A stretch of 64,000 nt of DNA, from NCBI RefSeq assembly GCF_900155985.1, contig NZ_FTMA01000001.1, positions 558,001 to 622,000 on the forward strand, given 5' to 3'. Position numbers and translations under genes: made by a program. The notes under the pieces are model-generated. The model made no database searches, was not told where the DNA came from, and was given only the letters and a program-made list of their open reading frames with translations. The first letter of the stretch is position 1, and every line of letters begins with the position of its first letter. Source of the DNA: Maribacter ulvicola. Lineage in GTDB: Bacteria > Bacteroidota > Bacteroidia > Flavobacteriales > Flavobacteriaceae. This document shows positions 1 through 64,000 of the stretch, piece by piece.

Positions 1-873
1 ACTAATAGAAATGGTATTGGTGCACATTACGCTTGCTACGGCAGATGGGTTATAGGCTTCTACCAATGCATACATGTAATCTTCGTAATTCTCCGATGCA
101 ATCAAATAGTCCAAGAAACGTGCAATAGGTAAATTAGTAATGGCAAAAAGATTATGGAATTGAATATTAAAATCCTCTTTCAATGCTTTTTTAAAATCCT
201 TCTCCATGGCTGCTTGATCGCCTGGCAAATACGCTCCAGATGGGTTGTAAACCAAATCCAACTTTAAATCGCTACCCGGCATACCATAGCCTCTCTCATT
301 TAATTCTTGCAATGCCTTGATCGACTTGTCAAAAACTCCGTCACCTCTTTGCTTATCCGTTTTACCTCGGGTATAGTGTGGCATTGAAGAGATAACATGT
401 ACGTTGTGTTTTTTAAAGAAATCTGGTAGGTGATAATATTTTTTATTGGCCCTAATTATAGTCAGGTTAGATCTAACAATAAAGTCTTTAATCCCAGCTT
501 TTGCCGCCTCTTCTACAAACCACTCAAAATCAGGATTCATTTCTGGAGCACCACCGGTTAAATCTAGAGTATGTGCCCCAGTATTTTTAATGACTTCTAT
601 ACATTGCTGCATAGTTTCACGTGTCATTATCTCTTTACGGTCCGGACCTGCATCTACATGGCAATGCTCACAAACCTGATTGCACATGTAACCGACATTT
701 ATTTGTAAAATTTCCAGCTTTTTAGGTCGTAACGGAAAGTGACCAATTTCGGCAATTTTATCCTTAAAATAGGGTAACTCCCCATCAGCAAATATGCCTC
801 CGTTCAATATTTCTAATTGCTTGTTGGAAACTGCTAATTCGTTCCCTTTCGCTTTTAATGATTTTGTAGCCAT
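1..873 (-). CDS. arsS: Arsenosugar biosynthesis radical SAM protein ArsS (3' end beyond window)
   Basis: I see 291 codons from an ATG at 871-873 to the left edge without a stop, so the C-terminus is missing. Cys64, Cys68 and Cys71 form a radical SAM C-x3-C-x2-C [4Fe-4S] motif (YMCNQVCEHC), followed by HVDAGPDRKE and the segment LDLTGGAPEMNP, both typical of the radical SAM/Cys-rich family TIGR04167. ArsS transfers a 5'-deoxyadenosyl group to a trivalent dimethylated arsenical, an early step to arsenosugars. The family also has a C-terminal DUF3641 domain, which would lie outside. It is the last gene of the operon visible here, 320 bp after the phosphoesterase/AhpD fusion. The name rests on motif and context recognition; another TIGR04167-like enzyme is the main alternative. 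Confidence 0.85.
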   Translation of the reverse strand, partial: MATKSLKAKGNELAVSNKQLEILNGGIFADGELPYFKDKIAEIGHFPLRPKKLEILQINVGYMCNQVCEHCHVDAGPDRKEIMTRETMQQCIEVIKNTGAHTLDLTGGAPEMNPDFEWFVEEAAKAGIKDFIVRSNLTIIRANKKYYHLPDFFKKHNVHVISSMPHYTRGKTDKQRGDGVFDKSIKALQELNERGYGMPGSDLKLDLVYNPSGAYLPGDQAAMEKDFKKALKEDFNIQFHNLFAITNLPIARFLDYLIASENYEDYMYALVEAYNPSAVASVMCTNTISIS

Positions 874-879
874 TTTTTT

Positions 880-914
880 TTGTTGTTGGTTGATGGTTGT
901 TTGTTGTTCGTTTA
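880..914. repeat. Degenerate heptad array next to arsS start
   Basis: On the plus strand the units read TTGTTGT, TGGTTGA, TGGTTGT, TTGTTGT, TCGTTTA, five consecutive 7-mers. In the arsS mRNA sense they read as CAACAA-type units ending 6 bp before the ATG. Confidence 0.7.
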
Positions 915-1027
915 TTTTATTACGAATCAACAAACCCTTCAGCCTATTTTAATTTCTTTTTTAATAGATAGCAATTTCTATTTTGTAATATTTTGGAAAA
1001 GTAGTCATTGGCGAATATTGAGTAAAA

Positions 1028-1055
1028 CTAACAACCGACAACGAACAACTATCAA
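1028..1055. repeat. Degenerate heptad array (xxxxCAA)4
   Basis: Four consecutive plus-strand 7-mers all end in CAA: CTAACAA, CCGACAA, CGAACAA, CTATCAA. They are complementary in character to the array at 880-914. Confidence 0.7.
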
Positions 1056-1173
1056 TTAATATTACAACATTTAATTTCTTTTTTTACATGGATATTCATA
1101 GTGAATATTCCATTTGCAATATTTTTTAAACCAGCTTTAATTTCATTGTATTGATTATTGAAGAAGGCTGTTA

Positions 1174-1194
1174 CGAACAACCAACAACGAAATT
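1174..1194. repeat. Short heptad array at the phosphoesterase/AhpD gene 3' end
   Basis: CGAACAA, CCAACAA, CGAAATT abut the TAA stop (1194-1196, minus) of the upstream gene. This is the same unit type as at 1028-1055. Confidence 0.55.
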
Positions 1195-2399
1195 TACATG
1201 GATAATTTATTATACTTATTCATCATCTGTACACCATGTACCAATGTGGCGCCACTTTCAATGGCGGCACCTACATGAACGGCCTCCATCATCTCTTCTT
1301 TTGTAATTCCCTTTTGCAATCCGTCTTTAGTATAGGCATCAATGCAATAGGGGCACTTAACTACATGAGAGACAGCAAGGGCAATTAGTGACTTTTCCCT
1401 TGCACTTAGTGCGCCTTCTTCGAAAACCTTACCATAATAATCAAAAAATTTGGTCCCAAGCTCTTCGCTCCATTCTGTAATTTTTCCGAATTTTCTTAAA
1501 TCTGCTGGATCATAGTACGTATTTGCCATCTTTTTTTGTGTTTTAGGTTTTATTGAATTCTTTTCTTCTTGTTTAAAATAAATAGGGATTCCCTGTCCCA
1601 TTTTTTCTAGTTCGGGAAGTATTTCCATATTGTCCCAAATACCAGAGGTTAGCGTATCGCCATAAGCTTCTGGTAAATGGTTTTTATACATTAATTTCTG
1701 CGCGGTTTCAGCGTCATATTCAAAGGAGTGATGTGCGTAGGTAACTTCCCCATTTTCAATATCTAAAATCATATACCAAACCCGGGAGGTACCGTCATTT
1801 GCCGGCATACCTATTACACCAGGGTTCAGCCATAAGTTTTCTTTTATGGTTTGATGAAATGGCAAGCCACAATGTCCCGCAACAATGATATCACTTTCAG
1901 TGGTTGTAAAACAACGTTCTTTACTTACCGTAGCGTTTGACTTAAATACAAATTCTGAAGTATTGCCGTAATTTCCATGAACTACGGTAACGTTTTTTCC
2001 TCCATAATCAAAACTGATGTATTCTGGAATTTGCTTCATCCAATCTAAAGACTGTTGTGATAAATGCCCTTTGGTATATGGAAACCACATTTTAGAGAAA
2101 TCGTCGCAACGGCTACCACTTTTAAAATCGCACCCACAATCTTCGCTATCATTGGCAAGTTGCAATTCTACATTGCCAGCAATAGTAAGTGCTCCCCATT
2201 TTTGAAACAGTTGCACCGTTTCTTCGGGCTGTGCGCAGTAACCGGTAAGGTCACCGGTACTTATACAGTTCTTCGGTGAAATTCCAACTTCATTAGCAAT
2301 GGAAATCAATTTCTCCAAAGCTTGAAGGTTACTATACACTCCTCCAAAAAGCAATAGCTTTCCGTTCTTGGTGCCCATATGTTTTATTTCTTTATCCAT
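1194..2399 (-). CDS. Degenerate metallophosphoesterase domain fused to an AhpD-like (arsenosugar-associated) domain
   Basis: This is a 401-residue protein. The N-terminal ~240 residues follow the YfcE/calcineurin-like phosphoesterase plan, with TGDLTGY, AGNVE, VHGN and AGHCG still visible. Several metal ligands are replaced: the first D-x-H reads GVY (Gly20, Tyr22), GNH[D/E] reads GNVE, and GHxH reads GHCG. Cys88, Cys90 and Cys98 form a C-x-C-x7-C patch absent from ordinary phosphoesterases as I know them. The last ~110 residues are a carboxymuconolactone decarboxylase/AhpD-like domain with the thiol pair CPYC, matching the arsenosugar-associated peroxidase-like family TIGR04029. The start is ambiguous: 2399 overlaps the symporter gene by 16 bp, 2378 would leave a 5-bp gap, and an upstream ATG at 2441 is less likely. 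I infer thiol chemistry on arsenicals rather than phosphatase activity. Confidence 0.8.
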   Translation of the reverse strand: MDKEIKHMGTKNGKLLLFGGVYSNLQALEKLISIANEVGISPKNCISTGDLTGYCAQPEETVQLFQKWGALTIAGNVELQLANDSEDCGCDFKSGSRCDDFSKMWFPYTKGHLSQQSLDWMKQIPEYISFDYGGKNVTVVHGNYGNTSEFVFKSNATVSKERCFTTTESDIIVAGHCGLPFHQTIKENLWLNPGVIGMPANDGTSRVWYMILDIENGEVTYAHHSFEYDAETAQKLMYKNHLPEAYGDTLTSGIWDNMEILPELEKMGQGIPIYFKQEEKNSIKPKTQKKMANTYYDPADLRKFGKITEWSEELGTKFFDYYGKVFEEGALSAREKSLIALAVSHVVKCPYCIDAYTKDGLQKGITKEEMMEAVHVGAAIESGATLVHGVQMMNKYNKLSM

Positions 2400-3724
2400 G
2401 TAGGTATTATATAAACGAGTAGGCAACATAAAATGCCCCAAAAATTAATCCATAATAAATTGGCATATTTGCCGGTCGTAAAAATTAAATCACTTGGAAA
2501 CCAGTTGAAAATTAAGAGGAAACCAAAAATCAATCCGCTGAATACACTTAAATGAAAACTGATTTTAGGCGCATTACCTTTCCAAAAAAGGAAAACGGGA
2601 GTTAAACCGATGACCATGGTACCACTAATAGTTGTTGCCGATAGAATTTCTGCATCTAAAAATACCGGAACCGTACCCAAAACCGCAACAGCTACCATAG
2701 ACCACCGACCAAATTTTAAAGTGTTGCCAAGGTTTAGGTCAAGCGCCAATAACTTTGAAAATGATGAAAAGGTAGAATCTAATGTTGACGCTGCCGAGGT
2801 AATCATAATAAAATTGATGACCAATAATATCATTGTTCCAAATGCCTTACCAACTTGTACTGCTGCCTGACCTTGCATGCCTTGAGATTGGGCATAAACA
2901 CCAATGATGCTAAACAGAATAATACAAATAGCACCAAGAACACTTGCCCATAAAAAACTTTTCAATGTTACTTTCGGACTACTGATAAACCCTCTGTCCG
3001 TTAATACGGGATCATGAAAGGGATAACTGAAAGATTGCAATAAGGCTGCGAACAATAAATTCAAACCTGTTTCAAAGGACCAAATGCCAGAATTTAATAC
3101 CTCTGTCGTGCTTATAGCATTGTCATTTCCAAAAATAGTGAACAATATTACCGCTAATAACACTGAGAAAAGTCCCATTTGGACAACATCGGTAAAAATG
3201 GAGCTGCTCATGCCTCCTTTCAATACATAGGATAAAGTAAGCGCGGTAAATATTAAAATGGACCAATAATAAGCGCTGGTACCCATATCACCAAAGTACG
3301 AGCCTATGACCATAGTGTTGCTCCATACTTCATTGAACAAACGAAATGCAATCAAGATAGAGAATATGGTTACTGCAGTTTTACCAAATTTAGAAGATAA
3401 GAAATGATGGATACTGGTGTATTTACCATGCAGCCTCATTTTATAGATGACGATACCCGCTACGGCAAATGATAGATAATATCCTGCATAGGCAACACCA
3501 CCCACAATACCGAAGTCCAATCCTAAGTTTGCGGCGTTGGTTATACTCTTGGCGAATATCCAAGAAATAATCAAACTACCCATTAACATGAACGTATTGG
3601 GTGCTTTTTTCTTTTGTACCGCTTTAAAAAACTGATTGGTATCTTTAGCCCATGGAGACATAAAGAACAACATCAAACTTGATGCTATCACTAATCCCCA
3701 TTGCCAAATTTGTACTTCAGTCAT
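2384..3724 (-). CDS. Sodium:solute symporter family transporter
   Basis: The protein has 446 residues and about twelve or thirteen hydrophobic segments. Its family features are those of the SSS/SLC5 group: an N-terminal helix, then a SWIFAKSITNAANLG-type unwound helix and conserved glycines in GGMSSSIFTDVVQMG. It is an inner-membrane carrier that should use the Na+ gradient. The substrate cannot be read from sequence. It lies between the SusD gene (53-bp gap with a perfect 7-bp tandem repeat) and the phosphoesterase/AhpD fusion, with which it overlaps by about 16 bp, so it is probably translated with that protein. The context suggests uptake of a compound delivered by SusCD, perhaps an organoarsenical, nucleoside or sugar. 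That is inference. Confidence 0.85.
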   Translation of the reverse strand: MTEVQIWQWGLVIASSLMLFFMSPWAKDTNQFFKAVQKKKAPNTFMLMGSLIISWIFAKSITNAANLGLDFGIVGGVAYAGYYLSFAVAGIVIYKMRLHGKYTSIHHFLSSKFGKTAVTIFSILIAFRLFNEVWSNTMVIGSYFGDMGTSAYYWSILIFTALTLSYVLKGGMSSSIFTDVVQMGLFSVLLAVILFTIFGNDNAISTTEVLNSGIWSFETGLNLLFAALLQSFSYPFHDPVLTDRGFISSPKVTLKSFLWASVLGAICIILFSIIGVYAQSQGMQGQAAVQVGKAFGTMILLVINFIMITSAASTLDSTFSSFSKLLALDLNLGNTLKFGRWSMVAVAVLGTVPVFLDAEILSATTISGTMVIGLTPVFLFWKGNAPKISFHLSVFSGLIFGFLLIFNWFPSDLIFTTGKYANLLWINFWGILCCLLVYIIPTWIKK

Positions 3725-3739
3725 AAATTTATTTTTATT

Positions 3740-3774
3740 CCTAACTCCTAACTCCTAACTCCTAACTCCTAACT
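3740..3774. repeat. Perfect 7-bp tandem repeat, five copies of CCTAACT
   Basis: Five uninterrupted copies fill 35 of the 53 bp between the susD-like stop and the symporter start. On the mRNA strand the unit is AGTTAGG. Confidence 0.9.
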
Positions 3775-3777
3775 TTG

Positions 3778-5205
3778 TTACTCATCCCACCAAACAGCCA
3801 CATTTATACTATTGCCTTCCGTGTTATTTGAAGCTTCGGTATAATTCGCATTATTTAAAGCTTCTTCCTCAGCAGGATAAGGCATGCGTATGGGAATTAA
3901 ATCATTGTTCAAACTAGCGGAAATTGTTTTCAATTTTGGGAAACCTGTTCTTCTATATTCTATCCATCCTTCATAACCGTTTATACTATTTGCAATCCAT
4001 TTCTGAGTGATGATGTTTTGTAATGCATCTCCATTAGCGAAATTGGCATCCACCGTTAAATATTCTTGAGGAAGGTCTACTTGCCAATATTCAAATGCTT
4101 GGGTTATTCCCGTATTATAAAGACTTTCAGCTTCGGCAGTAATCAACCCTTTTTGAGCAGCTTCTGCCAATAAAAAATGCGTTTCCATACTTGTCATGAA
4201 GTTGGCGTCTAAAAGCCCTGTATTCTCTCTGAAAATAGTACCCAATAAAGAGTAATCAGCTAACGATACACCGGCAGATGCATCTATTCCGTTTAAAAGC
4301 CCATTGTATTCACCATCTAGACTGTTGGCAAAAGGTTGGTATAAGCGTGCGATACGTGGATCGTTTAAACCGGTCAAAATTTCATCCATCGTTTTAGAAA
4401 GTACGTAATTATTAAAATCACCAACCCTAAGTTGTGCAAGTCTAAAACTATTGGGCTCGCCATCGGTAAAGTTGAAAATGGCATTTTCCTCATTAGTATC
4501 AATGAAATTACCTTCATTTGCTATGGTCTGTAATTGAGAAGCCACATCTATCTTGTTAGATACACGCATTAAATATTTGATCTTTAATGAATTTGCAAAA
4601 CGGATCCATCCGTCTAAATCGCCATTAAATAAAATATCACCTTCTAACGCTATGGTTCCTGTATAGTTCTGTATGGCTAAAATTCCTTTATCTAGATTAT
4701 CGAATACACCACCTTCATCCATATAAATAGATTCTTGAGTGTCGTAGGTGGGAGTCACGGTTTCTGTATCTCCTTTAAATGCTTCTGAATAAGGAACGTC
4801 ACCAAATAAATCGGTTAAACCAGCCGCCATGTACGCTTTCATAATTCTTGCGGGACCTTCATAAACGGTATAAGCAGCATTCTCTTGAGACAAATTCAGT
4901 ATAATTTCATTATCCCTTAAATTCTGATAGAATATAGGCCACGGATTTCCTCCCAGTTGCGGTGATTTTAAATCATGCCTGTCAAATAAGTTAAAATCAA
5001 GAGCCGTGCTGTATTGACCTAACAGATTGCCTGCCGTAAAACCTTCATAAGACATTTGTTCACCGTAGTCATAGATAACCTGTCTCAACAATAGACTGGG
5101 TTGTACCGTAACCGGATCGTTAGTGTTCGTATTAATTTCTTCAAAATCTTTTGTGCAGCCAATGACCAACAATAAGATTAGAATGCTATATATATGTTTC
5201 ATCAT
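3778..5205 (-). CDS. SusD/RagB-like surface lipoprotein
   Basis: This 475-residue protein has a short lipoprotein signal ending LVIGC. Acidic residues and a lysine follow the cysteine (CTKDFEE), resembling the Bacteroidota lipoprotein export signal for display outside the cell. The body has the alpha-helical, TPR-like pattern of the SusD-like_2 group (e.g. RIMKAYMAAGLTDLFGDVPYSEA, an almost invariant stretch). SusD proteins cap the SusC barrel and bind ligand. It starts 7 bp after the susC stop and must be its partner. The ligand is unknown. The neighbours are arsenosugar genes rather than glycoside hydrolases, which is unusual for a SusCD pair. Confidence 0.93.
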   Translation of the reverse strand: MMKHIYSILILLLVIGCTKDFEEINTNTNDPVTVQPSLLLRQVIYDYGEQMSYEGFTAGNLLGQYSTALDFNLFDRHDLKSPQLGGNPWPIFYQNLRDNEIILNLSQENAAYTVYEGPARIMKAYMAAGLTDLFGDVPYSEAFKGDTETVTPTYDTQESIYMDEGGVFDNLDKGILAIQNYTGTIALEGDILFNGDLDGWIRFANSLKIKYLMRVSNKIDVASQLQTIANEGNFIDTNEENAIFNFTDGEPNSFRLAQLRVGDFNNYVLSKTMDEILTGLNDPRIARLYQPFANSLDGEYNGLLNGIDASAGVSLADYSLLGTIFRENTGLLDANFMTSMETHFLLAEAAQKGLITAEAESLYNTGITQAFEYWQVDLPQEYLTVDANFANGDALQNIITQKWIANSINGYEGWIEYRRTGFPKLKTISASLNNDLIPIRMPYPAEEEALNNANYTEASNNTEGNSINVAVWWDE

Positions 5206-5212
5206 CTTTTTC

Positions 5213-8200
5213 TTAAAAATTAAATCCGGCTTTAAAACCTATACTTCTTGTGGTAGCGTATGACATGTCTTCAACACCACTTATAAATCCTTGTCCTTGT
5301 ACCGCTAACTGCTCTGGGTCAAAATGTGGATTCTCCGTAATGGCAAACAAGTTCTTGCCAATTAGAGATAAACTCAACCTGGCATCTTGATTGAAAAAAC
5401 TAAGATTATCAAACGTATAACCAATGGATACTTGCCGTAGTTTTAAAAAGGAAGCATCATAGGTATTGTTTTCCTCATGGTTTCTGTCATAAAACTGACG
5501 ATAGTAACTTTCTGCAGTTACAGCAACGGTATTTGGAATATATTCAGGATTAGCAATAGTACCAGTATTTACAACGCCTTCTGGTACAATTCCTTCTTCT
5601 GGTCTGTTTGCAGTTTCTGCTAGTTGACCACCAACATTACCCAATGCCCTTGTTCTAGAAACAATGATACCGCCTTGTCGCCAGTCGAAAAGGAAACCCA
5701 TATTCCAGTTCTTATAATTAAATTGATTGTTGAAGCCTAGCATAAAATCAGGATTGTAATTCCCTAATTTTTGCAATTCGTTATCAGGAATGTATCTGCC
5801 TTCATCCGTTAAGATAAAATCACCATTTTCATTCTTAAGGTATCCTGTTCCGTATAGATCACCCACACGACCACCTTCTTCTGCCTGTAAAAATACCGTT
5901 TGGTTTTGACTGTCGTAAATTCTAGAATATGCCAGAGTTAATCGACCTTCGTCTTGTGGTAGGCTTTCTACCGTAGATCGGTTGATGCTAAAATTTAAGG
6001 TGCTGTTCCATTTTAAATTCTGACTTATAACCGGCGATATGCCCAAAATAATTTCTACACCTTTAGAACGAACTTCACCACCATTGACCACTTGTTGTGT
6101 ATAACCTGATGAAATACCAATAGGCAAAGAAATGATTTGATCTTTGGTTAATGCGTTATAGTAAGAAACATCAAAACGAACCTGGTCGCCAAACAATCTT
6201 ACATCTGCACCTACTTCAAATGAAGATGTTAACTCGGGTTGTAGATTCGCATTTGCAATCGTGTTTGAGTTACTAAAGGTTGGCTGACCATTAAAAGGAG
6301 TTTGCGCTACAAAAGCACCTGTAGTTTGATACGGATTTGTATCATTACCAACCTGCGCCCAACTTGCTCTTAGTTTTGCAAAGGAAATTGCTTTAGGTAA
6401 CTCAACCACTTCTGATAGTATAAAACTACTAGATACCGATGGATAAAAGAACGAGGTGTTATCTACCGAAAATGGAGTGGCTAAAGCACTGGACCAATCA
6501 TTTCTTCCGGTTATATCTAAGAAGAGGAAATTTTTATAACCAAATTTTGCTAGACCGTAAAAACTATTGATTCTTTTATTAGATTCAAACTCGAATACTT
6601 CAATTGGTGAAGCTGCATTAGATAACCTAAAAATACCCGGTTGTGCCAAACTTGTAGTTTGTGATTGTGATGTAAATGCTTTTTGATCTAATCTATTTCC
6701 TCCAAAGGAAACATCCACTTTAAAATCATTGAATTGATTGGTATAGTTTAAAAGAAAATCAGTATTCACTTCTCTAAAGAAAACATCATGTTCTGCATAC
6801 CCTCCATTTGCAAATCGGTTAGAACTGTAGGCTCTGCGCAATTGGCGTAGCTCGCTAGAATAATCCATTCCGGTACGGATAGATGCTGTTATATGGTTTG
6901 TAATATCATAGCTGGCCGAAATATTTCCAAAAACACGATCTCTATTAAAGGAGTTTCTGTTTTCATTAAGAATGAAATACGGATTATCGAAAAAGGTATA
7001 GTTATACGAATACTGTTGTGTACCCTCTAAACCGGGTTGCCAGTAATTTTTTAAATTTTCAATGTTTAAAGAACGCGGACCCCAAGCTACTAAAGAGTAA
7101 TTAGCATTTTCAGATCCATAACCATTAGAAGGTCTATTGTCGCTATTAGAATTAATGTAACTTATAGATGAATTGATGCGTAATTTATCAATCGGTTGAA
7201 AATTTAATCGAGTACTTATAGTTTGTCGGTCTAAATTAACCCCTGGTATTATAGATTCACTTCTTAAATCGGTAAATGAAAGTCGAAAGCTTCCTTTATC
7301 AAATCCGTTAGAAATAGCGATATTATTGATTAACGTTGTTCCGGTTTCGTAGAAATCTTTCAAATTATCAGGATTTGATTTAAACTCCGTCGGTGTTATG
7401 GTATTCCCGTTGTAAAGAGCAGTATCTCCACCTCGAACAATGGTACCATCTGCCAATGTCACGGGACTATCATATTGAGGAATAAGATTACCAACATCTA
7501 AACGTGGTCCCCAACTATACGTAATCAGGTCATTTGTTCCTCCACCTAATCCGTCTACAAAAGCAAATTCACCGGAGTTTCCTTGTCCGTATTCATTTTG
7601 AAAATCGGGCAGTTGAAAAGCTGAATCCACAAAAAAGCTAGTGTTGTAGCTTACGCCCAATCCTTTCGTATTCTTCCCGCTTTTGGTTTCTATGATGATT
7701 ACACCGTTGGATGCTCTTGTACCGTAAAGTGCAGCCGCACTTGGTCCTTTTAAAACCGATACTTCGGCAATATCATCGGGATTTACCTCCATTGCACTGT
7801 TTCCAAAATCTATTTCCTGAAATCCGGCTGCTGCCTCATTGGTAAAATTGAAGACCGAGTTATTATTGATAGGAACTCCGTCTACAATAAACAGGGGATT
7901 GTTATTAGAGAAAGATGCTTCGCCACGAATGGTGATTTTTGAAGAAGACCCCACGCCGGTTGCACCTTGGTTTATGGTTACACCTGCTAATTTCCCCGAA
8001 AGGTTGTCTAAAAAGTTCACTGATTTTACTTCAGTAACTCCTTTGGCATCTAGACTTTGCACCACATAACCCAATTCTTTGGTTTCTCGTTTTAAGCCTA
8101 ATGCGGTTAGTACCACTTCATCTAAAACTTCAGAAGAATCATTTAAAGTAATATTGATGGTTATGCGATTGTTGATTGAAACTAATTGAGTTTCGTATCC

Positions 8201-8416
8201 TAAAACTGAAAATTCTATTTCACCGTTAAGGTTGGGAACATCAATGGTATAAAAACCATTTTCATTGGTTATAGTTCCGGTTATGGTACCAGTTAATATA
8301 ATGTTTACGTACGGTATGGTATTTCCATCGGTATCGGTAACAATACCTGTAATTGTTTCTTGAGCATTGACCATGTTTATCATAAACACCGTCAACACTA
8401 GTAATAAGTGTTTCAT
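5213..8416 (-). CDS. SusC/RagA family TonB-dependent outer-membrane transporter
   Basis: This is 1067 residues, normal for the family. It has a signal peptide ending VNAQ, then a carboxypeptidase-regulatory-like domain (about residues 20-95) and the segment EVVLTALGLKRETKELGYVVQ. The plug domain contains DNLSGKLAGV and TRASNGVIIIETKSG, the SusC hallmark, and is followed by a long 22-strand-type barrel ending in an aromatic residue (KAGFNF). It imports a large or scarce ligand across the outer membrane using TonB and works with the adjacent SusD-like lipoprotein. No polysaccharide-degrading enzyme lies nearby. Together with ArsS and DUF2064 this points to a small-molecule substrate, though none can be named from sequence. 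Confidence 0.95.
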   Translation of the reverse strand: MKHLLLVLTVFMINMVNAQETITGIVTDTDGNTIPYVNIILTGTITGTITNENGFYTIDVPNLNGEIEFSVLGYETQLVSINNRITINITLNDSSEVLDEVVLTALGLKRETKELGYVVQSLDAKGVTEVKSVNFLDNLSGKLAGVTINQGATGVGSSSKITIRGEASFSNNNPLFIVDGVPINNNSVFNFTNEAAAGFQEIDFGNSAMEVNPDDIAEVSVLKGPSAAALYGTRASNGVIIIETKSGKNTKGLGVSYNTSFFVDSAFQLPDFQNEYGQGNSGEFAFVDGLGGGTNDLITYSWGPRLDVGNLIPQYDSPVTLADGTIVRGGDTALYNGNTITPTEFKSNPDNLKDFYETGTTLINNIAISNGFDKGSFRLSFTDLRSESIIPGVNLDRQTISTRLNFQPIDKLRINSSISYINSNSDNRPSNGYGSENANYSLVAWGPRSLNIENLKNYWQPGLEGTQQYSYNYTFFDNPYFILNENRNSFNRDRVFGNISASYDITNHITASIRTGMDYSSELRQLRRAYSSNRFANGGYAEHDVFFREVNTDFLLNYTNQFNDFKVDVSFGGNRLDQKAFTSQSQTTSLAQPGIFRLSNAASPIEVFEFESNKRINSFYGLAKFGYKNFLFLDITGRNDWSSALATPFSVDNTSFFYPSVSSSFILSEVVELPKAISFAKLRASWAQVGNDTNPYQTTGAFVAQTPFNGQPTFSNSNTIANANLQPELTSSFEVGADVRLFGDQVRFDVSYYNALTKDQIISLPIGISSGYTQQVVNGGEVRSKGVEIILGISPVISQNLKWNSTLNFSINRSTVESLPQDEGRLTLAYSRIYDSQNQTVFLQAEEGGRVGDLYGTGYLKNENGDFILTDEGRYIPDNELQKLGNYNPDFMLGFNNQFNYKNWNMGFLFDWRQGGIIVSRTRALGNVGGQLAETANRPEEGIVPEGVVNTGTIANPEYIPNTVAVTAESYYRQFYDRNHEENNTYDASFLKLRQVSIGYTFDNLSFFNQDARLSLSLIGKNLFAITENPHFDPEQLAVQGQGFISGVEDMSYATTRSIGFKAGFNF

Positions 8417-8441
8417 ATATAGCTTTGGACTGAGTTTTTAA

Positions 8442-8460
8442 TTATCCAACTTTTGGATAA
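8442..8460. other. Small perfect hairpin between DUF2064 gene and susC
   Basis: TTATCCAA and TTGGATAA flank a 3-nt loop. No T-run follows, so it is not a clear terminator; it may shape the susC leader. Confidence 0.4.
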
Positions 8461-8466
8461 AGAGGG

Positions 8467-9153
8467 CTAGATAAATGAAAGTGCCGGAGAGCCTTTGTTG
8501 TACGGAAAGCTATTTGGAAAGAGCGTGGAGTAATTCTGGTTAGTAGCGTATATATTTCTGTTTATATTTAACAGACTTACAATTAATGATAATAAAGTTG
8601 AAGATAGACCGGCGGAAAACGATAGTATGGATCGTAAATCCCGTTCGTTGTCCAAATCTTGAAGAACAGGTAATTTTATTAATTCTGACGCTTCTTCTTG
8701 TAAACACAAGGAAATTTGCTGGTATAAGCTAAAACGTTGCCACGGCAATTTTTTAAATTCAGCAACTGTAAAATTAGATTTTTGCAAACCTAATAAATAG
8801 AAACCACCGTCAATAGAAGGACCAATTACGGTCTTGCCCATTGCCAGTTGTTTGGCAGTATGTTTAAGATGCTGGGTTTTTAAATGTGGCGTATCATTAC
8901 CAATCGTAATAATATTAGAAAAGCCTTTGTCAAAAACACTAGCAATGGCATTGGTAAAACGTTCGCCAAAAGAAGCACCAACTTGATTTTCATCTGAAAA
9001 ATGAAAAACAGGTAAACCTGTTCTTTTGGCCTTTTTAAGAGTAGTTTGGGTTAAAGCATCAAATAATTGCTCACCTTTAAGAATGTGCTTGTTCGCCAAA
9101 TCTTGTTTGGCGGAGTTGGCAAATACTAAAATTGCAGTAGGCAGTGAATTCAA
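8467..9153 (-). CDS. DUF2064 / TIGR04282-type glycosyltransferase of arsenosugar clusters
   Basis: This is a 228-residue GT-A-like protein. IGNDTPHL fits the usual G-x-D-x-P nucleotide-sugar motif and GPSIDGGFYLLGL fits the family's GP-x2-DGG block. TIGR04282/DUF2064 proteins recur beside ArsS and are annotated as arsenosugar glycosyltransferases, though direct biochemical proof is limited as far as I know. The core should end around residue 185. The last ~40 residues add a hydrophobic stretch (SSTLLSLIVSLLNI) and an unrelated tail, possibly a membrane contact or a divergent 3' end. It is the first gene of the minus-strand operon, 50 bp before susC. Confidence 0.8.
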   Translation of the reverse strand: MNSLPTAILVFANSAKQDLANKHILKGEQLFDALTQTTLKKAKRTGLPVFHFSDENQVGASFGERFTNAIASVFDKGFSNIITIGNDTPHLKTQHLKHTAKQLAMGKTVIGPSIDGGFYLLGLQKSNFTVAEFKKLPWQRFSLYQQISLCLQEEASELIKLPVLQDLDNERDLRSILSFSAGLSSTLLSLIVSLLNINRNIYATNQNYSTLFPNSFPYNKGSPALSFI

Positions 9154-9526
9154 TTAATTGTTCTTTCTCGTTGTTAAACTTACGTAAAAATATGGCAATG
9201 GTTTTTTAAGTATACATAAATTGTATCTTTTAAAAACAAGAATTGCCTTACTTTAAGTCAAAATGTCAGTTTTAAACCAAGTGGTTGGTTTTTAGTACGC
9301 ATTAAGGAAATAGTATCGTTTGAATTATCCATAAACAGGATGTAAATTCAGACAACGAACCTATTTTTTATGCTAAATCTGCTCATTTTTTATGGTTACA
9401 GACTACTTAGTCTAAAAAAAGCCTTAAAATTTCAAAGAGATTTAAATATTTTTTAGCATTGGCAGGTATATTCATGGTATAGCTATTGCTGCTAGGACAT
9501 TAGAAGAATTCTAAAAATTTAAATAT
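9154..9526. other. 373-bp divergent intergenic region
   Basis: It separates the arsenosugar operon (minus) from htrA (plus) and must hold both promoters. I found no perfect TAnnTTTG element; the closest is TATCGTTTG near 9313-9322, one base too long. No hairpin, repeat or credible ORF was seen. Confidence 0.5.
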
Positions 9527-11041
9527 ATGAAATCAAACACAAATATCAGTAGTGCTTGGAAGGTTTACTTCTTCTCAGCGGTTATTGCCGTAGCAGTTAG
9601 TTATGGAGTAATACAATTGAATAAACAAGATGTAAAAGAAACGAGCGGGGTTACCGTAGTAGAATCTGTACCTGGTGCACATGCTTTGTATACGAAGGAT
9701 AATGAAGGAAATATTAAGCCTTTAGATTTTACCGAAACTTCTGAAAAAGTTTTAGATGCCGTAGTGCATATTAAATCTACTCAGACAGGATCATCATATC
9801 ATAACCAAGGTGCGCGTGAATTGCCAGATCCTTTTAAAGAGTTTTTTGGAGATATGTTTAAGGGGCAATCACCAAATGGTGCTCGGTCAAGACCTAGGAT
9901 TGGAACAGGATCGGGAGTGATTATTAATGACAAAGGCTATATCGTTACCAATAACCATGTAATAGATAATGCAGATGAGGTTGAGGTTACCTTATATAAC
10001 AACCAATCGTATAAAGCGACGGTTATTGGAACTGACCCAACTACAGATTTGGCACTAATACAGATCAAAGCAGATAACCTAAAAACAATGTCTTTGGTAA
10101 ATTCAGATGATGTGGAAGTAGGAGAGTGGGTATTGGCCGTTGGTAATCCGTTAGGGTTGAACTCTACGGTTACTGCGGGTATTGTAAGTGCAAAGGCAAG
10201 AAGTATTCATATTAATACAGATAAGTTTGCGGTTGAAAGTTTTATTCAGACCGATGCGGCAATAAACCCTGGTAACAGTGGTGGTGCTTTAGTGAATTTA
10301 GACGGAAACCTGGTTGGTATCAATACGGCTATAGCAAGTACAACTGGTACGTATACGGGCTACGGATTTGCAGTTCCTAGTAACATTGTTACCAAGGTGG
10401 TAGAAGATTTGTTGAAATTTGGTAACGTACAACGTGGTATGTTAGGGGTAACTATTAGAACTATGGATAGTAACTTGGCAAAGGAAAAAGATGTAGATTT
10501 TACCAAAGGTGTATGGGTAGAACAAGTAGGTGAAGATAGCGGAGCGGATTTGGCAGGTTTGGTATCTGGTGATATTATTGTAAGTGTAAACGGAAAAGAA
10601 ACGGGTACATCACCAAGACTTCAAGAAATTATTGCGGGTAAAAGACCTGGTGATAAGGTAGCCATAGTTGTTCATAGAAACGGAAAGGAAAAGGAGTTTG
10701 AGGTAGAGCTTCATAATTCTCAAGGCGGAACAAACATTATCAAGAAGGAAGAAAAAGAAGTTTTTAATCTTCTAGGTGCGGACTTTGAAAATGTGGATAA
10801 AGAGATGGCCAAAAAATTTAATTTAGATGGTGGCGTTCAGGTTACCAAATTATATCCTGGTAAAATCAAGAAGGAAACTCAAATGCGAGCAGGATTTATT
10901 ATCACACATATTGATGGTAAACGTGTAAAGGATGTTGATGATGTCGCTGTTATTTTAGAGAACAAAAAAGGCGGGGTGATGTTAGAAGGAATCTATGAAG
11001 ACGGTTCTAAATATTATTATGCCTTCGGATTGGATTCATAG
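9527..11041 (+). CDS. degP: HtrA/DegP-type periplasmic serine protease (Do-like)
   Basis: The protein has 504 residues. An N-terminal membrane segment (about residues 12-28) acts as signal or anchor. The trypsin-like domain carries the full triad: His144 (NNHVID), Asp174 (TTDLALI) and Ser251 in NPGNSGGAL. Two PDZ regions follow; the first contains RGMLGVTIR and SGADLAGLVSGDIIVSVNG, and the second is more divergent near the C-terminus. DegP proteins degrade or refold damaged envelope proteins under heat or misfolding stress. It is monocistronic, with a good terminator at 11155-11193. Assignment to the family is secure; whether it is a DegP or DegQ functional equivalent cannot be told. Confidence 0.95.
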   Translation: MKSNTNISSAWKVYFFSAVIAVAVSYGVIQLNKQDVKETSGVTVVESVPGAHALYTKDNEGNIKPLDFTETSEKVLDAVVHIKSTQTGSSYHNQGARELPDPFKEFFGDMFKGQSPNGARSRPRIGTGSGVIINDKGYIVTNNHVIDNADEVEVTLYNNQSYKATVIGTDPTTDLALIQIKADNLKTMSLVNSDDVEVGEWVLAVGNPLGLNSTVTAGIVSAKARSIHINTDKFAVESFIQTDAAINPGNSGGALVNLDGNLVGINTAIASTTGTYTGYGFAVPSNIVTKVVEDLLKFGNVQRGMLGVTIRTMDSNLAKEKDVDFTKGVWVEQVGEDSGADLAGLVSGDIIVSVNGKETGTSPRLQEIIAGKRPGDKVAIVVHRNGKEKEFEVELHNSQGGTNIIKKEEKEVFNLLGADFENVDKEMAKKFNLDGGVQVTKLYPGKIKKETQMRAGFIITHIDGKRVKDVDDVAVILENKKGGVMLEGIYEDGSKYYYAFGLDS

Positions 11042-11154
11042 TCTGCTTTAATCCCTCCAGAGGGTTATATTACATTATGTTCTGGTCGGTTGAAAAGTAT
11101 TTATTCCAAATTACACTTCTAGGCTTGTACCTAGGTAGTTGATTGATTAATTTT

Positions 11155-11193
11155 ATGCCAAGCGGATAATAGTATTCGCTTGGCATTTTTTTT
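11155..11193 (+). terminator. Rho-independent terminator of htrA
   Basis: The 10-bp stem ATGCCAAGCG/CGCTTGGCAT (11155-11164, 11177-11186) with a 12-nt loop is followed by seven T. Confidence 0.9.
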
Positions 11194-11211
11194 GAAATTA
11201 ATTCTAGATAG

Positions 11212-11985
11212 ATGCAATTAGGTTCAAAGTCTATAGGTTTGGTACTTTCGGGCGGAGGTATTAGAGGCATGGCACATATTGGTGTTATTAAGGCAATGCA
11301 AGAGTTTGGTCTTGAGGCTAACGTAGTTTCCGGAAGCAGTATTGGTGCTTTGGTAGGTGCGTTGTACGCAGCAGATAAACCCGTTATAGATATGCTTAGA
11401 TTTTTTAAGGAAACACCGCTTTTTAAATACAATTACTTTGCGGTGGCTAAACCGGGTTTATTGAATAGCGAGAGTTATATAAATTCTTTTAAAAAGTATT
11501 TTCCAGAGGATAGTTTTGACGCATTAAATAGAGAACTTCATGTAGTTGCTACTAATTTGCAGAAAGGAGAAGAGCTTTTCATCAATAAGGGTGAATTGAT
11601 AAAACCTTTATTGGCATCGGCTGCATTACCTCCTGTCTTTAGCCCTGTTGAATATAAAGGAGAATTATATGCCGATGGCGGAATCATGAATAACTTTCCG
11701 TCCGAACCTGTGTTGCCAAGGGTAGATTATGTAATTGGTAGCAATGTATCTGTAGTTTCTCAATTAGAGAAAAAACACCTGAACAATTCGTTTCAATTAA
11801 CAGGTAGAGTAACCGGGTTGATGATTTACGCTATCAACCGACAGAAAATTAACAATTGCCACCTTGTGCTAGAATCTAAAGAATTAGAGCATATTGGTTT
11901 ATTAGACAGAAGAGGAATTGAAAAAGCGTATGCCATTGGGTATGAAGCTGCCGTTAGAAAATTTGATGAAGTCTCTACTATTTAA
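11212..11985 (+). CDS. Patatin-like phospholipase family protein
   Basis: This 257-residue protein has the complete patatin catalytic set: an oxyanion hole SGGGIRG at residues 13-19, nucleophile Ser43 in GSSIG, and the catalytic Asp155 in ADGGIMNN. These enzymes are lipid acyl hydrolases with a Ser-Asp dyad. There is no signal peptide, so it is probably cytoplasmic, in the RssA/NTE-like bacterial group. The start gives the typical SIGLVLSGGG N-terminus. It stands alone between the htrA terminator and a convergent terminator at 11990-12025. The physiological substrate is unknown. Confidence 0.92.
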   Translation: MQLGSKSIGLVLSGGGIRGMAHIGVIKAMQEFGLEANVVSGSSIGALVGALYAADKPVIDMLRFFKETPLFKYNYFAVAKPGLLNSESYINSFKKYFPEDSFDALNRELHVVATNLQKGEELFINKGELIKPLLASAALPPVFSPVEYKGELYADGGIMNNFPSEPVLPRVDYVIGSNVSVVSQLEKKHLNNSFQLTGRVTGLMIYAINRQKINNCHLVLESKELEHIGLLDRRGIEKAYAIGYEAAVRKFDEVSTI

Positions 11986-11989
11986 ATAA

Positions 11990-12025
11990 AAAACGGCCGG
12001 TTGATACAATTCAACCGGCCGTTTT
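11990..12025. terminator. Bidirectional terminator between patatin and reductase genes
   Basis: A 15-bp perfect inverted repeat (AAAACGGCCGGTTGA/TCAACCGGCCGTTTT) has a 6-nt loop, with A and T ends that serve both strands. It lies between convergent genes. Confidence 0.92.
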
Positions 12026-12043
12026 ATTGATTATTATATTAGC

Positions 12044-13093
12044 TTACACATCATCATAATCTACTTTAATAGTAGGTGTAGTTGCATGAGCTTGGCAGGT
12101 AAGAATAAATCCGTCTGCTATTTCTTTATCGGTCAAAATTTGGTTCATGACCATTTCTGCTTTTCCTTCCGTTACTTTAGCAATACAACTACTACATACT
12201 CCGCCTTGACATGAGTATGGTGCATCAATATTTTCTTTCAAAACAGCATCTAAAATAACTGTTTTCTTGTCCATGGTAAATTGAAATTCTTCATCGTCAA
12301 CAAGAACGGTAACCGCAGTTTGACCATCGGCCTGTATAGGTAATTCTTCTTTTATCTCTGTAGGAGTAAAAAGCTCAAAATGGATTTTATCCTTATCCAC
12401 TTCATTTTCTATTAAAGTGTCTTGTACCAAACGGATCATCTCTTCTGGACCACATAGATAGTAACCATCGAAATCGACATCCTTATGTTTGTTCAGCAAT
12501 GCATAGTTAACTGTTGAGGTGTCTATTCTACCAAATAATGCCTTGTCTTCACGAGTTTGGCTATTGGTGAAATATACAAAAAACCGATTGGCATATTCTA
12601 GTTCTAGTTTCACTAAATCTGTATAGAACATGGTCTCTTCGTAAGACTTGTTACCATAAACCAAAACGAATTTGTTCTTAGGGTTACTGTCTAAAACGGA
12701 TTTTACAATACTCATGATTGGTGTAATACCACTACCCGCAGCAAAAGCAGCTATGTTTTGAACGTCTTTCTTTGTATTAAAAACAAAACGACCTTCTGGC
12801 TCCATTACTTCTAAGGTATCACCAACCTTTAATTCTGAATTGGCGTAGTTAGAGAACCCGCCATTATCTACTTTTTTGATACCTATAGTAATACCATCTT
12901 TTTCGGTAGATGAACTAATGGAATATGCTCTTCTAAGTTCTTTACCTTTTATTTCCTTTTTTATAGTAATGTACTGACCTGCAACAAAGGTGAAAGTCTG
13001 TGCCAATTCTTTCGGTATTAAAAATGTAACAGCAACAGAAGTTGGCGTTAATTTCTTAATATGTTTTACCGTTAATGGGTGAAAATGTGACAT
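12044..13093 (-). CDS. PaaE-like FAD/NAD(P) oxidoreductase with C-terminal [2Fe-2S] ferredoxin domain
   Basis: The 349 residues split into a ferredoxin-reductase part and a plant-type ferredoxin. The reductase part has RRAYSISSS for FAD binding, AAGSGITPIMSI for the nucleotide phosphate and YLCGPEEMI near its end. The ferredoxin has cluster ligands in CQGGVCSSC and a fourth Cys in ILTCQA. The order FAD-NAD-[2Fe-2S] matches PaaE, the reductase of the phenylacetyl-CoA epoxidase complex, but no paaABCD genes lie here. A general role in passing electrons from NAD(P)H to an oxygenase or desaturase is safer. A TAnnTTTG-like element lies upstream at 13119-13126. Confidence 0.85.
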   Translation of the reverse strand: MSHFHPLTVKHIKKLTPTSVAVTFLIPKELAQTFTFVAGQYITIKKEIKGKELRRAYSISSSTEKDGITIGIKKVDNGGFSNYANSELKVGDTLEVMEPEGRFVFNTKKDVQNIAAFAAGSGITPIMSIVKSVLDSNPKNKFVLVYGNKSYEETMFYTDLVKLELEYANRFFVYFTNSQTREDKALFGRIDTSTVNYALLNKHKDVDFDGYYLCGPEEMIRLVQDTLIENEVDKDKIHFELFTPTEIKEELPIQADGQTAVTVLVDDEEFQFTMDKKTVILDAVLKENIDAPYSCQGGVCSSCIAKVTEGKAEMVMNQILTDKEIADGFILTCQAHATTPTIKVDYDDV

Positions 13094-13118
13094 ATGTTCG
13101 TTTCTTTAAATCGATTTA

Positions 13119-13126
13119 CAAAATTA
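13119..13126 (-). promoter_or_regulatory. Possible -7 element (TAATTTTG on minus) for the reductase gene
   Basis: It matches Bacteroidota TAnnTTTG exactly, 25 bp before the ATG. No TTG was found at the expected -33 spacing, so support is partial. Confidence 0.4.
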
Positions 13127-13333
13127 AGCATGCTTTTGGGATATCATATGACATTTGTCAAAAAAGTGAATTTCTCTATGCTTTTGACAGGTATTTCAGT
13201 TTAAATAATCCTTAATTTTTCTTTTTTAAAAATATATATCTAAAAATTGTCCCTAATTTGATTTCGGTAACGTCATGGGGTTAACAATAAGAGCTTAGAG
13301 CGAGTTCTATGTAAAAACTAAAACAGTTAAATT

Positions 13334-13681
13334 ATGAAAGATTTTATGATGATTTTTATTGGTGCAGATTACCAAGAATTAGGTTTGTCGCCAGAGCAGT
13401 TGCAAGAACGAATGGGAAAATGGTTCGCTTGGAATGAAAAAATGATGTCTCAAGGTATCGTGAAAAGTGGTGACGCTTTAGTTCCGCATGTAAAAAGAGT
13501 TTCTGGTCCGAAGCGCACTGTAACCGATGCTCCTTTAATAGAAGGAAAGGAGTTGATTGGCGGTTATTACATTGTACAAGCTGAAAATGCTGATGCAGTT
13601 GTTAAGATAGCAGAAGATTACCCAGATTATGATTTAGACGGTACCGTAGAAATTAGAGAAGTAATGGTGTTTGAGCAGTAA
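13334..13681 (+). CDS. YCII-related (DGPF-type) small protein paired with an ECF42 sigma factor
   Basis: This 115-residue protein of the YCII/DGPF fold has the central KELIGGYYIVQAENADAVVKIAEDYP pattern and ends in EIREVMVFEQ, both family features. The eponymous DGPF motif reads DAPL here. YCII proteins are ferredoxin-like dimers; their chemistry is unknown, although some family members are suggested to be enzymes. The gene sits 5 bp upstream of a long sigma factor of the ECF42 type, a pairing known across bacteria and used to define that ECF group. They surely form an operon. Confidence 0.88.
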   Translation: MKDFMMIFIGADYQELGLSPEQLQERMGKWFAWNEKMMSQGIVKSGDALVPHVKRVSGPKRTVTDAPLIEGKELIGGYYIVQAENADAVVKIAEDYPDYDLDGTVEIREVMVFEQ

Positions 13682-13686
13682 AATAT

Positions 13687-14925
13687 ATGGAACATAAAAT
13701 AGTTGACCATCTTTTTAGACATCATTACGGGAAGATGGTCGCTATTTTAACCCGTTTTTTCGGATTGTCCTATATAGAGACCATAGAAGATGCCGTACAG
13801 GATACGTTTATAAAAGCAAGTTCACAGTGGCGGAACAAGATTCCCGATAATCCGGAAGCTTGGCTGAACCGAGTTGCCAAGAACAGGACAATTGATATTC
13901 TGCGGAGTATACAAGCAGAAAAGAATAGAAATCTTACTATTTCAACAGGAGCTTCTTCATTACAAATAGATGAACTTTTTCTAGACCATGAAGTAGCCGA
14001 TAGTCAGTTACGCATGATTTTCGTTGCCTGTCACCCCAATTTACACCCTAACGAACAAATTGCTTTTGCGCTAAAAACAATTTCAGGTTTCAGTACTAAA
14101 GAAATTGCCTCAGCATTGTTAACCAAAGAAGATACAATTGTTAAGAGATTAACCCGTGCTAAGAAATCTATTGGAGAGAACAACATTCAATTTAAATACC
14201 CAAATCCCGAAGCTGTTCATGACCGAATGATCCAAGTAATGGAAGTCATTTATTTGACCTTCAATGAAGGTTTTCATTCTACTAATCAAGATAGACTTAT
14301 CAAGGAAGATTTGTGTGGTGAAGCTATTCGCCTTTGTCAACTTCTTTTGAAAAAAGAGCAATTTAGAAGCGGAAGTTTGTATGCTCTTTTTGCCTTGCTA
14401 TGTTTTCATACGGCACGATTAGAAAGTAAAATATCTACTGATAATCAAATTGTTAACCTTAAAGATCAAAATCGTACCAAGTGGTATTTTTCCCTGATAA
14501 AGATGGGGAATAGTGCTATGCAAAAAGCGGTAGAGTACGAAGATACTTCGGTTTATCATTACGAAGCAGCTATTGCTTCAGAACATTTAAATGCTAAGAC
14601 TTTTGAAGAAACCAATTGGAAAAAAATCTCTTATTGGTATGAACAACTGTATGCGTTCGAACCAAATTCATTTACCTTATTAAATCATGCTACAGTATGT
14701 ATTCAATTGAGTGATTTTGAAAAAACACTTCGCCTATTAAATAGTATAGATGTTTCTGATTTAGGGCAAAGAGCCTATTTATATTATGGTTGTTATGCGG
14801 AATATTATGTTCAAATAGGGGAAAAAGAATTGGCGATTTCTTTTTTAGATAAAGCATTGATGAAAACTACGAATAGGTTGGAGCGAGAGTTTATGATACG
14901 GAAGAGGGAAGGATTACTTGGTTAA
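13687..14925 (+). CDS. ECF42-type RNA polymerase sigma factor with C-terminal TPR-like extension
   Basis: Of 412 residues, about the first 170 are an ECF sigma: sigma2 with EDAVQDTFIKASSQW and NPEAWLNRVAKNRTIDILR, then sigma4 with SGFSTKEIASALLTKEDTIVKRLTRAKKSI. The remaining ~240 residues are a helical DUF6596/TPR-like extension, containing the typical LTFNEGF and LCGEAIRLCQLL. ECF42 factors have no separate anti-sigma; the extension is thought to be needed for activity. Its 5' neighbour, the DGPF protein gene, is the expected target and partner. A stress or antibiotic response has been proposed for some members; nothing here fixes the signal. Confidence 0.92.
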   Translation: MEHKIVDHLFRHHYGKMVAILTRFFGLSYIETIEDAVQDTFIKASSQWRNKIPDNPEAWLNRVAKNRTIDILRSIQAEKNRNLTISTGASSLQIDELFLDHEVADSQLRMIFVACHPNLHPNEQIAFALKTISGFSTKEIASALLTKEDTIVKRLTRAKKSIGENNIQFKYPNPEAVHDRMIQVMEVIYLTFNEGFHSTNQDRLIKEDLCGEAIRLCQLLLKKEQFRSGSLYALFALLCFHTARLESKISTDNQIVNLKDQNRTKWYFSLIKMGNSAMQKAVEYEDTSVYHYEAAIASEHLNAKTFEETNWKKISYWYEQLYAFEPNSFTLLNHATVCIQLSDFEKTLRLLNSIDVSDLGQRAYLYYGCYAEYYVQIGEKELAISFLDKALMKTTNRLEREFMIRKREGLLG

Positions 14926-15044
14926 CTTCATTGATTTTAAATAAAGAATGCTCCTTATCGACATTATAAACACTATGAAGTATTTTACTTACGCTATATG
15001 TTGTAATTCTTATATTAGCGCAAGACCAACAAACCTACTTATAC

Positions 15045-18000
15045 TTGAAAAAGTTCATTTCGATTGCCCTCATTATTATTTCTACGTTTGGCTTACACGC
15101 CCAAAAAGAAGCCGCTATATGGTATTTTGGCGAAAATGCGGGTCTTGATTTTAATTCTGGAACTACCGTAGCCTTAACGGATAGTGCGATGAATACCGAA
15201 GAAGGGTGTTCTACGGTATCAGATTCTAACGGTAACTTACTTTTTTATACAGACGGATCAACGGTTTGGGACAGAAACCATAATGCTATGCCAAATGGTA
15301 CAGGTTTATTTGGTGATGTAAGTAGTACTCAATCTTCAATCGTAGTACCCTTACCAGAGTCACCTAATTTATTTTACATATTCACTGTTTTTTCTAGCGC
15401 TATTTTGCCGGGTTTAAACTTTTCTATTTTAGATATGAATTTAAATGGTGGTTTAGGAGATGTTACAACGCAAAAGAATTTGCAATTAGAGCCTATGGTT
15501 TCTGAGAAATTGACTGCGGTATTGCATGAAAATGGAAGAGATATTTGGGTACTTGCCCACCGCTGGGACAGTGATGCATATTTAGCATATTTAGTTACTC
15601 CGGCAGGTTTGAATCCTATTCCTGTAGAATCTAATGTGGGTGAACCCCACAGAAGGACTTTTCCTGACGGAGATTGGAATTTTGCCGGTTATTTAAAAGC
15701 TTCACCCGATGGAAGAAAACTGGCAGGTTGTATTCCAAAAATGGGACTTGTCGAACTTTTTGATTTTAATACAACAACTGGTGTTATTTGTAACCCTTTA
15801 AAATTAGATGAAGATCTTTCCAAAAAGTATTATGGTGTTGAATTTTCTCCCAGTGGAAGATTTTTGTACGTAGTGGATAGTAGACTCGGTCTTCCGAGAT
15901 ATAGCAGATTGTACCAATACGATATAGAAGCACCCGATATACCCGGTTCACAAGTGCTGGTCCATGATAATGGTGGCAATTTGCTTGTAGCACTGACAAG
16001 CCTGCAATTGGGTATCGACGGTAAGATATATGCCTGTAATTTCAACAACCTGTACATAAGTTCTATCGAGAATCCAGATGAGAAGGGTGTGGCATGTAAT
16101 TTTATAGGTGAAAGTGTTTGGCTAGGTGGACAACGTGGGCTTAGTGGTTTACCACAGTTTATACAATCTTTTTTTCTGGTGAACTTAGAAGTAGAGAACC
16201 TGTGCTTTGGTAATACAACGGAATTTAAAGTAAAGAGTACGAAGACTATAGATGCTATTACTTGGGATTTTGGAGATGGTAATACCTCGGTTATAGAAGA
16301 GCCAACATATGTTTATACCACACCAGGGGTTTATACTGTTTCAGTAGAAGTTACTACGGGAGCCGACACGGAAATTAGTACTAAGGAAATTACTATAGAA
16401 GAAACTCCTATCGCTGTCGCACAAGCAAATATTGAGGTATGTGTTACAGAGGATAGCTATACTTTAGATTTAAGCACACTTAATACTGCAATTTTAGGAA
16501 CTCAAAATCCATCAGATTTTACGGTCACCTATTTTTCATCACAAACTGATGCAGATGCAAATAGTAATCCGTTAGCATTGAATTATGATTTTCCGCTAGG
16601 AAGTACGGCAGTTTATGCACGAGTTTCCAATAGGAATAATACAGCTTGTTTTGATACAACCCAGTTCAATATCCTTGCCCAGCAAGAACCAACATTAGGA
16701 ACTATATCCGATTGGACTATTTGCGACGATAATCTTGACGGATTTTACACATTTGATTTAACTGAAAAGAATACTGATATTTTTAATGGTCAAGATGAGG
16801 CTGTATTTGATGTAGCCTATTTTGCTTCTCAGGCCGATGCTGATGCTGGCACCAACCCTCTGCCGCTTAACTATACCAATTCTTTAGCTGTTGAAGAAAT
16901 ATTTACTCGTCTACAAAACACCTCACATACCGATTGTTATAAAACTGAGAGTTTTACCATAGAAGTAAGTGCAGGAGTCGTAGTGAATACGCCAAATAAT
17001 TTAGAGTTGTGCGATGATGACAATGATGGTTTTGCAACTTTTACTTTAAGTGATACGGAAACAGAAATCATAGGAACACAGAATTCAAGTAGCTTAGCAA
17101 TATCATATCATACTACGTTGGCTGATGCAGAAAGTGGTTCAAATGAAGTCGATAATGATTTTACAAATACAACTGCTTACATTCAAAGTATGTATGCAAG
17201 GGTGCAAAATACATCGGATTCGAGCTGTTATGACATTACAAGTTTCGATTTAATTGTTTTTGATTCCCCTCAAATACAGATAGTCACAGATTGGAATGTT
17301 TGTGATGATGATAACGATGAATTGTCTTTATTTGATTTGAATCAAAAGAGTGCAGAAATCTTAGGAAACCAAAATGCAAACGATTTTACGGTTAATTATT
17401 ATGAAACTTTAGCCGAAGCGAATTTGGCTCAGAATGATATTAATGATGTATATCAAAACACGTCCAATCCTCAAACTATATATTATAGTATTGAAAATAA
17501 TAGTACCGCAACTTGCCGGGTTACCGATAGTTTTGAGATTACCGTAAATGATACTCCTTTTGCACAAGCTCCATTATCAATAATTCTTTGTGATGATGAA
17601 ACTGGTAATCAGTCAATAGATTTAACCCAAAAAGATGTTGAGATTTTAGATAGTCAGGCAGCGGCTGATTTTAATGTTCGCTATTATACGTCGCAAGCAG
17701 ATGCCGAAAACGATTCTAATGCTGTTAATGGCGAAGTGTATTCTACTTCACAAGCCCAAGAAACCATATATGCACGGGTAGAACGAACCGATTTACAAAG
17801 TTGTTTTGCAATTACATCCTTTGAAATAATCATAAACCCTTTACCGCAGCCCAATTTGGATGAACGTTATGTTATTTGTCCCGATAGTCCAGCTTTAGTT
17901 ATTGATGGCGGTGATTTTGAGTCTTGGTCTTGGCAAAATTCTAGTGGAATCGAGCTTAACACTACCAGAAATTTTAATGTTTCTGATTTAGGTGCATATC

Positions 18001-18539
18001 AATTAACAGTAAGCCAAACTGCAAACGGGGTACGTTGTGAAAATTCCCAATCATTTGAGGTATTGTCATCTGGTGCACCTGAGACTATGACCGTTGAGAT
18101 TAACGGATTTTCAGATCAGATAGATATCACAATTAACGCGACAGGAACAGGACCTTTTGAGTATTCGGTAGATGGCAAAAACTATCAAACCAGTAATGAG
18201 TTTGTTGTTTTTCCTGGTGAGCATACCATGTTTGTGAGAGATTTATTAGAATGTAGAGTCTTATCAGAAGAAGTTGTAGCTATTGGTTACCAGCGATTTT
18301 TCACTCCGAATGGAGATGGCAGTAATGAATATTGGAATATCATCGGTGGTGAACTGCATCCAGAATCTCAAGTGTATATTTATGATAGATATGGTAAACT
18401 TTTGAAACAGATTAGCCCAAATTCAAAAGGATGGGATGGAACTTCGAACGGTATCTTACTACCAGAATCAGACTATTGGTTTAAATATGTGTATTCTGAT
18501 AATCAAATAATTACAGGGCATTTTACTTTAAAACGATAA
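15045..18539 (+). CDS. Large secreted repeat protein with PKD domain and type B T9SS sorting domain
   Basis: The protein has 1164 residues and starts at TTG. That start gives a clean signal peptide ending in FGLHAQ, so it is preferred to the upstream ATG at 14948 in another frame. Residues ~20-390 look like a beta-propeller (AAIWYFGENAGLDFNSG onward). A PKD domain follows (ITWDFGDGNTS). Then come about five 95-97-residue repeats whose CDD/CVT starts fall at residues 466, 560, 656, 753 and 849, plus a divergent sixth at 945. The last ~80 residues begin FFTPNGDGSNEYW and end TGHFTLKR, the gliding-motility C-terminal (type B) sorting domain for export by the type IX system. It is probably a cell-surface adhesin-like protein; binding partners are unknown. 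Confidence 0.9.
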   Translation: MKKFISIALIIISTFGLHAQKEAAIWYFGENAGLDFNSGTTVALTDSAMNTEEGCSTVSDSNGNLLFYTDGSTVWDRNHNAMPNGTGLFGDVSSTQSSIVVPLPESPNLFYIFTVFSSAILPGLNFSILDMNLNGGLGDVTTQKNLQLEPMVSEKLTAVLHENGRDIWVLAHRWDSDAYLAYLVTPAGLNPIPVESNVGEPHRRTFPDGDWNFAGYLKASPDGRKLAGCIPKMGLVELFDFNTTTGVICNPLKLDEDLSKKYYGVEFSPSGRFLYVVDSRLGLPRYSRLYQYDIEAPDIPGSQVLVHDNGGNLLVALTSLQLGIDGKIYACNFNNLYISSIENPDEKGVACNFIGESVWLGGQRGLSGLPQFIQSFFLVNLEVENLCFGNTTEFKVKSTKTIDAITWDFGDGNTSVIEEPTYVYTTPGVYTVSVEVTTGADTEISTKEITIEETPIAVAQANIEVCVTEDSYTLDLSTLNTAILGTQNPSDFTVTYFSSQTDADANSNPLALNYDFPLGSTAVYARVSNRNNTACFDTTQFNILAQQEPTLGTISDWTICDDNLDGFYTFDLTEKNTDIFNGQDEAVFDVAYFASQADADAGTNPLPLNYTNSLAVEEIFTRLQNTSHTDCYKTESFTIEVSAGVVVNTPNNLELCDDDNDGFATFTLSDTETEIIGTQNSSSLAISYHTTLADAESGSNEVDNDFTNTTAYIQSMYARVQNTSDSSCYDITSFDLIVFDSPQIQIVTDWNVCDDDNDELSLFDLNQKSAEILGNQNANDFTVNYYETLAEANLAQNDINDVYQNTSNPQTIYYSIENNSTATCRVTDSFEITVNDTPFAQAPLSIILCDDETGNQSIDLTQKDVEILDSQAAADFNVRYYTSQADAENDSNAVNGEVYSTSQAQETIYARVERTDLQSCFAITSFEIIINPLPQPNLDERYVICPDSPALVIDGGDFESWSWQNSSGIELNTTRNFNVSDLGAYQLTVSQTANGVRCENSQSFEVLSSGAPETMTVEINGFSDQIDITINATGTGPFEYSVDGKNYQTSNEFVVFPGEHTMFVRDLLECRVLSEEVVAIGYQRFFTPNGDGSNEYWNIIGGELHPESQVYIYDRYGKLLKQISPNSKGWDGTSNGILLPESDYWFKYVYSDNQIITGHFTLKR

Positions 18540-18644
18540 ATTAATTACGGTCTATTTTAAGTAGTTTAGAAATATAATCTTCAATTATCTTGTAACAAAC
18601 TCAAGATTTTTCTTACTTATATTCTGAATACTAAAACCAACCGA

Positions 18645-20114
18645 ATGTTTAAACGTTTTGCTTCCTTACAATGGAAATCCTTTTTTAGGTCCGCTAATCT
18701 TGGCAAAAGTTTAGGGATAAAAATAGTAATGGGATTTTTCGGCATATATATGCTTTTGTCTCTTGCGGCTACAGGAGCTGGTATGTATTTTATTTTAAAA
18801 GAAATATTCCCGGACCAAAGCCCTATGTGGACTATTAGCCAGTATTTTATTTACTGGATATTAATGGAATTATTCTTAAGGTATTTCATGCAAAAACTAC
18901 CGGTGATGGATATAAAACCATTCTTGACCACACCGGTGAAGAAAAGTACCATAGCACATTATATATTAGGTAGATCGGCAGCATCTATCTATAATTTATT
19001 GACGCTATTTTTTATTGTTCCGTTTGCAATTGTTTTATTGTTTAATGGCTACCCTGTTTTAAATGTTTTACTATGGATAGTGGGTATTATAGGGATTGTT
19101 CTGAGTATAAATTACGTGAACTTGCTAGTAAATAAGAATGATAAGGTGCTTATTGGAATAGGGATTCTGTTGGCCTTAGGTTACGGGTTAGATTATTTTG
19201 GGGTGTTCTCTATAAAAGCGTTTTTTGCGCCTGTTTTTCATGCGCTTTATGCTTACCCAATTACAGTATTGATTCCTGTTGTCTTGACAGCTCTTATATA
19301 TTATGTGAATTATAAGTTCTTGCGAGATAAAATTTATCTAGATGCCAAGCTCAAAACAAAGGCAGTAGAGGCAAATACCTCAGATATGTCTTGGACCAAA
19401 CGTTTTGGCGAAATGGGGTCCTTTTTACAGTTAGACCTTAAAATGATTTGGCGTAACAAAAGAACGAAGTCTCAAGTGTATATTTCTATTTTATTTGTGT
19501 TCTACGGATTGGTATTTTATACACAAGAGATGTATAGTAGTATGATGCCGATGAAAGCCTTTGTAGGCATTTTTATGACGGGTATTTTCTTAAGTAATTT
19601 TGGTCAGTTTATTCCAGCTTGGGATAGTAGTTACTATAGTATGATGATGTCGCAAAATATTCCAATGCGCAAGTATTTAGAGTCTAAAGTGTCTTTGATT
19701 ATGGTAAGTATAGTATTCATGTTTTTATTGACATTACCCTATGTTTACTTCGGTTGGGATGCGTTGGCTATCAATTTTGGTTGTGCATTATATAATTTGG
19801 GAGTAAATATACCGGTCATTTTATATTTTGGATCCTTCAACAAAAAAAGGATAGAATTGGATCAGAGTCCGTTTGGGAATATGCAAGGTGCTAGTGCTAC
19901 TCAATTTTTGGTTATGGTTCCGGTTTTAATTGTTCCTATTGTAATATTTTCCATCTTTTATTACATCTTTAGTTTAGAGGTAGCAGTAGGATTATTATCT
20001 GTTCTAGGCATCATCGGTTTTGCCATGAAGAATTATTTAATCGGTTTAATCACCGAGCAGTACAAGAAAAAGAAATACGGAATGATTGCTGGCTTTAAGG
20101 AGAAGGCGAGTTAA
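18645..20114 (+). CDS. DUF5687 family membrane protein, probable ABC exporter permease
   Basis: This 489-residue integral membrane protein has about twelve hydrophobic helices in two blocks joined by a charged central stretch (residues ~235-275). It begins MFKRFASLQWKSFFRS, like other DUF5687 proteins. The ATPase gene follows after 55 bp, so the pair very likely makes an ABC exporter with this as the permease. The substrate is unknown. The ATPase partner is the main evidence of function; the family has no characterised member that I know of. Confidence 0.85.
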   Translation: MFKRFASLQWKSFFRSANLGKSLGIKIVMGFFGIYMLLSLAATGAGMYFILKEIFPDQSPMWTISQYFIYWILMELFLRYFMQKLPVMDIKPFLTTPVKKSTIAHYILGRSAASIYNLLTLFFIVPFAIVLLFNGYPVLNVLLWIVGIIGIVLSINYVNLLVNKNDKVLIGIGILLALGYGLDYFGVFSIKAFFAPVFHALYAYPITVLIPVVLTALIYYVNYKFLRDKIYLDAKLKTKAVEANTSDMSWTKRFGEMGSFLQLDLKMIWRNKRTKSQVYISILFVFYGLVFYTQEMYSSMMPMKAFVGIFMTGIFLSNFGQFIPAWDSSYYSMMMSQNIPMRKYLESKVSLIMVSIVFMFLLTLPYVYFGWDALAINFGCALYNLGVNIPVILYFGSFNKKRIELDQSPFGNMQGASATQFLVMVPVLIVPIVIFSIFYYIFSLEVAVGLLSVLGIIGFAMKNYLIGLITEQYKKKKYGMIAGFKEKAS

Positions 20115-20169
20115 GCTTTTTTCGTTTATCGCATAACAACTCATCCTAACAATATAGAATAACAAGATT

Positions 20170-20889
20170 ATGATTGCAATAGAAAATTTATCTAAAAAAT
20201 ACGGTTCACAACAGGTACTTAATATAGAATCCTTAAACATACCAATGGGACAAAGTTTCGGTCTAGTGGGTAACAACGGCGCAGGTAAAACAACGTTGTT
20301 TAGTTTGTTACTCGATTTAATTCAACCAAGTACGGGACATATTATTAATAATGAGGTGCAAGTAAACACCAGTGAAGATTGGAAGCCGTTTACATCATCC
20401 TTTATTGATGAAACCTTTTTGATCGGATATTTGACTCCCGAAGAGTATTTCTACTTTATAGGAGATCTTCGTGGGCAAAACAAAGCCGATGTAGATGCGC
20501 TTTTAGCACAGTATCAAGATTTCTTTCACGGCGAAATTTTAGGTCAAAAGAAGTATTTAAGAGATTTATCTAAAGGAAATCAGAAGAAAGCAGGTATTGT
20601 AGCTTCTTTTATAGGGAACCCTAAAGTGGTTATATTAGATGAGCCTTTTGCCAATTTAGATCCAACAACGCAAATTCGCTTAAAGCAAATCATTAAAGAA
20701 CTAGCAGCGCAAGAAGATGTTACCGTTTTAGTTTCTAGTCACGATTTAATTCATGTAACCGAGGTTTGTGAACGTATAGTGGTCTTGAACAAAGGTGAGG
20801 TGGTAAAAGACATAGAAACATCTGCTGAAACCTTGAAAGAACTAGAAGTATTCTTTGGTGCAGAAAGTGATATTGTGGTTGCGGAATAA
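20170..20889 (+). CDS. ABC transporter ATP-binding protein
   Basis: In 239 residues it has Walker A (GNNGAGKTT), Q-loop region, the signature variant LSKGNQKKA, Walker B (VVILDEPFANLDP) and the switch His (SSHD). It resembles CcmA/YxlF-type ATPases that serve short exporters. It should drive the DUF5687 permease encoded just upstream. A terminator lies downstream at 21008-21033, so the two genes form the transcription unit. The cargo is unknown. Confidence 0.92.
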   Translation: MIAIENLSKKYGSQQVLNIESLNIPMGQSFGLVGNNGAGKTTLFSLLLDLIQPSTGHIINNEVQVNTSEDWKPFTSSFIDETFLIGYLTPEEYFYFIGDLRGQNKADVDALLAQYQDFFHGEILGQKKYLRDLSKGNQKKAGIVASFIGNPKVVILDEPFANLDPTTQIRLKQIIKELAAQEDVTVLVSSHDLIHVTEVCERIVVLNKGEVVKDIETSAETLKELEVFFGAESDIVVAE

Positions 20890-21275
20890 TTGATAGCTAT
20901 ATGTCCGTCCGATTGCAGTCGATATCTACATATGTTTAAAAATTCAAAGATCTACCATTATTTTAGATCAGACAAAATACACTTTATGTAAATAGCATTA
21001 AAAATCCAAAAACCGACCAATAGGTCGGTTTTTCATTTCTATGTTTTAACCTAAGTAAAATAAAATCCGATAAAAATGTATTTGATCAGATTATCTGCAG
21101 GAAACACATAATCTCTTGGTCATTTTTATTCAAAACAAACTACAGGGTCGGTAAAAATTAGTTGTAGCGGTTTATAAATGGTCTGATAACTTAAAAATAA
21201 ATATGCGGTTTACCGATGAACTACATAATAATGTGACTGTTTTTAAGTTAAACATACATACGTAGATCAACTATT
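20890..21275 (+). other. 386-bp intergenic region before porW/sprE
   Basis: It holds one strong terminator (21008-21033) and then ~240 bp of AT-rich leader or promoter DNA. I see no ORF, repeat or perfect TAnnTTTG; the closest match, near 21270, is one base short. Confidence 0.5.
21008..21033 (+). terminator. Terminator after the ABC transporter pair
   Basis: AAAAACCGACC/GGTCGGTTTTT is an 11-bp perfect stem with loop AATA. A near-identical hairpin occurs at 43696-43719. Confidence 0.9.
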
Positions 21276-23831
21276 TTGAATCTTAGAAACAAACTTATTT
21301 TATCCGGTGTTTTGGCGAGTATGCTTTTTAATGCATGTTCTGTCAAGAAAGACAAGTTCGTAAACCGTAATTGGCATGCGCTCAATACCAAATACAATAC
21401 CTTGTATAATGGTAATATTGCTTTTGAACTTGGTCGAGAAACTTTGAACGATACCTATCAAGATGATTATTTTGAAGTCTTGCCTATAGAACGTTTAGAG
21501 GTTAGCGGCGAAATTAAATTAGATTCAGAAGACAATAATCCTAATTTCCTTATTGCAGAAGAAAAAGCTACCAAGGCTATTCAACGACATAGTATGGATA
21601 TTAAGGATGAAGAGCGAAACCCACAAATAGATGAAGCTTTTCTGCTTTTAGGTAAAGCCAGATATTTTGATGAACGTTATATTCCTGCATTAGAATCTTT
21701 CAATTACGTGCTTAATAAATATGCTGAAAGTGATAAGCTGAACGAAGCAAGTATTTGGAGAGAGAAAGTAAACATCAGGTTAGAAAACGATGATCTGGCT
21801 ATTAAGAATTTAAAGCGCTTAATGAAGTATGAGCGTTTAAAAGATCAAGAATATGCTGATGCAAGAGCTATGATGGCACAGGCGTTCATTAATCTAAATG
21901 CACCAGATACGGCTGTTCAAAATCTTAAAATAGCATCGCACTACACTACAAAAAATCCTGAAAGAGGAAGGTACTATTATATTATAGGTCAATTGTACAA
22001 TCAATTGGGCTTTAAAGACAGTGCTAATTACGCATTTGACAAGGTGATCGAATTAAATAGGAAGTCGCCACGTGTCTACATGATTAATGCGGAGATTGAA
22101 AAACTTAAGAATACCGAAGTTACTAGAGAGAATAAAGAAGAAGTTTTAGAGTATTTGACTAAAATGGAGTTGAATAGGGAGAACAGACCCTTTTTAGATG
22201 GTATTTATAGACAGCTGGCAGAGTTTCATTTAGAACAGGAATCTGATAGTTTGGCATTGGTATATTTCAACAAATCGTTACGTGCTTCGCAAAACAAGCC
22301 AAAATTGAATGCGCTTAACTATGAGAATTTAGCGGAATACAACTTTGATGAAAGTGTGTATAAACCGGCTGGTGCATATTACGATAGTGTATTGACCAAC
22401 CTTAATGAAAACACCAAAAAATTTCGTGCTATAAAAAAGAAGCGCGATAATTTAGAAGATGTTATCAAATACGAAGATATCGTACAATATGCTGACAGCG
22501 TAATTACAATTTACCAAATGCCAAAAGATGAGCAGTTGGCTTATTTTGGAAAGCATATTGAAGAATTACAGAAAGCGAAAGAAGCTGCTCAGAAAAAAGA
22601 AAAAGCAAGAATTACCGATGGCTTTGCTGCATTTAACAACAGTAAAGGTGGCAAAGAAAACAAAGGTAAATTCTATTTCTATAATATTACCAGTTTAGGC
22701 TATGGTCAAAATGATTTTAAGAATCGTTGGGGCAATAGAGAATTAACCGATGATTGGCGTTGGTCAGATAAATCAATCATCAATACAGAAAACGTTGCCT
22801 TGCAAAATGGATCAGGAGTTAACGATAGTTTAAGTGTGGTAAATGAAGATGAGAAATTCTCTTTGGATTATTATATGAATCGTTTACCTACAGATGTAGC
22901 TATTATTGATAGCTTAAAGACAGAACGTAATTTTGCCAATTATCAATTAGGGTTAATATATAAGGAAAAGTTTAACGAGAATCTTTTGGCAGCTGCCAAA
23001 TTAGAAGATGTATTGGCGTCTAATGCAGAAGAGCGATTAATTCTTCCATCAAAATATAATCTATATAAAATTTACGAAGAAGTTGATAGTCCGTTGAAAG
23101 AGACGATGAAGGCAGATATTATTGCCAACCATGCAGACTCTAGATATGCAGAGATTCTATTGAATCCGCAAGCGGTATTGGCAGATAGTTCTGATAGCCC
23201 AGAGAAGCGTTATGAGAGTTTGTTCAAGCAATATAAAGAGCAACAGTATTTACAAGTAATTACGGGTGCGGAAGAGAATATCAATAGATTTACGGGCGAT
23301 CCAATTGTTCCTAAATTTGAAATGTTGAAAGCAAATGCCATTGGTAGACTACAAGGCTTTGAACCTTTTAAAGAAGCATTGAATTATGTGGCGTTGACAT
23401 ATCCTAACAATCCAGAGGGTAAAAAGGCGGAACAGATGATTGCAGAGCAGCTTCCTAAGTTAGAACAAAAGGAGTTTTCACCAGAGACAGATTCTAAAGG
23501 AACATCGAACTGGAAGGTGGTTTTTCCGTTTAAAAGAAGTAATACGGTACAAGCGTTAAAATTGATGGAACTGTTAGAGCAATCTATTGTGGACCTTAGG
23601 TATAAAAATATAGTCTCTAGAGATATTTATAACCTAGAAGACCAATTTGTAGTGGTACACGGATTTAAATCTAAAGATTTTGCCCTAGGGTATGCCGAGC
23701 TACTAAAAAACAATAGGGATTACCTTGTTGCTGATGAGAATTTTGTAGTTTTATCGGAGAACTATAAGATTGTACAAGTACACAAAAATATAATCGAATA
23801 TAGAAATACGCTTTTAACCCCAAAACCGTGA
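21276..23831 (+). CDS. porW: Type IX secretion / gliding lipoprotein PorW (SprE)
   Basis: The protein has 851 residues and a TTG start. It opens with a lipoprotein signal ending LFNAC, then VKKDKFVNRNWHALNTKYNTLYNG, a well-conserved PorW/SprE opening. The rest is helical TPR-like (for example ALESFNYVLNKYAESDKLNEASIWREKVN), with a long charged middle and a SPOR-like C-terminal segment. SprE/PorW is required for secretion and gliding in Flavobacterium and Porphyromonas and is thought to link the motor and ring parts of the type IX machine. The following bactofilin and ATP synthase genes match the arrangement I recall in other flavobacteria. Confidence 0.9.
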   Translation: MNLRNKLILSGVLASMLFNACSVKKDKFVNRNWHALNTKYNTLYNGNIAFELGRETLNDTYQDDYFEVLPIERLEVSGEIKLDSEDNNPNFLIAEEKATKAIQRHSMDIKDEERNPQIDEAFLLLGKARYFDERYIPALESFNYVLNKYAESDKLNEASIWREKVNIRLENDDLAIKNLKRLMKYERLKDQEYADARAMMAQAFINLNAPDTAVQNLKIASHYTTKNPERGRYYYIIGQLYNQLGFKDSANYAFDKVIELNRKSPRVYMINAEIEKLKNTEVTRENKEEVLEYLTKMELNRENRPFLDGIYRQLAEFHLEQESDSLALVYFNKSLRASQNKPKLNALNYENLAEYNFDESVYKPAGAYYDSVLTNLNENTKKFRAIKKKRDNLEDVIKYEDIVQYADSVITIYQMPKDEQLAYFGKHIEELQKAKEAAQKKEKARITDGFAAFNNSKGGKENKGKFYFYNITSLGYGQNDFKNRWGNRELTDDWRWSDKSIINTENVALQNGSGVNDSLSVVNEDEKFSLDYYMNRLPTDVAIIDSLKTERNFANYQLGLIYKEKFNENLLAAAKLEDVLASNAEERLILPSKYNLYKIYEEVDSPLKETMKADIIANHADSRYAEILLNPQAVLADSSDSPEKRYESLFKQYKEQQYLQVITGAEENINRFTGDPIVPKFEMLKANAIGRLQGFEPFKEALNYVALTYPNNPEGKKAEQMIAEQLPKLEQKEFSPETDSKGTSNWKVVFPFKRSNTVQALKLMELLEQSIVDLRYKNIVSRDIYNLEDQFVVVHGFKSKDFALGYAELLKNNRDYLVADENFVVLSENYKIVQVHKNIIEYRNTLLTPKP

Positions 23832-23834
23832 ACA

Positions 23835-24248
23835 ATGTTTTCAGACAAACAAAAACCTAGAACAATGAATGAAGTAGGAGGTCAGCCTAACAGAATAGAG
23901 AAGAACACCAAAATTAAAGGAGATATCATATCTGAAGCAGATTTTCGTATAGACGGTAAGCTAGATGGAAATGTGAAAACTTCTGGTAAAGTGGTGATCG
24001 GCAAGGATGGCTACATTCATGGAAAAGTAGAATGTGTAAATGCAGATATAGAAGGTAGCTTTAACGGTGAGCTTTTAGTGTCTGACCTATTATCTTTAAA
24101 ATCGTCTGCAGTAATAGAAGGTACGGTATCCGTAAATAAACTGGCTGTAGAGCCTGGCGCTACATTTAATGCATCTTGCACTATGGGTGGCGGTAAAGCT
24201 GCTGCAGGTTTTAAATCCTCTAATAATGGAGCCGCAAAAGCCTCGTAA
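23835..24248 (+). CDS. Bactofilin (polymer-forming cytoskeletal protein)
   Basis: These 137 residues carry the right-handed beta-helix DUF583 pattern: short repeats such as IKGDIISEADFRIDGKLDGNV, GKVVIGKDGYIHGKVEC and ADIEGSFNGELLVSD, with hydrophobic residues every five or six positions. Short flexible tails lie at both ends (Gly/Ala/Ser-rich C-terminus). Bactofilins polymerise without nucleotide and scaffold envelope enzymes. It begins 3 bp after porW, which suggests joint expression with the secretion lipoprotein. Its last 23 bp overlap the next gene. Confidence 0.93.
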   Translation: MFSDKQKPRTMNEVGGQPNRIEKNTKIKGDIISEADFRIDGKLDGNVKTSGKVVIGKDGYIHGKVECVNADIEGSFNGELLVSDLLSLKSSAVIEGTVSVNKLAVEPGATFNASCTMGGGKAAAGFKSSNNGAAKAS

Positions 24249-24459
24249 AGAGAATGATAATTCTGAACTTTTAAGAAATGCCGCAAGCTTATCTGGTGTT
24301 GCCATACAAATGGGTGTCACTATATTCTTGGGTAATCTTTTAGGGGAGTGGTTAGATCAAAAATTTGAAAAAACGTTTTTAGAGGACACATTTACATTAC
24401 TTGCCGTATTTTTGTCTATCTATTTAGTCATAAAAAAAGTTATGGCGTTAAATAAATAA
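24226..24459 (+). CDS. AtpZ/AtpI-like small membrane protein
   Basis: This 77-residue protein starts at 24226, overlapping the bactofilin gene by 23 bp; the longer reading from 24169 lies wholly within bactofilin and is unlikely. Two hydrophobic helices (GVAIQMGVTIFLGNLLG and FTLLAVFLSIYLVIKKVMAL) with a short loop fit the AtpZ/AtpI family. Such proteins sit upstream of ATP synthase operons and help c-ring assembly or Mg2+/Ca2+ entry. The position just before a 4-TM protein and atpB supports this. Confidence 0.85.
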   Translation: MEPQKPRKENDNSELLRNAASLSGVAIQMGVTIFLGNLLGEWLDQKFEKTFLEDTFTLLAVFLSIYLVIKKVMALNK

Positions 24460-24462
24460 ACG

Positions 24463-24855
24463 TTGCTAAAAAACATCCTTTTATATAGTGTCGTGTTCAC
24501 TGCTGTGGGCGCGACTTCTTATTTTCTACAAAATCTTGCTTTGTTAGATCCGCCATCTTATTTTGGACCTCTTTTGATCAAAGCATATACTTTTCATTTC
24601 TTGTTTTCTCTTGCATTGGTCATCATTTTTTTAATTGCCTCAAAAAACAATTCTTTTTTTGAGCAATTAGGTTTTGTATATATGGGCGCGCTCATTTTTA
24701 AGATTACAATATTTGCGGCGCTGTTCTTTCCTTACTTGTTGGGAGAACTGGTTATGCCTCAAATATATAGGGGTGCGATGTTTATACCGGTGATTATTTT
24801 TTTGTTTCTAGAAGTGTTTTTTATTTCTAAAATAATGCGCAAAAAAAGACTATAA
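24463..24855 (+). CDS. Four-helix membrane protein of the ATP synthase region (DUF6168-like)
   Basis: These 130 residues start with TTG, 3 bp after atpZ; no nearby ATG fits. Four hydrophobic helices span almost the whole protein, with a positive C-terminus (IMRKKRL). Its place between AtpZ and AtpB is that of AtpI/UncI in other bacteria, so a role in F0 assembly is a reasonable guess, but I recognise only a DUF6168-like family, with no known function. A promoter downstream (24873-24905) implies that atpB can also be expressed without it. Confidence 0.75.
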   Translation: MLKNILLYSVVFTAVGATSYFLQNLALLDPPSYFGPLLIKAYTFHFLFSLALVIIFLIASKNNSFFEQLGFVYMGALIFKITIFAALFFPYLLGELVMPQIYRGAMFIPVIIFLFLEVFFISKIMRKKRL

Positions 24856-24872
24856 ATTTTAAAGCTTTAAAA

Positions 24873-24905
24873 TTGCGTAGTTTATGCAATAATTAACTAC
24901 TTTTG
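24873..24905 (+). promoter_or_regulatory. Likely promoter of the atpB operon
   Basis: TTG (24873-24875), 22 bp, then TACTTTTG (24898-24905). It agrees with the flavobacterial TTG/TAnnTTTG consensus and lies 41 bp before the atpB ATG. Confidence 0.65.
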
Positions 24906-24945
24906 CGCAAAATTTCTAGGAGCTAATTTTTTTGATATAGAACTA

Positions 24946-26124
24946 ATGATGCAAGTTTCAAATACGATTAAAACCTTATTACAACTTCTTATACTTTGTT
25001 TTTCATTGCAAAGTTTCGCGTTATCTGATGCCGAACCAAAAGGTACAGTTAGTAGTAAGGAGCAGGTAGATGCCTATATTTTACATCACCTTAAAGATTC
25101 TCACGATTTTCATTTGTTCTCATATTCTAATGATGCAGGCGAAAGAAAGCATGTTGGTTTTCCGCTTCCTGTAATTCTTTGGTCAAGCAACGGGTTGGCA
25201 ACTTTTATGTCATCAGAATTTCATCATGATGATAATGGGCAGGTAATTGTTGAAAGTAACGGTTCTAAATTCGTTAAACTTCATAGTAAAATATATGAGT
25301 TAAATGCTGGTGCTTCTTCAGTGAATTTTGACGAAGATCACCATGCAACAAATGCGCAAAAAGTTTTAGATTTTTCTATTACTAAAAGTGTTGTCGGGGT
25401 GTTACTAGTAGGTTTACTTATGTTATTGGCCTTTTCATCATTGGCGAAACAATACGGAAAGAAAAAAATTCCTACTGGTTTCGGTAGGGTGTTAGAGCCA
25501 TTGGTGCTTTATGTAAGAGATGAGATTGCTAGACCTAATATTGGTGAAAAGCATTACAGAAAATTTACGGGATATCTATTAACGGTTTTCTTTTTTATCT
25601 GGGTGTTGAATTTATTGGGGCTTACTCCATTCGGATTTAACGTAACGGGACAAATAGCGGTGACAGCTTGTTTGGCTATTTTCACGTTGATCATTTATAC
25701 GGTTAGTGGAAATAAAGATTATTGGATGCATATTTTATGGATGCCGGGTGTGCCTGTATTCGTAAGACCTATTTTGGCTGTCATAGAATTGGCTGGGGCA
25801 TTTATCATTAAGCCATTTTCATTGTTGGTGCGTTTGTTCGCAAACATATCTGCAGGGCATATTGTGATAATGAGCTTAATTGCAATTATGTTTACATTGA
25901 AAGAGAGTTTAGGTGTAGCGGGTGCTACGGGTCTGTCATTGGTATTGTCATTTTTCATTTTGCTTATTGAGGTTTTAGTTGCCTTTTTGCAAGCCTATAT
26001 TTTTACTACGCTTTCTGCCTTGTTTATAGGTATGGCAGTTGCGGAACACGACCATGATCATCATCATGATGAGGCGGGTCACGAAGTAGCCGATACAGAA
26101 GATGTAAGAGCAGACTTCATTTAA
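24946..26124 (+). CDS. atpB: F0F1 ATP synthase subunit A, long form
   Basis: This 392-residue protein carries a signal-like N-terminus (ILCFSLQSFAL) and ~140 extra residues before the usual a-subunit core, which begins near YVRDEIARPNIGEKHYRKF. The essential arginine lies in LVRLFANISAGH and the last helices are conserved. The C-terminus is His/Asp-rich (AEHDHDHHHDEAGHE). The subunit forms the proton half-channels against the c-ring. The long N-terminal region is common in Bacteroidota. The tandem ATGs at 24946 and 24949 do not affect the product. Confidence 0.96.
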   Translation: MMQVSNTIKTLLQLLILCFSLQSFALSDAEPKGTVSSKEQVDAYILHHLKDSHDFHLFSYSNDAGERKHVGFPLPVILWSSNGLATFMSSEFHHDDNGQVIVESNGSKFVKLHSKIYELNAGASSVNFDEDHHATNAQKVLDFSITKSVVGVLLVGLLMLLAFSSLAKQYGKKKIPTGFGRVLEPLVLYVRDEIARPNIGEKHYRKFTGYLLTVFFFIWVLNLLGLTPFGFNVTGQIAVTACLAIFTLIIYTVSGNKDYWMHILWMPGVPVFVRPILAVIELAGAFIIKPFSLLVRLFANISAGHIVIMSLIAIMFTLKESLGVAGATGLSLVLSFFILLIEVLVAFLQAYIFTTLSALFIGMAVAEHDHDHHHDEAGHEVADTEDVRADFI

Positions 26125-26139
26125 CAAGAGTTTTTTTAA

Positions 26140-26352
<213 letters not shown>

Positions 26353-26371
26353 GAACACGAAAACCCAAAGA

Positions 26372-26410
26372 CATCTTCCTGTAACGGTTGGTTGCAGGAA
26401 ATGTTTTTTT
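26372..26410 (+). terminator. Terminator-like attenuator hairpin between atpE and atpF
   Basis: CATCTTCCTG (26372-26381) pairs with CAGGAAATG (26395-26403) with one bulged base, followed by seven T. It is imperfect, so probably partial read-through. Confidence 0.6.
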
Positions 26411-26441
26411 AATTATTGATTTAGATTTTAAAGATTAGGAT

Positions 26442-26942
26442 ATGGAAGTTTTATTGAATGATTTTTCACCAGGTTTGTTTATTGTGCAAACAATATTATT
26501 ATTAGGATTGATTTTCTTGATGGTAAAATTTGCTTGGAAACCAATTTTGAACTCTTTGAACGAAAGAGAAGCTGGTATAGAAGAAGCATTGTCTGCTGCT
26601 GATAAGGCACGTACAGATATGCAGAACTTACAGGCTGATAACGAAAAGATGCTTCAAGAGGCTCGTGCTGAACGTGAGGCGATGTTGAAAGAAGCTCGTG
26701 AGATCAAAGAAAAGATGATCGCTGATTCTAAAGAACAAGCGAAGCTAGAAGGTGATAAAATGTTGAAGCAAGCGCAGACTGCAATAGAAAGCGAAAAGAA
26801 AGCTGCGGTAGCTGATATTAAAAATCAAGTTGCAGAGTTGTCTGTAGCTATAGCAGAAAAAGTATTGAAAGAAGATTTATCTAGTAACGACAAGCAATTG
26901 AAGTTGGTAGATACAATGTTGAGCGATATAAAACTTAACTAA
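26442..26942 (+). CDS. atpF: F0F1 ATP synthase subunit B
   Basis: In 166 residues, one N-terminal membrane helix (LFIVQTILLLGLIFLMVKFAW) leads to the long charged coiled coil typical of subunit b, rich in Lys, Glu and Ala. It forms the peripheral stalk with delta. It lies 90 bp after atpE, behind an attenuator-like hairpin, and 8 bp before atpH. Length is normal for the family. Confidence 0.96.
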   Translation: MEVLLNDFSPGLFIVQTILLLGLIFLMVKFAWKPILNSLNEREAGIEEALSAADKARTDMQNLQADNEKMLQEARAEREAMLKEAREIKEKMIADSKEQAKLEGDKMLKQAQTAIESEKKAAVADIKNQVAELSVAIAEKVLKEDLSSNDKQLKLVDTMLSDIKLN

Positions 26943-26950
26943 AAGAAATA

Positions 26951-27490
26951 ATGAGCGAATCTAGAGCTGCATTACGTTACGCAAAGGCAATATTGGATAT
27001 GGCCAAGGAAAACAATGCCTTGGATGCTGTTGAGAAAGATATGCGTTCAATCGCCGCTACTATTTCAGATAGTAAAGAACTGAAAGATGTATTGGCTAAT
27101 CCGGTGGTTTCTGGTACGATGAAAAAGAATGCCTTGCTTGAAATTTTCAAGGGTAGTCATTCAATTACAGAAGGTACTATAAATATGTTGGTAGACAACA
27201 AGCGTTTAGCAATGCTAAATGAAGTTGCCTTAAAATACATTATCCTTAATGAGCAATTAAAAGGTAAGGATGTAGCTTACGTTACAACTGCAGTACCTTT
27301 GGATGCCGCTATGGAGAAGAAAATATTAAAGAAGGTTGCTGAACTTACAGGTAATGAAGTTACCATTGAAAGTAAAGTTGACGAAAGTATTATTGGAGGT
27401 TTCATCTTAAGAGTAGGAGATTTACAGTATGATGCTAGCGTAAGCAACAAGCTTAGTAATTTAAAAAGAGAATTTTCAAATAGTCTATAA
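26951..27490 (+). CDS. atpH: F0F1 ATP synthase subunit delta
   Basis: The 179 residues match the OSCP/delta family: an N-terminal helical bundle (AALRYAKAILDMAKE) and the conserved C-terminal IIGGFILRVGDLQYDASVSNKL. It joins the peripheral stalk to F1. It is placed between atpF and atpA in the standard order. Confidence 0.96.
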   Translation: MSESRAALRYAKAILDMAKENNALDAVEKDMRSIAATISDSKELKDVLANPVVSGTMKKNALLEIFKGSHSITEGTINMLVDNKRLAMLNEVALKYIILNEQLKGKDVAYVTTAVPLDAAMEKKILKKVAELTGNEVTIESKVDESIIGGFILRVGDLQYDASVSNKLSNLKREFSNSL

Positions 27491-27550
27491 TAACTATATA
27501 AGGCTAAGAATGGATACATTCAGCGCCTAATATCTTATATCTAATTAAAA

Positions 27551-29128
27551 ATGGCAGGAGTAAAAGCCGCTGAAGTATCAGCAATTTTAAAGAAACAATT
27601 ATCTGGATTTGATGCTACCGCTACTTTAGACGAAGTAGGTACTGTATTACAAGTTGGTGATGGTATCGCAAGAATCTACGGATTAGCGAACGCGCAATAC
27701 GGAGAATTGGTTGAGTTCGAAGGCGGACTTGAAGGTATCGTTCTTAACCTTGAAGAAGACAACGTTGGGGTGGTTCTTTTAGGACCTTCTAAATCAGTTG
27801 GTGAAGGTGATACGGTTAAACGTACACAACGTATTGCTTCTGTAAAAGTTGGTGAAGGTATTGTTGGTCGTGTAGTGGATACTCTTGGTAACCCTATCGA
27901 TGGTAAAGGACCTATTTCTGGTGATACTTATGAGATGCCATTAGAGCGTAAAGCTCCTGGGGTAATCTATAGAGAGCCTGTAACTGAGCCAATGCAATCT
28001 GGTATTAAAGCAATTGATGCGATGATTCCTGTAGGTAGAGGTCAGAGAGAGCTTGTTATTGGTGACCGTCAAACTGGTAAGACTACAGTTTGTATCGATA
28101 CCATTCTAAACCAAAAAGAATTTTATGATGCTGGTGAGCCTGTTTACTGTATCTATGTTGCCATAGGTCAGAAAGCATCTACTGTTGCCGGTATCGCTCA
28201 AGTATTGGAAGATAAAGGAGCAATGGCATATACTACTATCGTAGCTGCCAACGCATCTGATCCTGCACCAATGCAAGTTTATGCACCATTTACTGGAGCA
28301 TCTATTGGAGAGTATTTCCGTGATACAGGTCGTCCTGCATTAATTATATATGATGATTTATCTAAACAAGCGGTTGCGTATCGTGAGGTGTCTCTTTTGT
28401 TAAGAAGACCACCGGGACGTGAGGCTTACCCAGGTGACGTTTTCTACCTACACTCTAGATTATTGGAGCGTGCAGCAAAAGTGATCAATGATGATGATAT
28501 CGCAAAAGAAATGAACGATTTGCCAGAGGTATTAAAACCAATGGTAAAAGGTGGTGGTTCTTTAACGGCTTTGCCAATTATTGAAACACAAGCGGGTGAC
28601 GTTTCTGCTTATATCCCTACCAACGTAATTTCTATTACTGACGGTCAGATATTCTTAGAACAAGATTTATTTAACCAAGGGGTAAGACCGGCAATTAACG
28701 TAGGTATTTCTGTATCTCGTGTTGGTGGTAACGCTCAAATTAAATCAATGAAAAAAGTTGCAGGTACATTGAAATTGGATCAAGCACAATTCCGTGAATT
28801 GGAAGCGTTTGCTAAATTCGGTTCAGATCTAGATGCCGCTACGTTGAACGTTATTGAAAAAGGACGTAGAAACGTTGAGATATTAAAGCAAGCACAGAAT
28901 GATCCTTATACTGTAGAAGACCAGGTTGCAATTATCTATGCAGGTTCTAAGAACTTGTTAAGAGATGTGCCCGTTGAGAAAGTAAAAGAATTTGAACGTG
29001 ATTACTTGGAGTTCTTGAACGCTAAGCATAGAGGTGTTCTAGATACGTTGAAGTCTGGTAAATTAACCGACGAGGTTACAGATACATTGACTTCTGTTTG
29101 TAAAGAGCTTTCAGCGAAATATAAATAA
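27551..29128 (+). CDS. atpA: F0F1 ATP synthase subunit alpha
   Basis: The 525-residue protein has the P-loop GDRQTGKT, the alpha-signature [14 protein letters not shown] and [24 protein letters not shown]. It forms the F1 hexamer with beta, whose gene is not in this operon. Codon use looks like that of a highly expressed gene. A heptad repeat plus perfect hairpin follows before atpG. Confidence 0.98.
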
Positions 29129-29137
29129 GTTTAAAAA

Positions 29138-29197
29138 GTACTGAGTACTGAGTAAGTAGTACAAAGTGTTAGCATTAGGTAATACTTTGTACTACTT
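29138..29197 (+). repeat. Heptad array and perfect 14-bp inverted repeat between atpA and atpG
   Basis: The units GTACTGA, GTACTGA, GTAAGTA, GTACAAA, GTGTTAG run from 29138 to 29172. The array flows into a hairpin: AAGTAGTACAAAGT (29154-29167) and ACTTTGTACTACTT (29184-29197) around 16 nt. No T-run follows. It fills most of the 86-bp spacer. Confidence 0.85.
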
Positions 29198-29214
29198 TCT
29201 AAATACCGAAAAAA

Positions 29215-30075
29215 ATGGCAAATTTAAAGGAAATACGTAATAGGATTTCATCGGTTTCATCAACGATGCAGATTACAAGTGCCATGAAAATGGTATCTGC
29301 TGCTAAATTGAAAAAGGCGCAAGATGCTATTACGGCTATGAGACCTTATGCCGATAAACTTACTGAGCTACTACAAAATTTAAGTGCTAGTTTAGAAGGT
29401 GATTCCGGAAGTGTTTATGCCGAAAATCGTGCTGTGAACAAGGTTTTAGTGGTTTCAGTTACCTCTAATAGAGGTCTTTGTGGTGCTTTTAATACCAATA
29501 TTTTAAAGCAATCAACTCATTTGGTCGAAAATGTTTACATTGGTAAGCAAGTAGATTTTGTAGCAGTTGGTAAAAAAGCTAATGATTACTTAGAGAAACG
29601 TTACAATGTTATCGCCAACTACAGTGAAGTATATGACGATTTAACCTTTGATAATGTTGCCGAGATAGCAGAAAGTTTAATGGAACTTTTTACAGAAGGT
29701 ACTTATGATCGTATAGAGGTTGTGTATAACAAGTTCAAGAATGCTGCTACACAAATTGTAATGACAGAGCAATTTTTACCAATTGTACCATTAGAAGTGG
29801 AAGAAACCGCAAGTGCAGATTATACTTTTGAACCTTCAAAAGTGGAAATCATTGAGCAGTTGATTCCTAAGTCTTTAAAAACACAATTGTATAAAGGTAT
29901 TAGAGATTCATTCGCTAGTGAGCATGGTGCTCGTATGACTGCCATGCATAAAGCAACCGATAACGCAACAGAAATGCGCGATCAATTGAAATTAACATAC
30001 AACAAAGCAAGACAAGCGGCTATTACTAACGAGATTTTAGAAATCGTTGGTGGTGCAGAAGCATTAAATAACTAA
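29215..30075 (+). CDS. atpG: F0F1 ATP synthase subunit gamma
   Basis: The 286 residues begin ANLKEIRNRISSVSSTMQITSAMKMVSAAKLKKAQ, the coiled-coil rotor start. They contain SNRGLCGAFN and end NEILEIVGGAEALNN, the conserved C-terminal helix. It is the rotating shaft between F1 and the c-ring. It is the last gene of this operon and is followed by a strong terminator; atpD and atpC must lie elsewhere, as is usual for Bacteroidota. Confidence 0.97.
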   Translation: MANLKEIRNRISSVSSTMQITSAMKMVSAAKLKKAQDAITAMRPYADKLTELLQNLSASLEGDSGSVYAENRAVNKVLVVSVTSNRGLCGAFNTNILKQSTHLVENVYIGKQVDFVAVGKKANDYLEKRYNVIANYSEVYDDLTFDNVAEIAESLMELFTEGTYDRIEVVYNKFKNAATQIVMTEQFLPIVPLEVEETASADYTFEPSKVEIIEQLIPKSLKTQLYKGIRDSFASEHGARMTAMHKATDNATEMRDQLKLTYNKARQAAITNEILEIVGGAEALNN

Positions 30076-30091
30076 TACTTTTATTGTATTT

Positions 30092-30143
30092 AATGACTTA
30101 TTTGAGCGAAGTCATTTAAAACCCCACCTAAACGTGGGGTTTT
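30092..30143 (+). terminator. Double-hairpin terminator of the atp operon
   Basis: The first stem is AATGACTT/AAGTCATT (30092-30116). The second is AAAACCCCAC/GTGGGGTTTT (30118-30143), 10 bp perfect with loop CTAAAC. Confidence 0.92.
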
Positions 30144-30193
30144 CGCTTTTATAGCTTTAAGATTACTTTTTTTACCCGACTTTTGTCTTGACC

Positions 30194-31414
30194 ATGAAAT
30201 CCAAAAAAACCGCCTTACTTTTTATTTTCATTACCATCTTAGTTGATGTAATAGGTATTGGTATTATCCTTCCTATTATTCCTGATTTGATTATGGAATT
30301 AACGGGTGAGGGTAATCACATGGCCATTATATACGGAATGTGGCTAACGACCGCTTTTGCGGGTATGCAGTTTTTGTTTTCACCGGTGCTAGGGGAAATA
30401 TCCGATAGATTTGGAAGAAGGCCTATATTACTTTTGGCCCTTTTAGGTTTAAGTATAGATTATTTGATCCATGCGTGGGCACCAACAATCACCTGGTTGT
30501 TTTTAGGGCGTTTTTTAGCAGGAATTACAGGAGCTAGTTTTACCGTGGCATCAGCCTATATTGCAGATGTAAGCACCAAAGAAAATAAGGCAAAGAACTT
30601 TGGCTTAATAGGTGCCGCATTCGGAATCGGATTTATTATCGGTCCCGGAATTGGTGGTTTTTTCGGTGAGATAGATATTCGACTACCATTTTATATTGCC
30701 GCAGGCTTAACATTTGCCAATTTCCTTTTTGGGTATTTCTTTGTTCCGGAATCCTTGACTCCAGAGAATAGAAGACAAATCAGTTTTAAAAAAATAATTC
30801 CCGGAGTTTCCTTGTTTGCATTAAGAAACTATAAAGGCATTCTGTTATTAATATCTGCGTTTTTCTTGGCTAATCTTGCCGGTCAGGCGCTTCCGTCCAC
30901 TTGGTCGTATTATGGTATAGAACGTTATGATTGGAATCCTAGGCAAATAGGATTATCGCTAATGGTGGTAGGCTTGTTAGTGGCAATAGTACAAGGATTT
31001 TTGGTGGGTAAACTCGTTACTAAATTTGGTAAACGTAAAGTCATTATCTACGGATTTCTCTTATGGACGGTTGGTATGTTTTTATTTTCATTCGCTAAAG
31101 AACCTTGGATGCTGTATGCATTCTTAATTCCGTATGCATTAGGTGGAATTGCCGGTCCTACGGTGCAAGGTGTAATTTCTAATCAGGTGTCTGAAAAGGA
31201 GCAGGGAATTTTACAAGGTTCCATTACTGGATTGGTTAGTATCACGGCAATTTTAGGTCAGTTTATCTTTGCGCCCGTATTTTACTATTTTATCCGCCCT
31301 GGGGCATCTATTTACTTTCCCGGCGCACCATATGCCTTAGCGGCTATATTACTTTTAGCGGCTTTTATTTTAGCATCCACAGCTATAAAAAGAATGGATG
31401 TAGAGCCAGAATAA
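30194..31414 (+). CDS. TCR/Tet family MFS transporter
   Basis: The ATG at 30194 gives 406 residues; a TTG two codons earlier is possible. Twelve membrane helices are visible. The MFS loop motif GEISDRFGRRPILL lies between helices 2 and 3, and motif C-like glycines occur in GAAFGIGFIIGPGIGGFFGE. It resembles the TetA-like H+ antiporters, so drug or metabolite efflux is likely, but the substrate is not predictable and resistance should not be assumed. It is monocistronic by spacing: a terminator precedes it and 74 bp separate it from the hydrolase gene. Confidence 0.9.
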   Translation: MKSKKTALLFIFITILVDVIGIGIILPIIPDLIMELTGEGNHMAIIYGMWLTTAFAGMQFLFSPVLGEISDRFGRRPILLLALLGLSIDYLIHAWAPTITWLFLGRFLAGITGASFTVASAYIADVSTKENKAKNFGLIGAAFGIGFIIGPGIGGFFGEIDIRLPFYIAAGLTFANFLFGYFFVPESLTPENRRQISFKKIIPGVSLFALRNYKGILLLISAFFLANLAGQALPSTWSYYGIERYDWNPRQIGLSLMVVGLLVAIVQGFLVGKLVTKFGKRKVIIYGFLLWTVGMFLFSFAKEPWMLYAFLIPYALGGIAGPTVQGVISNQVSEKEQGILQGSITGLVSITAILGQFIFAPVFYYFIRPGASIYFPGAPYALAAILLLAAFILASTAIKRMDVEPE

Positions 31415-31488
31415 AATCTTTTTTCAATTTAGGATGTAACATTTTTTAGTTTTTGAATCTAAAGGGCAAACAAACAAAAACTCTTACG

Positions 31489-32331
31489 ATGAAAACAATT
31501 AAAAAATTACTATTCGGATTACTTATTTTTTCAGCACTTTCAACAACGGCACAAGGCAAACCTTTTAAGGTAAAAGTTATTGGCGACGGAGATCCAATTC
31601 TTCTTTTTCCAGGATTTGCATGCACCGGTGATGTTTGGGAAGCTACAGTAGAAACGCTATCAAAAGAATATGAATGTCATGTATTTACTTTTGCGGGTTT
31701 CGGTGATGTTCCTGCCATTGAAAAACCATGGTTGCCAAAAATAAATGAAGGGGTTGTGGAATATATAATAGAAAATGAATTAAAAAATCCTTTTTTGTTA
31801 GGTCATAGTCTAGGTGGTGCATTGGCGCTTTGGTTGGCAACGGAAAGTAATATCTTTAAAGAGCTGATTATTGTAGATGCCTTACCTTCAACAGGTGCAT
31901 TGATGATCCCTAGTTATAAAAGTGAATATATGGTCTATGACTCGCCTTATAATAAACAAGTTTTGGCAATGAATGCAAATGATTTTGAAACTATGGCTGC
32001 TCAAATGACTAGTGGTATGACCAAAGAAAAATCGAATCAAGAAAAAATTAAAGATTGGATGATTCAGGCAGATAGAGAAACCTATGTATATGGGTATACC
32101 GATTTATTAAAGCTAGATTTACGTGAAGATTTAGCTAAGATACAAACACCGGTTACTATTCTCGCGGCAACTGAACCCTATGGATTAGACATGGCAAAAT
32201 CTACCTATGACCTACAATATAAAGCACTTGAAGAATACACCATTGAATTTGCTAATGGCTCTTCTCATTTCATCATGTTTGATCAACCACAGTGGTTTAT
32301 GGAGAATCTTAAAAATGCGTTGAACGACTAA
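31489..32331 (+). CDS. Alpha/beta-fold hydrolase with signal peptide
   Basis: The ATG at 31489 gives 280 residues with a signal peptide ending STTAQ; the TTG at 31453 would put 12 polar residues before it and is less likely. The nucleophile elbow is GHSLGG with Ser107, and a late His in SSHFIMFDQP completes the expected triad. Export to the periplasm or outer membrane is inferred. It overlaps the next gene, an ECF sigma factor, at TAATG, so the three genes 31489-33378 form one operon. The substrate is unknown. Confidence 0.88.
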   Translation: MKTIKKLLFGLLIFSALSTTAQGKPFKVKVIGDGDPILLFPGFACTGDVWEATVETLSKEYECHVFTFAGFGDVPAIEKPWLPKINEGVVEYIIENELKNPFLLGHSLGGALALWLATESNIFKELIIVDALPSTGALMIPSYKSEYMVYDSPYNKQVLAMNANDFETMAAQMTSGMTKEKSNQEKIKDWMIQADRETYVYGYTDLLKLDLREDLAKIQTPVTILAATEPYGLDMAKSTYDLQYKALEEYTIEFANGSSHFIMFDQPQWFMENLKNALND

Positions 32332-32825
32332 TGGGTTCCAAAGAAATCACCTATCAGAAAATCTACGAAGATAACTACCCAAAAGTAATGCGACTCTGTA
32401 TGGGGTATGCTGCGGGTAACGAGGCTCTTGCTAAAGATCTGGTGCAGGAAACCTTTATAAAAATTTGGCAGAATTTAGATGGTTTTAGAAATGAAAGCGG
32501 AATAGGGACCTGGATCTATCGTATTTGTGTGAATACTTGCCTGGCAGAAATAAGACGGGAACATAAAAAAGACAGAAATCTTCAGATTGATAGTCTGCAG
32601 GTAAGTGATAACGGTGAAAACTCTGTTAAAAAAGAGGAGATGTTGGTGCAACTGTATGCATGTATTAAAAAGTTAAGCAGCACTAATAAAGCAATTATAG
32701 TATTGGAATTGGAAGGATTGCCCCAACTAGAGATTTCACAAATAATCGGGATAAAACATGAAGCTGTTAGAACTAGAATTCATAGAATAAAACAACAACT
32801 GACAAAATGTGTAAACCATGAATAA
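32331..32825 (+). CDS. ECF-type sigma-70 factor
   Basis: The protein has 164 residues. Sigma2 includes AKDLVQETFIKIWQNL and GTWIYRICVNTCLAEIRR; sigma4 has LPQLEISQIIGIKHEAVRTRIHRIKQQL. Its ATG shares one base with the hydrolase stop and its own stop overlaps the next ATG (ATGA), giving tight coupling. The next gene encodes a membrane protein that probably acts as its regulator. The target genes and signal are unknown; control of its own operon is a fair guess. Confidence 0.93.
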   Translation: MGSKEITYQKIYEDNYPKVMRLCMGYAAGNEALAKDLVQETFIKIWQNLDGFRNESGIGTWIYRICVNTCLAEIRREHKKDRNLQIDSLQVSDNGENSVKKEEMLVQLYACIKKLSSTNKAIIVLELEGLPQLEISQIIGIKHEAVRTRIHRIKQQLTKCVNHE

Positions 32826-33378
32826 TTTTGAAGATTTACAAAATAATTGGCAGAACCAATTTGGAGTATCTGCAACAGAAGACGGATTTCAATCGCTTTT
32901 AAAAAGTGTAAAATCCATAGAGAACAAACAGAAAAGCGGGAATATAGTTTTAACGATCACTATTTTACTATTGGTTTCTTTTCTAATCTATGTTTCAGGA
33001 TATACGAGTACTACATTTATACTTGGTATTGGCTTAATGATCGGTAGTTTAGTGGTTAGAATTGTGATTGAATTATTTAGTTTAAGAAAACTGCGTAGCA
33101 TTAACTTTAGTAAGGATGTAAATACTTTTAAAGCAGATTTAACCACCTATTATTTCTTAAGAAAATATACGCATTATGTAGTTACACCGTTGGCTGTTAT
33201 AGTTTATACTGTTGGGTTTATAATTTTATTGCCATTGTTTAAGGCTAGTTTATCTGACGGTTTTTATAGCTATATTTTATGCTCATCGGTAGTGTTGTTA
33301 ATGGTGTTCTCTGTGTTTTTGTACAAACAGGTAAAGAATGAGCTCTTTAAGTTGAAGCAATTACAAATGAAAGACTAA
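32818..33378 (+). CDS. Membrane protein, probable partner of the ECF sigma factor
   Basis: The 186 residues start with a soluble ~38-residue segment (NNFEDLQNNWQNQFGV), then two helix pairs (about residues 41-75 and 118-165) and a Lys-rich end. The soluble N-terminus, four helices and overlapping position downstream of a sigma gene suggest an anti-sigma or regulator, but it has no zinc-binding ASD motif. I do not recognise a characterised family. The small ORF at 32847 in another frame is a shadow. Confidence 0.75.
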   Translation: MNNFEDLQNNWQNQFGVSATEDGFQSLLKSVKSIENKQKSGNIVLTITILLLVSFLIYVSGYTSTTFILGIGLMIGSLVVRIVIELFSLRKLRSINFSKDVNTFKADLTTYYFLRKYTHYVVTPLAVIVYTVGFIILLPLFKASLSDGFYSYILCSSVVLLMVFSVFLYKQVKNELFKLKQLQMKD

Positions 33379-33459
33379 AGATAATATTTGTGATCACGAT
33401 GTTAAATGAGCTATTAAACCCATATTACTTATTATCTTTATAAGAATAATAGGGGTCTA

Positions 33460-33900
33460 ATGAAATATGTATTTACTTGCTTTTTAATTTTTTCTCTTTG
33501 TTTATATAGTTGTAGTTCGCAGAAAAAATTACAAGTAGAAACTCCGTTTAAGATAGGTAAGGCTACTTGTCAACAATATACAAGCGGTAGAGAAGAAAGT
33601 GGCTCTGGTACCGAGTTGCGAATTCCAGTGTTACTACTGGAAAATTCTGGGGTAGAATTAAATGAAGTTTATTTTCGTGGTAAGCAGGTAAAAGCAATAG
33701 TAAATACAGTAGATAATCAAAAAATGATCGTGGTTAGAATATCTAAGGGAATAGCAAAATCATCTGAAAATTTAGATTTAGAATTGAATACAGACGAAGC
33801 GATCATAAGTTATAATGAAAATGGAAGAATAAAATATGCCAAAGTAAATGATATAAAACAAAAGCAGCCATTAATTTATAAAGGCGCTCCCAAAAACTAA
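33460..33900 (+). CDS. Hypothetical lipoprotein
   Basis: This 146-residue protein has a signal ending SLCLYSC and then SSQKKLQ, so it is a lipoprotein. The remainder has short beta-like stretches (RIPVLLLENSGVELNEVYFRGKQVKAIV) and conserved-looking Lys/Asn-rich ends. Related proteins occur widely in Flavobacteriaceae without known role. It stands alone, 81 bp after the membrane protein gene and 51 bp before the flippase gene. A weak TATCTTTA element lies shortly upstream. Confidence 0.75.
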   Translation: MKYVFTCFLIFSLCLYSCSSQKKLQVETPFKIGKATCQQYTSGREESGSGTELRIPVLLLENSGVELNEVYFRGKQVKAIVNTVDNQKMIVVRISKGIAKSSENLDLELNTDEAIISYNENGRIKYAKVNDIKQKQPLIYKGAPKN

Positions 33901-33951
33901 ATTTGTACCTAGGCTTTTAATAGGTACTTTTATCACCTGAATGTATAGTGC

Positions 33952-35409
33952 TTGAATCCACTCAAAAAACTTTTTAAACAAACGGCAATTTATGGCTTGG
34001 CAACTGTCTTGCCAAGGATGCTTAACGTCATATTAGTACCTATCTATACAGGTGTTATGTTGCCGGGCTCCTACGGGCAAGTGGTGGTGATTTATGCCTA
34101 TTTTGCTATTTTCAATATCTTTCTGGCCTATGGCATGGAAACCGCTTTTTTTAGATTTTATAAGGATTCTGAAAATAAGAAAAAAGTTGTTTCTACCTCT
34201 TTATTGTCCATATTAGGCTCCACAATGCTATTTATGATCATTGGAGTTCTATTTAAGTCGCCACTATCTAGTTTTCTAGAAATATCCATTGAATATATTG
34301 GCTATGTCTTTTGGATTTTGGCTCTAGATGCGCTGGTTATAATTCCTTTTGCCTGGTTAAGGGCCAATGAAAGACCTATGCGTTTTGCCATAATTAAATT
34401 GATCAATGTGGTATTGAACTTAGGGCTTAATTCTTTCTTTCTTCTTATGCTGCCAAAATTGGCCTTAGATAGTGATGGTTTCTTTGCAAACATCTATAAA
34501 CCAGATTATGAGATTTTATACATCTTAATTTCCAACCTAGTTTCTAGTGCCGTTACCCTTTTGCTAATGTTAAGGGTTTATCTTAGAAGACCTTATGTCT
34601 TTGATGTGGGTATTTGGAAGCGAATGATAAAATATGCCATGCCGGTAATGATTGCGGGTATTGCATTTACCGTAAATGAAGTGTTGGATAAAATTTTGCT
34701 CGAAAAAATTTTACCCGTTGAAATAGCAAGTGAAGAAGTTGGTAAGTACGGGGCTTGTGTTAAGTTGGCTGTGTTCATGACCTTATTTATTACTGCGTTT
34801 AGAATGGGTATTGAACCTTTCTTTTTCAGCCATTCAGACACAAAGCATCCGCAGAAAGCCTATGCGCAAATAACAAATTACTTTGTAGTCCTAGGCAGTA
34901 TTATTCTACTAGCTGTGGTTGTTTTTTCTGATGTGCTCAAAGTTCTTTTTGTTCGTGATGAAGCGTATTGGGAAGCGATGCCAGTGGTTCCCATAATTTT
35001 GTTGGCAGCTTTCTTTTTAGGTATTTATCACAATCTCTCTGTTTGGTACAAGGTTACGGACCGAACAAAATTTGGAGCATATATTTCTATGATCGGTGCC
35101 GTGCTGACCATAATCGTTAATCTAATTTTCATTCCGTATTTTGGGTACATGGCATCTGCGGTTGCTACATTGATGGCTTACGGTACCATGATGATGCTCT
35201 CGTTTTATTTTGGAAGTATGTATTATCCCGTTCCCTATAACTTTAGAAAAATTATCTTTTATTTAGGAATATCCATCTTGTTTTCTATCCTTTCATTTTA
35301 CATTTTTGATCGCAACCTTTTCGTAGGAATACCATTATTAATTCTGTTCTTGGGCTTGGTGTATAAGTTGGAGTTTGAGAATCTTAAAAAACTATATTTA
35401 AACAGATGA
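33952..35409 (+). CDS. Polysaccharide/lipid-linked oligosaccharide flippase (MVF/Wzx-like)
   Basis: The protein has 485 residues with a TTG start and about 14 helices. It opens with [33 protein letters not shown], the usual Wzx/RfbX opening. It should move lipid-linked saccharide units across the inner membrane. It overlaps dut by 4 bp (ATGA), heading an envelope operon. In flavobacteria this arrangement with dut, a TPR protein, DUF4292 and an M23-type protein is familiar. Specificity is unknown. Confidence 0.88.
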
Positions 35410-35840
35410 ACATAAAAATTATTAATATATCGGATCACGATATACCACATTATGAAACTAGCGCATCTGCCGGTATGGACTTAAGAGCTAATCTTAAAGA
35501 AGCTGTAACGTTAAAGCCTTTAGGAAGGGCTATTATACCAACTGGTCTTTTCATGGAGTTGCCAGAAGGTATTGAAGCACAGGTAAGACCAAGAAGCGGA
35601 CTTGCGGCAAAAAAAGGGGTTACCGTGCTTAACGCTCCAGGCACCATTGATGCCGATTATAGAGGCGAAGTGGGTGTTGTTTTGATCAACCTTGGTAGTG
35701 AAGATTTTGTAGTTGAAAACGGTGAACGCATAGCGCAAATGGTCATTGCCAAACATGAACGCGCCGAGTGGAATGTTGTAGATAGCTTGTCTGATACCGT
35801 AAGGGGCGAAGGCGGATTTGGTAGTACAGGTGTAAAATAG
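35406..35840 (+). CDS. dut: dUTP diphosphatase
   Basis: The 144 residues contain the five trimeric dUTPase motifs: [32 protein letters not shown] and the C-terminal arm GEGGFGSTG. It hydrolyses dUTP to dUMP and PPi, keeping uracil out of DNA and feeding thymidylate synthesis. Length and motifs are complete. It is translationally coupled to the flippase gene and sits 15 bp before the TPR gene. Confidence 0.98.
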
Positions 35841-35855
35841 GTTTATAAAATAGAG

Positions 35856-36788
35856 ATGAAAAAGTTGATTTTATTGGGCTTGATTTCCGGTATTTGTATG
35901 ATACCGATGTGGTCTTATGCACAAGAAAATCTAGAATTGGAGGTGGAGCAAAGTTCAGAAGTTTTTCTGGAAGAATACTCAGATACTTTCCAAGAGAATT
36001 TTTTTGAAGGCTTAAAGCAGAAGGGAATTAGAAACTATGATCGTGCTATTACATACTTTTTAGAATGTAAACGTTTACAGCCAAAAAACACGGTGGTCTC
36101 TTTTGAGCTTGCAAAATTTCACCTTTATGATAAACAACTTGTTCTTGCTCAGGAATATGCATTGGAAGCGCTTAACGGAGAACCTGAGAATTATTGGTAT
36201 GCAGAAACGTTGGTTAATGTGATCAGCGCCAAAAAATCTGATATTACAGCGGTAAAAGGACAATTGCCGTGGAACAACGTAGCGTTTAGAATGAATTTGG
36301 CGGAAATCTATTATTTAAATGCTGATTATGTAACCGCACAAGCTATGATAAAGGGTCTAAAGATCTCTAAAAAGCAAGCCTTTTTAGAAAAGAAAATCAA
36401 AGATTCTATAGCCACTCAGGAAAAGAAGTTTGTACATGTGGTAAGAGCGGTCAATGCAGCTCCTAGTAAAGATTTAAATAGCGTTGAAGCATATAAAAGT
36501 AGAATCAAAGGAATGCTCAGTTCAGAGGTAGATAATAGGGAGCTGTTGGATACGACTGCTGAAGCCATGGAAAATTTTCCGTCTCAACCGTACTTTTATT
36601 ATGCAAATGGGGTTGCTTTCAATAGGATGAAACTCTATAAAGACGCCATTGAAATTTTGGAAAGTGCCCTAGATTACCTCATTGAAGACGTTCCCTGGGA
36701 AAATTCAATTTATAAAGAATTGGCAGCCGCATACACCGCAACCAATAATACCTCTAAAGCAAATATGTACCTTAGTAAAATTAAATAA
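35856..36788 (+). CDS. Tetratricopeptide repeat protein, exported
   Basis: The 310 residues begin with a signal peptide ending WSYAQ and contain several TPR-like units, e.g. NYDRAITYFLECKRLQPKNTVVSFELAKFHL and KLYKDAIEILESALDYL. It is a probable periplasmic scaffold. It lies between dut and a DUF4292 lipoprotein gene (9-bp gap), next to an EnvC-like protein, so a role in envelope assembly is likely. The specific partner is unknown. Confidence 0.85.
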   Translation: MKKLILLGLISGICMIPMWSYAQENLELEVEQSSEVFLEEYSDTFQENFFEGLKQKGIRNYDRAITYFLECKRLQPKNTVVSFELAKFHLYDKQLVLAQEYALEALNGEPENYWYAETLVNVISAKKSDITAVKGQLPWNNVAFRMNLAEIYYLNADYVTAQAMIKGLKISKKQAFLEKKIKDSIATQEKKFVHVVRAVNAAPSKDLNSVEAYKSRIKGMLSSEVDNRELLDTTAEAMENFPSQPYFYYANGVAFNRMKLYKDAIEILESALDYLIEDVPWENSIYKELAAAYTATNNTSKANMYLSKIK

Positions 36789-36797
36789 GGATTTTAG

Positions 36798-37583
36798 ATG
36801 ACGAAGTTTTTGAATACAATGAAAATAAAATTTGTTTTACTGATCGTAGTGATAGGTTTAACGGCATCTTGTAAAAGCACAAAGGTGATTTCTGGTGGTA
36901 TGGTAGATGCTAAATTATCATCTAAATCGGTTATAAAAGCGCATTACCAGAATGAAACCAATTTTAAAACATTGGCAGGGCGGGTGAAAATAAACTATTC
37001 TGATGGCGAATCTTCTCAAGGTGTATCTGTTAGTCTAAGAATGGAAAAGGATAAAGCCATTTGGATGAGTGCTCCACTAGGTATTGTTAAAGCCTATATT
37101 ACGCCAGACAGGGTATCGTTTTATAACAAATTAGAAAATGAATATTTTGATGGAGATTTTTCATATTTAAGTAATTTATTAGGGACAGAGGTCAACTTTT
37201 CTATTTTACAAAATTTATTGACTGGTCAGGCATTGTTAGATTTAAGAGGGGAGAAATATGATATTGGTATTTCTGAAGATGGGTATAGACTATCTCCAAA
37301 GCAGCAAGGTACTTTGTACAAAACCTTATTTCAAATAGAGCCTAAAAATTTTAAAATGGCATTACAACAACTTTCTCAACTTGCAGACAAACGCGTATTA
37401 GAGATTGCCTATAAAAATTATCAAAGTATAGATAAAGAGGTTTTGCCCAACGAAATTATGGTGAAGGCTATAAGTAAGGATAAAATGAATACGATAGACC
37501 TTGAGTTTAAAAATTTAGCATTGAACACAACGGTTAATTTTCCATATTCAATACCAAAAGGGTTTAATGAAATAGAATTGTAA
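36798..37583 (+). CDS. DUF4292 family lipoprotein
   Basis: The 261 residues (or 254 from an ATG at 36819, which gives a more compact lipoprotein signal ending LTASC) match DUF4292. The protein contains FKTLAGRVKINYSDGESSQGVSVSLRMEKDKAIWMSAPLGI, like the LolA/LolB-like fold predicted for this family. A role in lipid or lipoprotein handling at the outer membrane is plausible but unproven. It is 4 bp before the EnvC-like gene, within the envelope operon. Confidence 0.85.
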   Translation: MTKFLNTMKIKFVLLIVVIGLTASCKSTKVISGGMVDAKLSSKSVIKAHYQNETNFKTLAGRVKINYSDGESSQGVSVSLRMEKDKAIWMSAPLGIVKAYITPDRVSFYNKLENEYFDGDFSYLSNLLGTEVNFSILQNLLTGQALLDLRGEKYDIGISEDGYRLSPKQQGTLYKTLFQIEPKNFKMALQQLSQLADKRVLEIAYKNYQSIDKEVLPNEIMVKAISKDKMNTIDLEFKNLALNTTVNFPYSIPKGFNEIEL

Positions 37584-37587
37584 GCAG

Positions 37588-38811
37588 ATGTTGTTTAGAT
37601 GTAATAATAGTCTTTTCTTGTTAGTGCTGTTCACTACGGTATCTGTTTTTGCACAGACCAGTGAGCAAAAGGCCCTAGAGGAAAAACGTGAGCAACTTCA
37701 GACAGAAATACGTGATATCAACCGATTACTTTTTGCCGAGAAAAAGGAAAAAGGGAATGTCTTGGATCAAATGGAAGCTCTTGAAAAAAAGATTACCGTA
37801 CGCCAACAACTAATACGTGTTACTAATCAACAATCGAATTTGTTGAACAGGCAGATCAATACCAATATCAGAAATATAGGTAAGCTTAAAACAGAGTTAC
37901 AGGAGGTTAAGGACGAGTATGCTAGAATGATTCAGAAATCATATCAAAACAAATCCAAACAAAACAGATTAATGTTTCTTTTGTCTTCAGAAAGCTTTTT
38001 TCAGGCCTTTAAAAGGCTTCAGTATATGAAGCAATATACAGATTATAGAAAAGAACAAGGAGCTCAGATATTGGTAAAAACCGAAGAACTTTCACGCTTA
38101 AATGCAGATTTGAATGAAGAGCGAAAAGTAAAAGAGGTTTTATTGGCTCAAAATAAAAAAGCCAAAGACCAATTATTTGGTGAAATACAAACACAAAAAG
38201 CACTATTGGGTACTATTCGTAAAAACGAAAGTAAGTACGCAAATGCTATTAAAACAAAAAAGAAGGAAGCCAGAAAGATTGATCAACAGATAGAAAAGTT
38301 AATTAGAAGTGCTATTGCCGCATCCAATAAAAAATCAGGTAGCAAGACTAAAAATACGAGTAAGTTTGTGTTAACACCTGAAGCTACCGTTATTGCAAAT
38401 AACTTTTCCGCAAATAAAGGAAAACTGATCTGGCCTGTTGAAAAAGGTATAAAGAGTCAGGGATTCGGAGTTTATGCCGATCCAGTTTACCCAGGTATTA
38501 AACACCAAAGTAATGGGGTCATTATTGCTACAGATGAAGGTTCCAAAGCCCGTGCTATATTTGAAGGAGAGGTCATTGCTATTTTGGCGGTACCTGGAGG
38601 AAATAAAGGGGTTCAGATCAAGCATGGTAATTTTATCAGTACCTATTATAACCTTTCTGAGCTATATGTAAAAAAAGGGGATAAAGTAACTAGTAAAGAA
38701 GAGCTTGGTATTGTTTTTACCAATAAGAACAATGGCCAGACCAGATTAAAATTTTATTTATATCAAGATACCTCTCGCTTAAACCCAGAAGAGTGGGTGT
38801 ACCGTCTTTAA
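37588..38811 (+). CDS. envC: EnvC-like murein hydrolase activator with degenerate LytM domain
   Basis: The 407 residues have a signal peptide ending SVFAQ, then a long coiled coil (about residues 25-250, EKREQLQTEIRDINRLLF onward), then a LytM/M23 fold. The coiled coil plus LytM layout is that of EnvC. Metal ligands look lost: the usual H-x3-D reads HQSNG, and the late Y-x-H reads YYNLS. It should therefore activate an amidase rather than cut peptidoglycan itself, as E. coli EnvC does. It is cotranscribed with DUF4292 and followed after 12 bp by an aldo/keto reductase gene. Confidence 0.85.
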   Translation: MLFRCNNSLFLLVLFTTVSVFAQTSEQKALEEKREQLQTEIRDINRLLFAEKKEKGNVLDQMEALEKKITVRQQLIRVTNQQSNLLNRQINTNIRNIGKLKTELQEVKDEYARMIQKSYQNKSKQNRLMFLLSSESFFQAFKRLQYMKQYTDYRKEQGAQILVKTEELSRLNADLNEERKVKEVLLAQNKKAKDQLFGEIQTQKALLGTIRKNESKYANAIKTKKKEARKIDQQIEKLIRSAIAASNKKSGSKTKNTSKFVLTPEATVIANNFSANKGKLIWPVEKGIKSQGFGVYADPVYPGIKHQSNGVIIATDEGSKARAIFEGEVIAILAVPGGNKGVQIKHGNFISTYYNLSELYVKKGDKVTSKEELGIVFTNKNNGQTRLKFYLYQDTSRLNPEEWVYRL

Positions 38812-38823
38812 AACTTTACAAAA

Positions 38824-39669
38824 ATGAAACAGCAACAAACGATTACAGATATTAAAGGAAGCTTTGAACTGCGTAATGGAGTGCATATGCCGTATTTGGG
38901 TTTAGGTACGTACCAGTCAGATAATGATCAAGAGGTAGTTAATGCGGTTAAGAATGCACTTCAGATTGGGTATCGTCATATAGATACTGCCGCAGCTTAT
39001 AAGAATGAAGTGGGCGTAGGTAAAGGTATACGTGAAAGCGGAATAGATAGAAGTGATATTTTCTTGGTAACCAAAGTATGGAATACCGATCAAGGATATG
39101 AAGAAACACTGAAAGCATTTAACGCAAGTTTGGAGCGTTTGGGTGTTGACTACTTGGATTTATATCTTGTTCATTGGCCGGTTGCAGGTAAATTCAAAGA
39201 AACCTGGAGAGCTTTAGAGCATCTGTATGCTCAAAAGAAAATTAGAGCTATTGGTGTAAGTAATTTTCTAAAACATCATTTAGAAGAGCTTATTGAGGAT
39301 TGTGAAGTAATGCCAATGGTAAACCAAATGGAGTTTCATCCGCATTTGGTACAACAGGATCTTATCAATTTTTGTGCAGATAAAGGAATCCAATATGAGT
39401 CTTGGTCTCCTTTCATGCAGGGCAAGGTTTTTGAATTGGATTTTTGTGCAGATTTAGCTAAGAAGTACAACAAGAGCGTAGCACAGATAATTCTACGTTA
39501 CAATTTACAAAAAGGTATTGTTGCAATACCGAAATCTGTACATGCAAAACGTATATCAGCAAATGCCGATATTTTTGATTTTGAGCTGTCAGAGGCAGAT
39601 ATTGCTTTTTTAGACAGTTTAGAAACAGGGGAACGTAGTGGCCCTGATCCCGATAACTTTAATTTTTAG
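38824..39669 (+). CDS. Aldo/keto reductase
   Basis: The 281-residue AKR5-like protein has the full catalytic tetrad: Asp54, Tyr59, Lys84 and His117 (IGYRHIDTAAAY, LVTKVW, LVHWPV). IPKSVHAKRISANADIF near the end is the NADPH-binding motif. It reduces aldehydes or keto sugars with NADPH; 2,5-diketogluconate reductase-like members are closest in form. It is the last gene of the operon begun by the flippase; no clear terminator was seen downstream. Its substrate is unknown. Confidence 0.94.
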   Translation: MKQQQTITDIKGSFELRNGVHMPYLGLGTYQSDNDQEVVNAVKNALQIGYRHIDTAAAYKNEVGVGKGIRESGIDRSDIFLVTKVWNTDQGYEETLKAFNASLERLGVDYLDLYLVHWPVAGKFKETWRALEHLYAQKKIRAIGVSNFLKHHLEELIEDCEVMPMVNQMEFHPHLVQQDLINFCADKGIQYESWSPFMQGKVFELDFCADLAKKYNKSVAQIILRYNLQKGIVAIPKSVHAKRISANADIFDFELSEADIAFLDSLETGERSGPDPDNFNF

Positions 39670-39841
39670 TAGGTAATTTAAAACATTCAGCGCTAGAAGT
39701 AGATTTGTGTTGAGAGGCTATTCAGTAACAAGATGTTGGTATTTTGGTTTAAACAAGGTTAAGACGTTTAGATTAAGTTTCCTAGAGTAGGTAGTGTAGT
39801 GTGTTATTTAGTTGTAAAAGGTACTGATATCTAATACAGTG

Positions 39842-40666
39842 TTATACCACATTAATTGCCATTCTTTCTTTTGTTTGCTTTGCAAACCCTTTTCTCCACT
39901 CTTCTATATTAAAATGATATCTTTCTTGAAAAGAAGAGGTTTCCCAATACATCATTAGCGCATAATTTTGCTCTAATAATAAGGCACTGTTAGTATCTCC
40001 AATATCATGGAGTCCAGCAATAACTTCGCGAATTATCAAATAGTCTTTGTTTTCTTTTTGACCTCCAAAACTAAATTCTATTTGTTTAAGATTCTTAATT
40101 AAAGGATGATTTTTATATGCTTCAATTGGAGTCATATTTTTAATCATTCTTAGCGCATTTTGAGCGGGGAAATCAATAGCCCAATTGGATAGTATAGAAT
40201 TAATTATGCTTTTTTGAAATTCCAATTCGTTTCCTATGCGTTTATATTGAGAGGCTAACTTAAACCAATTTTCACTTAATTCTCCAAAACTATTAGTACT
40301 GTGTTTATAAAACTCGATAGCTTTTTCAGGATTATTTTGCTTCAATTGCTCGTTTCCTCTATGTAATAAATTTAAGACAAAATGTTCATCATCAATTTCT
40401 TCTTCTCCCCAATCATAATCATTCAATGTATACCATTCTAGAAATTTATTCAAGTTTGAAAATCTTGGAACGATAATTCCTTCATCATGAACCATTTCAC
40501 ATATAATTGGCTCTTGATCTTCTTTCCCAAATTCCCAATAAAATCCAAAATAATCTCCATTACCTAAACTGGCTTCACTGAACCGTAAAAATCCATTTGG
40601 AGGATATACCCCAACTTCCATTTCAGAATGAACTGAAACTTTATGTATGTTTTTAGGTAATCTCAT
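39842..40666 (-). CDS. SUKH (SMI1/KNR4)-like protein with TPR-like C-terminal region
   Basis: The 274 residues begin with a SUKH-type core: GFLRFSEASLGNGDYFGFYWEFGKEDQEPIICEMVHD and then FSNLNKFLEWY, the usual pattern of these domains. After residue ~100 a helical part follows with one clear TPR-like unit (NPEKAIEFYKHSTNSFGELSENWFKLASQYKRIGNE). SUKH proteins are often immunity proteins to contact-dependent toxins, but no toxin gene is near. It is monocistronic with 171 bp of plain sequence downstream. An isolated immunity protein or housekeeping SUKH protein are both possible. Confidence 0.7.
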   Translation of the reverse strand: MRLPKNIHKVSVHSEMEVGVYPPNGFLRFSEASLGNGDYFGFYWEFGKEDQEPIICEMVHDEGIIVPRFSNLNKFLEWYTLNDYDWGEEEIDDEHFVLNLLHRGNEQLKQNNPEKAIEFYKHSTNSFGELSENWFKLASQYKRIGNELEFQKSIINSILSNWAIDFPAQNALRMIKNMTPIEAYKNHPLIKNLKQIEFSFGGQKENKDYLIIREVIAGLHDIGDTNSALLLEQNYALMMYWETSSFQERYHFNIEEWRKGFAKQTKERMAINVV

Positions 40667-40809
40667 TTTTTAAATGTAGGGTGTAACTAGTTAGGTAAAA
40701 TTAAATTATGAGAGAAGAAAGGTTGTACTTAAGAACGAATTAAAAACGTATGAACTAAGCCTATTTATGTAGAGTTAATTCTCGCTCAAAATATAAACAG
40801 CATGTTATT

Positions 40810-41322
40810 TTACTTCGTAAACAATGCTTTAAGCTCCGTTGCGTTGTCCGGTTTCATTTTACCGGCCAATACTAAACTTAATTGTTTTCTGCGTAGGGCA
40901 CCTTCAAAACGGGTCACTTCTAAAGGAGTTTCTGGGGTTAGTTCAGGTACTTCAGTAGGCTTTCCTGTTTCGTCAACGGCAACAAAGGTGTAGATGGCTT
41001 CATTCGCCTTGGTACTCTTGCCGCTGTAGCGATCTTCTATCCAAACATCTATATAGACCTCCATAGAGGTATTATATGCCCTAGAAACGGCTGCTTCTAC
41101 GGTAACAACACTACCAAGCGGAATAGCTAAGTTAAAAGCAACATGGTTTACAGATGCGGTTACGGTAATTCTACGGCTATGTCTACCGGCAGCAATGCTG
41201 GCTGCACGATCCATACGTGCCAATAATTCGCCGCCAAATAAATTTTGTAGTGCGTTGGTTTCGCTTGGGAGAACCAAATCGGTCATTGTAGTACGTGATG
41301 CTGCAGGAGTTTTTGCTTCCAT
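40810..41322 (-). CDS. Acyl-CoA thioesterase (hotdog fold)
   Basis: The 170 residues fit the YciA/BACH hotdog family: TDLVLPSETNALQNLFGGELLARMDRAASIAAGRHSRR carries the conserved Asn and Gly-Gly region, and VTASVNHVAFNLAIPLGSVVTVEA the strand near the active Asp. It hydrolyses acyl-CoA to free acid and CoA in the cytoplasm. It is monocistronic; TATCTTTG, a perfect -7 match, lies 18 bp upstream on the minus strand. Confidence 0.93.
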   Translation of the reverse strand: MEAKTPAASRTTMTDLVLPSETNALQNLFGGELLARMDRAASIAAGRHSRRITVTASVNHVAFNLAIPLGSVVTVEAAVSRAYNTSMEVYIDVWIEDRYSGKSTKANEAIYTFVAVDETGKPTEVPELTPETPLEVTRFEGALRRKQLSLVLAGKMKPDNATELKALFTK

Positions 41323-41339
41323 TTATTAGAAATTTTCCG

Positions 41340-41347
41340 CAAAGATA
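41340..41347 (-). promoter_or_regulatory. Possible -7 element of the thioesterase gene
   Basis: TATCTTTG on the minus strand matches TAnnTTTG, 18 bp before the ATG; no -33 TTG at normal spacing. Confidence 0.4.
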
Positions 41348-41382
41348 CGGGCATCACTGATACTTATAAAATGTGTACAGGT

Positions 41383-42354
41383 TTATTTTTCAGTTAATAA
41401 CCAAGCATCTTTAGACTGCGTTCGCTTAATTTCACGTAAAGCTTTTAAAGCGTCATTTGCATTGGTATAACTATTAAATGTAACCATGTGTAGACCAAAC
41501 GCATTGGTGCCATAATAACCGGCATTGAATCCGTTTGCTTTAAGCTGTGCTATTTTTCTATCGGCATTGTCTTTGATTCTAAATGCACCCGCAACAATAA
41601 AATGTGTTGCCGGTACTTTGCTTATTGTTGACTTTGCTGTCGATTTCGAAGATGCATCAACGGTTACTGTAGGCAACTCTAATGGTGATAGATCAAAAAA
41701 AGTAGCTTCTTGAATTTGTTTATTCACAAATTCTTGAGCATCTTGTATGGCTACTTTTTCATTTGTTCGCTGCTGTTGATAAGCACGATAACCGGTTACG
41801 CCTGTAGAGAATGCCAACATTAGAATAGCAGCGTATTTTAAAAAAGGTCTGAAACCTCTTGTTGCCCTACGTTCAGGACTAATGACGAATGGTGTTTTTT
41901 CTTCAATCTCTATAACTTCTTCTTTTAAGACTTCTCTAGTTACCAGTAGAGAATTAAAATTTGAAAGACCGAATGAAGAAGTTAAATAGTTTGTTTCATT
42001 TACAGGTTGAAACAATATTTTGTCCTCTATATTCCTAGAAAGAGAACCAATATTCTTTAGGTGTAAAGAAGTTTCTTGAATTAAATGATCTTGCCAAGAT
42101 TTTACTTGGTTTTCAATTTTAACCAATGCCGTTTCGTAAGAAACTTTCTCTGCATTTGATACATAAGAAACCAAAAGCCCATCATTGGAGACAAGCTGTC
42201 TATTGAATACAATAGATTTATTTGGAGCGCTAAACGTATTGGTAGCTACGTTTAATTTGGCTGAATTTTTTTGGGTAAGGAATGCTCCAAATCCAGGGAC
42301 AACAACACAGTTGTACCTATATAGTAAGTCGCTTATATAGTGTTCTAAAATCAT
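41383..42354 (-). CDS. HU-CCDC81 and SPOR domain protein
   Basis: Of 323 residues, the first ~60 (ILEHYISDLLYRYNCVVVPGFGAFL) and the next ~70 (NDGLLVSYVSNAEKVSYETALVKIENQVKSW) are the two bacterial CCDC81-type HU-like domains. A membrane helix follows at about 172-187 (YAAILMLAFSTGVTGY), and the last ~75 residues are a SPOR domain (THFIVAGAFRIKDNADRKIAQLKANGF). SPOR domains bind denuded peptidoglycan; the HU-like fold is predicted to face the cytoplasm. It may join nucleoid or cytoplasmic partners to the division septum. It is divergent from dprA. Confidence 0.93.
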   Translation of the reverse strand: MILEHYISDLLYRYNCVVVPGFGAFLTQKNSAKLNVATNTFSAPNKSIVFNRQLVSNDGLLVSYVSNAEKVSYETALVKIENQVKSWQDHLIQETSLHLKNIGSLSRNIEDKILFQPVNETNYLTSSFGLSNFNSLLVTREVLKEEVIEIEEKTPFVISPERRATRGFRPFLKYAAILMLAFSTGVTGYRAYQQQRTNEKVAIQDAQEFVNKQIQEATFFDLSPLELPTVTVDASSKSTAKSTISKVPATHFIVAGAFRIKDNADRKIAQLKANGFNAGYYGTNAFGLHMVTFNSYTNANDALKALREIKRTQSKDAWLLTEK

Positions 42355-42446
42355 TGGACTACAAATATGGAAAAAATAAAGAGGGATAAAAACCTCTTAG
42401 GTTACTTTTTATTAACATATTTTTTTCTCTTATTTGTGAATAAGAA

Positions 42447-43565
42447 ATGAAAGCCATTCAACATACTGCTGATGAACTTGTTGCAATTCTTCGTTTGCAA
42501 CATGTACCAAATATTGGAGATATCCTTGCAAAGAAATTAATTTCACATTGCGGGAGCCCATCCGCAATTTTCGAAAATAAAAAACAAAATTTGCTTCAGA
42601 TAGACGGAATTGGCACGCATGCCATAAAACATTTGTTTGATCTGGAACATTTAGAAGCTGCGGAGTCGGAATACAATTATATAATTAAGAATGATATTAG
42701 CTGTACCTACTTTTTAGATGATGATTATCCTAAATATTTAAAGCATTGTATAGATGGGCCCATTCTTTTGTTTCAAAAAGGGAATATAGATTTACAGCAC
42801 CGTAAATTGATAAGCGTTGTAGGTACGCGCAATATAACAAGCTACGGTATGTCCTTTTGTGAACAGTTTATTGAAGAAGTTGCGCCTTTAGATCCAGTCA
42901 TCATTAGTGGTTTTGCCTACGGTGTAGATATTTGTATTCAAAGAGAAGCGGTTAAACACGGATTACAAACCGTTGGTTGCCTTGCGCACGGTTTAAATCA
43001 AATATACCCAAAGGTACATGCCAAGTACCAAGCCGATGTACTTAAAAATGGTGGATTCTACACTGAATTTTGGAGTACGAGTAGTCCGGAGAGAGAAAAC
43101 TTTCTAAAACGGAACCGAATAATTGCCGGGGTAAGTGAAGCTACAGTAGTTGTTGAGTCTGCTGAAAAAGGTGGAAGCCTAGTAACTGCTGATATTGCCA
43201 ATAGTTATAATAGAGATGTTTTTGCCGTGCCAGGTAGAACAACGGATAAATATAGTCTGGGCTGTAATAACCTGATCAAGCAGCAAAAAGCACATGTAAT
43301 GACTTCGGCGGCAGATTTAATTTATTTGTTGGATTGGGATATTGAAGAGAAACGGAACAAGACCATTCAGAAGCAATTGTTCATTGAACTTAATGAGGTT
43401 GAACAAAGTATTTATACCTATTTACAGAACAACGGAAAGCAAATTTTAGACCGTATTGCCTTAGATTGTAAATTGCCTATTTATAGCACATCTTCTACGC
43501 TGTTAACTATGGAGATGAAAGGAGTCATAAGGCCTTTGCCTGGGAAATTGTTCGAGGCTATTTAA
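42447..43565 (+). CDS. dprA: DNA-processing protein DprA
   Basis: The 372 residues have an N-terminal helix-hairpin region (RLQHVPNIGDILAKKLISHCG), the Rossmann core with SVVGTRNITSYG and SGFAYGVDICIQREAVKHG, and FLKRNRIIAGVSEATVVVESAEKGGSLVTADIAN, all DprA marks. A C-terminal winged-helix part is present. DprA loads RecA on incoming single strands in transformation and is often kept in non-competent genomes. A good terminator follows (43573-43597). Confidence 0.97.
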   Translation: MKAIQHTADELVAILRLQHVPNIGDILAKKLISHCGSPSAIFENKKQNLLQIDGIGTHAIKHLFDLEHLEAAESEYNYIIKNDISCTYFLDDDYPKYLKHCIDGPILLFQKGNIDLQHRKLISVVGTRNITSYGMSFCEQFIEEVAPLDPVIISGFAYGVDICIQREAVKHGLQTVGCLAHGLNQIYPKVHAKYQADVLKNGGFYTEFWSTSSPERENFLKRNRIIAGVSEATVVVESAEKGGSLVTADIANSYNRDVFAVPGRTTDKYSLGCNNLIKQQKAHVMTSAADLIYLLDWDIEEKRNKTIQKQLFIELNEVEQSIYTYLQNNGKQILDRIALDCKLPIYSTSSTLLTMEMKGVIRPLPGKLFEAI

Positions 43566-43572
43566 AAATTTT

Positions 43573-43597
43573 ACAAACCAATCGGTTTGTTTTTTTT
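43573..43597 (+). terminator. Terminator of dprA
   Basis: ACAAACC/GGTTTGT stem with loop AATC, followed by a T-run of seven. Confidence 0.85.
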
Positions 43598-43695
43598 AGC
43601 TATTTTTAGTGTAGCATTACTGAAGTAATCTCTTTATCGATAAAATACCGTTATAAATCGAGAAATTTGCCGTGAACTCTTGATAATTAAAACAA

Positions 43696-43719
43696 AAAAC
43701 CGACCTAATAGTCGGTTTT
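43696..43719 (-). terminator. Terminator of trpS
   Basis: AAAACCGAC/GTCGGTTTT, 9-bp stem with 6-nt loop. On the minus strand the stem ends in a T-run. It is similar to the hairpin at 21008-21033. Confidence 0.85.
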
Positions 43720-43747
43720 CAATTTTGGTAGTATTTTAGGCTAGTAA

Positions 43748-44716
43748 TTAATATCCTAATTTTTCTCGTACCCTCTCTAGTACCCCGTCTGCTACTTTTC
43801 TTGCTTTTTCAGCGCCTAATGCCAATGCGTCATCAATTTCATTTAGATTGTTCATGTAGTATTCAAATTTTTGGCGGGGCTCTTCAAATTCTTTTACAAT
43901 CACCTCGTAAAGTGCTTGTTTAGCGTGACCGTAACCATAGTTGCCAGCGAGATAGTTAGCGCTCATTTCTTCAACTTGGGATTGGCTAGCTAGTATTTTA
44001 TATAGGGCGAATACATTGTCATTGGTAGGGTCCTTTGGTTCTTCCATAGGTGTACTATCGGTTTGTATTCCCATAATTTGCTTGCGTAATTTTTTATCGG
44101 TCTGAAAAAGACTTATTAAATTACCTTTACTCTTGCTCATTTTAGCGCCATCTGTACCTGGAATGTACATGGTTTCTTCTTGTACTTTTCCATCAGGTAT
44201 GATAAAAGTTTCCCCTAATTGGGCGTGAAAGCGTGAAGCAACATCTCTAGTCATTTCTATATGTTGCATTTGATCTTTTCCAACAGGGACAATATCTGCA
44301 TCATATAATAGAATATCTGCCGCCATTAACATTGGGTAGGTAAAGAGTCCGGCATTTACATCATCAAGCCTATCTGCCTTATCCTTAAAAGAATGTGCTA
44401 GCGTTAAACGTTGGTAGGGAAAAAAACAACTTAAATACCAAGAAAGTTCTGTGGTTTGGGGTACATCGCTCTGTCTGTAAAAAACAGTATTTTCTATATC
44501 TAACCCAAAGGCAAGCCAAGTTGCGGCAACAGCATAGGTATTATGACGTAGCTCTTGGCCGTTTTTAATCTGTGTCAATGAATGCATATCTGCAATAAAT
44601 AAGAAAGATTCATTAGAAACATCATTTGCCATTTCTATTGCTGGTTTGATCGCTCCAAGAATATTTCCTAAATGTGGAGTGCCCGTACTTTGTATGCCTG
44701 TTAAAATTCTTGCCAT
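43748..44716 (-). CDS. trpS: Tryptophanyl-tRNA synthetase
   Basis: The 322-residue class I synthetase begins ARILTGIQSTGTPHLGN, which contains the HIGH-type motif, and carries KMSKSKGN. Tryptophan-site residues lie in the FIADMHSLT stretch. It charges tRNA-Trp. The length is normal. A perfect TACCTTTG -7 element lies upstream on the minus strand, and a terminator follows. Confidence 0.98.
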   Translation of the reverse strand: MARILTGIQSTGTPHLGNILGAIKPAIEMANDVSNESFLFIADMHSLTQIKNGQELRHNTYAVAATWLAFGLDIENTVFYRQSDVPQTTELSWYLSCFFPYQRLTLAHSFKDKADRLDDVNAGLFTYPMLMAADILLYDADIVPVGKDQMQHIEMTRDVASRFHAQLGETFIIPDGKVQEETMYIPGTDGAKMSKSKGNLISLFQTDKKLRKQIMGIQTDSTPMEEPKDPTNDNVFALYKILASQSQVEEMSANYLAGNYGYGHAKQALYEVIVKEFEEPRQKFEYYMNNLNEIDDALALGAEKARKVADGVLERVREKLGY

Positions 44717-44737
44717 TTTTTTTTAATTCTAAGAAAG

Positions 44738-44745
44738 CAAAGGTA
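44738..44745 (-). promoter_or_regulatory. Likely -7 element of trpS
   Basis: TACCTTTG on the minus strand, 21 bp before the ATG; no clear -33 TTG. Confidence 0.5.
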
Positions 44746-44776
44746 AAACAAATACAAAAATACTATTGTAAATAAC

Positions 44777-44784
44777 TACTTTTG
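44777..44784 (+). promoter_or_regulatory. -7 element 4 bp before the plsC start (possible leaderless mRNA)
   Basis: TACTTTTG matches the consensus and ends 4 bp before the ATG at 44789, so transcription would begin at or near the start codon. No -33 element was seen. Confidence 0.45.
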
Positions 44785-44788
44785 ATTT

Positions 44789-45532
44789 ATGCTTAAATTG
44801 GTCAAACAAGCCGGTCAAACTATATACCGAATTTGGTTTTATGTTCTAGTGGCTATTCCTATTCTTCTCTTTTTTCCATTTCTTGTCATTTTTGCCTCAA
44901 GAGAAACGTGGTATCCACAGTTCTTTTGGATGGCCAGAAACTTATGGGCAAGATTTATACTGCATGGTATGCTTTGCTTTCCTATGGTAACTTATGAGCA
45001 ACGCTTAGTTAAAAATAAGAGCTATATGCTGGTGGCTAATCACACTAGTATGTTAGATATTATGTTGATGCTGGTGGTAAGTAGAAACCCTTTTGTTTTC
45101 GTTGGTAAGAAGGAGTTGGTTAAAATACCTTTATTCGGATTTTTTTATAAACGAGTCTGTATCATGGTAGATAGAGAGAGTACGCAAAGCAGAACGGCTG
45201 TATATAGAAGAGCACAAAAGAGGCTGCAACAAGGGTTAAGTATTTGTATTTTTCCAGAAGGTGGTGTGCCCAATGAGGATATACTTTTAGATAAGTTTAA
45301 AGATGGTGCATTTAGAATGGCAATTGCTCACAAAATTCCAGTAGTGCCGATGACGTTTTATGATAACAAAAAACGTTTTTCTTTCACATTCTTTAGCGGA
45401 GGTCCTGGTAAATGTAGGGCTAGGGTACATTCATTTGTTGAAACGCATTCCATACGGCCAGAAGATACTGCAGGGCTCAGAACATGTGTTAGGGAGACAA
45501 TACTTAAAGAGTTGACTCAAAAAAATACTTAG
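44789..45532 (+). CDS. plsC: 1-acyl-sn-glycerol-3-phosphate acyltransferase
   Basis: The 247-residue protein has an N-terminal membrane helix (WFYVLVAIPILLFFPFLVIFA), the acyltransferase H-x4-D at His85-Asp90 (NHTSMLD), VDRES and FPEGGVP, the glycerol-phosphate binding block. It makes phosphatidic acid from lysophosphatidic acid at the inner membrane. It is divergent from trpS and convergent with the barrel protein gene at 45561. Confidence 0.95.
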   Translation: MLKLVKQAGQTIYRIWFYVLVAIPILLFFPFLVIFASRETWYPQFFWMARNLWARFILHGMLCFPMVTYEQRLVKNKSYMLVANHTSMLDIMLMLVVSRNPFVFVGKKELVKIPLFGFFYKRVCIMVDRESTQSRTAVYRRAQKRLQQGLSICIFPEGGVPNEDILLDKFKDGAFRMAIAHKIPVVPMTFYDNKKRFSFTFFSGGPGKCRARVHSFVETHSIRPEDTAGLRTCVRETILKELTQKNT

Positions 45533-45560
45533 AGTGGTAAGTGTACTTTAATAAATTCTA

Positions 45561-47081
45561 TTAAAACTTAAAAGTTAGGCCGCTATAGACGCCAAGGGAA
45601 TAAGGTCTAAATGTGCCATTTATGTTAGAAAACGTGTTTAACTGATATTTAAAAATAGGTTCTACGTTGAACCGGACCTTTTGTGAAAAATTGTAATTAA
45701 GGCCAAGTCCCATATTTGCACTGAAATTAAGATTGTTAATATTGTTTGCTTCACCAATTTCGGTGGTTAAATTACCAGATGTTAATGATACGGCATTGTT
45801 AATTAGAAATAGAGAACTGACACCTCCAATAAGATTGATCCCAAATTTCTTGTTGATCAACGCATAATTTAGTTCTACGGGTAGTTCAAGATAGCCGAAC
45901 TGCTGTGACATGTGCCCTTCTCTAGTTGGACTTTTGCCAGTAACATCTATAGCTAAGCTCATAGTGTTAAACTGCTCTGAGTCCACTACCTTGCTTGAAA
46001 TGGTCAGTGTATTTGACGTTTCTGCATAATCAATAGAGGATAACTGGCCGTTGTTAGATACGAATGTCGATGATGATGAAAATGCAACATCTTCAGTATC
46101 ATAGCCATAGTCTACTTTGTTGATTCCTGATCGTATGGTCAATTTTTTAGTAACTGCATAAGCTACCGTAACTCCGTAACTCATGTTTATGCTTCCTGAT
46201 TTTGTATTAGGGCTGAAAATAGGATTAACGGGAGAACCCTCTCCAAGGGCGTTGAAGTATACCGGAGCAACATTTGGTCCTGCAGACCATCTATTGCGGG
46301 CAACTTTTTCCTTTTTCAATGCTTCTTGATCTTCTATTTCATCAAAAATAGATTTTTTGTTTGTATCAATTTCTTTGTTAGCGTCTTCGGTAGATGAATT
46401 TGCGGCTATAGTATTTTCTTTAACGATACTAATTGGGTCTGATTGAGTAGTTGCATTTGAGCTATTAGCGGCAATGGTTTCTTTTGCTTTTTGGATGTCT
46501 ATAGCTGAATTTTCTATATCATTTTTGGCAATTCCTGTGCTAACAGTATTTTGGAATATTAAATCCTCATGGGTAGAGGTGTTATTTTTTAAAGCGTTTT
46601 TATTTGTTTCTGTTGTAGCGGGAATGAACCCGGTGTTTTTGTTGGCGTTGATTTTAGTATGGGTTACGGCAACTTTGGTAGAATTGTTTTGATGATTTGG
46701 TGAGTTGTTTTTGGTCTCTAAAGAATGTTCTTCTTTAATTGTATTGGTTTGTTCAACTATTTGATTGGTGTTATTTTCTGTAGCATCAATTACAATATTA
46801 GTTTCTGTAGTTGATGGAATATCATTGTTTACGTCTGATTCATTTTCTGTGTCTACCAAAATTTCATGGGTAGGGTGTTCTTCCGTAAAAGGATTAAATA
46901 GTAATAAACCAATTAGTATAGCCGCAGCAATACCACTAAAAGACCACCATAAGGGGATGATGCTCTTCTTTTTTCTTTTGTTCAATGACGCATCAATTTT
47001 ACGCCAAACCTTATTGTCTGGCGTTTGCTTGAAATTCGAGAGCTTATCTCGAAAGAGTTCATCTATATTCTTATTCTGCAT
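45561..47081 (-). CDS. Anti-sigma-like membrane protein with C-terminal outer-membrane beta-barrel
   Basis: The 506 residues split into a ~40-residue cytoplasmic N-terminus (NIDELFRDKLSNFKQTPDNKVWRKIDASLNKRKKK), a single membrane helix (about 42-61), a ~200-residue Asn/Thr/Glu-rich linker, and from about residue 270 a PorT-like beta-barrel with alternating strands ending GVYSGLTFKF. The N-terminus resembles sigma-regulating segments and the gene follows an ECF sigma gene by 32 bp. If both ends fold as predicted, it spans inner membrane, periplasm and outer membrane. I infer an anti-sigma or sensor role; no characterised homologue is known to me. Confidence 0.8.
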   Translation of the reverse strand: MQNKNIDELFRDKLSNFKQTPDNKVWRKIDASLNKRKKKSIIPLWWSFSGIAAAILIGLLLFNPFTEEHPTHEILVDTENESDVNNDIPSTTETNIVIDATENNTNQIVEQTNTIKEEHSLETKNNSPNHQNNSTKVAVTHTKINANKNTGFIPATTETNKNALKNNTSTHEDLIFQNTVSTGIAKNDIENSAIDIQKAKETIAANSSNATTQSDPISIVKENTIAANSSTEDANKEIDTNKKSIFDEIEDQEALKKEKVARNRWSAGPNVAPVYFNALGEGSPVNPIFSPNTKSGSINMSYGVTVAYAVTKKLTIRSGINKVDYGYDTEDVAFSSSSTFVSNNGQLSSIDYAETSNTLTISSKVVDSEQFNTMSLAIDVTGKSPTREGHMSQQFGYLELPVELNYALINKKFGINLIGGVSSLFLINNAVSLTSGNLTTEIGEANNINNLNFSANMGLGLNYNFSQKVRFNVEPIFKYQLNTFSNINGTFRPYSLGVYSGLTFKF

Positions 47082-47113
47082 TTAATACTATTTCGGTCTA
47101 TACTAAGATCAGC

Positions 47114-47680
47114 TTATAAAAAGTGAGTTGTTATGATAATTAGGACGCTAATTATAGATTGCGCCATCTTGGTTTCTAATTTCTCTTTTAATAATGCCCG
47201 TGCCCTAGCCAAATTAGATTTAGAGGTGCCAATTGAGGTACCTAGTATTTCACTAATTTCTTTATGGGTGTATCCATCCAATACATATAAATTGAAGGTT
47301 GCACGATACTTATTAGGTAACTCCTGTATATAACCTAAAAGCGTCTGTAAGCTAATATCGCTAAAAGCATTATCTACGGTTACTTCATCCTCTGTGTTAT
47401 CCGTAACAACATTGAGGTAATCTTCCTTTCTATATTTTTGAATAGCGGTATTAACGGTTATGCGCTTCATCCACCCTTCAAAAGACCCTTTGTTTTTAAA
47501 TTGGCCAATTTTATCATAAATGGTCATAAAACTGTCGTGTAAGGTATCTTCTGCCTGAGTTTTAGATTTAGAATATTTTAGACATATACCAAAGAGGGTA
47601 GTAGCATAGGCTTTATATAATAATTCCTGTGCGTTACGATCTCCTTTTTTACAGTTATGGATGAGTTCTTCTAGACCCAC
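47114..47680 (-). CDS. ECF-type sigma-70 factor
   Basis: The protein has 188 residues. Sigma2 contains AEDTLHDSFMTIYDKIGQFKNKGSFEGWMKRITVNTAIQKYRK; sigma4 contains LPNKYRATFNLYVLDGYTHKEISEILGTSIGTSKSNLARARALLKEKL. The last ~12 residues are hydrophobic (SVLIIITTHFL), which is odd and might touch the membrane. It lies 15 bp after a lipoprotein gene and before the trans-envelope barrel gene, so the three form one operon. The signal and regulon are unknown. Confidence 0.93.
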   Translation of the reverse strand: MGLEELIHNCKKGDRNAQELLYKAYATTLFGICLKYSKSKTQAEDTLHDSFMTIYDKIGQFKNKGSFEGWMKRITVNTAIQKYRKEDYLNVVTDNTEDEVTVDNAFSDISLQTLLGYIQELPNKYRATFNLYVLDGYTHKEISEILGTSIGTSKSNLARARALLKEKLETKMAQSIISVLIIITTHFL

Positions 47681-47695
47681 AAATGGTTGATGGTT

Positions 47696-48121
47696 TTAAG
47701 GTTTGTTTACTGGTACGGTAATTTCTATATACTCAGCCTCTCCGTCACTATTATTTCCGGTATAAAATTTAAAAATATAAGGGTCGGTATATACCACCTG
47801 AAAGTTAAAAGACGCTGTTTCTTGAATTGATTCTTCCTTACAATCATCTATGTCTGATCTTACAGCACCAACGGCAACAACATTTCTAACGGTCAAGGAA
47901 TCTTTTGCAACGTCAAAACCTTCGTAGTAGGTGCAATTGTTAGGTCTTAAATAATCTACGGAAATCTCATACGTCTTGTTGAGATCAAAAGACTCTGGCA
48001 CTTTAGCTTCAACAATTTTTAAAGCGGTAAAATGGAAATTAGGGCCATCATCATCAATAGAGCAACCATTACTAATAAATGCGATGACCAAAGTCAAAAG
48101 CAAAAACTTATTTTTCATCAT
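47696..48121 (-). CDS. Hypothetical lipoprotein of the sigma/barrel operon
   Basis: The 141 residues begin with a lipoprotein signal ending FISNGC followed by SIDDDGP, an acidic stretch like the Bacteroidota surface export signal. The rest is beta-rich, with cysteines in NNCTYY and DDCKEE that may form a disulfide. It is the first gene of the operon with the ECF sigma and barrel genes. It might be a surface sensor partner, by position only. Confidence 0.75.
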   Translation of the reverse strand: MMKNKFLLLTLVIAFISNGCSIDDDGPNFHFTALKIVEAKVPESFDLNKTYEISVDYLRPNNCTYYEGFDVAKDSLTVRNVVAVGAVRSDIDDCKEESIQETASFNFQVVYTDPYIFKFYTGNNSDGEAEYIEITVPVNKP

Positions 48122-48200
48122 ATAAATATTTATTTACAAGATGAAAATGAAGTGTAATGGTTGCGTTAACTATCTAATATTTTATTGAATAAAATAATAT

Positions 48201-49208
48201 TTATGCATTTAAAGCTGCAATAGCTTCTCTAATTTTAATATCTAATTCCTCAAACAACTCTGGGTTGTCTAAGAGTAAGTTTTTAACGGCATCACGTCCT
48301 TGGCCTAGTTTGGTATCGCCATAGCTAAACCATGACCCACTCTTTTTCACTATTTCATATTCCACACCTAAGTCGATCACTTCTCCAACCTTAGAAATAC
48401 CTTCGCCATACATAATGTCGAATTCTGTAGTACGGAAAGGTGGTGCTACTTTATTCTTTACAACCTTGACTCTGGTCTTGTTTCCTTTTACATTACCATC
48501 TGTATCTTTTATTTGTGTAGATCTTCTAATATCTAAACGCACAGATGCGTAAAATTTAAGGGCGTTACCACCAGTAGTAGTTTCTGGATTACCGAACATA
48601 ACACCAATTTTCTCACGTAGTTGGTTAATGAAAATAACGGTACAATTTGTTTTGCTAATAGATCCTGTAAGCTTTCTTAATGCTTGAGACATTAGTCTTG
48701 CATGAAGTCCCATTTTAGAATCTCCCATTTCCCCTTCAATTTCACTTTTAGGAGTTAAAGCTGCAACAGAATCGACTACTACAATATCAATTGCTCCTGA
48801 ACGAATTAGATTGTCGGCAATTTCTAATGCTTGTTCACCATTATCTGGTTGAGAAATAATAAGGTTGTCGATATCTACTCCCAGTTTTTGGGCGTAAAAA
48901 CGGTCAAAAGCATGTTCTGCATCTATAAACGCAGCAATACCTCCGTTTTTTTGTGCTTCTGCAATTGCGTGTAAAGTCAGGGTAGTTTTACCTGAAGATT
49001 CCGGTCCGTATATTTCAATAACACGACCTCTTGGGTAGCCCCCTACGCCTAATGCTATATCTAATCCTAATGAGCCAGAAGGAATCACTTCTACATCTGC
49101 AACAACACTATCGCCCATTTTCATTACAGCGCCCTTGCCGTAGGTCTTATCCATCTTGTCAAGGGTCAACTTTAATGCTTTTAATTTTGCTTCTTTTTCA
49201 GAACTCAT
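48201..49208 (-). CDS. recA: Recombinase RecA
   Basis: The 335 residues have Walker [10 protein letters not shown], Walker [10 protein letters not shown], the L1/L2 region ([40 protein letters not shown]) and a short C-terminus. The protein is complete and of usual length. It handles strand exchange and the SOS co-protease role. No LexA-type box was recognised upstream. It is divergent from trhO across a 363-bp region. Confidence 0.99.
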
Positions 49209-49571
49209 TCTCTATTTTTTTTGGAAAGCTAAATTACCAAATCTTTTTTGATTTGAATAATGTTGAATGGGTTTACGCAACCATTTTGGTCAATTACTAT
49301 CTTTTATAAAAGAGAAGTTATTTCATTGGGTATCAATTGTTTTTTTTAGCGTTAGTGATAAAAGGGGGCTATATCCTTTTAAGAATACCATGAAAAAGAA
49401 AATAATGGAATGGTCGTTAAAGAGTCTTGATATAATCATGCTCTTTTTTTTGTTCTTAAGTCGTTAACGGTAATAAAATAGATGCTTTTTTCAATATTAT
49501 GGTTATTTTTGCCATTCAAAATTTTTCTATAAACCTTCTGCCAGTTGGCAGACTTAAATTATTAGTATAGC
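49209..49571. other. 363-bp divergent region between recA and trhO
   Basis: It must hold both promoters. TATTTTTG at 49504-49511 is a perfect -7 match for trhO, without a good -33. A 25-codon hydrophobic ORF (49390-49467, MKKKIMEWSLKSLDIIMLFF...) is possible but unsupported. No repeat or hairpin of note. Confidence 0.45.
49504..49511 (+). promoter_or_regulatory. Possible -7 element of trhO
   Basis: TATTTTTG matches TAnnTTTG, 60 bp before the ATG; -33 not found. Confidence 0.35.
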
Positions 49572-50603
49572 ATGCAACTGTACAATACGTTAAGTGCAAT
49601 AGAAAGAGCAGCTTTGATTGAAGAAGCAGGTAAGGAACGGCTTACCATCTCTTTCTATACCTATGCACACATTGGTAATACCAATATTTTCAGAAATCAC
49701 CTTTTTATTAATTGGAACGATATGGATGTTCTTGGGCGAATTTATGTGGCTCATGAGGGTATCAATGCCCAACTTTCTGTACCAGCTGAAAATTTTAATG
49801 TTTTTAAAGAACATTTAGATAGTATTTCTTTTTTAGAGGATGTGCGACTTAATATTGCCATTGAGCAAGACAACCTTTCGTTTTTAAAATTGAAGGTAAA
49901 AGTGCGCAAGAAGATTGTAGCTGACGGATTGGAAGACAATTCTTTTGATGTTACCAATAAAGGTATTCATGTAGGTGCAGAAAGGTTCAACGAACTTATT
50001 GAAGATCCAGATACCGTTTTGGTAGATATGCGTAACCATTACGAAAGTGAAATAGGCCATTTTAAAAATGCCATTACACCAGATGTAGATACGTTTAGAG
50101 ATTCACTGGATATTATAGAACGCGATTTAGCCGATCATAAGAAGAATAAAAAACTGGTAATGTATTGTACTGGCGGAATCCGTTGTGAAAAAGCAAGTGC
50201 TTATTACAAACATAAAGGTTTTGAGCAGGTATATCAGTTAGAAGGCGGAATCATTGAATACACTAGACAGGTAGAAAACAACAATCTTGAGAATAAATTT
50301 AGGGGTAAAAACTTTGTGTTTGACCATAGAAGGGGAGAGCGTATAAGTGATGATGTTATTGCTAATTGCCACCAGTGTGGGGAGCCTTGTGATGAACATG
50401 TAAATTGTGCAAATGAAGCTTGTCATCTATTATTCATTCAATGTAAATCTTGTGCTGAAAAAATGAACGACTGCTGTTCAGATGCTTGTAAAGAAGTGCA
50501 TGAATTGCCTTTTGAGGAACAAAAAGCGTTGCGTAAAGGCAAAGTGGTCAGTAATAAGATTTTCAAAAAAGGACGTTCAGAAGTGTTGAAATTCAAAAAG
50601 TAA
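49572..50603 (+). CDS. trhO: tRNA uridine(34) hydroxylase TrhO (rhodanese family)
   Basis: The 343 residues have the YceA-type N-terminal acylphosphatase-like domain, then a rhodanese domain whose active loop reads CTGGIRCEKAS. A Cys-rich tail follows (CHQCGEPCDEHVNCANEACHLLFIQCKSC and further pairs), likely metal binding. TrhO makes 5-hydroxyuridine at the tRNA wobble position using oxygen. It is monocistronic. Confidence 0.94.
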   Translation: MQLYNTLSAIERAALIEEAGKERLTISFYTYAHIGNTNIFRNHLFINWNDMDVLGRIYVAHEGINAQLSVPAENFNVFKEHLDSISFLEDVRLNIAIEQDNLSFLKLKVKVRKKIVADGLEDNSFDVTNKGIHVGAERFNELIEDPDTVLVDMRNHYESEIGHFKNAITPDVDTFRDSLDIIERDLADHKKNKKLVMYCTGGIRCEKASAYYKHKGFEQVYQLEGGIIEYTRQVENNNLENKFRGKNFVFDHRRGERISDDVIANCHQCGEPCDEHVNCANEACHLLFIQCKSCAEKMNDCCSDACKEVHELPFEEQKALRKGKVVSNKIFKKGRSEVLKFKK

Positions 50604-50833
50604 CCACTATTTAAAAAGAATTTTAGTGATTAGATAGCACTACTCAGTATAAAAAGACTGCGTTTTTCATGGTCTCTTATCATTTTTTAAATGGTATTGA
50701 GTTAGGGGTAAAGTCGCTATTTAAAACGTACACCGCTAATTTCACATTAAAAAAACTGTATCTTTACCTATAAGTTTTTTATGAACCTTTTTTGGTGAAT
50801 TTTAGAAAATTCGACCAAACCAATATATATAAT

Positions 50834-52036
50834 ATGAGTTGTAGTAGTTGTTCTACCGGTAAGGATGGACAACCAAAGGGATGCAAGAATAACGGTACTT
50901 GCGGTACAGATGGTTGCAATAAACTGACAGTTTTTGACTGGCTTTCAAATATGTCGCTCCCTAATGGGGAACGACCATTCGATTTTGTTGAAGTAAGATT
51001 TAAAAATAGTAGAAAAGAATTTTTTAGAAATACAGAGAATCTCTCTCTTTCCATTGGTGACATAGTTGCCACACAAGCACAATCTGGCCATGACATTGGT
51101 ATGGTTACCCTAACAGGGGAGCTTGTACGCGTGCAAATGAAGCGAAAAAAAGTATCATTTACGGATGAAGAGGCTCCTAAAGTGTACAGAAAGGCAAGCC
51201 AGAAAGACATTGATATTTGGCAGAAATGTAGAGATAGAGAAGAAGAAATTAAGAAAAGAGCACGTGAAATCGCTATTATCTTAAAACTTCAAATGAAGAT
51301 TTCTGATGTTGAGTTTCAAGGCGATGGCTCTAAAGCTACTTTTTACTATACAGCTGATGAACGTGTAGATTTTCGTCAGTTGATAAAAGATATGGCAAAG
51401 GCATTCGGTATTCGTATTGAAATGCGTCAAATTGGGTATCGCCAAGAAGCGCAGCGCCTTGGTGGTATAGGCTCTTGTGGTAGAGAATTATGTTGCTCAA
51501 CCTGGCTTACGGATTTTAGATCTGTAAGTACTTCTGCGGCACGTTATCAACAACTGTCATTAAACCCGCAAAAGCTTGCTGGTCAATGCGGTAAATTAAA
51601 GTGTTGTTTAAATTATGAGTTAGACGTCTATGTAGACGCACTAAAAGATTTTCCTGCTCAAGACACCAAATTATTTACAGAAAAAGGACTCGCTTTTTGT
51701 CAGAAAACTGATATTTTTAAAGAAATGCTATGGTTTTCATATAGAGAAGATCCAGGTAATTGGCATGTGCTTTCCAAAGATCAGGTTAATGAAATCTTGT
51801 TCAAGAATAAAAAGAAAGAGAAAGTTGCTAGCCTAGAGATGTATGCAATGGAAATTGCCGTTGAAGAGAAAGTAGTTTTTGAGAATGTTGTTGGTCAAGA
51901 TAGTCTAACTCGTTTTGATAAACCTAAAGGTGGAGGAAATCGAAACCGTAATAAGAACAAGAACAAGAATCGAAATCGCAACAAGAACAAGAATAAGAAC
52001 AGAAATCGTAATAGAAATCAAAAGAAGGATGCGTAG
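50834..52036 (+). CDS. ricT: PSP1-domain protein, RicT-like, with basic Asn-rich tail
   Basis: The ATG at 50834 gives 400 residues and the typical Cys-rich start SCSSCSTGKDGQPKGCKNNGTC; the GTG at 50792 adds 14 weak residues. The PSP1 core contains RIEMRQIGYRQEAQRLGGIGSCGRELCCSTWL and GQCGKLKCCLNYELDVY, whose cysteines can bind Fe-S clusters as in the Ric complex. The last ~30 residues are a low-complexity Asn/Lys/Arg run (DNA 51938-52027). In Bacillus RicT acts with RicA and RicF in RNA processing; those partners are not seen here. It overlaps gldH by 8 bp. Confidence 0.88.
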   Translation: MSCSSCSTGKDGQPKGCKNNGTCGTDGCNKLTVFDWLSNMSLPNGERPFDFVEVRFKNSRKEFFRNTENLSLSIGDIVATQAQSGHDIGMVTLTGELVRVQMKRKKVSFTDEEAPKVYRKASQKDIDIWQKCRDREEEIKKRAREIAIILKLQMKISDVEFQGDGSKATFYYTADERVDFRQLIKDMAKAFGIRIEMRQIGYRQEAQRLGGIGSCGRELCCSTWLTDFRSVSTSAARYQQLSLNPQKLAGQCGKLKCCLNYELDVYVDALKDFPAQDTKLFTEKGLAFCQKTDIFKEMLWFSYREDPGNWHVLSKDQVNEILFKNKKKEKVASLEMYAMEIAVEEKVVFENVVGQDSLTRFDKPKGGGNRNRNKNKNKNRNRNKNKNKNRNRNRNQKKDA

Positions 52037-52514
52037 TATATTTTGTTGTTTTTTAGCACTTGTGCTATTTGCTTCTTGTAACAGCAATATTATTAAAACA
52101 GAATACCAAACATTAAAAGACGGCGTTTGGAATAAAGACAATATTCTTGAATTTTCTCTGTCTGGAATGGATACCATTGCTGAACATAATATTTTCATCA
52201 ATGTTCGTAATGACAATACGTTCCCTTACAGTAATTTATTTCTAATAGCATCATTGACTACTCCCAATGGTGAAGTTACCAAAGACACCTTAGAGTATGC
52301 CATGTCATTGCCAGACGGCACATGGCTAGGTAAGGGTAGGGGTAGTATCAAAGAAAATAAATTATGGTATAAAGAAAACATCGTTTTTTCATCTTCTGGC
52401 GTATATACAATAGAGGTATCACAAGCGATGCGTAAAAACGGTAATGTTTCTGGAATTATAGGTCTAGAAGGTATTACAGACGTTGGTATAGAAATCACAA
52501 AAAGCACCCCGTAA
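52029..52514 (+). CDS. gldH: Gliding motility lipoprotein GldH
   Basis: The ATG at 52029 gives a lipoprotein signal (RSIFCCFLALVLFASC) and 161 residues. The longer frame from 51915 only reads the low-complexity ricT tail and is rejected. The body contains GVWNKDNILEFSLSGMDTIAEHNIFINVRNDNTFPYSNLFL, characteristic of GldH. GldH is needed for gliding in Flavobacterium. It overlaps ricT by 8 bp and precedes a PBP1A gene by 3 bp, an arrangement I recall in other flavobacteria. Confidence 0.92.
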   Translation: MRSIFCCFLALVLFASCNSNIIKTEYQTLKDGVWNKDNILEFSLSGMDTIAEHNIFINVRNDNTFPYSNLFLIASLTTPNGEVTKDTLEYAMSLPDGTWLGKGRGSIKENKLWYKENIVFSSSGVYTIEVSQAMRKNGNVSGIIGLEGITDVGIEITKSTP

Positions 52515-52517
52515 ATA

Positions 52518-54863
52518 ATGGCAAAAAAGGTAAAGAAAAAAACAACGAATAGTTTTACTAAATTCATAGTATGGTTTTGGATTTTGTTTGCATCGGGTAT
52601 TGCTATGGTGGCTTTGATATTTTTATCTGCTTCTTGGGGATTGTTCGGTAAATTGCCTTCATACGAGTATTTAGAAAATCCGCAGACGAATTTAGCTTCA
52701 CAGATTATATCTTCTGATGGTAATTTATTGGGTAAATTTTATTTAGATGATAACCGTACCGCGGTAAAATTTGAAGAATTGCCAGATAATTTGGTAAATG
52801 CCTTAATTGCTACGGAAGATGCCCGTTTTCAAGACCATTCTGGTATAGATGCACGTGGAACCGTAAGGGCTTTTGCATATTTAGGAAGCAAAGGGGGGGC
52901 AAGTACCATTTCTCAGCAATTGGCAAGACAGCTTTTTGTTGGTGTACGTTCTAGAAATAAGTTTGAAACCATTCAGCAAAAAATCAAGGAGTGGGTTCTA
53001 GCTATCCGGTTAGAGCGTAGTTATACCAAAGAAGAAATTATTAGTATGTATTTTAATATCTATGATTTTGGTAATAATGCCGATGGTATTCGCTCTGCTG
53101 CTCGTATTTATTTCGGCAAGGAACCAAAAGACCTTAAAATTGAAGAGTCTGCCATGTTGGTGGGTATGTTCAAAAATTCATCGTTGTTCAACCCTATGCG
53201 TAGGGAAGAAATGGTGAAGAATCGTAGAGATGTGGTTCTCGCTCAAATGGCAAAATATGATTACATTACGGAAGTTGAGAAAGATTCGCTACAGGCCATG
53301 AAAATGGATATTAACTATAATCCAGAAACGCATAGTGTAGGTTTGGCTACCTATTTTAGAATGTATTTACAGCGTTTTATGAAAGATTGGATTAGTAAAA
53401 ACCCTAAACCATCTATAGGTGATGAGCCAGATAAGTATAATCTATATCTGGACGGACTTAAAATATATACCACGATCGATTCTAAAATGCAGGCCAATGC
53501 GGAAGAAGCGGTCAACGAACACATGGCTAATTTGCAAGCGGAGTTCTTTCATCAAAACACACCTGACAGAAATAAGACGGCTCCTTTCTTAGATATAACT
53601 CCAGAAGAAACGAAGGGTATCATGGAACGAGCTATGAAATTATCTGATCGATGGAGGGTTCTAAAAAGCCAAGGCAAATCAGAAAAAGAGATTCGTGAAT
53701 CGTTTGATAAGAAGACTGAAATGACAGTTTTTGATTGGAAAAGTCCTACTAAAGAAAAAGATACGATTCTTACACCACGGGATTCTATTAGGTATTATAA
53801 AACTTTTCTAAGAACGGCAATGATGTCCATGGAACCACAAACCGGTCATGTTAAGGCTTGGGTAGGTGGTATTAATTATAGGCATTTTCAGTATGACAAT
53901 GTCATACAAGGATCTAGACAAGCGGGGTCAACTTTTAAACCTTTTGTTTATGCCGCAGCAATTGATCAATTGCGTTTATCGCCTTGCGAAACCCGCCCAG
54001 ATACGCAGTATTGTATAGAAGCCGGTAAACATGGTAATATGGAGCCTTGGTGTCCAAGAAATGCAAGCTTAAGATATTCTGGCAACAGCTATTCGTTGAA
54101 AAAAGCTTTAGCTAATTCGGTAAATACCATCACGGCACAATTAATAGATGAGGTGGGTCCAAAATCTGTAGTAAGCATGGTACGTAATTTAGGGCTTACC
54201 GGAGATATTCTAGAGGTGCCTTCTATTGCACTTGGTGCTTTAGATGTTAATGTATATGAATTGGTAGGGGCGTATGGTGCATTTGCTAACCAAGGTGTAT
54301 ATGTGAAACCTGTCATGGTAACACGGATAGAAAATAAGGACGGTACAGTATTATATGAATATGTACCAGAAACTAAAGATGTTTTAAGTAAAGATGTGTC
54401 CTATGCAATTTTAGACCTGTTGAAAGGGGTAACTCAAGGAGGTTCTGGTACACGTTTGCGTACTACTGGTGCAAATAAATGGAGAAGGGAATATGATGAA
54501 ATTATTACTGGTTATCCTTATAAATTAACAAACCCTATTGCTGGTAAAACGGGTACTACCCAGAACAATAGTGATGGTTGGTTTATGGGAATGGTGCCTA
54601 ATTTAGTTACTGGTGTTTGGGTTGGCGGTGAGGATAGATCTGTACACTTTAAAAGTATAACATACGGTCAAGGAGCTTCTATGGCGCTGCCAATTTGGGG
54701 CCTGTACATGACCAAGAATTATGCAGATGAAGAGTTGGGTATTTCAAAAGAAGATTTTGAGAAGCCAAGTAATATGTCCATAGAAATAGATTGCAATAAG
54801 TTTACCGAAGGTATTAAAGAAGATAATAATAGTGAAGATGACCTAGAAGATTTAGATTTCTAA
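52518..54863 (+). CDS. mrcA: Penicillin-binding protein 1A (bifunctional transglycosylase/transpeptidase)
   Basis: The 781-residue class A PBP has a membrane helix near residues 15-38, the GT51 motif EDARFQDHSG and STISQQLARQ, then the transpeptidase with S-x2-K at Ser471-Lys474 (GSTFKP), SVN (ANSVNT) and KTGTT. It polymerises and crosslinks peptidoglycan. The last ~25 residues are acidic. It is coupled to gldH and closed by a terminator (54885-54918). Confidence 0.97.
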   Translation: MAKKVKKKTTNSFTKFIVWFWILFASGIAMVALIFLSASWGLFGKLPSYEYLENPQTNLASQIISSDGNLLGKFYLDDNRTAVKFEELPDNLVNALIATEDARFQDHSGIDARGTVRAFAYLGSKGGASTISQQLARQLFVGVRSRNKFETIQQKIKEWVLAIRLERSYTKEEIISMYFNIYDFGNNADGIRSAARIYFGKEPKDLKIEESAMLVGMFKNSSLFNPMRREEMVKNRRDVVLAQMAKYDYITEVEKDSLQAMKMDINYNPETHSVGLATYFRMYLQRFMKDWISKNPKPSIGDEPDKYNLYLDGLKIYTTIDSKMQANAEEAVNEHMANLQAEFFHQNTPDRNKTAPFLDITPEETKGIMERAMKLSDRWRVLKSQGKSEKEIRESFDKKTEMTVFDWKSPTKEKDTILTPRDSIRYYKTFLRTAMMSMEPQTGHVKAWVGGINYRHFQYDNVIQGSRQAGSTFKPFVYAAAIDQLRLSPCETRPDTQYCIEAGKHGNMEPWCPRNASLRYSGNSYSLKKALANSVNTITAQLIDEVGPKSVVSMVRNLGLTGDILEVPSIALGALDVNVYELVGAYGAFANQGVYVKPVMVTRIENKDGTVLYEYVPETKDVLSKDVSYAILDLLKGVTQGGSGTRLRTTGANKWRREYDEIITGYPYKLTNPIAGKTGTTQNNSDGWFMGMVPNLVTGVWVGGEDRSVHFKSITYGQGASMALPIWGLYMTKNYADEELGISKEDFEKPSNMSIEIDCNKFTEGIKEDNNSEDDLEDLDF

Positions 54864-54884
54864 AGCGTGTTCACTAATGAGATT

Positions 54885-54918
54885 AAAAAGGTCTTAGCAT
54901 TCGCTAAGACCTTTTTTT
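54885..54918 (+). terminator. Terminator of the ricT-gldH-PBP1A operon
   Basis: GGTCTTAGC/GCTAAGACC stem with loop ATTC, flanking A-run and seven T. Confidence 0.93.
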
Positions 54919-54970
54919 ATTTTATCCCATTTATAATCGGTATTTTAGTAACAAGATAATTAATGAGAAA

Positions 54971-55669
54971 ATGATACGTAAAACAGTAACAAATGTAAGC
55001 GAAGCCTTAGCGGGTGTGCAAGACGGAATGACCTTTATGTTAGGTGGCTTTGGTCTTTGCGGAATCCCAGAGAATGCCATTAGTGAATTAGTTAGATTGG
55101 GAGTAAAGGACATTACCTGTATTTCTAATAATGCGGGAGTTGATGATTTTGGCTTGGGGTTATTGTTGCATCAACATCAAATTAAGAAGATGGTATCTTC
55201 ATATGTAGGGGAGAATGATGAATTTGAACGACAAATGCTTAGCGGGGAGTTAGAAGTGGAGTTGACACCGCAGGGAACTTTGGCTGAAAAATGCAAGGCT
55301 GCACAGGCTGGTTTTCCGGCTTTCTATACCCCAGCAGGTTATGGTACCGAAGTAGCGGAAGGTAAGGAGGTAAGAGAATTTAATGGTAAAATGTATATCC
55401 TTGAAGAAGCCTTCCAAGCAGACTTTTCTTTTGTAAAAGCTTGGAAAGGTGATACTGCAGGTAATTTGATTTTTAAAGGAACGGCACGAAACTTTAATCC
55501 GTGTATGTGTGGTGCCGCTAATATCACCGTGGCTGAGGTTGAAGAGTTGGTACCGGTGGGAGAATTGGATCCTAACCAAGTACATATTCCGGGAATATTC
55601 GTTCAGCGCATTTTTCAAGGAAAAGATTACGAGAAAAGAATAGAACAAAGAACTGTACGTCAAAAATAA
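54971..55669 (+). CDS. scoA: 3-oxoacid CoA-transferase subunit A
   Basis: The 232 residues contain [17 protein letters not shown] and [17 protein letters not shown], the SCOT/ScoA marks, and [14 protein letters not shown]. With subunit B it moves CoA from succinyl-CoA to acetoacetate or a similar 3-oxoacid. It is 4 bp before scoB. The length is normal for separate A subunits. Confidence 0.96.
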
Positions 55670-55673
55670 AAGC

Positions 55674-56327
55674 ATGTTAGATAAAAACGGAATTGCAAAA
55701 AGAATTGCGCAAGAAGTGAAAGACGGTTATTATGTAAACCTTGGTATTGGTATTCCAACGCTAGTGGCTAACTATGTTCGTACGGATATTAGTGTAGAAT
55801 TTCAAAGTGAAAACGGTATTCTAGGCATGGGACCTTTTCCAATTGAAGGGAAAGAAGATGCGGACTTGATCAATGCTGGTAAGCAGACTATTACGGCATT
55901 GCCCGGGGCATCTTATTTTGATTCTGCTACTAGTTTTGCTATGATTAGAGGTAGACATGTAGATTTAACCATTTTAGGTGCTATGGAGGTTTCTGAAAAC
56001 GGAGATATTGCCAACTGGAAAATACCGGGTAAAATGGTAAAGGGTATGGGTGGCGCAATGGACCTAGTTGCTTCAGCAGAAAATATTATCGTGGCCATGA
56101 TGCATACCAATAGAAAAGGTGAGGCTAAACTTTTAAAACGTTGTACTTTACCGCTGACAGGAGTAGGTTGTGTAAAGAAGATTGTCACTAATTTGGCGGT
56201 ACTTGAAGTTACAAATGATGGTTTCTTACTACTGGAAAGAGCTCCTGGTGTTACCGTTGATGAAATTATAGCGGCTACTGAAGGTAAATTAATTATAAAA
56301 GGAGCTGTTAAAGAAATGAGTATATAA
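55674..56327 (+). CDS. scoB: 3-oxoacid CoA-transferase subunit B
   Basis: The 217 residues carry the catalytic Glu46 in SENGILGMGP and start with GIAKRIAQEVKDGYYVNLGIGIPTLV, both typical of ScoB. The C-terminal CKKIVTNLAVLEV-like block is present as VKKIVTNLAVLEV. It forms the heterodimer with ScoA upstream and acts in ketone body, leucine or acetoacetate catabolism. No terminator follows at once. Confidence 0.96.
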   Translation: MLDKNGIAKRIAQEVKDGYYVNLGIGIPTLVANYVRTDISVEFQSENGILGMGPFPIEGKEDADLINAGKQTITALPGASYFDSATSFAMIRGRHVDLTILGAMEVSENGDIANWKIPGKMVKGMGGAMDLVASAENIIVAMMHTNRKGEAKLLKRCTLPLTGVGCVKKIVTNLAVLEVTNDGFLLLERAPGVTVDEIIAATEGKLIIKGAVKEMSI

Positions 56328-56474
56328 TAGGCTCAATGCTTTTGCCTTAAATTGTGTTTTTCTTTTTTTACCACAGGTTATATTCAATACACAACAATTA
56401 TAGTTAACCTTGTGAAGGGTTGATGTATATTTAGTACTCAAATCAGCCTTTAACCTATTAATTACTTAACCGTC

Positions 56475-56582
56475 ATGAATTCTCAAATAAACCACACAGC
56501 AGACGAACATAAAGTTCAGGTATATAGAAATGACTTTTTCAGTGGATTTCTAAGACTTACGAAAAAGCTATTTATGTTATAA
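56475..56582 (+). CDS. Putative 35-residue small protein
   Basis: The ORF starts ATG AAT TCT and ends TAA, 18 bp before a strong terminator, which suggests a short dedicated transcript. The peptide begins MNSQINHTADEHKVQV and ends with an amphipathic basic-hydrophobic helix (FFSGFLRLTKKLFML). There is no signal peptide. A membrane-surface or regulatory small protein is possible, or the transcript may be a small RNA. Support is only the ORF, its context and the terminator. Confidence 0.4.
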   Translation: MNSQINHTADEHKVQVYRNDFFSGFLRLTKKLFML

Positions 56583-56600
56583 TAAGCTTTTAAGAAATTT

Positions 56601-56635
56601 AAAAAAGAGCGACTTTGTAAGTCGCTCTTTTTTTT
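56601..56635 (+). terminator. Terminator after the small ORF
   Basis: GAGCGACTT/AAGTCGCTC stem with loop TGT, flanked by A6 and eight T. Confidence 0.93.
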
Positions 56636-56733
56636 ATCTCATTTTTCTATATGCACATTTTCTTAAATCAATTTGATAAACAAACTTCTCTAAGTTCACC
56701 ACATTTTTAATAAGTTTTACCACAAATTATTTT

Positions 56734-56760
56734 TTGTAAGAAAAAGACTACATATATTTG
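56734..56760 (+). promoter_or_regulatory. Promoter of the lipocalin-like lipoprotein gene
   Basis: TTG (56734-56736) and TATATTTG (56753-56760), 16 bp apart, slightly short of the usual 17-23; the -7 is a perfect match, 50 bp before the ATG. Confidence 0.5.
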
Positions 56761-56810
56761 AAGTGTAATTAGAAGTTGATCCCAAATCACTTTGAAAAAC
56801 TTAACCTAAA

Positions 56811-57176
56811 ATGAAGTATGTATATAGTTGCTTATTATTGATAGTACTGGTTACCTCGTGCTCAAAAATAGAAGAAATAAACGACCCTATTATTGGAGTT
56901 TGGAGTCACACCGTGAAAACGGCTACCAATACAAATAAGATGGTTATTGATAATGAAGAATGGATTTTTAATGATGTCTATTTAGGTAGATTTCACGGTT
57001 ATAAAGATGGACAAGTAGTTTATCTAACAGATTTTAATTGGAGTGTTAACGGTGAAGTATATATTGTAAGTTATCCAGGTACAGATTTCCCCGACGATTT
57101 TGTAAAAATGAAAGAAACTGATGAAGGTACCATTCTCATGAGAACTGAGGGTAAAGTCTTTGCAGAAAAACAATAG
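56811..57176 (+). CDS. Lipocalin-like lipoprotein
   Basis: The 121 residues start with a lipoprotein signal ending LVTSC and then SKIEEINDPIIGVWSH, the GxW of lipocalin-like proteins. The body is beta-rich. Homologous small lipoproteins are common in flavobacteria, with no fixed function. Its own promoter (56734-56760) and terminator (57286-57312) make it monocistronic. Confidence 0.75.
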   Translation: MKYVYSCLLLIVLVTSCSKIEEINDPIIGVWSHTVKTATNTNKMVIDNEEWIFNDVYLGRFHGYKDGQVVYLTDFNWSVNGEVYIVSYPGTDFPDDFVKMKETDEGTILMRTEGKVFAEKQ

Positions 57177-57285
57177 TAAGTTCGCAATTGAAAAATGCCC
57201 ACGAACAATTGTATTGCCAACAATTTGCAATATAAAGAACAGTAAAGTTATCAAATCAACCTTTTTATAACATTTCCCCCGATTA

Positions 57286-57312
57286 GGAGCAAAGTAATTT
57301 GCTCCTTTTTTT
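57286..57312 (+). terminator. Terminator of the lipocalin-like gene
   Basis: GGAGCAAA/TTTGCTCC stem with loop GTAA and seven T, ending 11 bp before the GNAT start. Confidence 0.9.
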
Positions 57313-57323
57313 ATTTTAGGGTT

Positions 57324-57848
57324 ATGGAACTTACATATAGTCTGTGTTGTTTAACGGATTTAGTGCAATTAAGGGAAATTTCCGAGCAGACATTTACAAC
57401 TGCCTTTGAAAAAGACAACGACCCAACCGATTTTAAAAAATATGTTGAACAGGCTTTTGCATTGGCAACAATCAAGAAGGAACTTCTAAACCCTAATAGT
57501 GATTTTTATTTTGCATGTTTCAATAAAGAGTTGGTGGGTTATTTTAAGTTAAACGTGAAAGAGGCACAGTCAGAACTGAAACATGATGACGGTATAGAAT
57601 TAGAGCGGATCTATGTACTTAAAAAGCATCAAGGTTTAGGCTATGGAGAACAGATGCTTTTACACATAAAGAATATAGGTCATAATAGAAATAAAAAGAT
57701 ACTATGGTTGGGTGTGTGGCAAGAGAACAAAGGAGCTATACAATTCTATGAACGGCACGGATTTCAGAAATTCGGTACACATCCCTATTTCATAGGTTCA
57801 GATGAGCAAACAGATTGGTTAATGCGTTTCCATTTAAGTATCTTGTAG
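57324..57848 (+). CDS. GNAT family N-acetyltransferase
   Basis: The 174 residues carry the GNAT acetyl-CoA motif QGLGYGE within LERIYVLKKHQGLGYGEQMLLHI and WLGVWQENKGAIQFYERHGFQKFG, the family's C-terminal pattern. It acetylates an amine; the acceptor is unknown, and PaiA-like or ribosomal-protein-type groups are possible. It follows a terminator closely, so its promoter must overlap that hairpin, or it uses read-through. Confidence 0.92.
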   Translation: MELTYSLCCLTDLVQLREISEQTFTTAFEKDNDPTDFKKYVEQAFALATIKKELLNPNSDFYFACFNKELVGYFKLNVKEAQSELKHDDGIELERIYVLKKHQGLGYGEQMLLHIKNIGHNRNKKILWLGVWQENKGAIQFYERHGFQKFGTHPYFIGSDEQTDWLMRFHLSIL

Positions 57849-57864
57849 CTCCAAACTACCTTTC

Positions 57865-59013
57865 ATGAAATTATACACTATCACCCTAGTAGGTTTGCTT
57901 GGTTTTTTAAATTTACAGGCGCAAGATTATTATTTTCCGGAACGAAATACCGAATGGGAGGTAAAATCGCCTAAAGATTTTAAAATTAAAGCTGCTGCGC
58001 TACAGAAAGCGGTAGATTTTGCTAGCGCAAACGAATACTCTGGTTCTAGAGATTTACGAATTGCCATTGTAAAAGGATTTGAAAAAGAACCGTTTCATAA
58101 AATACTTGGTCCTACCAAAAAGCGTGGCGGTCCTGCAGGTATGATTCTCAAAAATGGGTATGTAATTGCACAGTGGGGAGATACTAAAAGGGTGGACATG
58201 ACCTTTAGTGTTACCAAGAGTTTTTTAAGTACCATGGCAGGACTTGCCGAAGACGAAGGCCTAATTAGCGACACTAAAAGTCTAGTAGGAGATTATATCT
58301 GGGACGGTACTTTTGACGGTGCACATAATTCTAAAATTACTTGGGAGCATTTATTGCAACAAAACTCTGCTTGGTCAGGTGAACTTTGGGGAGGAAAAGA
58401 CTGGGCAGATAGACCACCAAGTGAAGGTGGTATAGATGATTGGAAATTGATAACACCTAATGAACCGGGTAAGGTAATGGAGTATAATGATGTGCGTGTA
58501 AATGTGTTGGCATATTCACTTACGCATGTTTGGCGCAAACCTATGCCATTGGTATTGAAAGAAAGAATCATGGACAAGATCGGTGCTTCTTCTACGTGGC
58601 GTTGGTTTGGTTATGATGATGCTTGGACAGAAATTGACGGTTTACAAATGAAATCAGTTACTGGCGGCGGACACTCAGGTGCGGGAATATTCATTAGTGC
58701 AGAAGATATGGCACGTTTTGGTATGTTGTTCTTAAATAATGGTAAATGGAAGCATGATCAATTGATATCAGAGAATTGGATCAATAAAGCTACTACACCG
58801 TCAACTCCAAATGCAAACTACGGTTATATGTGGTGGTTAAATAAAAAGGGCGCTAGACATTGGGATGGTCTATCTGAAAACATCTATTACGCTGCCGGTT
58901 TTGGTGGTAATTTTATTATTATAGATAAAGAGAATGATATAGTTGTGGTTACTCGTTGGTTAGAACCAAGTAAGGTGGGTGAGTTCATGACAAAGGTTAA
59001 TACTGCTTTTTAA
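57865..59013 (+). CDS. Beta-lactamase-fold serine hydrolase, secreted
   Basis: The 382 residues begin with a signal peptide ending LNLQAQ. The class C-like motifs are S-x2-K at Ser115-Lys118 (SVTK), Tyr207 in YND and a third GGGHSGAG box in place of K-T/S-G. This is the pattern of esterase/DD-peptidase-type family S12 proteins rather than a resistance beta-lactamase. The substrate is unknown. It lies 16 bp after the GNAT gene and probably shares its transcript; the gene end faces the convergent aminotransferase. Confidence 0.9.
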   Translation: MKLYTITLVGLLGFLNLQAQDYYFPERNTEWEVKSPKDFKIKAAALQKAVDFASANEYSGSRDLRIAIVKGFEKEPFHKILGPTKKRGGPAGMILKNGYVIAQWGDTKRVDMTFSVTKSFLSTMAGLAEDEGLISDTKSLVGDYIWDGTFDGAHNSKITWEHLLQQNSAWSGELWGGKDWADRPPSEGGIDDWKLITPNEPGKVMEYNDVRVNVLAYSLTHVWRKPMPLVLKERIMDKIGASSTWRWFGYDDAWTEIDGLQMKSVTGGGHSGAGIFISAEDMARFGMLFLNNGKWKHDQLISENWINKATTPSTPNANYGYMWWLNKKGARHWDGLSENIYYAAGFGGNFIIIDKENDIVVVTRWLEPSKVGEFMTKVNTAF

Positions 59014-59021
59014 AATAAACT

Positions 59022-60179
59022 TTAGAGCTTGCATAAGATTTCAATGGCTTGTTCCAAAGTTTCTTGCTTTTTAGCAAAGCAAAATCGTAACATGAAATCA
59101 TTTCTATTACCTACGTTAAAGGATGAAATGGGGATGGATGCGATTCCGTATTCTTTGATTAAGCGTTTACCCATAACTTCATCTTCATCATTTGAAATAT
59201 TGCTATAATCTAATAGTTGAAAATAAGTGCCGTGGGCTGGTTTACACTTAAACTTGGACGATTTTATTCCTTCAAGAAAGAAATCTCGCTTTTGTTGGTA
59301 AAAATTGTTCAAATATAAATAGTATGATGGATTTTTTAGATAACTAGCCAGTGCACGTTGTACCGGGTGATTAACACAGAACACTGCAAATTGATGTACC
59401 TTTCTAAATTCAGCCATCAGTTCAGCTGATGCAACACAATAGCCCATTTTCCAACCTGTTACATGAAATGTTTTTCCGAACGAAGCGCAGACAAAACTTC
59501 TGTTGGCTAATTCTGGAAATCGGGATGCACTTTCATGTACTTGTCCATCAAAAATGATATGCTCATAAACTTCGTCGCTCAAAAGAATAATATTCGTTGG
59601 TTTTAATATGTTCTCTAATTGCTCCATATCCCATTTTGTTAGAATTGTTCCGCTGGGGTTATGAGGGGTATTTATAATAACCATCTTGGTTTTATCGGTA
59701 ATCTTATTTTGAAATGCTGTCCAATTTATCGTATAATCTGGGGCATCTAGTTGAACATAAACAGGTATTCCGCCATTTAAGATAATTGCGGGCTCATAAC
59801 AGTCGTAAGCAGGTTTTATGACAATTACCTCATCACCCTTGCCAACAAAGGCTGTAATAGCCGTGAAAATAGCTTGGGTGGCGCCAACGGTTATGGTTAT
59901 TTCGTCGTCGGGAGAATAATTATGGTTGTGTAGCGATGCTATTTTCTCTGAAATAATTTCCCTAAGGCCGTAATACCCTTGCATAGGTGCATATTGATTA
60001 TGACCAGCTGTTAACGCACTATTGAGCAAAGACTTCAATTTCTTATCTGCCTCAAAATTTGGGAATCCTTGGGAAAGGTCAATAGCTTGGTGCTTTCTTG
60101 CAAGATTTCCTATGGTCGTAAATATCGTTGTCTTTACTTCTGGTAATTTTGATGCTTTTAAGTGCTGTTCATGATCCAT
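59022..60179 (-). CDS. Methionine-type PLP aminotransferase (YbdL-like)
   Basis: The ATG at 60179 gives 385 residues. The longer reading to 60251 runs through the terminator at 60211-60240 and is rejected. It has IDLSQGFPNFEAD, the PLP lysine in ASFGKTFHVTGWKMGY and PHNPSGT. These marks fit class I aminotransferases of the YbdL/kynurenine group that prefer methionine. It is cytosolic. It sits downstream of the DJ-1 family gene but behind a terminator, so it has its own promoter. Confidence 0.92.
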   Translation of the reverse strand: MDHEQHLKASKLPEVKTTIFTTIGNLARKHQAIDLSQGFPNFEADKKLKSLLNSALTAGHNQYAPMQGYYGLREIISEKIASLHNHNYSPDDEITITVGATQAIFTAITAFVGKGDEVIVIKPAYDCYEPAIILNGGIPVYVQLDAPDYTINWTAFQNKITDKTKMVIINTPHNPSGTILTKWDMEQLENILKPTNIILLSDEVYEHIIFDGQVHESASRFPELANRSFVCASFGKTFHVTGWKMGYCVASAELMAEFRKVHQFAVFCVNHPVQRALASYLKNPSYYLYLNNFYQQKRDFFLEGIKSSKFKCKPAHGTYFQLLDYSNISNDEDEVMGKRLIKEYGIASIPISSFNVGNRNDFMLRFCFAKKQETLEQAIEILCKL

Positions 60180-60210
60180 AGTAGTAAATGTATGAATTTT
60201 AAAAACGGTC

Positions 60211-60240
60211 AAAAAAAAGCCCAACCTACTGGTTGGGCTT
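60211..60240 (-). terminator. Terminator of the DJ-1/PfpI family gene
   Basis: AAGCCCAACC/GGTTGGGCTT 10-bp stem with a 4-nt loop; on the minus strand it ends in eight T. Its position fixes the aminotransferase start at 60179. Confidence 0.93.
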
Positions 60241-60260
60241 CTTAATTCCATTACAATGAA

Positions 60261-60806
60261 TTATGCATGCTGCATTTCATGTTTTCCTTCTTTTATTTCC
60301 TCAATTAGTTTGGAATTAAAAGCTGGTAAATCATCCGGATTTCTACTTGTTACAAATCCTTCATCAACAACTACCTCTTGGTCTACCCAATTGGCTCCTG
60401 CATTTATTAGATCATCTTTAATGGAATTAAATGATGTCATTTTTCTGCCTTTTACCACTCCTGCACTAATCAATGTCCATGGAGCGTGGCATATTGCCGC
60501 TACTGGTTTTTTATGTTTAAAAAAGTCACGTACAAAATCTAAAGCAATTTCTTCTCTTCTCAATAAATCAGGATTAATCACTCCGCCTGGTAATACCAAG
60601 CAGTTATAATCTTCAACCCTAACTTCATTTAAAGTTTTATCTACTTTATAGCTGTTAGACCAATTACCGTCTGCCCAAGCTTTTATCTCTCCGCTTTTTA
60701 AACTTACAATCTCTACATTAAAGCCTTCTTTTTCCATGGCTTCTTTTGGAGATTTTAATTCACTTTCTTCAAACCCATTTGTAGCTAATATGGCTATCCT
60801 CTTCAT
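60261..60806 (-). CDS. DJ-1/PfpI family protein (type 1 glutamine amidotransferase-like)
   Basis: The 181 residues have the nucleophile elbow AAICHAPWTL with Cys-His, the KRIAILATNGFEESEL opening and VTSRNPDDLPAF near the end, as in YhbO/PfpI proteins. They are described as deglycases or general stress hydrolases, a matter still debated. It is monocistronic with a terminator. Confidence 0.94.
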   Translation of the reverse strand: MKRIAILATNGFEESELKSPKEAMEKEGFNVEIVSLKSGEIKAWADGNWSNSYKVDKTLNEVRVEDYNCLVLPGGVINPDLLRREEIALDFVRDFFKHKKPVAAICHAPWTLISAGVVKGRKMTSFNSIKDDLINAGANWVDQEVVVDEGFVTSRNPDDLPAFNSKLIEEIKEGKHEMQHA

Positions 60807-60937
60807 AATATATAGTTTTTAACGATTAATAATTTGTTTGACACTAAGTTATATATTAAAGAAGAAAATATCCGTTAAAGCCTTATTAATAAAGGGTTAG
60901 CAAGGGTTAAACAATTATTAAATGAACTTTATAAAAG

Positions 60938-61420
60938 TCATTTTTGGCTCATTTGCACTTTATTTAAATGATGTATGGTTTTAGCTAAACATTCATGAAG
61001 ATTCTTTTTTACTTCTGTCTCCCAAAATCTTAAAACGGTATAGCCTTTTGAAGTAAGTTCTTGGTTTACTTCTAGATCACGTTGCATATTACGTTCTATT
61101 TTGGCAATCCAAAATTCTCGGTTTGTTTTTACTTTTGGTTTGCGTTCTTCCCAATTTTTTCCATGCCAGTATTCCCCATCTATGAAGATTACCGTTTTGT
61201 ATTTAGGTAGGGCAATGTCTGGTTTGCCAATCAATTTTTTGTAATCTATACGATAGCGATATCCGGCAGCGTATAATGCTTTTCTAAAGGCAAGTTCAGG
61301 TTTGGTATTTTTTCCTTTTATTTTGCTCATTATTTTTGAGCGCTGTGGAGTGGTGTAGAAACCAGATTCTTCATTGAACCTAGGTACTTTAATTCTTTCT
61401 TTGGTATAGTCTTCTGACAT
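60938..61420 (-). CDS. Very short patch repair (Vsr)-like endonuclease lacking the zinc cysteines
   Basis: The 160 residues align by eye along the Vsr family: TTPQRSKIMSKIKGKNTKPELAFRKALYAAGYRYRI, then GKPDIALPKYKTVIFIDGEYWHG with the catalytic Asp, and FWIAKIERNMQRDLEVNQELTSKGYTVLRFWE. The cysteines that hold structural zinc in E. coli Vsr (Cys66, Cys73, Cys117) seem replaced: GEYWHG, KNW and WETEV. No dcm-type cytosine methyltransferase lies nearby. The mismatch-nicking role at methylated sites is therefore uncertain. It is downstream of the sdhB terminator. Confidence 0.85.
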   Translation of the reverse strand: MSEDYTKERIKVPRFNEESGFYTTPQRSKIMSKIKGKNTKPELAFRKALYAAGYRYRIDYKKLIGKPDIALPKYKTVIFIDGEYWHGKNWEERKPKVKTNREFWIAKIERNMQRDLEVNQELTSKGYTVLRFWETEVKKNLHECLAKTIHHLNKVQMSQK

Positions 61421-61432
61421 TCCTTAAAAATA

Positions 61433-61466
61433 AAAAAATCCCGAACCTTTACGGTCAGGATTTTTT
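61433..61466 (-). terminator. Terminator of the sdh operon
   Basis: An imperfect hairpin, AAAAAATCC/GGATTTTTT outer stem with a short inner ACC/GGT stem, lies 21 bp after the sdhB stop. Confidence 0.75.
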
Positions 61467-61486
61467 AAAACTTTAGGAATGTAAGC

Positions 61487-62233
61487 TTAACTTTTAACGT
61501 TGGCACTTAAAAATTCACGATTCATTCGTGCTATATTTTCTAAAGAAATTCCTTTCGGGCATTCTACTTCGCAAGCACCAGTATTGGTACAGTTACCAAA
61601 ACCTTCAAGATCCATTTGTGCAACCATGTTTTTAACACGATCAACAGCTTCTACTTGCCCTTGTGGTAATAATGCATATTGAGATACCTTAGCGCCTACA
61701 AAAAGCATTGCCGAAGCATTTTTACAACTTGCAACACAAGCGCCACAACCAATACACGTAGCGGCATCCATAGCCTCATCTGCTGCGTGTTTGGAAATTG
61801 GAATACCGTTAGCATCCTGTGTATTACCAGAAGTATTTACAGAGATATACCCACCTGCATGTTGTATACGGTCAAAAGAACCTCTATCAACCACTAAATC
61901 CTTAATTACAGGAAAAGCCTTTGCTCTAAAGGGCTCTATGGTAATAGTATCGCCATCTTTGAACATACGCATGTGCAGTTGACATGTGGTAACACCTCTA
62001 TCTGGTCCATGAGCTTCACCATTGATGAACATGGAACACATACCGCAGATACCTTCTCTACAATCGTGGTCAAAAGCTACTGGCTCTTCACCGTTATTAA
62101 TTAGTTGTTCGTTAAGAACATCCATCATTTCCAAAAACGACATATGTTCAGAAATCTCTGTCACTTTATAATCGACCATTTTACCCGTAGCTTGGGCATT
62201 AGATTGTCTCCAAATTTTTAATGTCAGATTCAT
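61487..62233 (-). CDS. sdhB: Succinate dehydrogenase/fumarate reductase iron-sulfur subunit
   Basis: The 248 residues contain the [2Fe-2S] ligands in [12 protein letters not shown] and TTCQLHM, then [15 protein letters not shown] and [15 protein letters not shown] for the [4Fe-4S] and [3Fe-4S] centres. It links the flavoprotein to the membrane anchor. It lies 64 bp after sdhA with a heptad array in the gap, and a terminator follows. Confidence 0.97.
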
Positions 62234-62238
62234 ATTTT

Positions 62239-62296
62239 AAGTATTGAGTAATGAGTACTACGATATGAAATAATTCATAGGTAATAGCACAATACT
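62239..62296 (-). repeat. Heptad array with flanking inverted repeat between sdhA and sdhB
   Basis: The plus-strand units GTATTGA, GTAATGA, GTACTAC, GATATGA run over 62241-62268. AGTATTG (62240-62246) pairs with CAATACT (62290-62296), so the spacer can fold on itself. Confidence 0.7.
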
Positions 62297-62297
62297 A

Positions 62298-64000
62298 TTA
62301 TTTATAACTTCTTTGTTTTAGTTCGATTTCGTTGAACTCTAATTCTTCCTTGTGTAAAACGGCATCTCCTGGTTCTCCTTTATATTCCCATGCAGAAACA
62401 AATGCGAAATCAACATCGTTACGTTTTGCTTCACCTGCTTGTTCTCCACCCATCTCAACAGACTCTTCTCTAAAGTGACCACCGCAAGATTCTTCTCTTT
62501 CCAATGCATCTTTAGCAAATAGTTCACCAAGTTCTAAGAAATCCGCTACGCGACCAGCTTTTTCCAATTCTGCATTAAGTTCTGTTGCAGTGCCAGGTAC
62601 ACTGACATTTTTGTAAAAATCTTCGCGTAAAGCCTTTATTTCTACCATAGCTTCCTTTAAGCCTTGAGCATTACGGGACATACCGCATTTCTCCCACATG
62701 ATATTACCTAATTTCTTATGGTAATAATCTACAGAGTGAGACCCTTTATTGTTGATAAAGAAATTAATTTTATCTGTCACTTCTTTTTCGGCAGCATCAA
62801 ACTCTGGAGTATCGGTAGCTATTTTACCTGTTCTAATTTCATGAGAAAGATAATCGCCAATAGTATAGGGCAATACAAAATAACCATCTGCTAAACCTTG
62901 CATTAGGGCAGAAGCTCCCAATCTGTTTGCTCCGTGATCAGAGAAGTTAGCTTCGCCAATACAGTACAGACCATCTACGGTAGTCATTAAGTTATAATCT
63001 ACCCAAACACCACCCATGGTATAGTGTACTGCAGGATAAATCATCATTGGTGTCTTGTACGGATCTTGATCTACGATTTTCTCGTACATCTGAAAAAGGT
63101 TTCCGTATTTGGCTTTTACAATTGCCGCACCAAGTTCATATATTTTGTCGGCAGAAGCATTGTTGATGTTATGAATTTTAGCCTGCTCTTTACCATATCT
63201 TTCAATAGCAGATGCAAAATCTAAATACACAGCTTCACCGGTAGCATTTACACCGTAACCGGCATCACAACGTTCTTTTGCCGCTCTCGATGCAACATCA
63301 CGTGGTACCAAGTTACCAAATGCAGGGTATCTTCTTTCTAAGTAATAATCTCTTTCATCTTCAGACAGATCGGTAGGCTTTTTCTTGCCTTCGCGAATTG
63401 CCATGACATCGTCCATGTTCTTTGGTACCCAAATACGACCATCGTTACGTAAAGACTCGGACATCAATGTCAGTTTAGACTGATAATCTCCTGAACGAGG
63501 AATACAAGTTGGGTGAATTTGAGTATAACAAGGGTTGGCAAAGAATGCTCCCTTTTTGTGTATTTTCCATGCGGCGGTTGCATTAGATCCCATTGCGTTA
63601 GTGGACAAGAAATATACATTTCCGTATCCACCAGAAGCAATAACAACAGCATGTGCAGAGTGACGTTCTATTTCACCTGTAACCAAGTTACGGGCAATAA
63701 TACCACGAGCCTTTCCATCAACCTTTACTACATCTAACATTTCATGACGGTTGAACGGGGTAATTTTACCACGTGCAATTTGTCTGTTCATTGCAGAATA
63801 GGCACCTAACAATAATTGTTGTCCTGTTTGTCCTTTAGCGTAAAAAGTTCTTGAAACCAATACACCACCAAAAGAACGGTTGTCTAAAAGTCCGCCATAA
63901 TCACGTGCAAAAGGAACCCCTTGAGCAACACATTGATCAATAATATTTGCAGATACTTCTGCTAATCTATATACGTTTGCTTCTCTTGAACGGTAATCAC
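62298..64000 (-). CDS. sdhA: Succinate dehydrogenase flavoprotein subunit (5' end beyond window)
   Basis: About 567 residues are visible; the frame is open to the right edge, so the start lies outside. A Met at 63860 is internal. The family marks include [29 protein letters not shown] and [31 protein letters not shown]. The substrate Arg/His region [13 protein letters not shown] and the FAD-contact [17 protein letters not shown] are present. It oxidises succinate to fumarate in the TCA cycle. The sequence is of the Bacteroidota/epsilon type with a separate sdhC expected upstream. Confidence 0.97.

Follow-up and report, generated by a model that had tools for sequence, protein, structure and literature searches.

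An SusCD–symporter cassette linked to ArsS in Flavobacteriaceae, a candidate uptake route for organoarsenicals

Introduction

Why should arsenosugar genes be joined to an outer-membrane SusC–SusD pair and a sodium symporter? The question is raised by a locus of Maribacter ulvicola in the window analysed here (the whole stretch of DNA, 64,000 nucleotides). A preliminary description had connected the arsenosugar genes with an import path, a view supported by the linkage and the SusC comparison reported below. Among the matches listed for partial terms in open-access PubMed Central, no SusCD or symporter was reported in an arsenosugar operon. The reading we prefer, with a probability of slightly less than one half, is that the genes form a dedicated two-membrane uptake module serving the ArsS pathway, whose substrate would most likely be an organoarsenical entering at or near ArsS.

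Results

Gene content of the locus

The ORF check confirmed six consecutive open reading frames at positions 1-9153, all on the minus strand, as previously described (Table 1). Five genes, GTp–SusC–SusD–SSS–MPE, constitute the cassette, which is joined to AhpD (TIGR04169) and ArsS. MPE and AhpD share a single frame (ORF 1194-2441), with matches to Metallophos_2 and TIGR04169, showing that the suspected phosphoesterase/AhpD fusion is a true one. The whole ArsS gene (L004:4818-5933, 371 aa) continues 183 bases beyond the left window edge and scores 441 bits against TIGR04167 (cut-off 300).

Table 1. Features of the Maribacter ulvicola locus, in window positions
Feature	Position	Strand	Evidence
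GTp (diverged DUF2064/TIGR04282-like)	8467..9153	-	PF09837 73 bits; TIGR04282 92 bits, cut-off 134
SusC, TonB-dependent outer-membrane transporter, 1067 aa, BT2264-like	5213..8416	-	TIGR04056 583 bits, cut-off 368
SusD-type lipoprotein, 475 aa	3778..5205	-	PF12771 302 bits; solved SusD homologues
SSS, sodium:solute-symporter-type protein, 446 aa	2384..3724	-	TIGR00813 32 bits (cut-off 184); PF00474 20.1 (cut-off 22.8)
MPE, degenerate metallophosphoesterase domain, N-terminal part of fusion ORF	1524..2441	-	PF12850 (Metallophos_2) 39.8 bits, cut-off 27
AhpD-like domain, C-terminal part of fusion ORF	1194..1523	-	TIGR04169 196 bits, cut-off 120, residues 307-415; CPYC motif
ArsS radical SAM protein, cut by window edge	1..933	-	TIGR04167 341 bits, cut-off 300; CxxxCxxC motif

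No match was obtained in the Rfam search, and a Bacteroidota-type promoter pattern was not found. Sigma-70-like sites numbered 29 against 38 in shuffles. Since terminator-like sites numbered 8 against 6.7 in shuffles, a stem 3' of ArsS is suggestive only.

The first gene had been taken for a TIGR04282 arsenosugar enzyme, an assignment that had to be given up. GTp (228 aa, TTG start) matches the TIGR04282 profile only between positions 69 and 189 and stays below the cut-off, and the canonical gene of the same genome (210 bits) sits on another contig, C8. The KTRL loop of canonical TIGR04282 is absent from GTp in an alignment of 25 GTp and 62 canonical rows, split by this motif. GTp lies before SusC in 26 of the 30 loci fetched.

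Linkage of the cassette to ArsS

Of 199 Flavobacteriaceae genomes, 31 carry SSS, and each of these also has ArsS. For 29 of the 30 SSS loci fetched, ArsS was found inside the same 18-20 kb. Two arrangements were observed, the cassette following ArsS in 22 loci and preceding AhpD–ArsS in 7. In a class-wide sample SSS was present in 11 of 296 genomes, all of them among the 53 with ArsS (hypergeometric 2.4e-9, relatedness ignored), and ArsS was found in 12/12 further-checked cassette genomes. The same neighbours recur in many genera, which is more than chance. The SusCD–SSS–ArsS linkage thus reaches far beyond close relatives; confinement to these would, according to the preliminary description, have refuted its proposal. 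There is good support for tying the cassette to the ArsS pathway.

It is highly improbable that an ordinary nutrient importer came to lie beside ArsS by chance or shared mobility. The spread is patchy (31/199 genomes), which fits such an origin; of 10 loci outside Flavobacteriaceae, ArsS is adjacent in just 3 and not adjacent in 7, which fits the same explanation and also counts against organoarsenical import. However, neither sample contained an SSS-positive genome without ArsS, and the 12 further-checked genomes all had it; two operon arrangements and the MPE–AhpD fusion also speak against a chance association. The constant co-occurrence in the class-wide sample makes it unlikely already.

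Three plasmid ArsS loci outside Flavobacteriaceae (Hymenobacter, Thiodictyon and Acinetobacter) contained no cassette, which speaks against organoarsenical import. A Marinobacter plasmid encodes a related symporter (43%) with neither ArsS nor MPE nearby, an observation that argues against organoarsenical import. On a Roseomonas plasmid, a degenerate MPE is located right behind PhnD/E/C-type genes and near TIGR04282; therefore the transporter can be swapped. The radical SAM proteins of this plasmid fall short of ArsS by score, again a point against organoarsenical import.

These PhnD/E/C-type genes would also suit a cassette for phosphorus or nutrient scavenging. Its joint induction with arsenosugar synthesis would follow from the entry of arsenate into the cell at low phosphate. 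A PiT (phosphate-transporter-like) gene, named from its own sequence and an annotated Acinetobacter relative, is carried by 7 of the 59 PNP-bearing loci that lack SSS and by 0 of 31 with SSS, which points the same way; the cases are too few for PiT to be accepted as a substitute for the cassette. Arsenosugar and arsenolipid levels of the alga Picocystis shift with phosphate supply (PMC7345539), a response that is consistent with this alternative. On the other hand, the catalytic motifs of the cassette MPE are lost, no phosphatase is found among the six genes, and cassette presence tracks ArsS, so that phosphorus scavenging appears quite unlikely.

SusC and SusD

Among solved structures, the cassette SusC was found to be by far closest to BT2264 (428 bits), the next solved SusC scoring 122 bits. 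Two control flavobacterial SusCs behaved in the reverse manner: their best match was 8aa4 (437 and 473 bits), and BT2264 was the lowest of nine full-length chains (155 and 118 bits). Both 8aa4 and 5t3r are presumably glycan importers; the database names both as SusC homologs. By its best solved match and the two controls, the cassette SusC would go with the BT2264 clade. A SusCD clade clearly tied to a glycan, which the preliminary description had named as incompatible with its proposal, was not found, the SusC standing apart from the best solved matches of the controls. A glycan SusCD is consequently not supported, although RagA, another peptide importer, does not stand out either (109 bits). 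No carbohydrate-active enzyme was detected among the six genes with Pfam and NCBIfam, genes farther off being judged by eye. The proximity to a peptide importer, BT2264, weighs against organoarsenical import, as does the small size of the simplest arsenicals for a SusCD system.

SSS symporter and MPE

The window SSS remains below the PF00474 cut-off, and a relative from genome G379 passes it (27.9 bits vs 22.8). The predicted SSS fold matches CHT1, SGLT and NIS in a structure model of low confidence (mean pLDDT 66). SSS and MPE adjoin in 30/30 fetched loci, mostly overlapping (median -58 bases), and are retained without SusCD in 3 of the 30.

The term pseudo-phosphoesterase used earlier for MPE agrees with the alignment. 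The motifs FGG[VP]YSN and GH[CSA]G replace SDxHxN and GHTH, the first Asp-x-His and the last His of GHTH being lost, which leaves the metal-binding motifs incomplete. Conserved cysteines are kept. A SapH-like fold was predicted for a homologue from locus L013 (structure model, mean pLDDT 79). MPE relatives with intact motifs belong to an arsenic-resistance operon in 4 of the 6 plasmid loci inspected, which favours organoarsenical import. The structure models did not settle the substrate.

The cysteines of MPE and the kinship of SusC to the oligopeptide importer BT2264 would also suit a siderophore-like module by which the cell takes back an arsenic product of its own that it has secreted, or an arsenic-peptide/thiol complex. 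This is rather improbable, as the cassette shows no recognisable export gene and the peptide importer RagA is not specially close.

ArsM and the rest of the pathway

An arsM gene had been expected beyond the left edge, where a TetR gene and others were found instead. The ArsM models NF038099 and NF008823 gave no match over cut-off in the M. ulvicola genome. Its contig C8 carries TIGR04282, TIGR04283, PNP and rhodanese genes. No ArsM over cut-off was obtained in 21 of 43 cassette genomes, which speaks for organoarsenical import; cassette and ArsM occur together in 16 of 31 Flavobacteriaceae genomes, which speaks against it. The loss of ArsM with the cassette gave a Fisher p of 2.2e-5 in a plain count. 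The tree tests were not significant, and the trend is not confirmed. The tree included 90 of 158 ArsS genomes (30/31 with SSS, 13/15 with neither SSS nor ArsM, 47/112 with ArsM only). Its resolution was poor, with stars on 4 of the 87 inner branches. The very long branch of G002 was kept in one tree test and dropped in the other. The NF008823 check left out the 15 genomes with neither gene.

Carriers with and without ArsM are both accounted for if the imported compound is a non-arsenical component of the final product, namely an alcohol, glycoside or lipid head group bearing the arsenic sugar, or a precursor. In line with this, the common order places the cassette between ArsS and the TIGR04282/PNP/TIGR04283 genes, and fatty-acid-hydroxylase-type (PF04116) and glycosyltransferase genes are present in the same operons. 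We consider it unlikely, given that the partner of SSS, MPE, comes from a family of arsenic-resistance operons and that the SSS–MPE pair is kept where SusCD is missing.

Discussion

Organoarsenical uptake feeding ArsS is the explanation we favour. SusC, covered by its SusD lid and powered through TonB, would carry the compound across the outer membrane, and the Na+ symporter would carry it across the inner one; the import direction is taken from family knowledge. The cytosolic MPE, lacking the metal site and keeping its cysteines, may act as receiver or sensor beside the AhpD-like thiol protein and ArsS. Dimethylarsinate or another methylated arsenical would be a likely substrate, and so would an arsenosugar-type breakdown product; after thiol reduction the compound would join the pathway at or near ArsS. 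We infer these substrates, like the roles of MPE and GTp. A broader version, which as a whole is tentative and rather doubtful, holds that methylated or algal organoarsenicals are scavenged through the TonB- and sodium-driven importer and built into arsenic sugars. This would let about half the carriers dispense with a recognisable arsenite methyltransferase, and the two degenerate cassette enzymes would be cytosolic receivers of arsenicals that descend from enzymes of arsenic pathways.

Whatever the substrate, the cassette is a conserved and apparently so far undescribed part of ArsS operons in about 30 genera. In many marine bacteria the arsenosugar genes include a conserved uptake-like set, which suggests a pathway fed from outside the cell, and SSS, MPE and GTp are concrete candidate genes for its unsettled parts. 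If organoarsenical import is true, the outer-membrane importer would serve arsenic compounds that are wanted, not expelled; ArsS working in genomes without recognisable ArsM would be accounted for, and algae-associated bacteria would take an active part in the marine cycling of organoarsenicals.

Comparison with known systems

As in the ArsS-type arsenosugar operon (TIGR04167, TIGR04169, TIGR04282, TIGR04283 and ArsM NF038099), ArsS and TIGR04169 score over cut-off here. In the window locus TIGR04282 stays below cut-off; unlike that operon, the genes are split between two separate loci, ArsM was not found, and a transport cassette is attached. A SusC–SusD pair is shared with polysaccharide utilisation loci, which differ in their carbohydrate-active enzymes and in SusCs from which the present one is far. 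The closest solved SusC is that of the oligopeptide-importing BT2263/BT2264 system (5fq6), whose peptide-use locus is replaced here by symporter, degenerate MPE and ArsS genes. In Roseomonas, PhnCDE-type phosphonate ABC importers occupy the SusCD–SSS place directly before MPE; they are an unrelated transporter type, and the adjacent radical SAM proteins do not score as ArsS. Finally, MPE belongs by alignment to the same family as the metallophosphoesterases of arsenic-resistance operons and the SapH-type Ap4A hydrolases (3qfm), with 23-29% identity and the same fold. Active metallophosphoesterases differ from it in the histidine and aspartate positions described above, and a Cys-Gly-Cys motif, seen in 20 alignment rows, is common to MPE and the arsenic-operon enzymes.

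Gene organization of the region

The six consecutive minus-strand genes that the preliminary description had placed at positions 1-9153 were found there, ArsS (the radical SAM protein of the arsenosugar pathway) being incomplete at its 3' end in the window. This ArsS is 96% identical to that of M. huludaoensis, and the AhpD-like part of the fusion with the degenerate metallophosphoesterase (MPE) carries a CPYC motif. Behind ArsS comes a terminator-like stem of 13 pairs, although such sites are not enriched in the region relative to shuffled sequences. Several genes lie further on, left of the window, among them a TetR gene (L004:3951-4568) in the orientation of ArsS, which has relatives in 10 of 80 ArsS loci and is a possible regulator.

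Coordinates of the cassette and related loci
Feature	Coordinates	Strand	Remarks
Region of six genes	window 1-9153 (G000:C5:558001-567153)	-	
GTp	8467-9153	-	
SusC	5213-8416	-	
SusD	3778-5205	-	
SSS symporter	2384-3724	-	
MPE-AhpD fusion	1194-2441	-	
ArsS	L004:4818-5933 (complete gene)	-	3' end outside window
Second locus, same genome	L005:1279-11451 (G000:C8)	-	rhodanese (NF045521), canonical TIGR04282, PNP, TIGR04283
GTp without SusCD, before AhpD	L014, L016-L020, L023		
GTp without SusCD, after ArsS	L021, L026, L040		
Metallophosphoesterase in arsenic-resistance operons	L151:1218-6490, L152:4038-7397, L153:4594-7603, L154:1426-6812		
Roseomonas haemaphysalidis plasmid series	L150:3850-10810		TIGR04282, DUF547, two radical SAM, PhnD/E/C-type ABC genes, degenerate MPE

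The first gene, GTp, had been described as a DUF2064/TIGR04282 glycosyltransferase, but it is not the canonical TIGR04282 enzyme: its match scored 92 bits where the cut-off is 134, and was confined to profile positions 69-189. The canonical gene (210 bits) lies on contig C8, with DUF547, FAD oxidoreductase and ferredoxin-type genes close by; the arsenosugar pathway genes of this genome are divided between C5 and C8. Presence or absence of KTRL was used to sort the 87 family members above 170 aa: 62 rows counted as canonical and 25 as GTp, which makes KTRL loss the defining feature of GTp and not a result. The GTp rows also have GNDTP, DGGFYL, LPWQ and a C-terminal NKGSP in common. Since GTp adjoins ArsS or AhpD-ArsS without SusCD in 10 of 80 loci, a set chosen by similarity to the window ArsS, it may be part of the ArsS pathway and not solely of the importer.

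Conservation of the cassette

Among 199 Flavobacteriaceae genomes, ArsS was over cut-off in 158, the ArsM model NF038099 in 128 and the SSS subfamily (E 1e-60) in 31, all 31 ArsS-positive. Of 296 genomes sampled across the class, 53 had ArsS, among them all 11 with SSS, which fall under 7 family codes (hypergeometric 2.4e-9, relatedness ignored). The linkage proposed earlier thus extends beyond close relatives.

SSS and MPE adjoin in all 30 loci fetched from family genomes other than the source. ArsS was in the same stretch in 29 (exception G074), SusC-SusD preceded SSS in 27 (exceptions G142, G105, G002) and GTp preceded SusC in 26. The usual order is AhpD-ArsS-GTp-SusC-SusD-SSS-MPE-rhodanese-TIGR04282-PNP-(ArsM)-hydroxylase-DUF547-TIGR04283. 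The cassette follows ArsS in 22 of 29 loci, with rhodanese after MPE in 20 of these; it precedes AhpD-ArsS, as in the window, in the other 7, with MPE and AhpD fused in 5, as they are in the window. SSS was present in 15 of the 80 ArsS-selected loci, a biased set overlapping the 199 genomes.

An MPE search of a 296-genome phylum sample gave 6 matches below 1e-100, G368 and G476 being new. ArsS was found in 12/12 further cassette genomes. In the 10 of these from outside Flavobacteriaceae, it adjoins the cassette in 3 (G379, G368, G718) and lies elsewhere in 7; GTp precedes SusC in 7 (exceptions G379, G267, G368). MPE and AhpD share one frame in G368 and G718, and MPE is on the opposite strand in G642. 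In G483, identity to the best reference is only 46% for SusC and 41% for SusD, against 59% for SSS. The sequences show that the cassette accompanies ArsS in every cassette-bearing genome of both samples and is organized as a unit, whose last gene, MPE, is fused to AhpD in some lineages.

G568 has a stand-alone cassette and, some 5 kb away, ORFs resembling ArsR, DUF6428 and ACR3 by eye (L162:749-3239). Some cassette-free ArsS operons contain a phosphate-transporter-like (PiT) gene (L039, L043, L052, L055, L056, L063, L082). Another (L160:12307-12939) lies behind an ArsS operon on Acinetobacter portensis plasmid pJNE5-X3_NDM-1, whose name reports NDM-1.

Presence and absence of ArsM

It had been supposed that ArsM might lie past the left edge. 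The source genome (99.96% complete) gave no match over cut-off to NF038099 or NF008823, and a search with an ArsM protein was likewise negative. Among the 158 ArsS-positive family genomes, NF038099 was absent from 15 of the 31 SSS-positive and 15 of the 127 SSS-free ones, an odds ratio of 7 (Fisher p 2.2e-5). NF008823, checked in the 15 SSS-positive genomes of these 30, was not over cut-off in 14. NF038099 was present in 3 of the 12 additional cassette genomes and NF008823, over cut-off, in 2 of the other 9. Therefore, neither model was over cut-off in 21 of 43 cassette genomes, including G267, which has a 188-bit match below cut-off. The tree tests did not confirm an association of ArsM loss with the cassette. 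Supported branches yielded 3 pairs; the best tree regardless of support gave 14, of which on average 4.4 spoke for the association and 0.4 against it, with a median p of 0.125 (range 0.016-0.625).

Relatives of MPE, SusC and SSS

The structure predicted for MPE (pLDDT 79) matches SapH-type Ap4A hydrolases in fold, but MPE has lost the first Asp-x-His, and its GHTH motif the final His. Motif-intact relatives (23-29% identical) occur in arsenic-resistance operons in 4 of 6 plasmid loci opened, of 99 records matched: those of Mucilaginibacter, Hymenobacter, Paraclostridium and Rubrobacter, but not Pannonibacter and Natrinema. A Cys-Gly-Cys is invariant across the 20 rows of the protein alignment A5; outside A5, the proteins of Pannonibacter and Natrinema and the second copy from Mucilaginibacter do not have it. 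Metallophosphoesterase genes, some adjoining DUF6428, are a repeated feature of operons annotated for arsenic resistance that also contain ArsR, ACR3, ArsC or ArsM.

On the Roseomonas plasmid, a degenerate MPE (37.5% identity) directly follows PhnD-, PhnE- and PhnC-type genes, near TIGR04282, and the two radical SAM genes reach at most 61 bits against the ArsS cut-off of 300. This series may be a further locus for arsenic or a related natural product, equipped with an importer of its own.

As to a glycan-tied SusC clade, raised in the preliminary description, the window SusC sided with BT2264 among solved SusCs (428 bits, next best 122), as did that of G483 (417 bits); two other flavobacterial SusCs used as controls gave the reverse pattern. 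SusCD and SSS proteins are importers. The predicted SSS fold (mean pLDDT 66) is similar to that of symporters for choline, sugar, urea and iodide.

Proposed function

The cassette most likely serves organoarsenical uptake feeding ArsS. The compound would enter via SusCD and then SSS, be handed to thiol groups on MPE and AhpD, and pass on to ArsS, which adenosylates an arsenical (PMC12159101). This route is favoured because MPE relatives sit in arsenic operons, because Roseomonas swaps in a phosphonate-type importer and because some cassette genomes have no recognisable ArsM. Bacterial mineralisation of phytoplankton-released organoarsenicals has been suggested (PMC7345539), so such compounds would be on offer. 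Against organoarsenical uptake count the small size of simple arsenicals and the kinship of SusC to a peptide importer, BT2263-64 carrying oligopeptide ligands (PMC7782687). Since SSS-MPE is retained without SusCD in 3 of 30 loci, SusCD may be relevant only to larger arsenical forms.

Among the papers listed in searches of open-access PubMed Central, none showed a SusCD-SSS cassette within the ArsS pathway; the pathway itself is already known and, judging from the literature searched, the cassette appears to be a new part of it.
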